The notes beneath the pieces are model-generated. The model did not search any database. It was given only the letters and a program-made list of their open reading frames with translations, and was not told where the DNA came from. A stretch of 64,000 nt of DNA from Hypomesus transpacificus. Taxonomy: Eukaryota; Chordata; Actinopteri; Osmeriformes; Osmeridae. Of the stretch, positions 1 to 64,000 are shown piece by piece (within the stretch, counting starts at the first letter, position 1; each line of letters starts with the position of its first letter). Position numbers and translations under genes: made by a program. The stretch covers positions 2,349,053 through 2,413,052 of the forward strand of contig NC_061064.1 of the NCBI RefSeq assembly GCF_021917145.1, written 5' to 3'.

Positions 1-709
1 TCATATCACATCTGTTTATTTCTGACCATGTTCACATCACATACAAGGTATTGCACACAAAGCCTACTCATTGTAGGTAGGTTATACATGAAAGTTATAA
101 AAGATATTTCCTAAAAATGATCTGAAATGCTCAGAGTATACTCTTAATATAACTAATACCCGATATAACTCTTAATAAACAGAGGTGACTTCTGATTCTC
201 AGAAGTTCAGGAAAAAGTGCATCACCTTTTGCTCACAATATAATAATCCTCATCCAGACCTCAATTTATGAAAGGTTTGCAAAAGAAAAGAAAATTCTCT
301 GCCTGAAGAATAACAGGTACATGACATAGCCGACATAAGTACATGCAGGTCTACCATAAAAACAGTGAGCAATTCATATGTCTAATAAACATTTTATTTT
401 ATCCAACTTATTTAAGCTAGTTAATCAGTTATCCACCTCAATAACCACACTTGACAACATATTTAAAATGTACATATGTAAATATTACATTCAAAAATAT
501 AATTTTTGCTGTTGATTTGGTTGTTTTTCAGACGTATGTGTGTGTGTGTTCAGGACAGAGACAGAACACACACACTGACTCTCCAGTCAGACCCCTGCAG
601 CAACCTTAGATGCAATTACAAAAATAAAGAGTAGAAATTCACATTTTCTTCTACTTAATAAAAGGACAAAAAGATTATCCGCTGTTGTGTTAGGGTTGTT
701 CTGCTCCGT

Positions 710-740
<31 letters not shown>

Positions 741-865
741 GGAGGGAGGAGCGCACACGCACGCACACACACACACGCACGCACGCACACACACACACAC
801 ACACTGAGGTTGTGTCTACTCTGCTGTTAAAGCTTCCTCTGTGCAGGTCAGTGTGGTTGGGCGTC
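1..865 (-). other. nup98 3' flank: 3'UTR of the Nup98-only transcript and/or intron towards Nup96
   Basis: There is no open coding stretch here on either strand beyond repeat-derived frames. It lies directly downstream of the nup98 stop codon on the minus strand. A minus-strand AATAAA is present at about 14-19 and could end a Nup98-only mRNA. A CA/TG microsatellite fills about 708-803. If the longer Nup98-Nup96 precursor is made, this stretch is intron. The two roles can coexist through alternative splicing, as in mammals. Confidence 0.5.
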
Positions 866-3800
866 TCAGTCTACCTGAGCCTGTGGCGCCACCTGCTGCT
901 GGGAAGGAGGAAGCTGCTGCAGGCTGGCAGGAAGTGAGGTTGCCGTCTTCAGCTTCTTGGGGTCCACTTTGACAGGAAGCTCGTCCTCCTCGTCAGAGTC
1001 CTGGAGGCCGTACTTGGAGAAGTGCGCCACCTGTGGAGAGAGACGGAATTGTCAACAACAAAAAAATCGAAGTTTTACTATTATGGATACTATTATTGAA
1101 TCTATTCTATAATCAATGTTAGCAAATATATAATATTATAATGATTTAATTTATTATATAATATAAGACAAATGAAAGAATACTTGATTCTGTAATACAT
1201 CCTGTAGACTAGAATTAGAAAGGAGCTGTTTATGTATGTGGGGGTCAGATGGCAGAGCGGTTAGGGAGTCGGCCTATTAATCAGAAGGTTGTTGGTTTGA
1301 TTCCCTGCCAAATGACGTTGTGGGCAAGGCACTTCACCCTACTCGCCTCGTGGAGAATGTCCCTGTACTTACTGTAAGTCGCTCTGGATAAGAGCGTCTG
1401 CTAAATGACTCCATGTGAATGTGTGCTTGCCCACCTCAAACACCCAGGAGCCGGTCTCTGGGCGGTACTCCAGGAAGCGGGCTCCCTGCCTGCGCGAGGC
1501 GTTCTCCAGCCGGCCCTCGTAGTTCATCCCCGACAGCCTGTCAGGGCTCTTGATCTGGGTGCAGCTCGTCTTGTCGTTAGGCCACACCCCATCCAGGGTC
1601 ACCTCGGCACGCCTGGGAGGAAGAGAAGAAGACACGAGGAAGAGAAGACACGAGGAAGAGAAGAAGACACGAGGAAGAGAAGACACGAGGAAGAGAAGAA
1701 GACATGAGGAAGAGAAGACACGAGGAAGAGAAGAAGACATGAGGAAGAGAAGAAGACATGAGGAAGAGAAGACACGAGGAAGAGAAGAAGACACGAGGAA
1801 GAGAAGAAGACACGAGGAAGAGAAGAAGACATGAGGAAGAGAAGACACGAGGAAGAGAAGAAGACATGAGGAAGAGAAGACACGAGGAAGAGAAGAAGAC
1901 ATGAGGAAGAGAAGACATAAGACACGAGGAAGAGAAGACATAAGACACGAGGAAGAGAAGACATGAGGAAGATAAGACATGAGGCAGAGAAGAAGGAAGA
2001 GAAGACACGAGGAAGAGAAGAAGAAAGAGGAAGAGAAGATATGAGGAAGAGAAGAAGACATGAGGAAGAATGCGGTGAGGAAGCTGTGGGTCCCTGGATC
2101 CCCCCTGCCTCAGGGAGGATAGACTAAGCTGTGGATTGGAGCATACGCATGTCACTCACCTGTTAAGCCCCTCCCCCTCCGGAGGCTTGTTTTTGTCATC
2201 TGGGTAGATGATGACCTCCTTGCGTCTGAAGTGGACGATCTCGTCCAGGTTGAGTCCAGTCATGTTCACCACCCCAGGGAAGAACACCGACCCGTAGCCT
2301 GCAGACAGACAAACAGCGACCAGGTGAGAGAGGCTTTCGGCAGGTCCGGAAGGTTCTCTCTGGACATCAGGAGAACAGCATGAGACGAGAGGGGTCTGTA
2401 CCTTTCCTTCCCACAGTGAAGTTCTCCACGACACACTCTCCGTTCTCATCCAGCATCTTGGCCAGCTCGTCCATGGAGGGGATGGTGTAGTACCCCACCT
2501 TCCCCAGCACGATCCCTGAGAGACACACACCACAGGGGTCACACGTGTTAAACAATGACTTCAACTATGTTTAACCAGTCACCAGGAGGTCAGAGGAGGT
2601 GTGTTGGGGGCGGGGCCTGACCTGCAGGGTGGGCGGGCTGCTGAGAGTCAGGCTCCTCCTCTCCTTCCTCCTGGACGGAGTCGTCTCCCAGGGAGATGTC
2701 CTCACTGCTCACCTGGAGGGACAGGGACCAATCAGGGAGCTGAATCTGTACGACTACACCTCCAGATCTCCTGGATTACTCCAGGTGCAGGCTCTGTTGT
2801 CTCCAAGGAGACTTCCTGTCCATTTCCTGTCACCGTGGAAACTCACCTCCAGGCCGTTCCTCCCCGCGGCCCCTGGCTTATGGGCATTGAGCTCTGAGAT
2901 GGTGTCCTGCAGGGATTGGTTGGCTTGGCCCTGGGGGATGGGCTTGGCGATGGGATTGGTGTAGAACTTAATGACCTCGGGGTCGTCGGCTGTTTCAGGC
3001 TCCACCTCTCTCACGTCATCGTCATCCTCCAGGCTGGCAGGACCAGGACACAGTCAGCCCACTGAACGGCCACAGAAGCACCTAGGCGTGTGTGTGTATC
3101 TCTGTGTGTGTGTGTGTATCTCTGTGTGTGTGTGTGTGTGTCTCTCTGTGTGTGTGAGTGTATGTGTGTGTGTGTGTGTGTATCTGTGTGTGTGTGTATG
3201 TGTGTGTGTGTGTGAGTGTATCTCTGTGTGTGTGTGTGTATCTCTGTGTGTGTGTGTGTGTATCTCTGTGTGTGTGTGTGTGTATCTCTGTGTGTGTGTG
3301 TGTGTGTGTGTATCTCTGTGTGTGTGTGTGTGTATCTCTGTGTGTGTGTGTGTGTATCTCTGTGTGTGTGTGTGTGTGTATCTCTGTGTGTGTGTGTGTG
3401 TGTATCTCTGTGTGTGTGTGTGTGTATCTCTGTGTGTGTGTGTGTGTATCTCTGTGTGTGTGTCTGACCTGAGTCCGTTGTGAGGGTACTCAGAGGGGGA
3501 GGCCAGGTCATCCTCTCTGCTGACAGGGCTGCTGTACAGGCTGCTGCCGTTCAGGTTCTTCAGAACTAGCTTCTTGATGCTCTTCCTGCCTCACACACAC
3601 ACACACCATCAGCCAACACCCCCACACAGCATGCCTCCCTGCTCAGCCTGTGCAGGAGCAGAGCAAACGTGATGTCCTGGACGTACCTGGGCATGAAGGC
3701 TCCGTTGGTGAGCGAGGGCTCGTCGTCGTCCAGCCCATCAAACAGCTGGTTCTTGGAGGAGCCGGATGATGTCAGAGCTTTGGGGCGCACGCGCGTGGCG

Positions 3801-6800
3801 GGCCGGGGGGTCAGCTTGTAGTGCGTGGGAGTGGTCAGAGCCTTCTGGGCAGCTGGATTGGTTGGTTTCAGACGCTGTCAGGGACAAGGTAGGAAAAGAA
3901 AGAGGCTGTGTTCAAGCTCCATCAAGTATATCTGAAATGGACTTTCACTGCAGGCTGCCCCTGCCTGTTACCCCTGCCTACTGCCCCGCCCGCCTCACCT
4001 CCTCCTTCTTCTTGGGGTCAGAGAGCGGGTTCCTGAAGAGGGGCGAGTCTCCGAAGGGGGAGTAGGTGAGAGCGTTGATCTGCTGCTGCATCACGGCCTG
4101 CTGGGCCGCGGCCGCATTGGGGTCTGTCAGTGCTGGGGACAAAACACACCCCGTTACTATGGACATAACACACCCCGTTACTATGGACACAACACCCCCC
4201 CCCGTTACTATGGACACAACACCCCGCGTTACTATGGACACAACACCCCCCTGTTACTAAGGACACAACACCCCCGTTACTAAGGACACAACACAACACC
4301 CCCCGTTACTATGGACACAACACCCTCCGTTACTATGGACACAACACCCTCCGTTACTATGGACACAACACACAGGGAGACTCAGGATTCTTACCGACAG
4401 GCTGCTGTGGAGCTCCAAAGCCCAGCGTGCTGGCTCCCGTGCTGAACCCAGGGGCCCCGAACCCCCCCACCGTGCCCAGCGTGGCACCCAGCTTGTTCTG
4501 GGTGTTCCCGAACAGTGAAGTCTGGCCCGTGCCCACAGCTAGCGACAACGAGCACCAGCGTTAGCATCGTTAGCATCGTTGCCACACTCCCAGACAACAG
4601 GCTAGTCCTCTCTGCTCCCTGAGCTGTACTTACCGGTTCCAAAGGCCGTCCCCAGCCCCGCGCCCAGGCCTCCCGGGGCAGCCTTGTTCCCAAACAGGCC
4701 TCCTGTCGCAGGGTTGGCTCCGAAACCTTCAACACATGCAGGAAAAACTAAATGAGGATGTTACATATGCATCAGATTCATCTGTGTGTGTGTGTGTGTG
4801 GGGTGGGGGGTTCAAAGCTAAATTACTGTTTCACATGACTTCAGGGTGTAAATCAATAATCAGGTTGTTGTTGTCGTCAATCAGACAACTTAACACTTAA
4901 ACCAGGAAACATCAAGACTGCCCTCTGGTGGGCAACCGGCGTCACGTGCAGCACTTTGAGGACGTGCTGCACAAACCAGTCCTCTGGTGAGCAAAACAAG
5001 AGGGACACATCCAGGGGGGGGGGCGAGAGAGTAGGACACTCACCGAAGCTGGACGTGTTTGTCCCTGTTCCCAGAGTGAGGGCAGGCTTGTTTCCAAACA
5101 GACCAGTGCCTGTCCCGAAGGAAGAGGCGCTGGTGGTGGTGGTGCCAAAACCAGCCGTCTTATTGCCAAACAGGTTCTGAAGAGACAAGCCAACACACGT
5201 TAGTCTGCGTGACTACGACCAACACAGGAGACAGTTGGTCCATTTCCTAACACGGTATCTTTTCCAGCCATGAGGACGACTGGTTACCTGTGCACCGGCG
5301 TTGCCGAAGCCGGTGTTGGGTTGACCGAAGAGTCCGGTGGCAGCACCAAAGCCAGTGGCCGTGCTGGTCTGAGCCGTGTTCCCAAACAGCCCCCCCGCCT
5401 GGGAGGCTGCGGTGTTCCCAAACAGCCCCTGGAGGAGAAGGCAACCTCATCACATACTGACACACACCACAACCTCATCCACATTCTGACACACACCACA
5501 ACCTCATCACATACCGACACACACCACAACCTCATCACATACTGACATTTTTGGTTGTTCCAAAATGTTAACTTTGCTCTTGTAACTTCTTGTCACCCCT
5601 CCCATTACATGACAGTGTACTGAGAGTTGTGTGTGTGTGTGTGTGGACTCTGATAACTCACCATGCTGCTAGTGTTAGGCTGGCCCATGGTGCTGGTGTT
5701 ACCGAAGGAGAAGCCAGTGTTGGGGGTGGCGGCGGGCTGGCCGAAGGGCTTGAACAGGCTGGCAGCCTGCTGAGGCTGCTGCTGGGGCTGCTGCGTCTGG
5801 CCAAACAGACTGGTGGCTGCAAACCCTCCCGTACCTGAAGATAAGACACCGTTAACCACATGGGTGGACCGGCACAGAGGCATTCATCTGGACTGGCTGA
5901 GTGTGTGGGGGTCTCACTGGGGCCGAAGGTGGAGGTCTTGGCCTGGCCGAAGGAGAAGCCTGTGTTGGTGGCTGTGGAGCCGAACAAGCCAGCTGCAGTG
6001 CTGGGAGGGGCCGCTGCAGCCGCCCCAAACAGCCCCCCCGCCCCCCCTGCCATCGGGGTGGTGGGACCCTTCCTCCCTGCCTGGTAGTCCTCCAGCCTCA
6101 GCTCCTACACACACAAACACACACGGACACACACACAGGGACACACACACACACACAGGGACACACACACACGCACGGACACACACATACAGGGACACAC
6201 ACACACGCACATGGACACACACACACACACACACGGACACACACACAGAGGCATTAAGAAGATGTTCTGGCACATTTTGAAAACTGTCAACATCAAAAGA
6301 TAGCAGCCACTTGCTATCAAAAGATGTTCAGACAGGATTCTGATACTTTCCTTCAAAACACAGATTCACAGATTCGACTTGATGTCAGACATGCAAGTGA
6401 GACTTTTGGGATAACCCTGCCACCAGACCGTACCTCTAGAGACTTGTTCTCGTATTCCTTCATGGCTGTGATACACTGGTGCTTGGTGTTGATACTGGTG
6501 GTCACCCCCCCTTTGACCATGGTGTCACTTCCTGTTGGAGGCTGGGGAGGACAGGATGTAGGGGATTCATTGAGACCCAGAAGGTACAGAAATATGAATT
6601 CACAGCTAGCAAAAAATATAATGTGAACACTGGGTACTTTTTTGAAGGACTCTGAATACGGTCAAACTTACATTGAACTTGACAGTTGTGCCTGGCTGGG
6701 TGGCAGCAAAGCCGGTGTTACCAAACAAGGAGCTTGTTGCTGCTCCAAAGGGGTTGGAGTTGGTGTTGGTGGTGCCGAACAAGCCACCACTGGCGGTGCT

Positions 6801-8867
6801 GGTGCCAAATGCTAGGAAACAGGTCATATGTACAATGTCACCTTCAAAACTAAACGTTCCTAAATATGTACAGCATACTGTGTACCTACTGTAGTTCATT
6901 GTGCTTCTATATTAGACTGGTAAAATTTATTTTTAACAATAGATCCATGACCCTCTATTTAACAAACTGTTTCAAGCAGATGGCTCTGCAGAGGGATTTA
7001 GGCAACAACATAACACTACAATTCCTCAAAAGAATACTGGCATTATTACATCTCAGAATTCTAAGGCAGATAAAGAATCCTAAATAACAAACATTCCAAA
7101 ACTAAACCGAAAACCAAGTATGCCACTGACTGCCAAAGGAGGCTGGTTTGGCGGCCCCGAAGGCGTTGCTCGTCTGAGAGAACAGTCCACCTCCTCCGCC
7201 CGTGTTGGCGCTGCCAAACAAGCTGGACGTGGCCCCGCCGGCTGCTCCGAAGCCAAACCCACTACTGGTCGACGATGTCACCGGCTGACTGAACGTGCTG
7301 GAGCCAAAAAGACCACCTGGGAGAGGTACATAAAAAAAAGCTCACAAGAACATCAATCCCTCAAGCCAACACACTGCACGCTCACTTCCGCTCGCCTTTC
7401 TGACATCCTCAAAAGCCCCAAATCCCAGGACTCTGTAAGACGCTGTTGAGTGGAATAACCCCAGAGAAAATCTGCTTCTAAAAGGCTGTGCGCGTCTGGA
7501 TTTCTATCCTTCTCTCTGCTCTCTCAGGAGGGCCGTACAGTGTCCTCAGTCTACGTGATCACACTCCCATTAAGAGCACAGTGCAGGTGGCGGCCATGTT
7601 GGAACAAGGCTTCACTCAGTGAACCTTACCGTGCGTGTCCACTACAGCGGAGCGGAGCGTCGGCTTCCAATTCATTTTCAATAAAACCGGGCGTTGACGC
7701 TCGCTTACGCTCCCACAATGCCCTAAACGAGCGTCAACGCCCGGTTTCATTGAAAATGAATTGGAAGCAGACGCTCCGCTCCGCTGTAGTGGACACGCAC
7801 GGTTACTGTGAAACCCTTCTGCACCTCTTTCCATAGCAACACATGAACTGTTTAAGCCCAGGCAGCCTAGCTGTGACAGCCCTGTGAGGCCGTTGAGCTC
7901 TGTGTGTGCGCTGCAGGCCATGCTTACCTCCTCGACCTGCACCAGTGTGGATTTGTTGTGGATTGGCTGTCATCACTTTTGAGAGAGTAAAGCATTACAG
8001 GGTGGAGTTAGACACACATTCAACCACCACAGATCACCATGACGATGAGCACAGCAGAACTCACCCTCAGGCTCTACAGTTAGTGGCAGTGTGATCATGC
8101 AGATTCACTGTTCAGGCAGTGCAAACGTGATGATTGACAGGCCTATTTGGTCATTTAATGGTATGCGACACAAAGCCTGACAGTCATCATGTGACAAAGA
8201 TCGAGGCCCAAGTCATTGGCTTCTTCCGGTCACGCAAACATTACACCAATGAAGGTTTGCATTTAAGTCACTGTGGTTATTCAAAGTAAGACGTCAAATC
8301 CACTTTTACTGACCCACTGCTTCTTCTGCTTGCTTATTGGCCAGGGTACTAGAGCAGTGGATCATCAGTCATGATATGTTATAAAAAACGAAATATGTAA
8401 ATGTATATGTGACATCACAACTGAGGGCCTTCTAGTCATGATGAAAAACCCTCTCAGTAACAGCCCAACAGTAGTTAACATTAACCACAAAATTACAGCT
8501 GATCAGTTCTTTGGTGGAAATGAGAGGATGTCATACATATCTGGGATGGGAGCTAACCTGGTTTATTCTGTGTTGCTCCAAATAGTCCTCCTGTGTTGTT
8601 CGTTGCTCCAAAGGCAGAGGCACCGAAACCACCAGCCGCCCCAAAACCAGCATCTGCATCAAAATAAACAGGATGTCAAAATCCCCTTCAGAGCCGCCTT
8701 TCAAGGCAAATTATATGGCAAGGAATGAAAGCTAATATTTAGCTTTCAGTCTATTTTCAAATAGACTGGGAACCTTGTTGCAACTTACTTTGCTGCCCAA
8801 AGGTAGACGAAGTCCCAAATCCACCGGTACCTCCCCCGAAAGGAGCACCAAACGACTTGTTGAACAT
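866..8867 (-). CDS. nup98: Nuclear pore complex protein Nup98 (20 coding exons, Nup98-only end)
   Basis: Nup98 is a FG nucleoporin of the nuclear pore, involved in mRNA export through Rae1. Exons (minus, 5' to 3'): 8867-8789, 8653-8558, 7316-7131, 6811-6672, 6541-6434, 6104-5918, 5834-5662, 5428-5288, 5176-5044, 4726-4634, 4538-4395, 4132-3999, 3874-3687, 3585-3469, 3033-2847, 2712-2622, 2515-2402, 2298-2160, 1612-1435, 1030-866. All phases join, giving 930 residues (human Nup98 is about 920). The N-terminus [18 protein letters not shown] and many GLFG/FG repeats flank a Rae1-binding GLEBS segment (about 168-218, [13 protein letters not shown]). The autoproteolytic domain runs from about residue 733, with the cleavage motif HFS at 879-881. 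The tail ends QVAPQAQVD-stop. CAG|GTAGAC eight codons' width before the end is a plausible donor that would bypass the stop and join Nup96 exons outside the window. A non-coding 5' exon is implied by an acceptor just upstream of the ATG. Confidence 0.95.
1241..1412 (+). repeat. tRNA-derived SINE, copy 1 (nup98 intron)
   Basis: The 5' part has Pol III-like boxes (GCAGAGCGGTTAGGGAG; GGTTTGATTCC). The body is conserved (GGGCAAGGCACTTCACCCTA) and the tail is CTCTGGATAAGAGCGTCTGC followed by TAAATGACT. Related copies occur at about 32817-33010 (reverse), 34540-34722, 41076-41275, 43715-43880 and 62550-62735. The 3' end stops about 22 bases from a nup98 splice donor on the other strand. Confidence 0.85.
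1616..2070. repeat. Polypurine minisatellite (GAAGAGAAGAAGACACGAG-type)
   Basis: About 450 bp of imperfect 18-21 bp units composed almost wholly of purines on the plus strand (gaggaagagaagaagacaygag). It fills most of the nup98 intron between the 2160-2298 and 1435-1612 exons. Long frames across it on both strands are repeat artefacts (Ser/Leu-rich or Arg/Glu-rich). Confidence 0.9.
3085..3464. repeat. TG-rich microsatellite with TATCTC interruptions
   Basis: Alternating (TG)n blocks are separated by TATCTC/TCTC, about 380 bp, in the nup98 intron next to the exon at 3469-3585. The array abuts that exon's donor by only a few bases. Confidence 0.95.
4138..4375. repeat. Minisatellite in nup98 intron (GTTACTATGGACACAACACC units)
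   Basis: About ten imperfect units of 22-26 bp built on CCGTTACTATGGACACAACA, between the exons at 3999-4132 and 4395-4538. Frames through it are not genes. Confidence 0.9.
5430..5545. repeat. Short tandem repeat (ACACACCACAACCTCATC)
   Basis: About four units of roughly 26 bp in a nup98 intron, beginning immediately after the acceptor of the exon at 5288-5428. Confidence 0.85.
7629..7802. mobile_element. Foldback MITE, PIF/Harbinger-like
   Basis: A near-perfect inverted repeat: CCGTGCGTGTCCACTACAGC at the left end matches the reverse complement of the right end, with arms of about 75 bp and a short centre. Both ends are flanked by TTA (7626-7628 and 7803-7805), the 3-bp duplication typical of PIF/Harbinger elements. 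There is no coding capacity. It sits in the nup98 intron between the second and third coding exons. Confidence 0.85.
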
Positions 8868-10230
8868 CTTCTATAACTAGTTGGACTGCATATGTCTGCT
8901 TGGGGGACATGGAGAAAACAACAAACGTAGCATAGCTTCACTTAAATCCAGTCATGAGAGCCGTAGCAGCAAACTAGCTCAACAAATCTAGTTTACCAAA
9001 CACTTTATTCGTTAACATAGCTAGTCTAGCTCGGCAACCTCTAAACGTTTAAGAAATATCAATAAGTAAATCACTAATTAAGTAGATTAACCCACAACAT
9101 AATAATCGAAACTCGGGTAACTGACTAAATCTTTTAATAACAGAGTGCAAGGGTATCTCGTATGACTAAAATCCCTATGATAGCTAACTACCCTACTGTA
9201 GTCTTCAAGTAGCTAATGCCCAGCGAGATCGAGCCAGATTAGACCGGTTAAAAGTGCTACATCTACTTTATTTGACCTAAATCTAAGAAATTGCTAAATT
9301 CGCATGTGAAAGACCATTTATATCAATAGTTAGCTAGCTAACCAACCTTGTTCCAAACCATGTGTAGCTAGCTAGCCAACAAGCACGCAATTTGTCGGAC
9401 AGTTCATAACCATCTTGCATAGGCGAGTCTATTTGTCTAGCTTCTCAGTCTGGCTAAATTGACATCGTTTTCATATTACTAATAAACGTCAACAATATTA
9501 AGTGAACAGAACAAAAACCCGATTAATACCTTTGATTGGCTAGCTATCTCGACTGTAGCTATGCATTACGAACTATGTGAAGTGTTCTTACTTGTTCATG
9601 ATCTTAGCATATTGCTAGCTCTAGCTAGACTAGTAGATAGCCTAGCTACCTAGCAAGTACTGTAAAAGGCTAGCTAGTAGTAGTAGACTGTCGTCATGTT
9701 ATATTTACAACTGGGCTACCATGAAAGCAGTTTGATCCAAGTTAACATGTTAGGTAGCTTGATAGATAGATACAGGAAATTATTTTGCATAAGTATAAAA
9801 CACCACAGCTGGCTAACGTTTACTTAAATAGAGGAATCCAGTAATTGAGTATTTCATCTGTCGGCGGGCCTAGATACCTAGCTAGCTAGCTCTAGCTTTC
9901 TGACGCAAGTTAGCTAGTGCTATCCAACTTACGCTAGGACAACTAGCTTGTTTACTAGCTACCAAAGTAACACTCACAGTAAGTATTTAGCCGTCGTATT
10001 ACTCGACTTGTGATTCACTCAAAAATACAGCCGAAATAAGCTCGTGATATTGTCTAGTTACCCACAGGTGTGCGATTGGGTTGGGAGAATTCTATACCTA
10101 GCAAGCTAATTGTTGCTAATGCGAAGCACAACGCGGAGGGAAACTGTGGCGGTAAGAGATGATAAAACCCTGAACGTCATCACGTCGTAGACAGTTTTGA
10201 GTTACTTCACTCGTTCCAATGATCCCGGGC
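8868..10230 (-). promoter_or_regulatory. nup98 5' region (5'UTR intron and promoter area)
   Basis: AT-rich non-coding DNA with many TAGC/GCTAGC motifs and no convincing frame. A minus-strand acceptor (CCCCCAAGCAG) lies about 30 bases upstream of the nup98 ATG, so a non-coding first exon should lie further right, probably within about 10050-10200, where the sequence becomes GC-richer and TGACGTT is present. The exact start site cannot be read. Confidence 0.45.
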
Positions 10231-11145
10231 CATAGACAACACAGACATTACATGAATCAATACAGTATGAATCCACCGATTTATTCCAAGAAAATCACAA
10301 ACAAACTTTTCAAATTTGCATCAAGGAGTAACACACTTGCAGCCCTACTATTAGGTTAGACGGTTGTAATTATCCGTTGTTATTAATATAATAACTTGTA
10401 TCCCAAAATGATGTTGACAGAGAGACAGGGAGAAAACAACCTCTAAATGGAACTGAATGATCTACTTAGATGAACTGTTGCGTAATGACTACAGATATGG
10501 TGAAGACTCGAGATGGAAATCAGCACTATAGTGCACAGCGTCTACTTGTGTTCATTTATCCATGATCAGTTTTAAAGTCATGGAAACCTGTAATCAATTT
10601 TAGATAGCTACAGCATGAATGCAAACAATTTTGTTTCAAGTGTGCTGCACATCAAAATGAGTAGGAACTCCAAAGAGACAATTAAAGCAGATAAGTCCCT
10701 CCTTTATTATATTATACATTTGCATGATTTCACAGATATGTCAGAATCAGAATGGGATTTATTCATCATGAAAGTTTGCACAGACAAGGAATTTGCTTCG
10801 GCAGGAAGGTGCATACAATAAACATATAGGAATCTTAAATGTAAATATATGGTCTAACTATACTAAGGATACATAAACTAGCAATACTAAGTGTAAATAT
10901 GAGCTTCTGATCTTCATATATTTATTACTTCTTTGTTCCACTTTATCCAACTCATGTTTGTCTGACAGCTCCTTCCATTTAGCCAGGAGTGTTGAACCAA
11001 CAACAGACACTGGTACCTTGAAAATGCTTTTTTAAGTATGTCAATCTTATCAAATGTCTAATTGTTCCATTGCCAAACAAAGTCTTTTTATTTATTAAGC
11101 AGAAAGACCATGATCAATCTAATTTCCATTTCAGTAATGTGGCCC
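10231..11145 (-). other. 3' flank of receptor copy A, no gene seen
   Basis: AT-rich sequence, repeated downstream of the other two copies at about 14190-15050 and 18668-19528. Small frames in it are not conserved between the copies and are not credible genes. It probably contains the 3'UTR and polyadenylation site of copy A. Confidence 0.5.
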
Positions 11146-12117
11146 TCAGTGTTTACCTGTTGTTAAACTGGGTTCACCTGTCCAGAGAGCACACGTGAGG
11201 TGGTGCAGGAATACAAGTCTGATGGTTTGGTCTCTCAGACCATATATCAGACTGCTCAGGCACCTAGGCAAGGTTACAATGAATATAAAGAAAATATAAC
11301 CAACAACTAACCTTGCAGTTCGATTCAGTGTTCCAAGTCTGTATATATATCCCATTAGTATACCGGAAAGAGAGGTGGAAAGACACAGAAGCAGTTGAAT
11401 CATGTGGAGCAGAACTGTGTTGCGGGCCTTGGTGGTCGAGGCTTTGTCTGAGGAAGCAGATCTGGCTACTGTCGTCACACCAAAGTAGGAGCACAATATT
11501 ACGATACCCACAGATGTAAAAGTGACAGCCGTTAAGGCTTTATCATATTCCTGTGAGACTGTACTGTAGAAAAGTGCGTCCATAGCACAGAATTGCTGCA
11601 TCATCTGTTCAGCAGAAAATGTCTCATAAAGAACCAGAAGAATTGACCGTATGAGCGGGTTGATGCTGGAGAGAGCCCACACCACACCAATAGACACACC
11701 TGTGTTCTTGACGGTGACGATGGCAGAGTGCCTCAGTGGGAAGCACACAGCCACATACCTCTCCAGTGACATCACCGCCAAGTTCAAGGGAGACACAGAA
11801 GTCACAGTGATAGTTATCAAAACTATTATTGCACATGTATAGTGAGTCAGAAACACTGGAGGTAGAGACAAGATCAAGAGCAGTTGACCCATTGCCAACT
11901 GGAAGGTGTCAGCGAAGAGCAGATTATACAGGAGGAGGTATCGAGGGGTCTCTCTAAAGACTGACTTGCTCCTCAGAGTGAACAACATGATGCCATTGAT
12001 GTAGAGGAAGACAATAGATGGAGACACACAGAAAGCTCCATAAAGTCCTTTCACCAGATAAACCTGAAACATATCGGGCATTGTGATGTTGATTTGCTGT
12101 CCTGTTGAATTTGACAT
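11146..12117 (-). CDS. Odorant receptor-like GPCR, copy A (OR131-2-like)
   Basis: Intact intronless seven-helix receptor of 323 residues. Family features seen: NST and NIT glycosylation sites near the N-terminus, TM1 with LYINGIMLF (about 38-46), conserved FRETPRYLLLYNLLFADT before and into TM2, a Cys95-Cys177 pair, MSLERYVAVCFPLRH (about 116-130) at the end of TM3 in place of the DRY motif, RSASSDKASTTKARNTVLLH before TM6, and LIYGLRD (about 290-296) at the end of TM7. It resembles fish genes usually named odorant receptor 131-2-like and is presumably a chemoreceptor in olfactory neurons; the ligand is unknown. An acceptor (TTTCTCTTCAG) sits 13 bases upstream of the ATG, so the 5'UTR is spliced from an exon near 12451-12492. 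It is the most diverged of the three minus-strand copies. Confidence 0.85.
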   Translation of the reverse strand: MSNSTGQQINITMPDMFQVYLVKGLYGAFCVSPSIVFLYINGIMLFTLRSKSVFRETPRYLLLYNLLFADTFQLAMGQLLLILSLPPVFLTHYTCAIIVLITITVTSVSPLNLAVMSLERYVAVCFPLRHSAIVTVKNTGVSIGVVWALSSINPLIRSILLVLYETFSAEQMMQQFCAMDALFYSTVSQEYDKALTAVTFTSVGIVILCSYFGVTTVARSASSDKASTTKARNTVLLHMIQLLLCLSTSLSGILMGYIYRLGTLNRTARLVVGYIFFIFIVTLPRCLSSLIYGLRDQTIRLVFLHHLTCALWTGEPSLTTGKH

Positions 12118-12450
12118 GTTTGAGGTAAATCTGAAGAGAAAAATAGATTATTTATCGTGTTAGAAAACATCAGCACATATTTCTTGCCAACTTGAACAAG
12201 GCTTATTAGGGCTGAAAATACTATTGTTTTAGAGAAACATTCTGTTACTTCAAATGCATGATACATTCTTAAACCACTTCACATTTGGTAAAAATAATTG
12301 TTGTCATTCTCAAATACAGTTTAAGATTTTAAAAAAAGAGACCCATTATAATTACCACATAGATCCTGTTCTTCTGTCATCAGCATCACACAACTAAAAT
12401 GAGGTAAATAAATAAATTCGTACAAGACGATCCTAACTGTGGGTTCTTAC

Positions 12451-12526
12451 CTTGCTAGCTGACGAACAATCATTCAACTTGATTGCCTGAGTGTCTTCAC
12501 TTCACATTATTACAGGTGTTTAAATA
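12451..12526 (-). promoter_or_regulatory. Core promoter and 5'UTR exon of receptor copy A
   Basis: On the minus strand TATTTAAA (12519-12526) precedes an inferred start near 12490 and a short non-coding exon ending AAG|GTAAGA, with the donor at 12449-12450. The same arrangement is conserved in copies B (TATTTAAA at 16426-16433) and C (20905-20912). Confidence 0.65.
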
Positions 12527-12779
12527 CCCTGACCTCCAGTGAGTACAACCATGACTTGTTGCGATGATGTCAATATCAACAAGCAATGAATCCCTAATGA
12601 AGTTATAGGATGAAGTCACATTTGAATGTTTAATAATGAGAAGACAGGGGAGTGTATCAGTCTTTCTTGAAAAACACCCCAAGCAGCTGGTCCCAGTGCT
12701 GTGTGTCCAATTGGTTTCAAGTCACAATGAACTGGTCAAACTGGACCAACCAAGTGCAACTCTTCTTGTGGTACCAAAG

Positions 12780-14187
12780 CTTCTTCTGACCCAAACCCTA
12801 CTACCCCTAACCCTTGCTGCCCACACCACCTAACTAACCCCTGCTGCCCACACCACCTAACTAACCCCTGCTGCCCACACCACCTAACTAACCCCTGCTG
12901 CCCACACCACCTAACTACCCCCCGGCAACACACACCACCTAACTAACCCCTGCTACACACACCACCTAACTAACCCCTGCTGCCCACACCACCTAACTAC
13001 CCCCCGGCAACACACACCACCTAACTAACCCCTGCTACACACACCACCTAACTAACCCTTGCTGCCCACACCACCTAACTAACCCCCTGCTGCCCAAACC
13101 ACCTAACTAACCCCCTGCTACACACACCACCTAACTAACCCCTGCTACCCACACCACCTAACTAACCTCTGCTACACACCACCTAACTAACCCCTGCTGC
13201 CCACACCACCTAACTAACCCCTGCTACACACCACCTAACTAACCCCTGCTGCCCACACCACCTAACTAACCCCTGCTACACACACCACCTAACTAACCCC
13301 TGCTGCCCACACCACCTAACTAACCCCTTGCTACACACACCACCTAACTGACCCCTGCTACCCACACCACCTAACTAACCCCTGCTACACACCACCTAAC
13401 TAACCCCTGCTGCCCACACCACCTAACTAACCCCTGCTACACACACCACCTAACTAACCCCTGCTGCACACACCACCTAACTAACCCCCTGCTACCCACA
13501 CCACCTAACTAACCCCCTGCTGCACACACCACCTAACTAAGCCCTGCTGCCAACTACACCTAACCAACCCACCCACACCACCTAACTAGCTTGCAATGTT
13601 TGGGACTACCTCGTTGTTATGATCAGTGACCTATGCTCTTTTGTAAAGTTCTCTCTTGGAAGTCGCTTTGGATAAAAGCGTCTGCTAAATGCATAAATGT
13701 AAATGTAACTATCCCCTGCTACCCACACCACCTAACTAACCCCTGCTGCCCACACCACCTAACTAACCCCCTGCTACACACACCACCTAACTAACCCCTG
13801 CTGCCCACACCACCTAACTAACCCCCTGCTACACACACCACCTAACTAACCCCTGCTACCCACACCACCTAACTAACCCCCTGCTACACACACCACCTAA
13901 CAAACCCCCTGCTACACACACCACCTTACTAACCCCCTGCTACACACACCACCTAACAAACCCCCTGCTGAACACACCACCTAACTAACCCCTGCTGCCC
14001 ACACCACCTAACTAACCCCCTGCTACACACACCACCTAACTAACCCCTGCTACACACACCACCTAACTAACCCCTGCTACCCACACCACCTAACTAACCC
14101 CTGCTGCACACACCACCTAACTCACCCCCTGCTACACACACCACCTAACTCACCCCCTGCTACACCTAACTCACCCCCTCTCTGACC
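12780..14187. repeat. 27-bp minisatellite array 1 (interrupted)
   Basis: Dozens of units of 25-28 bp around CACACCACCTAACTAACCCC plus TGCTGCC or TGCTACA variants. The array is split at about 13588-13710 by a retroposon tail. CTAACTAACCCC is telomere-like but irregular. No credible protein is encoded. Confidence 0.95.
13588..13710 (+). mobile_element. Retroposon 3' tail inside minisatellite array 1
   Basis: TTGCAATGTTTGGGACTACC leads to CTTTGGATAAAAGCGTCTGC and an ATAAATGTAAATGTA end. This is the conserved 3' tail of fish LINE/SINE families. An almost identical copy sits at the same place in array 2 (18064-18187), and a diverged copy at about 57030-57135. Confidence 0.8.
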
Positions 14188-15050
14188 AGAGACAGCACAG
14201 ACATAACATGAATCAGTACAGTATGAATCCACCGATTTATTCAAAGAAAATCACAAACAAACTTTTCAAATTTTAATCAAGGAGTAACGCACTTTCTGTC
14301 CTGCTAGTTAGTTAGACGGTTGGAATGATCCGTTGTTATTGATACAATAACGTGTATCCCAAAAGGATGTTGATATTGTTCAAATCAGCAATAAATATCA
14401 AGATCAGGAAGAACATCCAGCAGACAATAGGGAGGAAACAACCTCTAAATGGAACTGAATGATCTACTTAGATGAACTGTTGTGTAAGGATTACAGAAAT
14501 GGTGAAGACTCATGGAAATCAGCACTATAGTGCACAGCGTCTACTTGTGTTCATTTCTCCATGATCAGTTTTTAAAGTCATGGAAATATGTAGTCAATTT
14601 GAGGTAGTGACTGTTAATTGAAGCACAGCATGGATACAAACAGCATGAATACAAACAATTTTTTGTGTGCAGCACATCAAAATGAGTAAGAACTCAAAAG
14701 AGACAATTAAAGCAGATAAGACCCTCCTTTATTATGTTATACATTTGCATGATTTCACAGATATATAAATATGAGCTTCTGATCTTATTATTTATTATGT
14801 ATTTGTTCCACTTTATCCAACTCATGTTTGTCGGACAGCTCGTTCCATTTAGCCATGAGTGTTGAACCAATATCAGATAGTGGTCCCTTGAATATTGTCC
14901 CTTCAACAAACACACAGTAGGCCTATATATGTAAAACAAATCATTTAAATAAGTTGATCTGTCAAATTGTTCCATTGCGATACAAAGTATTTGTATTTAT
15001 TAAGCAGAAAGACCATGATAAATGTAATTTCCATTTCAGTAATGTGGCCC

Positions 15051-16022
15051 TCAGTGTTTATCTGTTGTTAAACTGGGCCCACCTGTCCAGAGAGCACACC
15101 TGAGGTGGTGCAGGAATACAAGTCTGATGGTTTGGTCTCTCAGACCATATATCAGACTGCTCAGGCACCTAGGCAAGGTTACAATGAATATAAAGAATAC
15201 ATAACCAACAATTAACCTTGCAGTTCGATTCAATGTTCCAAGTCTGTATATATATCCCGTTAGTATACCGGAAAGAGAGGTGGAGAGACACAGAAGGAGC
15301 TGAATCATGTGGAGCAGAACTGTGTTGCGGGCCTTGGTGGTCGAGGCTTTGTCTGAGGAAGCAGATCTGGCTACTGTCGTCACACCAAAGTAGGAGCACA
15401 AGATTACGATACCTACAGATGTAAAAGAGACACCAGTGAAGGCTTTATCATATTCCTGTGAGACTGTACTGTAGAAAAGTGCATCCATAGTACAGAATTG
15501 CTGCATCATCTGATCCACAGAAAATGTCTCATACAGAACCAGAAGAATTACACGTATCAACGGGTCGATGCTGGAGAGAGCCCACACCACACCAATAGAC
15601 ACACCTGTGTTCTTGACGGTGACGATGGCAGAGTGCCTCAGTGGGAAGCACACAGCCACATACCTCTCCAGTGACATCACCGCCAGGTTCAAGGGAGACA
15701 CAGAAGTCACAGTGATAGTTATCAAAACTAGTATTGTACATGTATAGTGAGTCAGAAACACTGGAGGTAGAGACAAGATCAAGAGCAGTTGACCCATTGC
15801 CAACTGGAAGGTGTCAGCGAAGAGCAGATTATACAGGAGGAGGTATCGAGGGGTCTCTCTAAAGACTGACTTGCTCCTCAGAGTGAACAACATGATGCCA
15901 TTGATGTAGAGGAAGACAATAGATGGAGACACACAGAAAGCTCCATAAAGTCCTTTCACCAGATAAACCTGAAACATATCGGGCATTGTGATGTTGATTT
16001 GCTGTCCTGTTGAATTTGACAT
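15051..16022 (-). CDS. Odorant receptor-like GPCR, copy B (OR131-2-like)
   Basis: Intact 323-residue intronless receptor with the same architecture as copy A: N-terminal glycosylation sites, Cys95-Cys177, LERY after TM3 and IYGLRD after TM7. It differs from copy A mainly at residues 153, 158, 169, 170, 178, 195, 197 and 199 (TM4 end, second extracellular loop, TM5 start) and at 96, 98, 255, 271, 275, 308, 315 and 321. A TATA-like TATTTAAA at 16426-16433 and a donor AAG|GTGAGA (exon edge 16358) define a 5'UTR exon, and the acceptor is just upstream of the ATG. The gene is probably functional; the ligand is unknown. Confidence 0.85.
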   Translation of the reverse strand: MSNSTGQQINITMPDMFQVYLVKGLYGAFCVSPSIVFLYINGIMLFTLRSKSVFRETPRYLLLYNLLFADTFQLAMGQLLLILSLPPVFLTHYTCTILVLITITVTSVSPLNLAVMSLERYVAVCFPLRHSAIVTVKNTGVSIGVVWALSSIDPLIRVILLVLYETFSVDQMMQQFCTMDALFYSTVSQEYDKAFTGVSFTSVGIVILCSYFGVTTVARSASSDKASTTKARNTVLLHMIQLLLCLSTSLSGILTGYIYRLGTLNRTARLIVGYVFFIFIVTLPRCLSSLIYGLRDQTIRLVFLHHLRCALWTGGPSLTTDKH

Positions 16023-16357
16023 GTTTGAGGTAAATCTGAAGAGAAAAATAGATTATTTATCGTGTTAGAAAACATCAGCACATATTTCTTGCCAACTTGA
16101 CCAAGGCTTATTAAGGCTGACAATACTTTTGTAGAGAAAAGTTATGTTACTTTAAATGCATGATAAATTCTTAAACCATTTCACATTTGGTAAAAATCTT
16201 GTCATTCTCAAATACAGTTTAAGATTAAAAAAGAGACCCATTATAATTACCACATAGATCCTGTTCATCTGTCATCAGCATCACACAACTAAAATGAGGT
16301 AAATAAATAAATTTGTACAAATGTCTCTATAAGACGATCCTAACTGTGGGTTCTCAC

Positions 16358-16433
16358 CTTGGTGTCTGGCGAACGATCATTCAACTTGATTGCCTGAATG
16401 TCTTCACTCCACATTATTACAGGTGTTTAAATA
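16358..16433 (-). promoter_or_regulatory. Core promoter and 5'UTR exon of receptor copy B
   Basis: TATTTAAA at 16426-16433 (minus) and exon end AAG|GTGAGAACC at 16358/16357. It is homologous to the copy A promoter, and the GT donor is intact. Confidence 0.6.
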
Positions 16434-16628
16434 CCCTGACCTCCAGTGAGTACAACCATGACTTGTTGCGATTATGTCAATATTAACAAGCAATGAAGGC
16501 CTAATGAAGTTATAGGATGAAGTCACATTTGAATGTTTAATAATGAGGAGACAGGGGAGTGTATCAGTCTTCTTGAAAAACACCCCAAGCAGCTGGTCCC
16601 AGTGCTGTGTGTCCCATTGGTTTCAAGT

Positions 16629-17087
16629 AATTTGAAATTTATTGTTTGGAGGATAACCCCTTGAGATGCAGCATCTCGTTTTCGATGGGGTCTTCAAGAC
16701 ACAAGACAAAGACAAGTACATGCACATTCAAACTCGCTCAAGTTCCCCCCCTCCCAGACCTCACCCACCCCACCGACTCCCTAGTGAATACATATCGTAT
16801 TACTGAGAGGCATATATACACATATACATACATACACATATACATACATATATACATACATATATATACACACATATACACAAACCTTCACCCGTACACA
16901 CGTACAGTATTTATTCATGAAGAAAAAAGAAAGAGAAGTCCAGTCAAACATGAGCAAAACATTTACAGCAACAATTTGCTTGTAAGTGATTATAAAGGGA
17001 TATTTTAAAGGAGTGCAAAGAAGTGATAGATCTAAGAGACCCTGGTAGGCTATTCCAGTCTGAAGGGGCTTTAAATTTAAAGGTACG
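16629..17087 (-). mobile_element. 5'-truncated non-LTR retrotransposon fragment
   Basis: This segment is absent at the matching point of units 1 and 3 and is flanked by a 5-bp duplication CAAGT (16624-16628 and 17088-17092). On the minus strand, frame FKAPSDWNSLPGSLRS followed by LHSFKISLYNHL and a stop matches the typical C-terminus of LINE ORF2 proteins. Downstream there is a TA-rich stretch, a GAGATGC/GCATCTC hairpin, and a tail ending AATAAATTTCAAATT. It is a dead 459-bp 3' fragment that inserted after the unit duplication. Confidence 0.85.
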
Positions 17088-17167
17088 CAAGTCACAATGA
17101 ATTGGTCAAACTGGACCAGCCGAGTACAACTCTTCTTGTCGTACCAAAGCTTCTTCTGACCCAAACT

Positions 17168-18660
17168 CGGCTATGCCTGACCCCTGCTGCCCACACCACC
17201 TAACTAACCCCTGCTGCCCACACCACCTAACTAACCCCTGCTGCCCACACCACCTAACTAACCCCTGCTGCCCACACCACCTAACTACCCCCCGGCAACG
17301 CACACCACCTAACTAACCCCTGCTACACACACCACCTAACTAACCCCTGCTGCCCACACCACCTAACTAACCCCTGCTGCCCACACCACCTAACTAACCC
17401 CTGCTGCCCACACCACCTAACTAACCCCTGCTGCCCACACCACCTAACTACCCCCCGGCAACACACACCACCTAACTAACCCCTGCTACACACACCACCT
17501 AACTAACCCCTGCTGCCCACACCACCTAACTACCCCCCGGCAACACACACCACCTAACTAACCCCTGCTACACACACCACCTAACTAACCCTTGCTGCCC
17601 ACACCACCTAACTAACCCCCTGCTGCCCAAACCACCTAACTAACCTCTGCTACACACCACCTAACTAACCCCTGCTGCCCACACCACCTAACTAACCCCT
17701 GCTACACACCACCTAACTAACCCCTGCTGCCCACACCACCTAACTAACCCCTGCTACACACACCACCTAACTAACCCCTGCTGCCCACACCACCTAACTA
17801 ACCCCTTGCTACACACACCACCTAACTGACCCCTGCTACCCACACCACCTAACTAACCCCTGCTACACACCACCTAACTAACCCCTGCTGCCCACACCAC
17901 CTAACCAACCCCTGCTACACACACCACCTAACTAACCCCTGCTGCACACACCACCTAACTAACCCCCTGCTACCCACACCACCTAACTAACCCCCTGCTG
18001 CACACACCACCTAACTAACCCCTGCTGCCAACTACACCTAACCAACCCACCCACACCACCTAACTAGCTTGCAATGTTTGGGACTACCTCGTTGTTATGA
18101 TCAGTGACCTATGCTCTTTTGTAAAGTTCTCTCTTGGAAGTCGCTTTGGATAAAAGCGTCTGCTAAATGCATAAATGTAAATGTAACTATCCCCTGCTAC
18201 CCACACCACCTAACTAACCCCTGCTGCCCACACCACCTAACTAACCCCCTGCTACACACACCACCTAACTAACCCCTGCTGCCCACACCACCTAACTAAC
18301 CCCCTGCTACACACACCACCTAACTAACCCCTGCTACCCACACCACCTAACTAACCCCCTGCTACACACACCACCTAACAAACCCCCTGCTACACACACC
18401 ACCTTACTAACCCCCTGCTACACACACCACCTAACAAACCCCCTGCTGAACACACCACCTAACTAACCCCTGCTGCCCACACCACCTAACTAACCCCCTG
18501 CTACACACACCACCTAACTAACCCCTGCTACACACACCACCTAACTAACCCCTGCTACCCACACCACCTAACTAACCCCTGCTGCACACACCACCTAACT
18601 CACCCCCTGCTACACACACCACCTAACTCACCCCCTGCTACACCTAACTCACCCCCTCTC
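17168..18660. repeat. 27-bp minisatellite array 2 (interrupted)
   Basis: Same unit as array 1 (CACCACCTAACTAACCCC core) and the same retroposon tail at 18064-18187. The second half matches array 1 almost unit for unit, which shows that arrays 1 and 2 are copies of one interrupted array. Confidence 0.95.
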
Positions 18661-19528
18661 TGACCAGAGACAGCACAGACATAACATGAATCAGTACAGT
18701 ATGAATCCACCGATTTATTCAAAGAAAATCACAAACAAACTTTTCAAATTTTAATCAAGGAGTAACGCACTTTCTGTCCTGCTAGTTAGTTAGACGGTTG
18801 GAATGATCCGTTGTTATTGATACAATAACGTGTATCCCAAAAGGATGTTGATATTGTTCAAATCAGCAATAAATATCAAGATCAGGAAGAACATCCAGCA
18901 GACAATAGGGAGGAAACAACCTCTAAATGGAACTGAATGATCTACTTAGATGAACTGTTGTGTAAGGATTACAGAAATGGTGAAGACTCATGGAAATCAG
19001 CACTATAGTGCACAGCGTCTACTTGTGTTCATTTCTCCATGATCAGTTTTTAAAGTCATGGAAATATGTAGTCAATTTGAGGTAGTGACTGTTAATTGAA
19101 GCACAGCATGGATACAAACAGCATGAATACAAACAATTTTTTGTGTGCAGCACATCAAAATGAGTAAGAACTCAAAAGAGACAATTAAAGCAGATAAGAC
19201 CCTCCTTTATTATGTTATACATTTGCATGATTTCACAGATATATAAATATGAGCTTCTGATCTTATTATTTATTATGTATTTGTTCCACTTTATCCAACT
19301 CATGTTTGTCGGACAGCTCGTTCCATTTAGCCATGAGTGTTGAACCAATATCAGATAGTGGTCCCTTGAATATTGTCCCTTCAACAAACACACAGTAGGC
19401 CTATATATGTAAAACAAATCATTTAAATAAGTTGATCTGTCAAATTGTTCCATTGCGATACAAAGTATTTGTATTTATTAAGCAGAAAGACCATGATAAA
19501 TGTCATTTCCATTTCAGTAATGTGGCCC

Positions 19529-20500
19529 TCAGTGTTTATCTGTTGTTAAACTGGGCCCACCTGTCCAGAGAGCACACCTGAGGTGGTGCAGGAATACAAG
19601 TCTGATGGTTTGGTCTCTCAGACCATATATCAGACTGCTCAGGCACCTAGGCAAGGTTACAATGAATATAAAGAATACATAACCAACAATTAACCTTGCA
19701 GTTCGATTCAATGTTCCAAGTCTGTATATATATCCCGTTAGTATACCGGAAAGAGAGGTGGAGAGACACAGAAGGAGCTGAATCATGTGGAGCAGAACTG
19801 TGTTGCGGGCCTTGGTGGTCGAGGCTTTGTCTGAGGAAGCAGATCTGGCTACTGTCGTCACACCAAAGTAGGAGCACAATATTACGATACCCACAGATGT
19901 AAAAGTGACAGCCGTTAAGGCTTTATCATATTCCTGTGAGACTGTACTGTAGAAAAGTGCGTCCATAGCACAGAATTGCTGCATCATCTGTTCAGCAGAA
20001 AATGTCTCATAAAGAACCAGAAGAATTGACCATATGAGCGGGTTGATGCTGGAGAGAGCCCACACCACACCAATAGACACACCTGTGTTCTTGACGGTGA
20101 CGATGGCAGAGTGCCTCAGTGGGAAGCACACAGCCACATACCTCTCCAGTGACATCACCGCCAGGTTCAAGGGAGACACAGAAGTCACAGTGATAGTTAT
20201 CAAAACTAGTATTGTACATGTATAGTGAGTCAGAAACACTGGAGGTAGAGACAAGATCAAGAGCAGTTGACCCATTGCCAACTGGAAGGTGTCAGCGAAG
20301 AGCAGATTATACAGGAGGAGGTATCGAGGGGTCTCTCTAAAGACTGACTTGCTCCTCAGAGTGAACAACATGATGCCATTGATGTAGAGGAAGACAATAG
20401 ATGGAGACACACAGAAAGCTCCATAAAGTCCTTTCACCAGATAAACCTGAAACATATCGGGCATTGTGATGTTGATTTGCTGTCCTGTTGAATTTGACAT
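19529..20500 (-). CDS. Odorant receptor-like GPCR, copy C (mosaic of A and B)
   Basis: Intact 323-residue intronless receptor with the full set of family motifs (LERY after TM3, Cys95-Cys177, IYGLRD). Residues 96, 98, 255, 271, 275, 308, 315 and 321 are B-like, whereas 153, 158, 169, 170, 178, 195, 197 and 199 are A-like. The middle therefore appears to have been replaced by A-type sequence. Trp157 (Arg in A and B) is private. The upstream 5'UTR exon has lost its GT donor (AT at 20836-20835), so the mRNA may retain the leader intron or use another donor. The reading frame itself is undamaged, so it is annotated as a gene with uncertain expression. Confidence 0.83.
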   Translation of the reverse strand: MSNSTGQQINITMPDMFQVYLVKGLYGAFCVSPSIVFLYINGIMLFTLRSKSVFRETPRYLLLYNLLFADTFQLAMGQLLLILSLPPVFLTHYTCTILVLITITVTSVSPLNLAVMSLERYVAVCFPLRHSAIVTVKNTGVSIGVVWALSSINPLIWSILLVLYETFSAEQMMQQFCAMDALFYSTVSQEYDKALTAVTFTSVGIVILCSYFGVTTVARSASSDKASTTKARNTVLLHMIQLLLCLSTSLSGILTGYIYRLGTLNRTARLIVGYVFFIFIVTLPRCLSSLIYGLRDQTIRLVFLHHLRCALWTGGPSLTTDKH

Positions 20501-20836
20501 GTTTGAGGTAAATCTGAAGAGAAAAATAGATTATTTATCGTGTTAGAAAACATCAGCACATATTCCTTGCCAAATTGACCAAGGCTTATTAGGGCTGACA
20601 ATACTATTGTTTTAGAGAAACGTTCTGTTACTTTAAATGCATGATACATACCACTTCACATTTGGTAAAAATAATTCTTTTCATTCTCAAATACAGTTTA
20701 AGATTAAAAAAGAGACCCATTATAATTACCACATAGATCCTGTTCATCTGTCATCAGCATCACACAACTAAAATGAGGTAAATAAATAAATTCGTACAAA
20801 TGTCTCTATAAGACGATCCTAACTGTGGGTTTTCAT

Positions 20837-20912
20837 CTTGGTGTCTGATGAACAATCATTCAACTTGATTACCTGAATGTCTTCACTTCACATTATTACA
20901 GGTGTTTAAATA
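20837..20912 (-). promoter_or_regulatory. Core promoter and 5'UTR exon of receptor copy C (donor mutated)
   Basis: TATTTAAA at 20905-20912 is conserved, but the exon end reads AAG|ATGAAA where A and B have AAG|GTAAGA and AAG|GTGAGA. The G at donor position 1 has become A. The change also creates an upstream ATG in any unspliced leader. Confidence 0.6.
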
Positions 20913-21189
20913 CCCTGACCTCCAGTGAGTACAACCATGACTTGTTGCGATGATGTCAATATTAACAAGCAATGAATCCCTAATGAAGTTCTAGGATGAA
21001 GTCACATTTGAATGTTTAATAATGAGGAGACAGGGGAGTGTATCAGTCTTCTTGAAAAACACCCCAAGCAGCTGGTCCCAGTGCTGTGTGTCCCATTGGT
21101 TTCAAGTCACAATGAACTGGTCAAACTGGACCAGCCAAGTGCAACTCTTCTTGTGGTACCAAACCTTCTTCTGACCCAAACCCTACTAC

Positions 21190-21920
21190 CCCTAACCCCT
21201 GCTGCCCACACCACCTAACTAACCACTTGCTACACACACCACCTAACTAACCCCCTGCTGCCCACACCACCTAACTAACCCCCTGCCACACACACCACCT
21301 AACTAACCCCTGCTACACACACCACCTAACTACCCCCCGGCTACACACACCACCTAACTAACCCCTTGCTGCCCACACCACCTAACTAACCCCCTGCTAA
21401 ACACACCACCTAACTAACCCCCTGCTACACACACCACCTAACTAACCCCTGCTACACACACCACCTAACTAACCCCTGCTACACACACCACCTAACTAAC
21501 CCCTTGCTGCCCACACCACCTAACTAACCCCCTGCTACACACACCACCTAACTAACCCCCTGCTACACACACCACCTAACTAACCCCTGCTGCCCACACC
21601 ACCTAACTAACCCCCTGCTACACACACCACCTAACTAACCCCTGCTACACACACCACCTAACTAACCCCTTGCTGCCCACACCACCTAACTAACCCCCTG
21701 CTACACACACCACCTAACTAACCCCCTGCTACACACACCACCTAACTAACCCCTGCTGCCCACACCACTTAACTAACCCCCTGATACACACACCACCTAA
21801 GTAACCCCCTGCTACACACACCACCTAACTAACCCCCTGCTACACACACCACCTAACTAACCCTCTGCTGCCCACACCACCTAACTAACCCCTGCTGCCC
21901 ACACAACCTAACTAACCAGA
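21190..21920. repeat. 27-bp minisatellite array 3
   Basis: Same unit family as arrays 1 and 2 but shorter and without the internal retroposon tail. It ends the three-unit cluster. Confidence 0.93.
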
Positions 21921-21996
21921 AAGATGTGACAGAGGACCTTGTCCCTTTTTTTTAAAGTCCCTAAACAAGAATTGTCATATACTTCACTCTCTAATC

Positions 21997-22193
21997 CAGT
22001 GGTTCTCAACCCTGGTGCTGTACGTTTGAGATATTTCCCTGTTCCAACACACCTGATTCAAATGAATGGTTGTTAGCAGGCTGCTGCGCAACTAGATAAC
22101 GACCTATTCATTTGAATCAGGTGTGTTGGAACAGGGAAATACCTAAAACGTGCAGGACAGGGGGTACTTGAGGACCAGGGTTGAGAACCACTG
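21997..22193. mobile_element. hAT-type MITE
   Basis: The terminal inverted repeats CAGTGGTTCTCAACCCTGGT and ACCAGGGTTGAGAACCACTG are followed by further inverted sequence (CCTGTTCCAACACACCTGAT). An exact 8-bp duplication CTCTAATC flanks the element (21989-21996 and 22194-22201). The TIR sequence and 8-bp TSD are hallmarks of hAT elements. It is non-autonomous and 197 bp long. Confidence 0.93.
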
Positions 22194-22400
22194 CTCTAAT
22201 CCACAGTCAACCATTGACCTGATTCAGCCTATGGTTTGTTACACATGTCCATATGGTGAAGTTGTCCAGGGAAAGTTTGGAAAAGGGCAGGAACTTGAAA
22301 AAAATACTTGACAGGTGATTGGATGAACCATCTCGTCTATCACTGTCTGTTACGGGCAAACTTCAACCACATCCACAACTGCCAGTAGTTCCTCAGGAGA

Positions 22401-22550
22401 TTCTGATTGGTCCGAACCACTGTGGTTTGATTCTTATTGGTCCGAACCACTGTGGTTTGATTCTGATTGGTCCGAACCACTGTGGTTTGATTCTGATTGG
22501 TCCGAACCACTGTGGTTTGATTCTGATTGGTCCGAACCACTGTGGTTTGA
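22401..22550. repeat. Five perfect-length 30-bp tandem repeats with a palindrome
   Basis: Each unit reads TTCTGATTGG then TCCGAACCAC then TGTGGTTTGA. It contains the palindrome AACCACTGTGGTT and an ATTGG (inverted CCAAT). Only one substitution (T for G in unit 2) is visible among the five units. It lies about 0.9 kb upstream of the promoter of receptor copy D. Confidence 0.95.
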
Positions 22551-23455
22551 GTGCAAACGGATAACTTTAAACTGGGCAAGAAGGATTCTCGCAAGGTCAG
22601 TCAATCCCCCTCCTTCCCCCCAAAAGTCTTTCAAAATTTTGCAGACACAGGAACTTCTCTAATTACACTAATTAATGAGACAAACATTGAGCTGCATGCT
22701 GTGTCCTGTATCCTGCATTGAGTTGTTGTTTATCCTGATTCAGTCCCCATCCCCTCATTATCAAGCATTAATATTTAATGTTGTAGTTTAGAACTGAAGC
22801 ATCCCTTGTGCTTTCATTAAAGTTCTAAGTAAATGTTGACATCATTGATGTACTATTGCATGGTTTTCTACACAGCAGTAGTTCACCTGCTTGTCAGTTG
22901 GGTCTTTATTAATGTTAGATCTAAATTTAAATCTTGTCTAGTGAACAAGACAAACACTCTGATCCTGTCCCCTGTTCCCTCATTAAAAATCATTAATATT
23001 TAATGTTAATTAGAATCATTAAAGTTTTGAGTAAAACCTGACATCATTTATGTTGTGTATGGTTTAGGAGAAGTAAGCGTAAGGAGTTAATTAATATAAT
23101 TTAACTTTGACCTCTGTGCAACTTTTTATTATTTTAACTTTTTATTCCATACATTATTTAATGCAAATTATAAATGTTGGCAAAAAGAACTTCAGAGAAG
23201 CCGTGCTTGTGTATCATGTCAGACCATCCTTTCCACCCTGATGCTAAGAATCCTACACCCACACACACATGCACATTTTAGATATCCCTTATGTACACCA
23301 CAGTTTTCACCCAAACCACACACACACTGTCTCACACACACACACAGACAAACAGAGATACACATACTGTCTCACACAAACAGATACACACTAGGTTTCA
23401 CTGATGATGCAATCAAATTGGTGTTATTTTTGGCCTCAACAAGGATATAGAATAA

Positions 23456-23519
23456 TTTAAATAGGAGGATTTCATGCAAGCCTCTCAGATCATGGACTGT
23501 AATCCCAGCACCTCGTCAG
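23456..23519 (+). promoter_or_regulatory. Core promoter and 5'UTR exon of receptor copy D
   Basis: TTTAAATA (23456-23463) precedes a leader exon ending TCGTCAG|GTAAAG at 23519. The acceptor TTTCTTTCAG lies at 23654, and the receptor ATG follows 14 bases later. The leader contains an ATG at 23492 whose frame overlaps the receptor start after splicing and stops soon after, so it may act as a short upstream ORF. Confidence 0.55.
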
Positions 23520-23667
23520 GTAAAGCTGATCAGGGCCTTTACAGTCAATGGCAACATCCCAAAATTTCTTGTTTGTGTTTGCAGTGCATTTGTTGGTTGT
23601 GTCTAACAACATAACATCTAACAATTTCAATATGTTTCTCTTTCTTTCTTTCAGATGCAGCTGTGAC

Positions 23668-24630
23668 ATGTCAAACGTAACCCAACCCAAGGACAACTTT
23701 ACCCTTGCTTACAGAACGAGTATCCTCTTTGGAACGCTTTCTGTCACACCATTGTTAATCTTTCTGTATATCAACGGGGTCATATTATTCATTTTAAGAA
23801 ACAAGCCAGTCTTTAGAGAGACACCTCGATACGTCTTGTTGTATAATCTTCTTTTTGCCGACACCTTCCAGTTAGTAGTGGGACAATTTCTGTACATACT
23901 GGCCACAGTCCGCGTGTATATGATTCGCTACCTCTGTGTCATAACTGTCATATTGGCCATGCTTACTACTGAAATCTCCCCTTACAACCTGGCGATGATG
24001 TCACTGGAGAGGTATGTGGCTGTGTGCTTCCCACTGAGGCACTCTGCCATCGTCACCATCAAGAACACAGGTGTGTCTATTGCTGTGGTGTGGGCCATCT
24101 GCGGCATAAACACCATCATCCGAATATTTATGTTGATCCTCCTGGAGTCTTTGCCTCTAGATCAGTACATGCTGGATTTCTGTGCTAAAGAAACACTTTT
24201 CGAACAGAAACTGTTTTATGATTTTGATAAAGCCTTCACTGGTGTCACTTTTGTACTTGTGGGAATTGTAATCTTGTGCTCCTATTTTGGTGTGATGATA
24301 GCAGCCAGATCTGCTTCCTCAGACAAAGCCTCGACCAGCAAGGCTAAAAAAACAGTTGTGCTGCACATGATTCAGCTGCTTCTCATTCTGTCCTCCACCC
24401 TCGTCTCTCCTATTCTAACAGCCTTCTATGGAAAAGTGGACAGAATCACACTTATAACTATTTATTATATTCTGTTTTTGTGCCTTGTGAACTTGCCCAG
24501 GTGTCTGAGTGGGCTGATATATGGCCTGAGAGACCAAACCATCAGACCCTTTCTTCTGTACCACCTCAGTTTTGGTCTCAGACGTCCCAAACTTGGACAA
24601 ACATCCACTGTGCCTTCTAACAAACGTTAA
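23668..24630 (+). CDS. Odorant receptor-like GPCR, copy D (OR131-2-like)
   Basis: Single-exon receptor of 320 residues, related to but clearly diverged from the three minus-strand copies. Shared motifs: NVT and NFT glycosylation sites near the N-terminus, LYINGVILF in TM1, FRETPRYVLLYNLLFADTFQ before TM2, MSLERYVAVCFPLRH after TM3, CSYFGVM in TM5, ARSASSDKAST in the third inner loop and LIYGLRD after TM7. I chose the ATG at 23668 rather than the in-frame ATG at 23548. A strong splice acceptor lies between them, and the chosen start aligns with copies A-C. The opposite orientation suggests an older duplication or inversion. Confidence 0.85.
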   Translation: MSNVTQPKDNFTLAYRTSILFGTLSVTPLLIFLYINGVILFILRNKPVFRETPRYVLLYNLLFADTFQLVVGQFLYILATVRVYMIRYLCVITVILAMLTTEISPYNLAMMSLERYVAVCFPLRHSAIVTIKNTGVSIAVVWAICGINTIIRIFMLILLESLPLDQYMLDFCAKETLFEQKLFYDFDKAFTGVTFVLVGIVILCSYFGVMIAARSASSDKASTSKAKKTVVLHMIQLLLILSSTLVSPILTAFYGKVDRITLITIYYILFLCLVNLPRCLSGLIYGLRDQTIRPFLLYHLSFGLRRPKLGQTSTVPSNKR

Positions 24631-25366
24631 TTACACCCCTTTGTACCACTATATCATTTATTATGTCTTATTGCGAACATTTCCATCATTGTCTGATTAA
24701 ATGAATGTATAGCTGCATTTTTTTTTCATTCTTGCAGTAGGTTGCAGAATGTACGTAATACAGAATAGAAGGTTGCATCAATTGCTGACTGTTTCACGAA
24801 ATTGGCTACAAAAAGGCTTTATGAAATAGGCTGCTGTGCTGGAGATGGGAGGTACAGTTTGTCAATTGTCTGTTTGTATGTCGCTATGGATGAAAGCATC
24901 TGCTAAATAAATGTTTAATTGAATTATATTGAAAGTAGAAGCTTGCTGAAAATAAATAGTTTAAAACCATAACATTGTAATTAATGCGTTTCTTTGATCA
25001 CTCTGTGGAGCTTGGTGCCTCCTGCTGTATAAACTGACACAAAGAGCAGGGCCACGTTTGTTCTTGCTCCTGAACCAGGCAGCTACAAAACACCCAGTCA
25101 GGTGAGGTCATACATACATATCAAGACTGAACCACCTAGGATCATCTGGAAATGCCCTGGTAAGCAAACTCCGGCTTCAAGCGATAAATCTTTTAATCAC
25201 CACACAAGTAACTTTTTGCATGTTTTTTCAACAACTGGGTCAAAGTGTAAGTGACACTGCTGCCTAATATCTTTTGCTATTTAAATTCGTAAATGTTATA
25301 TTTACAGTAAGGGGACAAACATGTCGACAGAAATTACAGTAGGAGAGCTGGCAAGTAACAACTTTG
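24631..25366. other. Intergenic region between receptor D and ppm1d
   Basis: No gene seen. It holds the end of receptor D's 3'UTR (AATAAA-type signals near 24905 and 24950), a degenerate retroposon tail at about 24880-24925 (TCGCTATGGATGAAAGCATC), and a TATAAA at 25028 followed by a GTGAGG donor-like site near 25102, with no coding exon that I can attach to it. Confidence 0.5.
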
Positions 25367-26729
25367 TTTATTACACACACACACAAACACACGCACACAA
25401 ACAGTCACATCTAAGGCAGATAATGCAGCTCAACATCAAGTCCAGGCACACGACACATAAAACAACCAGTCAATGAAAAGACACAGTTTCCTATTTTTGT
25501 AAAACGTAGAGCATAACAGCCCTTCTGGCCTGATTACAAAATGTCTGGATAACAAACAGACTTCTGAAATCAACATATTTGCTTGTGTAACATTCACAAA
25601 CAGCCCTCAAATTCATTTAAAATCCCAATAGTTTATATGAAAATATGTCCACTAAACTGTGTTTAAACATTTCATGTTAGATAAGGTGAAAAACATTACA
25701 TGAGTATTAATGTTTGTTACTATTTACTGTGGTAAAATATTGCAATTGTCTTGATTTATCATTAAGTGAATGATGTGGGCAGACTACTCAAGGCAGCACT
25801 GAGAGAGTGTTTATGTAAATACTTCACTGGTTCACATTTAAAAAAATCATAATCACTTCGAATCTAGGGGAAATTAAGTATTGGGTCACACAGTTGTTTT
25901 AGCATGATTCATGATTCACGTGAATCACAGGAAAGCTAAAACACTGTTGCCCTCTGGTGGTCACTCTACAAAATGACAGGTAGAAGATAAGAGGAAGATG
26001 TTGTGACATGAGGTATTAAGCCTTAGGCCTATCATTCTTAGTCACACAATACTGTAGCAAACACAGATCACAGCCAGAGATCATGTAATCCTTCTTTGAC
26101 CCATTTCTGTCAATAACGTGTATGAATATGAACAGATGTGACCGTAAATTCATTTGTAATATCTGCTATGAATCCATGATCTTGTCATAGGCTTGTTAGC
26201 TGGGCCTTTAGCCACACCATGCAAAAAAATAATAATATCATAATTCAGAAACTTATTTACACCACTACACAACCAATTAAGAATGTTGTAATTAAGAAAA
26301 AAATACATACATTGTCTTTGGAATATACAGTGTACATTTCATATGCAAAAATATATTGTGCATTTCAATAAATAATCTTTTTTCCATTCACAAAGAGGAC
26401 AAAAAGATCTTGAAACAGGAACTACATCATTATGACAAACACCACATCAGACATCCACAGTAGCAGTTAAGAGAAAAATAAAAAATAAAAATAAACTACA
26501 ACACTAAAATAAGGGGATAAACTAAAACACATTAAAACACCGTTCTCATAATCTTCACAAAAATCACAAAATCATCCCCCTGGCTTGACTAGGAAACACA
26601 AACACTCAATATACCGTGAAAAACGTAACTGTGGCACATTGGACACCCGATCACAACGTATACACCCGCCCCAAAAAGCGTTCTTCCTACACTGATGACT
26701 TGGGGCTAAGCCACTCTGAGGAGCCCTCT
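25367..26729 (-). other. Probable ppm1d 3'UTR
   Basis: AT-rich sequence with no coding frame, directly downstream of the ppm1d stop on the minus strand. The first minus-strand AATAAA that I find is at 25367-25372, which would give a 3'UTR of about 1.36 kb. Confidence 0.5.
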
Positions 26730-29700
26730 TCAGCAGACCCGGAAGGCTGCCTTGCGGTGCTGTGGCTGGACCGCGGGGTCGCTGGGGGGAAGCTTCTTCC
26801 CCTTCTGTCTTCTCCTCCCAGGGAGCCGCTGGCGAGGAGGCCTGGGGGCCGCACGCCTGCCTGGGGGCGGTCTGCAGCTGCGGCGAAGTGTCCTGGGGGT
26901 GGAGGGGTTGAACGGGGAGCGAGGGAGGCCGCGGCGAGGCCGGCTGGAGGAAGGGGGAGTGCCACCAGGAGCCGGGGTCCTGGCGTTGTCGCGGTCGTTC
27001 AAGGCTGCGCCTGGTGGCTCCGGAGCAGCTTCCTGTGAGACTGTCTCCGTCCGAGCCTCCGATAGGGGGCAGAGGAAAGAGCCAAAATGGCCGCCGCTCC
27101 ACTCCACCACCGACACACTGTAGGAGGAGGACACTGTCCCATCCAGGGACTCCTGTAGGATGCATCCAAAACAAACTGTCAGTCACTGAAAGCTCAAATC
27201 CAATCACTGGAACCGGGGAAACAGTTACTGTACACAAATGATGACATGGTATGATTTCAAATGTAACGGTTTCCGTGATCATGTTTGTGATGTACCCTAC
27301 AGCAAGATGAGGAAGATGCAGAAATGTGATTGACCAAGTTCATTAAGTGTAAACAGTTACCCTTCTCCAAAGTTGACTAGAGAAGTATAATTTTTTTTCG
27401 CATATATTTTTTTCAACTTTTTGGGTCGATTTCGTGTCCAGATGTCAGTCATAAGGGTGTGTTCGATATAGGATCAGTCACAGACTGGGCTGTCACCTCA
27501 CTACCACTCCATGCAAGTCCAATCCTCCTCATCTTCAATAACATCATCCTCTTCACAAAACATTGCCTCCGGCTTCTGTCCCCAAAACAAAAGAACAAGA
27601 ACTTGGTAACAAGAGAAGAAGAACTTGGTAAACCAACACCTCTGTAGACCGCCGATGTGACGCCGGTGTCACTGTGGCCGTCAGCATGGTTAACAGGCTC
27701 TACACAACACGTCCGAATTCTAACATCTCCGTTTTCACGTGACCGAAATGAAATGAAACGTACGGATGACACAATTAAAGGGACATTCCACTACTAAAAA
27801 GAAAGAAAGGACACAAGGCGGTCCCATGCTGCTGTTCCACACGTTCTGTCGCAGCGTCACACTAACCAGCACGGTGCAGGTGTGGTAGGGAGGTTCAGGG
27901 AAGGGCACGTGATCCATCCCCTTGTCCATGTCCACTATGATCTCGTTCTTGTGCATGGGGAGAGCTGCCCCGCCCGGCTCCTGCAGAGCCAGCACAATCA
28001 CCGTGGTGTTGTCGGCACGCAGCATGCGCTGTTTCCAAAACAGGAGGGCTGTACACCCCAGCAGAGTGGCACAGGACATCCCTTTAGGACCCTGCGGAGA
28101 GCACAGAACCCCGGTCAACCAGTAGATCTACCGTTAGAAACACACACAGCTCGCAGGTGCTCTGGGTGAGGGGCTGGGGGGAAGGATATCGCTCAGTGGT
28201 GGAGGAATTACCTGCAGTGCCGATCTAGACCCTGCGAGTTTGAATGTTTGAGGAAGAGGCGAGTAAAATGATAACAAGAGATGGAGAGAGGGGAGAGAGT
28301 GGGGAGAGACGGGGGAGAGAGGGGGGGGGGGGGCGATGGGCACCTACCACCATCTCATCGTGACTCTGACACATGTGCACGGCGTCTCTGGGGGGCATCA
28401 TGTTCCACAGCCCGTCACTGCCCAGGATGACGTAGCGGTGGCGCTTAGGGTCAAGGGTCAACACCGCTGTGTCAGGCTCCGGTGACACTACAAACTCCCC
28501 GCTGTAGAAATCGTAGCTCCACAGATCCCCTTGAGGAAGAGCAGACGCAGGCGTCAGCAAGCGCTGCGATTGGATGTGACGACGCGCTGCGATTGGATGT
28601 GACGACGCGCTGCGATTGGATGTGACGACGGTTATGTTTGTGTGGCACACTCGAGGCCAGATTCAACACACGTATACAAAGTACCGGTGTGAAAAACAAA
28701 CTGACAGACTCTAGAGACAGCAGAGAGCGAAACTCCAGTCAGCTGTGCGTGTTAGGACAGATATGTGATATGCTTACCCAAAGCTCGGGCCACAGCCAGG
28801 AAGGGGATCTGGTCGATAACTGTGCTTCTCCTCACAGGCCCGTTGTGGGTCAGTCTGGGTCTCTTCCACACCACACGGTTCACCCCAGACTTCTTAACTA
28901 CACTGAAGTAAGAGGAACAAAGCAGGACTGTTAGGACTAAGCTTCAGCTGGAACTTGGCTTTAGTTAGCTGGCTAGATAAGGGTTTCATACAGACAATTG
29001 CAGAGAAAAACCCTCTTGCTTAGCACCAAACCCACACAATCATCATCGTCATCGCCTGTGACTTCCTGGTAAACAGGACAGTCTCTCTCACCTGCCACCA
29101 AGTCGCTCTATCCTCTCTCTCTCTTTGGGCAGTTCAGGTTTGTGGTCTTGTGTGACTTCCAATGCCTCCATGGGCATCTTTGGGTCTTCTTTCTCACCAA
29201 TCACCACCGCTGAATCCCCTACATGGGCCACATACATTTGCCTGCCCCGGATCACGACCACGCTCGCTGTTGTGCCTGACGTACTGGGTAAACCGGTGAT
29301 GGTCTTCGGCCACTCAGCTATGAGTAAAAGTAGCAATAAACCTAGTCAGAGACTAGGTAGAGATGTTTTAAACTTTTAGGAACCTGTACGATGTAATACT
29401 AGCCAATAAGATACTTACGTAGCTTCTTCCACATTGCATGATGACAAGCGATAAACCCCTTGCGGAGGGCTGCACACACCTCTTCATGGTCTTTGGACCA
29501 AAAACTCCGTTGTCTCTTAAGAATACTCCACAGATTATTTTGCGCAAAATTTGCGGCTTCCCCACCTCCATGTCCATCAAATATAGCGAAAAACGCAACC
29601 GACCTCCGAGTGTCAACAGTGTGCTGTCCATGTTCCTGATCGGATGGTGACACTCTGCCTTCGGCCATGGATTGACCGCACTCTTCTCTATCTATGCTTT

Positions 29701-29944
29701 CTGTCCACATTGCGGTCACGGGACCATCGGTTTGTGCGTTGTCGGTTTCACCGCTTTGAGTCCGCTCAGTAAAATCTACTTCAGAATCTCCTTTTTCCTG
29801 TGTCGGCGAATCTGGAAGATTATCCTCCATCGTTGGAATCGGCTCGTACTCCACTTTAATCTCGAACAGATCCTCCATGTATCTCCTACCTCCACGCTCT
29901 GAAAATGCACTCATTCTAAAAGTTATTGCGTCGTCCATAGTCAT
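26730..29944 (-). CDS. ppm1d: Protein phosphatase 1D / Wip1 (PPM family)
   Basis: Mg2+/Mn2+-dependent Ser/Thr phosphatase that in vertebrates reverses p53, ATM and p38 damage signalling in the nucleus. Exons (minus): 29944-29419, 29317-29092, 28902-28778, 28529-28348, 28091-27867, 27152-26730. Phases are continuous, giving 568 residues (human 605). Visible motifs: GGRRYMED (19-25), [10 protein letters not shown] (122-131) with metal ligand Asp, [39 protein letters not shown], a run nearly identical to mammalian Wip1 around 256-297 ([19 protein letters not shown]), LGSDGLWNM (Asp331) and RADNT (Asp380). The last exon encodes a Pro/Arg-rich tail ending [10 protein letters not shown], comparable to the human end HRKTVCVC. 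The donor after residue 353 could be three bases further in (HDEM or HDEMV). A second start six bases downstream (MDDAIT) is also possible. Confidence 0.95.
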
Positions 29945-30364
29945 GGAACTGTTATAAATTGATAAGATACTTCAAATGGGGTAATTAAATAGGCAGCTTG
30001 GCCATTTGAACAACAATTTTGCCGCGATGTCAGAGGTCGAGTCGTTAGCGTTCCAGCTTCCTTCCTTTTTGTTTGTTTTCTACAATAACGTGCCGGCGTC
30101 GTACGTACTGACGTCAAGGTACGCGACAGAGGAAAAGGGTGGAGAGGAGCTGTCAATTTTTTGGGGTGTATTTCCCTGCCTGGCGATGCCATGACAGATG
30201 GTGAATATTGGCTTGTCAACAGTTTAACTGTTCAGCTACATGAGAAGGTACAAGGAAAGGCAATTCCAGCTTGACGAGGTGGCTAGCTAGCTACCATCGA
30301 TCAAGAAGGGGGTATTTCTGCTAGCCAAGACCTGGTTGCTGGCCAGAAATCCAAGGAAAACAAC
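29945..30364. promoter_or_regulatory. Divergent ppm1d/appbp2 promoter with CRE
   Basis: Only 420 bp separate the two start codons. A perfect TGACGTCA (30109-30116) sits between them, near GC-rich sequence (GCCGGCGTCGTACGTA) and without an obvious TATA box. CREB control of Wip1 is known in mammals, so conservation of the site is plausible. Both 5'UTRs must fall here. Confidence 0.7.
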
Positions 30365-33300
30365 ATGGCTGCCTTGGAGCTCGAATGGATCCCGGAGACA
30401 TTGTACAACACTGCAATATCTGCAGTAGTGGATAATTACAGTCGATCCCGAAGAGATATACGTTCCCTCCCAGAGAATATTCAGTTCGATGTTTACTACA
30501 AGGTATGTTCTCTGTGTGATCTTTCTCCGCGCGCTGATGGCTTGAAACGAATTAAATATTTAGTGCTATTACTGTTAGCTTGCTAGCTACCGATGTCTTC
30601 TGACTGTGGCAACGATAGTTATCTAACGTTCTGTGTTAGCTACGGGATATGATGGTATCAGTAGGTACAGCTATGTAGACCAGGTGACTGACTGTCAACA
30701 TGCTTAGTTGCTAAAGTTTATTGACCACTGCTTTGGAAAGTAGCTTAATGTTAACCCTTAATAATACGTGGCATGATAATCTGGCTACGTTGTGCTGAGA
30801 ACAAACGGCGTCCTCGACCCTTAAACGATCTAGTTTATTAACTTATTGTTGACGTCTCTCGTTTTTGTATTTAATCTTTATCTCCCTTCCATGTGTCCTA
30901 GCTCTACCAACAGGGCCGCCTTTGCCAACTGGGAGGAGAGTTCTGCGAGCTGGAGGTTTTTGCCAAAGTTCTACGAGCGTCAGACAAAAGGTACTCTTCC
31001 TATATCAAACTCAGGAATACAAACTCATAATATGAGGATTAATGTGGGAGGATGTGAACTGAAATAACGACAGTCAGCAAATCAACTTGTACAGAACAAT
31101 GTTAAGAGGTTTCCAACGACTTGATATCAAGGATTCTTTTGCGACCGTTGTTTGAGAGGGAGCACTTCTGTTCATTCAAAATGAACGTTGTGTCATTCAT
31201 TTAAACTGTGCCCCCCCCCAGGCATCTCCTCCACCACTGTTTCCAGGCGCTCATGGATCACGGTGTGAAGGTAGCGTCAGTTCTGGCCAACTCCTTCAGT
31301 CGTCGGTGCTCCTACATCGCAGAGTCAGAAGCCCATGTGAAGGAGAAGGCCATCCAGTTCGGCTTTGTTTTAGGTGGGTCTCCTTCATGCCTCAGTGGGT
31401 TTTGTGTCTGAACCTAAGAGAAAACGACCAGTCAGATCGTACACAGAGTGCGAGTTCAGTGGCACCTGTCACTTGCAGGTGACTTTAACCCCCCTGCCTG
31501 CCACCAGCCACTTAGTGGAGCCTTCTTAGATCTAAGTTAGAGGGGAAATCCCGCGAGATCTGCCGTTTCATACGTGTACGAGGAACGAGACTTTAGCCTC
31601 AACGTTTGGTTGACTCTGTCGCAGGGGGCTTCCTCTCGGACGCTGGTTGGTATGGCGACGCGGAGAAGGTGTTCCTGTCCTGCCATCAGCTGTGCACGCT
31701 GCACGATGAGGTTTTCCACTGGTACCGCGCCGTGGAGTGCTGCGTCAGGTCAGATATCAGACACTCAGCAGTAGTCCACCATGGGTTCAACTCCTAAATT
31801 ATCCCTCACAAACTCAATTTTCAGCGCCACCCGGTTCGCTCGGTTCCGGGCTGTAATCACGACTGATTTGATTGGTCCTGTCCCCCCCCCCAGGTTGCTG
31901 CATGTCAGGAATGGGAATTGCAAGTATCATCTCGGCGAAGAGACGGTGAAGTTAGCCCAGTCGTACATGGACAAGCTAGCCACACACGGTCACCATGCCA
32001 ACAAGGCTGCTCTGTACGGAGAGCTGTGCGCTCTTCTCTTCGCTAAGAGCCACTACGACGAGGTACGGGTGTCAGTCAGCATAGAAACACAAGAAACACC
32101 AGAAATAAAAACACGTATTTTATTTTTTATTTTCTTGGAATTACGATGAATTTGAGCAGGCTTGCACGAATCAACTCAGGTTTTCATGTATGCTTCGCCA
32201 TGTCTCTGCAGGCGTACCGTTGGTGTATAGAAGCTATGAAGGAGATCACAGCAGGTTTACCTGTGAAGGTGGTGGTGGATGTTCTCAGACAGGCTTCTAA
32301 GGTACGGTTGTTCCCGCTTGCTTCATCTGGGCTTCATGTGTCTGGCACACTCAGGGGAATATTCTGATCACTGGCCATTTAGGACATCACTTTTGTAAAG
32401 TAAGATGCGTTGCACATGGTGAAACCACAAGTTTGTGATTTTCAGAGAAAACGATGTCCTAAAAACCTCTTGAACATGATGAACTCTGTCTGAATTCTGA
32501 TCCTTTTCTTGGCAGGCCTGCGTTGTCAAGAGGGAGTTCAGGAAAGCCGAACAGCTGATCAAACATGCCGTCTTTCTGGCACGGTGAGTTGTCATCAATT
32601 ATATTTTCTCAGTTGCCGGATGCATTTCCTCTTGTGATTTCATGTATTTGTCTCAAACTGTTTCCATTTCCTGCTATAGGGAACATTTTGGACTCAAGCA
32701 CCCAAAGTATTCAGATACACTCCTTGATTATGGATTTTATCTGCTGAATGTTGATAACATCTGCCAGTCCGTCGCAATATACCAGGTGAGTAAGCGTGTG
32801 AGTCCCTTTAGGCTATACATTTACATTTAGTCATTTAGCAGATGCTCTTATCCAGAGTGACTTACAGTAAGTACAGGGACATTCTCCCCGAGGCGAGTAG
32901 GGTGAAGTGCCCTGCCCAAGGATACAATGTCATTTTGCACAGCCGGGAATCAAACCAGCAACTTTCTGATGAATAGTCCGACTCCCTAACTGCTCATCCA
33001 TCTGATCTATACACGCCTAAAGGGCACATGCCTATAATCTGATGTTAAAAACTTTGTTTCTGTGGTTTCAGACTGCTTTAGATATCAGACAGTCTGTGTT
33101 CGGAGGGAAGAACATCCATGTAGCCACAGCACACGAAGACCTTGCCTACTCCTCCTACGTGCATCTGTACAGCTCTGGGAAATTTGACAATGCATTGTGA
33201 GTACTCCTTATTCGGGGCAGATATGTGTTCTTGTGTAATGTGCTTTGACCGTGTCCCAGTATGAGTTGACGTTCTAGGAAATGTTTGTGCTTTCACCCCT

Positions 33301-35290
33301 GACGTACTTTGTGTCACTGGTGTGCAATCTCTTCTCCCTCCGGTACTCCTGGCATCCCTCTCCAGATTTCACGCAGAGCGAGCGATAGACATCATCACCC
33401 ACATTCTCCCAGAGGATCATCTGTTACTGGCCTCGTCCAAAAGGGTCAAAGGTACTGAGATTCAAAAGCTGTCTCCTCTGAACGTACATTTTGTTGTTGC
33501 TGTTGACATCAGAGCACTTGGTTGTACAGGGTTTCCAGCAGAAAATGTGTTAGTTAAGGTGGTAGGGTGGGGTTTGCTGTCAAACCAGGAGGGAAAGGGA
33601 CGTTTTTGATATATACTAATGCGTTCTGCAGAGAAGGGAGACTGGCCTTGGTCACGGTTTGGAATGGAAAGGAGAAACAGGACGGCGGGTATCTCTATAT
33701 AAAACATTTAAAAAGGGTGGTTTGCTTAGACGGCCGCCTTAACTGAAAAGTGCTGCGGGAAACCCTGGTGTATACTCACGGTTCTTAAAGGAAGTGTGCA
33801 AGAGAGTGTGTGAGAGTTTATGTGAGTGGTGAAGAAGGGATAGGTGGGGTTGGGACATGAGATCAAACGAGTAATTCATCTGTTACTTTGCTGCTTCCCG
33901 ATTTTGTGTTAGTCTCCCGTCCTAACGCCTGTGCTCCCTCAGCTCTGATCCTGGAGGAGATCGCCATCGACTGCCACAACAAGGAGACGGAGGAGCGGCT
34001 CCTCCAGGAGGCTCACGACCTCCACCTCTCCTCCCTCCAGCTGGCCAAGAAGGCTTTCGGGGAGTTCAACGTTCAGACGGCCAAACACTACGGCAACCTG
34101 GGCCGACTCTACCAGTCCATGCGGAAGTTTAAGGTCAGATGATTGTGTTTTCGTCCCCCCCACACAAGAGATGAGCGTCTGTCTAAGAGGAGATCGGTAC
34201 AGAGTGCGTCCGCCCTGTGACACACTTTCGTCACTCGGCAATCTCTGTGTTGTTGTTCATTCATGTGTCCTACTGGCATAGGAAGGGGAGATACTGTACG
34301 CCTGTGGAGCTCGGTGGTTAGACTTTGACCGCAGATCAGAAGGCCTCAGGTTCAAATCCCCTCCTTTAGGTTGCGTTGGATACATCTACAAGCATCTACT
34401 AAGTCAAAATAAAGAGTATGTTAAACTTTAGTTAGTCTACGTTAAAAGAAAGTCAATTAAACATAAGCCAGCCTACATTCAAAACGAAAAAGTAAACCTG
34501 AGGTTTATGCACCAGGAGTGCTGAGAGCTTTGTCAACGTCAGGTAGCTGAGCGGTTAGGGAGTCGGGCTATTAATCAGAAAGTTGCTGGTTTGATTCCCG
34601 GGCTGTGCAAATGACATTGTGCCCTTGTACAAGGCACTTTACCCTACTTGCCTCAGAGGAATGTCCCTGTACTTACTGTAAGTCACTCTGGATAAGAGCG
34701 TCTGCTAAATGACTAAATTTAGATGTTGTGGTTGTGATCCAGGAGGCAGAGGAGATGCACATCAAGGCGATCCAGATCAAGGAGCAGCTACTGGGGCAGG
34801 AGGACTATGAGGTGGCCCTGTCTGTGGGTCACCTGGCCTCCCTCTACAACTACGACATGAATCAGTATGAGGACGCAGAGAGGCTGTACCTACGCTCCAT
34901 CGCGATTGGTCAGTCTGTAGACCGGATACCGAAGGGGCCTATCCAGATATATCGTTTTGGTCTTCTCAATAATTCTATTTCTTATATTCCTCTTTCTCAC
35001 GTCTGTTTTTCGTCTTTGCTTTTCGTCACGTAGGTAAGAAGCTCTTCGGCGAAGGCTACAGCGGACTGGAATACGACTACCGAGGGCTTATTAAACTGTA
35101 CAACTCTGTTGGAAACTATGAGAAAGTCTTTGAGTATCACAATATTTTATCTAACTGGAATCGCCTGAGAGACCAACAGTTTGCAGTGGCGGACGCCTTG
35201 GAAGATGTCAACACCAGTCCCCAGGACACTGAGGAAGTAGTTCAAGCCTTCCTGCTGTCACAGACCCACAGGGCTGGGCCTCCTGCATAG
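30365..35290 (+). CDS. appbp2: Amyloid protein-binding protein 2 (PAT1), TPR protein
   Basis: Kinesin light chain-like TPR protein that binds the basolateral sorting signal of APP and microtubules, and acts as a CUL2 ubiquitin ligase substrate receptor. Exons: 30365-30502, 30902-30990, 31222-31373, 31625-31748, 31894-32062, 32212-32301, 32516-32583, 32680-32785, 33072-33196, 33366-33451, 33943-34133, 34743-34908, 35034-35290. The joined frame is 586 residues (human 585). It is collinear with the mammalian protein from MAALELEWIPETLYNTAISA to KVFEYHNILSNWNRLRD. TPR-like repeats lie mainly at about 280-560 (for example AKHYGNLGRLYQSMRKFKEA and EVALSVGHLASLYNYDMNQY). All splice sites are GT-AG. 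It is transcribed away from ppm1d and towards usp32, as the orthologues are in human. Confidence 0.97.
32817..33010 (-). repeat. tRNA-derived SINE, copy 2 (appbp2 intron, reverse)
   Basis: Reverse complement of the SINE family: it starts with the tail (GCAGATGCTCTTATCCAGAG) and ends with the diverged promoter-box region (CTAACTGCTCATCCATCTGA). It lies in the intron between exons 32680-32785 and 33072-33196. Confidence 0.85.
34540..34722 (+). repeat. tRNA-derived SINE, copy 3 (appbp2 intron)
   Basis: GTAGCTGAGCGGTTAGGGAG and GGTTTGATTCCCGGG boxes, body GGCACTTTACCCTACTTGCC, tail CTCTGGATAAGAGCGTCTGC. It ends about 20 bases before the exon at 34743. Confidence 0.88.
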
Positions 35291-38267
35291 AACAAACACA
35301 CCCATGCACATCTAATACACACAGGAAAAAAAACAACAAAAAAACAATGCATTAGTATTTACAGTACATGTATTAAATCTACATCCATATCAGAGTTTTA
35401 CAATGGGGAAACACCCAGTATTGGAGAGAAGTGGTAGCATTCATGGAATGCTTTTGGATCCAAACTGTCAGTTCTGTCACTGGACAGAGTTCCCCTGAGA
35501 CGCAAACGGAGGACGGCGTTACGGAAGGATGAAACCTATGCCATGCACGTGGAGTCACTTCAAATCTTCACCCTGTAAAAGTGGACATAAGAACGGGGAA
35601 ACGAACCTATGTACATATGATGATACAAATGAGTCATTTTAGAATATCAAATTTGTTTTATGGTTGCCTAATAGGATGCCCCCTCGCAACCGATTATGCT
35701 ATGGTTTGCCACAGATTCAGATGGTCTAAGCTTTTACTGCATGCACCTGCAGATGTTACTCATGGATTCTTTTTAAGCGGAGGTGACATATTTGATGTTC
35801 AATGTTACAAAGGAGTTTTTAAAAGGAGCTTCAGTTCATCGACCAATTTTCTTTTTTCCTCCTTCAGAGTGTCTGCTTCAGACTCAGTCCAAAGTTTTTA
35901 ATGTTTATAACTTTTAGTTGTTTTTATTTAGAAAATACAACACAGCCATTCAATTGGAACATTATCCTGCTGAAATTATGTTTTTACAAGACTCGTTGAT
36001 TCGAGGATTTTAAGATCCTTTTATTACACCCTAAAATGACAAGGTACAATGGGAAATGCCAAGTGTTCTTAAAGAATTTCTCATGCCTAAACCAAAAACA
36101 AGAAAGCTGAACTTGGCATCTTCATTACTGCCCCCCTTTCAGTATGTCCACTTCTGGCCTGCAAACACAATTGGCTCTACTTTATTTTTGGCCTTGTGTT
36201 CACATCCAATACAATGTTGTCTAGCTGTGAAAGTAGCAGTGGTAGTGAATGAGTATGTTAACTTGTCCAGTCATAACTAACGTGACCCCTGTTTTAACTG
36301 ACTACTGTAGGTGCATTTGATTTCTTGCCTTGCTTTTGAACAAATGCATGTCGGTCACATGGGTGTTGATGTTACATGTGCTGTAATGTTCCAACTGAGG
36401 TCCAAGCCTTAGTCTTAAAGGATGCTCAGCACACTCTGCTCTCGAGTTTTGATCCAGTTGTCACGGACAACGTTTGTTCTCCACTCCTCCACCAAGAGAA
36501 TGAAGCCTAGCCATGCTGTCTCCCTCACTAGGACGCCTGTTCTATCTGTTGAACAACCAGCAGCCCATTTTTACAACTAGCCGAACAGGGATCGTTTTTA
36601 GGGGTTAGAGGGAATTAATGCTGTGTCAAGGGGTGGGTTAATTTTGAGGCAGTTGAAAATGTTTGGTGATTGGTGAGGAACTTTTTAATAATAAAAAAAA
36701 AAAGAAGAAAAAAAAGACGACTTCGTAAAAGCTAAAGTGAAGATCAGATTTCTGTACATTGTGATGATGTGATTTCCCCCCCTCTTCCCATTTCAACACT
36801 TTTATCCACATGCGCTTTGTGTACATACACCTGGCAATAGTATAAGAGGATCTAGGAAATTAGATGTGCATAAAGTTAATCCACCTCGTTTTCTTTTTTT
36901 TAACAGGCCACTTGTGGCCGACGTGTTACTTGTTTTGTTTACATTTCTAATGTAATTGTTACTGGTGAATGTGGCAGTAAGGGCGCTCCCCTTAGACACG
37001 TGTTGTGTTTGATGAGTGCCGAATATGATGGGGATATATCATCCCAGGTCCTGCTTATCAAAATGTTATATCCCCGTCACCTGTGATTCAGTGAAGGTGT
37101 ATGTAATGTGTCTCTGTAACTATATATATATATATATATATAGGTTTTAATCAAAGGTTAGCACTAATAGAAAGTTGCTCCTGCAAGTCAAATTTCTGTA
37201 CAGAACAATCCTATTCACAGTATCATCAGTTAAGCCATTGATCACTCTTAAATCCAGTTGGATTTTACGCAAGGGGTTTAAAACCCGGTGTAAGCCTATT
37301 GTTGGACTGAAGTAGACTACACTTCTAGTGAAGACTGTCGCGTCCAAGCTAATGTGTGTGGATGGATAATTAAGGCGATGATGAGGAAAACATAATTATT
37401 TAATTTGTTCCTTGGCAACAACATTTTAAACCAAAAACCTTTGCAACAATTGGACTGTGTCTTCAAATTGTACCACGTGTCTCCTGGTTACATCTGAAAA
37501 CATAGGCTTTACAATGATCGAAGGATGCAATATTTTTTGCTATGTTTTTAGATGTAGCTAATATTATAGGAGGGAACCATTAAAGAATGTGGCGTTCATT
37601 GAAGTGATAATGGACTTAATACTGCAATATTATTGCTACCAGCATATAACATGCAGCTGTTGAAATGTGAACATGATTGTATTGGATTGCGCTTTATTAA
37701 TACTATACACGGATTGGGAGAATGACAGGATCCATGATATGAACTATCTCTGTCACTGTACAGTTTTTTTCTATATCACGAAGACTATACGTATGGATCG
37801 TGTGTTCTGAAATTCTTAAAATATTTGGTCAGCTCTAGAGTATGAGAAAAAAAAGAGAAAGTGCATTGTTTATAACATTGACTATACGACCCGCAATTGT
37901 AATATTTGCCACCTCCCTGTTCCAGCACCTCCGTTACATTAAACTGGTTTATACATGATTATGTAGTACATTTGCCAAGTTTTCTTTATTACGCTATCTA
38001 TAACTGCGCAAAGCTAATTTTGTACAAGTGGATGAAAATTATGTAAATATATAGTGTCATTATTTGAATGTGCAAACTGGTAGGTCGAGAGGCCTAATTT
38101 TGACAGCTCTACTGTCACATGACAAGTCGGTAGAGGAGGCGTCAGTGTTGAGCATCCAGCTAGCAGGAGGGTCAGTTTGACAGCCAGTTTGCTCGCAAAA
38201 AAACAAAGCTGCCCGCGCCAGCTGACGACATTCGTTCGTGTTGCAGATATAATGAAATGAAGACAGC
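35291..38267 (+). other. appbp2 3'UTR and usp32 upstream region
   Basis: No gene was seen. The proximal part is probably the appbp2 3'UTR (an AATAAA at 36690-36695 is one candidate end). It is followed by AT-rich DNA with a (TA)n tract at about 37119-37142. The usp32 promoter and 5'UTR should lie within roughly 38050-38267, where the sequence is more GC-rich. Small frames here lack conservation features. Confidence 0.5.
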
Positions 38268-51545
<13,278 letters not shown>

Positions 51546-51782
51546 CCTGTGTCTGTGCTTCTCCACGCGCCAACATCTCATCAACGTGCTTGTGCTACAG
51601 CAACATATGTAATCTCTCAGGTAGAGAAGTATTGAAGCATAGAAATCTTCCCATGGGGGGGGTCACTTTTTTTCTCGTCAAAGTGGATGGATGAGCAAAT
51701 GGTACTCAATATTTACAACTACCACATGTACATCTTACTAAGTAGCACGCTGTGTTTTAGGGTGACTATGCTTTGGCCAGAA

Positions 51783-51852
<70 letters not shown>

Positions 51853-52925
51853 GCGTGTGCGTGTGCGTGTGCGTGTGCGTGTGCGTGTGCGTGTGCGTGT
51901 GCGCGTGTGTGTGTGTGTGCACGTGCTCATAGACCAATGCCACTTGCTTTTGCCATTGATCCAGACCTACGTAGGTACTGTTGTTGTAAGACGCCCTTAT
52001 GTGACAACCTCCACTGAACAAACACAGATGTTTTTGCAGTAGAAACAAGTTTCTTCTACCTCATGCTTTGGACTACGATTACAGTGATTTGCCACACATT
52101 CATCATTTCTCCCAAATGTTCCCAGTTCTTTGTGTGTCTTTGTCCCCCTAAATGAAATTAAGTTGATGACGATAATTGTGGAATATATTTAGTTTGTAAT
52201 GTACATGTACAGTACTTCCTTTACTAAAGTGTTAGCGTCAGAGAACAAAGTCCCCCTCGTTCATCCAAGAAGAACGAGAATGATTGTGCCATTTCAGTCA
52301 GCCCCAACCACATATCACTGCTGTCGATGCATTGCAAAAACTGCTTCGTGTCTCACAGTTCATGCCACAGGATTAATTCAGTAACTCAGTCTAACTTTGC
52401 TCTGTGCTAGTATTGAAATCACATTTTGAAATGTCATGTCAAATGCTTTGGATACGTTTGACATTTTTTGCAATTGGATAAGTTGCATCCTGTCAATTTG
52501 TGACGAGTTTAAAAACACTTGTCTTGAGTCTAAGGTGGCTAGACTGTATGTAGAGACAGACATGTGTCTGTGTGTGTAAAATCAGATCAGAAAACAAGGT
52601 TACCTTACCTGGCTTATGATGGTAGAATGGTAAACACCCAGCTTTCTTTTATTACTTTTTTAACATTTAGCAACTTTATTGTAATTTTTCTTCAGTATTG
52701 TACCCCTGAAAGCTTGATATTGTGATTACTACTGAATGTTTGAAGTCTTATCTTTTCTTGTTTCTCTCTTTCATAATTCATTAATTTAATGGACATGTAC
52801 TTTTGTAAAATTTTGTTTAAAGTCTAAATTACTTTGCACTGACCTTTTTGAGGGGGAAAAAACTGTATATAGATACTTTTGAAACCAACACAAACATTAA
52901 ATGAGTTGTAAAGAAATGTCTTGTA
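51546..52925 (+). other. usp32 3'UTR
   Basis: Non-coding sequence after the usp32 stop, with a long (TG)n(TGCG)n tract at about 51788-51920. Candidate polyadenylation signal ATTAAA at 52896-52901. Confidence 0.55.
51788..51922. repeat. (TG)n followed by (TGTGCG)n
   Basis: About 60 bp of pure TG, then TGTGCG repeats, then mixed. This alternating purine-pyrimidine tract is able to adopt Z-DNA. It is inside the usp32 3'UTR. Confidence 0.97.
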
Positions 52926-54625
52926 TATGGGATGGATTCGTTTATCTGTATTAAAGCAGCAAGCGACACACCGTCTGTTGGATTGGATCGTTTATTCAAA
53001 GAAAATGTCATTGAGACCACCTCACACAAGAAACAAAAACCAACCACCAGTGAGGCGATACCGGAAGTGGTGAGAGCTTCTCATTCAAAAGACGTTTTTG
53101 TGGAAATAGAACATCTAACGAGGATGTTGACCTGATCACTGCGGACGCCTAATGCACATTTTGAAATATAGATTTGGACTCAGAATGGCTCCCAACCGCA
53201 CAATAGGGTGTCTGAATGCAACATACAAGCCGGAACACAATTTGAATGAGTCAAGTGAGTAAAGTATTATAAGCAGAGTACAAATACTGTTTTCTATAGT
53301 TATTAATACCTATATTAAAACTTAAACCTGTGATTCATGTGGAGCCTACGGTAGGCCACCATTGCTACGGTGTTGTAACGTGTGATATAGCAGTATGCTG
53401 GAAAACGCTTTTTTGTTTATATGTTTTTTGTTTGTAGTTTTATCAGATGGTGCCACCCTGAACATTTTAATTGCTATCTCAGTGATTAGTGTTCTCTTGA
53501 TATTTGTAATGGCTGTTACATGGGCAAGAAAGTAAGTGTAAATGTTATCTCTATCACGTAACACCAAAGCCGGTATAAGATGATGTTAAATACAATCAAA
53601 TACAATCCAGTTTTGAGATACTGTTTCCTGGCAAGGTATCGCACTTTGACTTCCACAATACGAGAGCTTCGTGGCACTGGTGGGACTCTATTGACCGGAC
53701 GTCCACCGTCCACACCTCCAGTGAGAGGCTCCCCCTCTCTACAACCGTTATCTGAAGTAGTCGCACGTGACTCCCAGGATCCCATCTCAACTGACAGCCT
53801 ACATGAACGCCCCGACCGCTCAGCCGCAAGTAAGACGCACGCTGCAACGGTCACAGTACAGGTAAATCTACAGCGACTCTCTTTTGTATCGCTTCAACGC
53901 TGCGTGATCTCGCATGTACACTTAATTGTGTGATCCTGTTCCAGGGTTCTTTCTTCAATAAGCATGGACTGTGCATGCAGGTGCTTCTCAAGGCGGGCAG
54001 AGAGGGAGTGTACTATAAGGCCAAAATGTTACGTAGTACGTGCAAGGGATACACTAACGTAACCTGCAAATTAATAAAGGAAGGTAAGGCTAATATCATG
54101 AATGTTTCTGACACGTATAAGTATCGGTAACTATAAGTCACGTTTGTTCAGAATAAACTCAGCCATCTGGAAAGTGCACTGTGAATGTGTTTTTATTTAT
54201 TTATTATTATTTGTATAGTTGTACCAAAGAAGAAGATCGAGAGGGAGGTGAAGATCTTGAGGAGGTTGGGAACACACAAGAACCTGCTTCAACTGCTAGA
54301 CTGGAATATCACTGACAGTATGAGCCACTTCTATCATGCTCTCAGATGACACAAGGAAGGAAGGTGGAAGGCAGATGTTTGAAATCTGGACAGTAGATGT
54401 TTTATATCTGCATGTTCGATGTTTATTTTGATTGTGTATGTTTTTCTGGTTTTCCTCTAGCTCCATACATATTGATCATGTAGTCAGTGAACTGTGGGAC
54501 CTTACGCAGCTTCCTCAAAGTCAACAAGGAGCAGCTGAAGAGAGAGACTAACCTGCAGATCCTCCTGACCACAGCAGCGTACCACATCGCCCATGCCATG
54601 CTTCACCTGAGCTCCAAACTGGTAC

Positions 54626-55214
54626 TGTCAGGCCAAATAGTGTCCTAGGGCCAAATAGTGTCCTACCTGACGTCACAATGCCGTTCCGAAGCAAGGACGC
54701 GTCCGTCGCTATGCCGACCTTAAATTCCTGAGATATTTACGCGTGCTAGCAGGAAACTGTCATGGTTGCTATACTGGTTACTAGGTAGGAAGTTTTGTAT
54801 TTAGGCTTATTTAAACCAGTTTATTCTACTCTACTATTTAAAGTTTTCACTCGTTCGACATTCCTGAGACAGCAACGCGCGCAGGTAGAATACTATACGT
54901 ATTGCCTTCCCGGTCTGTTAAAATTGATGCTAAATAAGTGAATTCTTTTGACGAAAACAATTAGCCAGCTAGCACTAGCTATCAAACGAGTGAAAACTTT
55001 AAATAGTAGAGTAGAATAAACTGGTTTACATAAGCCTAAATACAAAACTTCCTACCTAGTAACCAGTATAGCAACCATCACAGTTTCCTGCTAGCACGCG
55101 TAAATATCTCAGGAATTTAAGGTCGGCATAGCAACGGACGCGTCCTTGCTTCGGAACGGCATTGTGACGTCAGGTAGAACACTATTTGGCCCTAGGACAC
55201 TATTTGACCTGACA
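54626..55214. mobile_element. Long foldback (inverted-repeat) element
   Basis: 589 bp with arms of about 230 bp (left 54626-54860, right about 54984-55214) that match as reverse complements with only a few mismatches. Termini TGTCAGG...CCTGACA. GTAC lies directly outside both ends (54622-54625 and 55215-55218) and may be a 4-bp target duplication. There is no transposase, so it is non-autonomous. It begins four bases after the end of kinase exon 54461-54621, so the splice donor GT is part of the flanking GTAC. Confidence 0.9.
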
Positions 55215-56065
55215 GTACCGTCAAAACAGAATCGACATTGTAACATCACGCAAACAGTCAGAATGCAGCTGATTCAGTTCATGGCTGTCGTCCAGGTCGT
55301 TTTCTCATGGCCTCTCCTCCTTTCTCCTCTTCTGAACCCTGGCCTACTGTATGTCGCTTTGGATGAAAGACAACAAAACAAACACACTTGCATCTGTGTT
55401 CACCAGGTGATCCATGGTGACCTGGCCCTGAGGAATATCATGGTTCACAGTTTCCCCTCTGAGGTGAAACTGACAGAGTTTGGCCTGGCCAGAGACCTGA
55501 CCTACATGAGGAGCCGTCGTGGGATTCGAAAAGGCGTCGACAAGGTGAGGAGAACTGTGAGGGTCCAGCGGAAAGCCCCAAGAGATGCCATCTACGGCGC
55601 GCTTACTACCACGACAGAGTTGCGTTGCTGTGGTTTTAACCATGAATGAAAGCACAGAAAGAGCACTTTCTTTGACCCCAGTCGCTCTGTTTATATCCAC
55701 AGAACAAAGTGCCTTTACGCTGGTATCCTCCTGAGTTCTTCCAACACAACACCTACAGCTTTAAAGGAGATGTCTGGTCCTATGGAATTCTCCTGTGGGA
55801 GATGGAAACGTTTGGTACGGTCAATACGGAGTATTACAACATCCGTTGGATGCGAAATATACCGTGATGCTGGATTCTATTATAGATTTGTAATCCGTGT
55901 GTCTGAATCAGGTACCTTGCCGTATCCAGATATGGACAATTCTGATGAAGTGATACGCAACGTCTGCTCAGGATACAGGAATGTAGATCCAGAGTTTTGC
56001 AGGCCAGAAATGTGAGTGTCCCTGCTCATCAACCTTTGCGTCCCACTCATGACCAGCCTACACCA

Positions 56066-56258
56066 TGGCTCTCTAACCCTGTTCCTGGAGGCCTACCTGC
56101 CTGGAGGTTTTCAGTCTGACGCTAATCCAGCACACCTGAATATAACAATGAGCTGGTTGATCAGGTAACTCGTTTTGAATCTGGTCAAATAAGTGTGGTT
56201 GGAGCAAACACCAACTGGCAGGGAGCTCTCCAGGAACAGGATTGGAGACCGCTGGCTT
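56066..56258. mobile_element. Degenerate MITE with inverted ends
   Basis: The left end CTAACCCTGTTCCTGGAGG is mirrored by the right end CTCCAGGAACAGGATTGGAG. The interior has CTGATCAGGT-like and CCAGCACACCTGAAT sequence common in fish hAT-derived MITEs. It lies in the kinase intron. Confidence 0.6.
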
Positions 56259-56284
56259 ATGCTTAGCTGTTCAAACTGTTGTCA

Positions 56285-56490
56285 AATCAAATCAAGCTTT
56301 ATTCGTATAGCCCTTATTACAAGCAACGTCACAGAGGGCTTCACATACGCCCATAGAACTGCCCCTCAACCAACCTCAACCCTCAAGGAAGACAAGGAAA
56401 ACTCCCAGAAGGAGTCTCACTAGAGGAGAAAAAATTTAAGAAACCTTGGGAGGAGCAATTCAGTGAGGGATCCCCTCCTCCAGACGGTTG
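56285..56490. repeat. Teleost interspersed repeat (AAAACTCCC...AAGAAACCTTGGGAGG type)
   Basis: AAATCAAGCTTTATTCGTAT, GGAAAACTCCCAGAAGGAG and AAGAAACCTTGGGAGGAGCA resemble a dispersed fish repeat that I recognise by its AAACTCCC/AAGAAACC signature. The family is not assigned. Confidence 0.5.
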
Positions 56491-56839
56491 GTGAAAGAGA
56501 GAGAGCTGTTCTAATGACGTGTTTTTTGCTTCTGGATGATTCCGTCCATACAGATGCCAGATGATGAGATCTTGCTGGCTGGATCCCTTCAGTCTTAGAC
56601 CGTCTTTTAAAGATATCGTCAGGATCCTGGAGAACATTCTGGAGAATGATCATGTTAGTGTGTCTCAGTTTGTGCAAGAAGTTACCTTTAATTAACCCTT
56701 GCTTTAACCTAAGTGGATCTGGTAGAATGATCGAGATGGATTTTTAACACTTTTTTTTTTTCTCCCACTTCCTTTGCAGGATTACGTGACAGTAGAAAGC
56801 ATTGGTCAGGGCTTTTTTTCTGTGACGAGTGATCGTTGA

Positions 56840-58320
56840 ATGTTTTTATACAAGCTTGCACTTATTTAAGTAAAATGTACTGATAGGCTAGATTACCTTA
56901 AGTGCACACTTGCAAATGCTTTCACTAATATAACTATACTATATACTTATGTAACTTGTTTAACTACATGCTCTTATGGTTCTTCCCTTTGGCACTTATT
57001 TTGGTTGTTCACAATATGTGCTTCATGTTTTGGCTACCCGCAATGTTTTTGGGGCTATCTTGTTGTTATTATCAGCTCTCTCTTGGAAGTCGCTTTGGAT
57101 AAAAGCAATAAATATAATGTAATGTAAATGTAATATAAATATATTTATTTTTATAATATATCTATTTTATTTCCTGAATAAATCTGTCATGAACACCATT
57201 TATTTAGTTATAGATTACTTTTTGTGGAACGATTACATTGCTGAATTTACTTTTACCCCAAAATAATTATTGAGTAAAAAAGTCTAATGCAGTCTCTGCT
57301 GCTGTAGACCCATTTTTTTCCAATTGAATCAAAGCCTGCTGAAATTGGAATGGTGGAATTCAGACCCCCAACGTTCGACCCGAAAGACCCCCAAAAAATC
57401 CACCCCAAGACATTCTAGCCAAACTAGCAGAACTTGAGGAGAAGTTGGTGAATTCAAAACCAACACATTTGATGGTGCTTAAATTTCAATATTAAGTATT
57501 CAACGCCTTTTAAAATTCAAAACATTTTAACTTTTAATGCTTCCATAACTAACTCAATGTTCCATACCCATCTCTGCTGGTGAGACTTCCGGTCTGACGG
57601 ATACACCATGACGTTTGTTCTCCTGTCCTGCTGCGCCCACAAACTCATTTGGTTCAAGGCGTCCTCAATGTTGCATACGTTTACATGTATATATTTAGCC
57701 ATCGAAATTGGCTATTTAGGCAAATAAAGAGTTGCTAACATTTTAAAGGTGAGTTAATGTGTCCTTACGTTATGGAAAGTGCAGTTAGTGATTAAGCGTA
57801 TTATTGGACGAGTTGCAGTATCTGCGCTAGCCTAGCTTGGCTAGCTGGCTAACGTGAGCTAGCTAGACAGCTGACTTGTTTCTGCCAGTTGTGCCAGCTA
57901 CATAAGTGCTACGTAAAAATGTATAAGCTAGGCTTGGCGAAAGGTCCTCATCTACCATTGTAGTATCTAGCTTAGGTAGTTTCATCAGTAATAAGCTGCT
58001 AGTTGACTAATAATATAGCTAGTGCTGTCTAGCCAATACTAGTTTAACAGTCGCTAGGTACCTAGCAACTGCTGTCGTATTCAAAGATTGAAACCAGGGT
58101 ATGGGGATTATAAACATCAGACTAGCACGTTACTACTGGGTAGGTCGTTAGTTGGAATATTTATCTACATACTTGATGATATTTTAGTCAGTAATCTACC
58201 TACCTAATGTGGAGATACGGCTTGGGGTGTAACGCAGTCTGGTCACGTTTAGCATCAGCGAGATATACTTAGTTAGCTACCAACAATGACTTTAATTGTC
58301 TCATCTCACAGATCACTGCC
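56840..58320. other. Spacer and upstream region of the Fe65 gene
   Basis: Contains a retroposon tail (about 57030-57135), AT-rich sequence, a possible degraded exon at 57308-57440 (see findings), a 61-codon minus-strand frame (57517-57702), and CTAGC-rich sequence likely to include the promoter and 5'UTR intron. An acceptor CATCTCACAG lies 10 bases before the ATG at 58321, so a non-coding first exon exists upstream. Confidence 0.5.
57517..57702 (-). CDS. Small ORF of 61 residues, unrecognised
   Basis: The frame runs from MAKYIHVNVCNIEDALNQMS to a stop after KVKMF. Its composition is protein-like (mixed charged and aromatic residues, not repeat-derived) and it points away from the Fe65 gene. 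I recognise no family, signal peptide or membrane segment. It could be a short gene, a first exon, or chance. Confidence 0.2.
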   Translation of the reverse strand: MAKYIHVNVCNIEDALNQMSLWAQQDRRTNVMVYPSDRKSHQQRWVWNIELVMEALKVKMF

Positions 58321-60141
58321 ATGTCTTTGGAGAAAACGTCTGACCTGGTTAATGAAAACACTTGCGTGTCCTCAACTTTAACCTTAGATCTCCGGTCCCC
58401 ACATAGCGCTCTTCTCGACGCTGACCTGTGTAAAAATGTCAAAGGCACAACCACGTCCTCTAAAAAGCGCCATAATTATGCCACATCCACGCCTTCGGAC
58501 CTGTTGAACGGCACGATGATGGACATGGACGACGGCGAGTTGAGCCGTCGCGAGGAGGAACGGGTTCGGAACCACGAGAATAAACAGGGGCAGAGCGAAA
58601 CAGGAAGTAAAGCCAAGTGGGTCAAAGAAGGCCAGAATCAACTGCGCAAGGTGGCAGAGAGGCAACAGGACCATAATCGCAACCCCGACGCAAATCTGAA
58701 CCACAACGGGAGTCCCGATGACAACCCCAACCAGAATTCTCAGGACGTGGAGTTTCAGGAGGACAAGAGTACCTTGAAGAGCCTTCGGTCTCTGTGCTCT
58801 GAGGTCAGTGAAGCGCTGCTGATCGACACCTCCGCTGCTCCTCAGGGGGATGAGGAGGGGGAGGAGGAGTCTCTGCTCCTGCCGGGCGGGGAGAGAGACA
58901 CAGACTCGTCAGAGGCCCAGAGCAGCAGTGAGTCCAGGAGAGAGGAGAGCGCGGACGGAGGGACAGCGTGCCTGACGTCTCAGGGGGCTCGAAACGGAGC
59001 CCCCAGTGACGAAGACTCCAGCTGCATGTCGCTGTCCCAAGGCAGCACGGCCAACAGCAGTCCTGATGCTGACCCAGGTAGGAGAGGCCAGAGCAGCCAC
59101 GGGACGCTGTCAGCCCTGAGCCTTTTCTAGTTGAACTCAAAACACGGCTGATGTTGGGCATCCCGATAGTTCATCTGATAAGTGTGCATACCAAGGCCGT
59201 ATCACAGCGCCCTGGGTTCGAATCCAGCCGTGGCCCTTTGCTGCATGTCTTCTCCCTTGCCCCCAGCCATCACCTGATTTGAAAAAACAAATCAGCTTTA
59301 TATGATGATCTTTCATGTTTTCCCTGTATGACTCTCTGTATCGCTGCCTGTCGTAGAGTCGTACTGGGACCGCAGTGCGTTTGAAACGGATGCAGACCTG
59401 CCAGCGGGCTGGATGAGGGTGAGGGACACCTCGGGGACCTACTACTGGCACATCCCCACAGGCACCACCCAGTGGGAGCCCCCGTCCCCCGCAGAGGAGG
59501 GGGAGCCCCAGGAGAGACCCTCCAGCACGTCCCCCGCCGTCTCCCCCAGCGAGGAGCAACAGGTGAGGGCCAGGAGGGCAGGCCTGGAGGAGAGGCCTGG
59601 AGGAGAGGCCTGGGGGGCAGGCCTGGAGGGCAGACCTGGAGGAGAGGCTGGGAGGGGAGGCCTGGAGGGGAGGCCTGGGGGAGAGGCCTGGAGGGGAGGG
59701 AGGCCTGGAGGGGAGGGAGGCCTGGAGGGGAGGGAGGCCTGGAGGGGAGGCCTGGAGGGCAGGCCTGGAGGGCAGACCTGGAGGAGAGGCTGGGAGGGGA
59801 GGCCTGGAGGGGAGGCCTGGGGGAGAGGCCTGGAGGGGAGGGAGGCCTGGAGGGGAGGGAGGCCTGGAGGGGAGGGAGGCCTGGAGGGGAGGCCTGGAGG
59901 GGAGGGAGGTCTGGAGGGGAGGCCTGGAGGGAGGCCAGAAGGGGTAGTTCTCCCTGAAGGAACCCAAACACTTGTGGGAACCTCGTTTGACAATTAATAT
60001 AATGTCAACATGATGATTTTGAACGATTAACTAACTTAGCCAGTGTTTTTTTCTGTCACCCTCTCCCCATTATGATGCCTATATAGGAGTCATAGTCATT
60101 GACATTTTCCAACACATGTACATGACAGTATACACACACAC

Positions 60142-60215
<74 letters not shown>

Positions 60216-63200
60216 GTCCCTAACTGACCTGTCTGGTTTTAGTTGACATGGAGTGGGGTGTCTCCCCGCCCGAACAAGTTCAACGATGAGGACTTATGGA
60301 AGGTGAGTAAGTGCTTCCTAAACCAGCGACACCTCAGACTCCACTTCCACTTGTAATCTCACATTTACAGGTGACATTTACTCTAAGCTTCACCAATTAG
60401 CTTCCATGTCCTGTGTCCCAGGAGGAGGATGTGAACTCTGACCAGAGCCTGAAGGAGTTTGAAGGAGCCACCCTGCGCTACGCCTCCATCAACCTCAGGT
60501 GGGATGTGAGGACGTCTCTAGGTGAGGTCTTACCAGGTAGTCTTGGTCTGTTCACACGTCTCATCCTGTCTCTTCACTGTTGTCCCCAGCTGCTCCCAGT
60601 CTGAGGGCAGAGAGAAGCTGGATTCTCTCATCAATGACCCAGACACCAAGGTATGTACTCATGCATGTGGGTGTTTTTATAGTTTGACCTTGTGACCTCC
60701 ACAGGCATTTCACCAAGTCTCTCTCTACTTCTGCCTCTCTCTCCCCCCTCTCCCCCTCCCTCCCTCCCTCCCTCCCTCCCTCCCTCCCTCCCTCCCTCCC
60801 TCCCTCCCTCCCTCCCTCCCTCCCTCCCTCCCTCCCTCCCTCCCTCCCTCCCTCCACCTCTCCTCCTCTCCCTGCCTCCACCTCTCTCCCTGCACCTCTC
60901 CCCCTCCCTCCTCTCCTTCCCTCCTCTCTCCCTCCTCTCTCCCTCCTCTCTCCCCCCTCCTTCCTCTCCCTCTCTCCTCTCCCTCTCTTTCTCTCCCCCT
61001 CCGTCCTCTCTCCCCCTCTCTCCTGTCTCCCCCTTCCTGCCCATCCCTCCTCTCCCTCCCTCCTCTCCCTCTCTCCTCCTCTCTCCCCATCCCTCCTCTC
61101 CCTCCCTCCTCTCCCTCTCTCCTCCTCTCTCCCCTTCCCTCCTCTCTCTCCCCCACCCCCACCCTCCCTCCCCCCCATCAGGTGTTTGCAGTGCGCTCAC
61201 TGGGCTGGGTGGAGATTTCCGAGGAGGAGATGGCCCCAGGAAAGAGCAGCGTCGCCGTGAACAACTGCATCCGCCAGCTGTCCTACCACAAGCACAACCT
61301 GCACGACACAGCTGGGATCTGGGGGGAGGTGAGGGGGCGGAGTCTGAGGTCAGCCAGCCCTCCAGGGGGCGCTGTGGTGTATGATGGCTGGACTGAGGGG
61401 ATGTTTGATGGGGTGTCTTTTCTCCCCCACAGGGCAAAGACATGCTCCTGGTTCTGGAGAACGAGACGCTGAATCTGATTGACCCTTTGGGCCAGACTGT
61501 GCTGCACTCTCAGCCTATCGTCAGCATTCGAGTGTGGGGCGTGGGGCGGGACAATGGCAGGTCAGTATCTAGGCAGATTAGCCAAATCAGGCTTGCTTGT
61601 GCATCTGTTGACTAAAAAGAAACAGGTTATTAGAGTTATTCCTTCAAAGCCCTGCTCTGTTTCCCTTGTATGTTTTGAGTTGATTGATTGATTTGTCATG
61701 CTTGATTTGCTTTCTCTCCGACCCGCTGCCCTCGGCCTATCAGGGACAGGTAGTGTATGATTGACACACCCACCATCTCTCATCCCATGGCCCCATGATG
61801 TGTAGTGACTGTAGTGCTGGTAGTCTCACTGGCAGGCCACACCCCCTGTCTGTACAGGCCACGCCCCTCTGCTGCTGCCTCTCCACTGGCTCGTGTTGTA
61901 GTGTCAGTAGATACATTCACCCATGTCAGATAATGACCACTAACTCTCGAAAGCTCCCAACGTTTTTGTGACTGTAGAACCGTCGACCTTGCTTTCATCC
62001 CTAAAGGCCATCCGTGTCATGTCTCATTGTCAGTGAGAGAGTGTGAGAGAGTGTGAGAGAGTGTGAGAGAGTGTGAGAGAGTGTGAGAGAGTGTGAGAGA
62101 GTGTGAGAGAGTGTGAGAAAGTGTGAGAGTGTGAGAGAGTGAGAGAGAGTGTGAGAGAGTGAGAGAGAGTGAGAGAGAGAGTGAGAAAGAGAGTGAGAGA
62201 GAGAGAGAGTGAGAGAGTGAGAGAATGGGTGAGAGGAAGTGAGAAGGAGTGAAAGAAAGTGAGAGAGTGAGAGAGAGAGAGCTGCTTGACTGACATCAGT
62301 TCTGGTCTGTATTCCTTCCAGGGACTTTGCCTATGTGGCCAGAGACAAACTGAGCCATGTGCTGAAGTGTCACGTGTTCCGGTGTGACACGCCGGCTAAG
62401 AACATAGCCACCAGTATGCATGACATCTGCTCCAAGGTAAGGACAGAAATCTTTCATATGGAGTTCAATGATTTACATTAGGCCACAGATATTCTTCCTG
62501 GTTGAGAGGGGCTGATTCAACCCACCAAGCTGATCCTGAATGTGTTGTAGGGAGTCAGATGGCTGAGCGGTGAGGGAGTCGGGCTAGTAATCAGAAGGTT
62601 GCCGGATCGATTCCCGATTCCGCCGTGCCACATGTTGTGTCCTTGGGCAAGGCACTTCACCCTACTTGCCCCCTACAGGGGGAATGTCCCTGTACTTACT
62701 GTAAGTCGCTCTGGATAAGAGCGTCTACTATATGTTGTTGTTTGCGTTCCTCTTCAGATCATGGCCCAGAGGAAGACGTCTAAGACCTCTGTGAACAAAC
62801 TCAACATGGATCCTACCAGACTAGCTGACATTCCTTTCCAGGGTAAGAACCAGTGACCCCCTGACCTCACCCTGAACCCCCAAGCTCCTGCATCTTGACC
62901 CCTGACCTCACCCTGAACCCCCAAGCTCCTGCATCTTGACCTCTGACCTCACCCTGAACCCCCCAAGCTCCTGCATCTTGACCCCTGACCTCACCCTGAA
63001 CCCCCCAAGCTCCTGCATCTTGACCCCTGACCTCACCCTGAACCCCCCAAGCTCCTGCATTTTGACCTCTGACCTCACCCTGAACCCCCCAAGCTCCTGC
63101 ATCTTGACCCCTGACCTCACCCTGAACCCCCCAAGCTCTTGCATCTTGACCTCTGACCTCACCCTGAACCCCCCAAGCTCCTGCATCTTGACCCCTGACC

Positions 63201-63792
63201 TCACCCTGAACCCCCCAAGCTCCTGCATTTTGACCTCTGACCTCACCCTGAACCCCCCAAGCTCCTGCATCTTGACCCCTGACCTCACCCTGAACCCCCA
63301 AGCTCCTGCATCTTGACCTCTGACCTCACCCTGAACCCCCCAAGCTCCTGCATCTTGACCCCTGACCTCACCCTGAACCCCCAAGCTCCTGCATCTTGAC
63401 CTCTGACCTCACCCTGAACCCCCCAAGCTCCTGCATCTTGACCCCTGACCTCACCCTGAACCCCCCAAGCTCCTGCATCTTGACCTCTGACCTCACCCTG
63501 AACCCCCAAGCTCCTGCATCTTGACCCCTGACCTCACCCTGAACCCCCAAGCTCCTGCATCTTGACCTCTGACCTCACCCTGAACCCCCAAGCTCCTGCA
63601 TCTTGACCCCTGACCTCACCCTGAACCCCCAAGCTCCTGCATCTGAAACCAAACTAATCTTTCCTCCTCAATCTCATCTCCACCCTTCCTCATCTCTCCT
63701 CTAAACGACAGAATTCCCAGCGCCAAAAAACGAGCTGGTCCAGCGTTTCCAGGTGTCTTACCTGGGTAACGTTCCTGTAGCCAAACCTGCAG
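58321..63792 (+). CDS. apbb1: Fe65 family APP-binding adaptor (apbb1-like), 3' end outside window
   Basis: Adaptor that binds the APP cytoplasmic tail and nuclear partners. Exons: 58321-59077, 59357-59562, 60243-60302, 60422-60498, 60590-60650, 61182-61328, 61433-61560, optional microexon 61744-61749, 62322-62436, 62758-62842, 63712-63792. About 572 codons are visible. An acidic, Ser-rich N-terminus has [12 protein letters not shown] and [14 protein letters not shown]. The WW domain is at about 267-296 ([20 protein letters not shown], then TTQWEPP). PTB1 runs from about 388 ([20 protein letters not shown]) to CSKIMAQRK. PTB2 begins [20 protein letters not shown] and continues past the right edge. 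The N-terminal motif and the PTB2 start favour APBB1; parts of PTB1 ([27 protein letters not shown]) resemble APBB2, so the paralogue call is not final. Confidence 0.88.
59570..59940. repeat. GGCCTGGAGGGGA minisatellite (Fe65 gene intron)
   Basis: About 370 bp of GGCCTGGAGGGGAGG/GGCAGGCCTGGAGGAGA units, beginning just inside the intron after exon 59357-59562. It is very G-rich on the plus strand. Gly/Arg- and Pro/Ser-rich frames across it are artefacts. Confidence 0.95.
60142..60210. repeat. (TA)n microsatellite
   Basis: About 68 bp of TA in the Fe65 gene intron, flanked by CACA. Confidence 0.97.
60718..61178. repeat. (CTCC)n/CTCTCCCT polypyrimidine tract
   Basis: About 460 bp of pyrimidines, including about 100 bp of (CCTC)n at 60755-60855, leading directly into the acceptor at 61181. 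It may serve as an extreme polypyrimidine tract. Confidence 0.96.
61744..61749 (+). other. apbb1: Six-nucleotide microexon of the Fe65 gene (GGACAG)
   Basis: CCTATCAG|GGACAG|GTAGTG lies in the intron between exons 61433-61560 and 62322-62436. Inclusion inserts two residues, turning NGRDFAY into NGRDRDFAY without changing frame. Mammalian Fe65 has a 6-nt neuronal microexon at this same point (GRERDFAY versus GRDFAY). Size, phase and position all agree. Confidence 0.8.
62036..62282. repeat. (GTGAGA)n microsatellite
   Basis: About 245 bp of GTGAGAGA units, with GT-AG steps throughout, in the intron before exon 62322-62436. Confidence 0.96.
62550..62735 (+). repeat. tRNA-derived SINE, copy 6 (Fe65 gene intron)
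   Basis: TCAGATGGCTGAGCGGTGAG, CGGATCGATTCCCGATTCCG, CCTTGGGCAAGGCACTTCAC, tail CTCTGGATAAGAGCGTCTAC. It ends about 20 bases before the acceptor of exon 62758-62842. Confidence 0.88.
62855..63643. repeat. 41-42 bp minisatellite (Fe65 gene intron)
   Basis: About 19 units of CTGACCTCACCCTGAACCCC followed by CAAGCTCCTGCATCTTGACC. They alternate between two variants (GACCCCTGACC and GACCTCTGACC), which suggests expansion of a dimeric unit. Confidence 0.96.
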
Positions 63793-64000
63793 GTAAGGAA
63801 GGCTTTGGTAAGGAATGCTCTTTTTTTCTGCTCTTTATGAACTGCAATGGTGACAGTTTGTAGTCCTGTGTTGGTGTGTGTTGGGCAGAGGTAGTGTGAT
63901 TTGATGGGGTCTACAGATTACTTGGTGGGTTTGCATGGTTTCTGTCCAACTCAATCAGGAAGATGCACTCAAAGACTGCTCTGGTTGTCTCAGATGATCA

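Follow-up and report, generated by a model that had tools for sequence, protein, structure and literature searches.

A mosaic receptor gene and probable recurrent gene conversion in a compact tandem array of Hypomesus transpacificus

Introduction

Published precedents exist, at least in the parts of the literature that we draw on, for receptor mosaics made by conversion, for regional homogenization in which GC3 is raised, and for divergence peaks under conversion. The mosaic OR genes of tandem clusters (Sharon et al. 1999, as cited in PMC1995454) resemble the genes described here in being tandem OR-like paralogues with blockwise likeness to their neighbors and partial homogenization of the coding sequence. 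In the sections of PMC1852091 used here, the clustered protocadherins of fugu offer a second likeness: one part of the gene is near-identical, silent sites included, and has raised GC3, while another part is diverse. The same source indicates that repeated conversion tends to raise GC3. Red/green opsins (PMC3924837) and GOT1 paralogues (PMC3728101) are described in the relevant portions of those papers as carrying a narrow island of high divergence flanked by low divergence, which our array also shows, and in GOT1 the islands themselves were later exchanged (PMC3728101). Among fish chemosensory paralogues, GENECONV-type evidence like ours is given in extracts of work on channel catfish OlfC subfamily 9 (PMC6588630) and miiuy croaker T1R2 (PMC4763219), each from another receptor family.

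Here we analyze a small receptor array within a 64,000-nucleotide stretch of the Hypomesus transpacificus genome, hereafter the window. Among the open-licence papers listed in our searches on fish odorant-receptor gene conversion, none is on this array, and no paper was found for the receptor name 131-2.

Results

Three of the array's receptor genes lie on the reverse strand, each an intact ORF of 323 amino acids: copy A (11146..12117), copy B (15051..16022), and the mosaic copy C (19529..20500), a class A (7tm_1) receptor. A paralogue, D (23548..24630), is inverted relative to these on the forward strand, and is 58% identical to C in amino acid sequence. All four proteins score above the curated Pfam 7tm_1 cut-off (64.5-67.2 bits vs 30.5), with an E of 2e-18 for PF00001 in C. 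For the olfactory receptor family 7tm_4 (PF13853, cut-off 27), C scores 27.3 bits, A 26.9, and B 26.0, and D is absent at E 0.01. The best solved-structure matches to C are OR51E2 (E 5e-9), consOR1, and another olfactory receptor. The ORF of D probably starts at M41 (23668), just downstream of a splice-acceptor-like CTTTCTTTCAG, and in A, B, and C an acceptor-like CTCTTCAG that precedes the ATG by 16 bases may also be a splice site.

Membership of teleost OR family H, or group eta, is decided by clustering in a tree with the zebrafish OR130-137 genes, and our guess is that A-D belong to this group. In the portion of PMC1325023 that treats family H, MAYDRYVAIC is the sole OR motif kept; the corresponding motif in the array genes is SLERYVAVC. 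A tblastn search found no relatives of A-D within the window beyond these four genes. Relatives were also sought in two collections without fish, where, as expected, none of the 19 pattern matches in viral_contigs and none of the 52 in genome_contigs was confirmed. Neighboring ORFs in the window have Pfam matches to PP2C, EF-hand, UCH, kinase, and WW, which together with the general appearance of the genes point to a teleost. One ORF, 62908-63384, consists of a repeated peptide unit, GFRVRS-VKMQELG, and is likely a minisatellite read as an ORF.

An earlier note on this DNA had proposed that copy C is a mosaic of A and B, and the block structure of the variable sites together with permutation tests show that the mosaic is real. 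The 17 variable residues that it listed are all present: C matches B at 96, 98, 255, 271, 275, 308, 315, and 321, matches A at 153, 158, 169, 170, 178, 195, 197, and 199, and has a private residue at 157. At the DNA level the gene has 34 variable sites among the three copies, 33 of them informative. Read from the 5' end of the gene, these run as 3 sites where C matches B (codons 96, 98, and 113), 18 where it matches A, with the single private site inside this run, and 12 where it again matches B (codons 241-321). The A-like sites form one block, codons 153-207, at 19880..20044 on the reverse strand, within which C matches A at 18/18 informative sites. The corresponding segments are 11497..11661 in A, which differs from C at 1/165 positions, and 15402..15566 in B, the outlying form, at 18/165 from A and 19/165 from C (both on the reverse strand). 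The C-private base at 20032 changes CGG to TGG, giving R157W. The closest B-like sites are 19778 and 20164, so that the tract length of 166-384 bp given previously is right to within one base, the exact minimum being 165 bp and the maximum 385 bp.

The probability that 18 of 33 informative sites form one unbroken block is 1.5e-8, and a net run of 18 was reached in 0/200,000 permutations. The GENECONV-type check that the note had called for was run, and the longest runs were matched by 1/50,000 shuffles for A-C and by 1/50,000 for B-C. The switch of partner within the gene is thus beyond chance, and it involves silent sites as well: of the 18 A-B differences in the tract, 8 are silent, and A has the same base as C at each of the 18. 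These site tests demonstrate a switch of partner without saying which sequence moved. Outside the tract, the three sites that set A against B and C at 20164, 20209, and 20215 fall within 52 bp, the 5' half of the gene being identical apart from them. They are perhaps another small patch, and these C=B sites at codons 96-113 (52 bp) fit no simple history.

We cut the gene at its switch points into S1 (codons 1-95), S2 (96-113), S3 (114-152), S4 (153-207, the tract), S5 (208-240), and S6 (241-323). Silent divergence between A and B is 0 in S1, S3, and S5, 0.067 in S2, 0.252 in S4, and 0.101 in S6. Between A and C it is 0 in S1, S3, S4, and S5 and the same as A-B in S2 and S6, and between B and C it is 0.239 in S4 and 0 in every other segment. 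In S4, B therefore stands apart from both A and C, and the 165-bp segment has two forms, one in A and C and the other in B. The forms differ by a dS of 0.25 (0.252) and a dN of 0.083, which is too many differences for new mutations in an otherwise near-identical gene.

In the A-B comparison S4 stands out as a narrow, highly divergent island between stretches of low divergence: 18/165 in the tract, vs 0/101 and 0/119 directly beside it, and A-C is at 1/165 in the tract. Had C alone switched partner, A-B divergence should be equal inside and outside the tract. We calculated the same tail probabilities for six yardsticks of A-B constancy. Set against the rest of the gene (15/807), A-B is not constant across the boundary (Fisher p 6e-7), and A-C, at 1/165 vs 15/807, is compatible with constancy (p 0.50), a pattern that an import into B or a remnant left in B would produce as well. 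With the 3' flank as yardstick (37/250), the A-B tract shows no difference (p 0.30), and the expected equality holds. The choice of yardstick decides the outcome, since homogenization has also reached the rest of the gene.

Both ends of the tract lie in stretches that are identical in A, B, and C, which we call anchors. S3 spans the end of TM3 to TM4 and S5 the end of TM5 to the start of TM6; both were delimited by A/B/C identity and then compared with D, which was placed by codon alignment. S3 occupies 20045..20161 in C, 11662-11778 in A, and 15567-15683 in B (all reverse strand), with 93% nucleotide identity to its counterpart in D, 23992-24108 (+). S5 occupies 19781..19879 in C, 11398-11496 in A, and 15303-15401 in B, with 88% identity to D at 24274-24372 (+). 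The D-A nucleotide identities of 0.93 in S3 and 0.88 in S5 compare with 0.50-0.65 in other segments, and D-A silent divergence is 0.07 in S3 and 0.16 in S5, compared with 0.61-1.76. At degenerate residues shared by A and D, the same codon is used at 51/56 in S3 and S5 and at 69/121 elsewhere (p 2.4e-6). Protein conservation is unlikely to be the sole cause of this identity, given that a control window at codons 46-75 has 83% amino acid identity yet the same codons at just 15/25, compared with 28/28 at codons 116-145. Codon sharing with D also occurs outside the anchors, in S4 windows of few shared residues (10/10 and 12/15), and the run statistic for codon sharing, reached in 12/20,000 shuffles, was picked after seeing the data. 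In a descriptive comparison, GC3 in A, B, and C is 0.72 in S3 and 0.64 in S5, with 0.39-0.54 in other segments; the D windows over S5 have GC3 of 0.37-0.50 and hence are not GC3-rich. A DNA-level constraint of another kind could conceivably lie behind the sharing of S3 and S5. Overall, D resembles A, B, and C at the silent sites of two short modules of the intracellular side, despite 58% protein identity. Within the tract, D decides at 12/18 sites, of which 7 favor B and 5 favor A/C, and 6/18 are undecided. It would seem from this 7 to 5 split that A and C have derived states in common.

Outside the gene, the claim that C is flanked by B-like sequence holds on the 3' side, where B and C differ at 1/250 positions of the 3' flank and at 0/250 of the gene 3' end (A-B: 37/250 and 12/250), and fails in the 5' flank. 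Upstream of C, at 20565..21107, the three copies are about equally distant (4.0-5.2%), with 27 A-B, 22 A-C, and 21 B-C differences over 524 ungapped columns; 13 sites there link C to A and 14 link it to B. Further upstream, beyond an insertion present only in B, C matches A at 10 sites and B at 2, and A matches B at 1 (120 columns). That insertion, 461 bp at 16629..17089, is absent from A and C and has CAAGT at either end. From its sequence it is probably a transposable element, and blastn found no second copy in the window.

As the earlier note had it, the B and C units are alike at an offset of 4478, and over 13153-16086 they are near-identical except for the tract. The recently homogenized block is thus 13153..16086 in the B unit, with its partner at 17631..20564 in the C unit. 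It holds 3 mismatches in 13153-15401 (2,249 bp) and 0 in 15567-16086 (520 bp), and the S4 tract is the sole break between B and C in these 2.9 kb. Its right end lies 64 bp before the ATG, and its left end (13153/17631) within a 27/28-bp minisatellite. Between B and C this minisatellite extends over 17180..18643, and its sister arrays are at 12807-14165 and 21192-21917. A separate 30-bp tandem repeat at 22399-22550 has 5.1 copies, 98% alike.

The description of C as recently duplicated does not survive as worded, for only the 2.9-kb block is recent and the upstream parts are older. C did not arise recently as a duplicate of the entire B unit; rather, a 2.9-kb stretch has been homogenized between two older units. 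A whole-unit tandem duplication from B to C followed by one patch from A is rejected, in this plain form, on the 21/524 B-C differences upstream and the 461-bp insertion private to B. The B-C rate of 3/2769 in the recent block differs strongly from that 21/524 (Fisher p 1.5e-14). Similarly, A-C identity over the widest tract, 384/385, exceeds the 502/524 found upstream (Fisher p 6e-5), which indicates that A and C exchanged the tract after their upstream parts had split.

Discussion

Recurrent gene conversion is the best explanation for this array, and it is a documented process, not one of a new kind. The tandem copies A, B, and C, together with the inverted D, would have been reworked by repeated non-allelic conversion, and we consider it very likely that copy C is a mosaic produced in this way, a confidence that does not extend to direction. 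The earlier interpretation keeps its core, an exchange between paralogues with C as the copy that switches partner; the recipient and the direction that it assigned are not established. In the history that we rank first, though only tentatively and with rivals under which the data are nearly as likely, B and C would have been homogenized over about 2.9 kb, after which a tract of 165-385 bp would have passed from A to C. Exchanges would begin or end in the anchors, within the 101 and 119 bp of complete identity among the copies, and the segment between them would be swapped or spared as a cassette. By itself, a transfer from A to C leaves unexplained the A-B jump in the tract, which is as large as that of B-C, and an earlier A-B homogenization of both sides is needed. 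A transfer from C to A alone predicts that B and C are alike in the tract, where 19/165 differences are observed. With D as outgroup the tract sites split 7 to 5, and distances favor no single recipient among the copies of this one genome. The choice of direction would come down to parsimony, and by our reconstruction the main histories each need three events.

It is possible, though on balance we think it unlikely, that B is the odd one, and that its 165-bp segment is a remnant that was never overwritten, A and C being already alike there. B and C would then have traded two pieces, a 3' side of 2.25 kb that stops in S5 and a 5' half of 520 bp that stops in S3, with the B segment spared by its 11% mismatch or by selection for difference. 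Such a history fits the peak of A-B divergence in the tract, with 0 over the 101 and 119 bp alongside, and the placement of both tract ends in anchors common to all copies. It also fits the backbone of C outside the gene, which is not B-like and further out is A-like by 10 to 2, and selection against conversion is described as leaving such a divergence peak in a homogenized background, in the portion of PMC3924837 consulted for it. However, it requires two separate recent B-C exchanges, when the rates of 3/2249 and 0/520 fit one event equally, and the three C=B sites at codons 96-113 need a separate explanation.

An import of the B segment from an unseen paralogue, with A and C retaining an earlier common form, is less probable again. 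It would account for an A-C tract distance that fits the rest of the gene (p 0.50) when that of A-B does not (p 6e-7), and the split of D at 12 sites, 7 with B and 5 with A/C, is what is expected of two old lineages. Yet no donor turned up in the window, where tblastn recovered just the four genes A, B, C, and D, and the import saves nothing, as a recent A-C exchange over S1-S5 is still required because A stands 12/250 (gene 3' end) and 37-38/250 (3' flank) from B and C. The earlier note had allowed for B having changed independently; as point mutations this is unlikely, since D sides with B at 7 of 12 sites and with A/C at 5. A burst of such mutations in B is unlikely on the same split and on the 8 silent differences.

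An artefact of assembly or phasing, in which near-identical units were misjoined or haplotypes mixed, strikes us as improbable, and adding chance to it raises the joint figure only slightly. Both breakpoints do fall where A, B, and C have the same sequence, and repeats such as the 2,249 bp over which B and C differ by 3 mismatches are hard to assemble. Against this, C has a tract base found in neither A nor B, as well as its own upstream sequence, and the identical stretches beside the tract, at 101 and 119 bp, are shorter than common reads. The private base, a CpG-to-TpG change, could be an allele. Parallel point changes or selection, without any exchange, have next to no chance of having made A and C alike, for although the segment holds positions that line odorant pockets in other receptors, 8 of the 18 A-B differences in the tract are silent, with A and C in agreement at every one of the 18.

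Returning to conversion and what it may have moved, the tract was correctly placed over the end of TM4, ECL2, and the start of TM5. Our numbering sets R120 (ERY motif) at 3.50, W147 at 4.50, and Y211 at 5.58; W147 aligns with the W of consOR1, and a gapped OR51E2 alignment would shift the numbering by one. On these assumptions, the differing residues of the tract are presumably at 4.56, 4.61, two positions in ECL2, 45.51 (the residue after C177), 5.42, 5.44, and 5.46, and the C-private R157W at 4.60. In the relevant passages of PMC10703812, position 4.60 contacts the odorant in OR51E2 and OR52cs, chain-length preference is influenced by 4.57 and 5.47, and TM3-TM6 build the pocket of these receptors. 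The segment thus seems well placed to alter ligand choice, and a shuffling of specificity is plausible from its position. The dN/dS between the A and B tract forms is about 0.33 (0.083/0.252), with no sign of positive selection.

It is conceivable, if somewhat improbable, that the receptor behaves as a two-part machine. Conversion would keep the G-protein-facing S3 and S5 alike in the DNA of all four genes (D being 3.8-12 kb away), S3 and S5 would serve as docking sites, and the ligand-facing TM4-ECL2-TM5 would be swapped between them as a cassette, with selection holding two forms. If a ligand-facing segment is indeed swapped between fixed anchors in the array, tested parts could give rise to new odorant receptors in one step. 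The array is a small, testable case, offering three almost equal receptors whose differences lie mainly in one segment of 55 residues. Trees or dates drawn from whole OR genes in such arrays mix several histories.

Compared with the described systems, as far as the portions cited here report them, each likeness comes with a difference. In contrast to the mosaic OR genes of tandem clusters (PMC1995454), what is exchanged here is TM4-ECL2-TM5, between two anchors that are also common to an inverted paralogue. Homogenization in the fugu protocadherins (PMC1852091) concerns the 3' part of a variable exon across dozens of genes, whereas here it concerns two short internal segments in four genes, with a GC3 comparison that is descriptive. 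Relative to the opsins and GOT1 (PMC3924837, PMC3728101), the island in this array is known from the sequence of a single genome. The excerpts used for catfish OlfC (PMC6588630) and croaker T1R2 (PMC4763219) place no tract on a ligand-facing segment, unlike here. This array is a compact instance that combines a conversion mosaic, regional homogenization, and a divergence peak.
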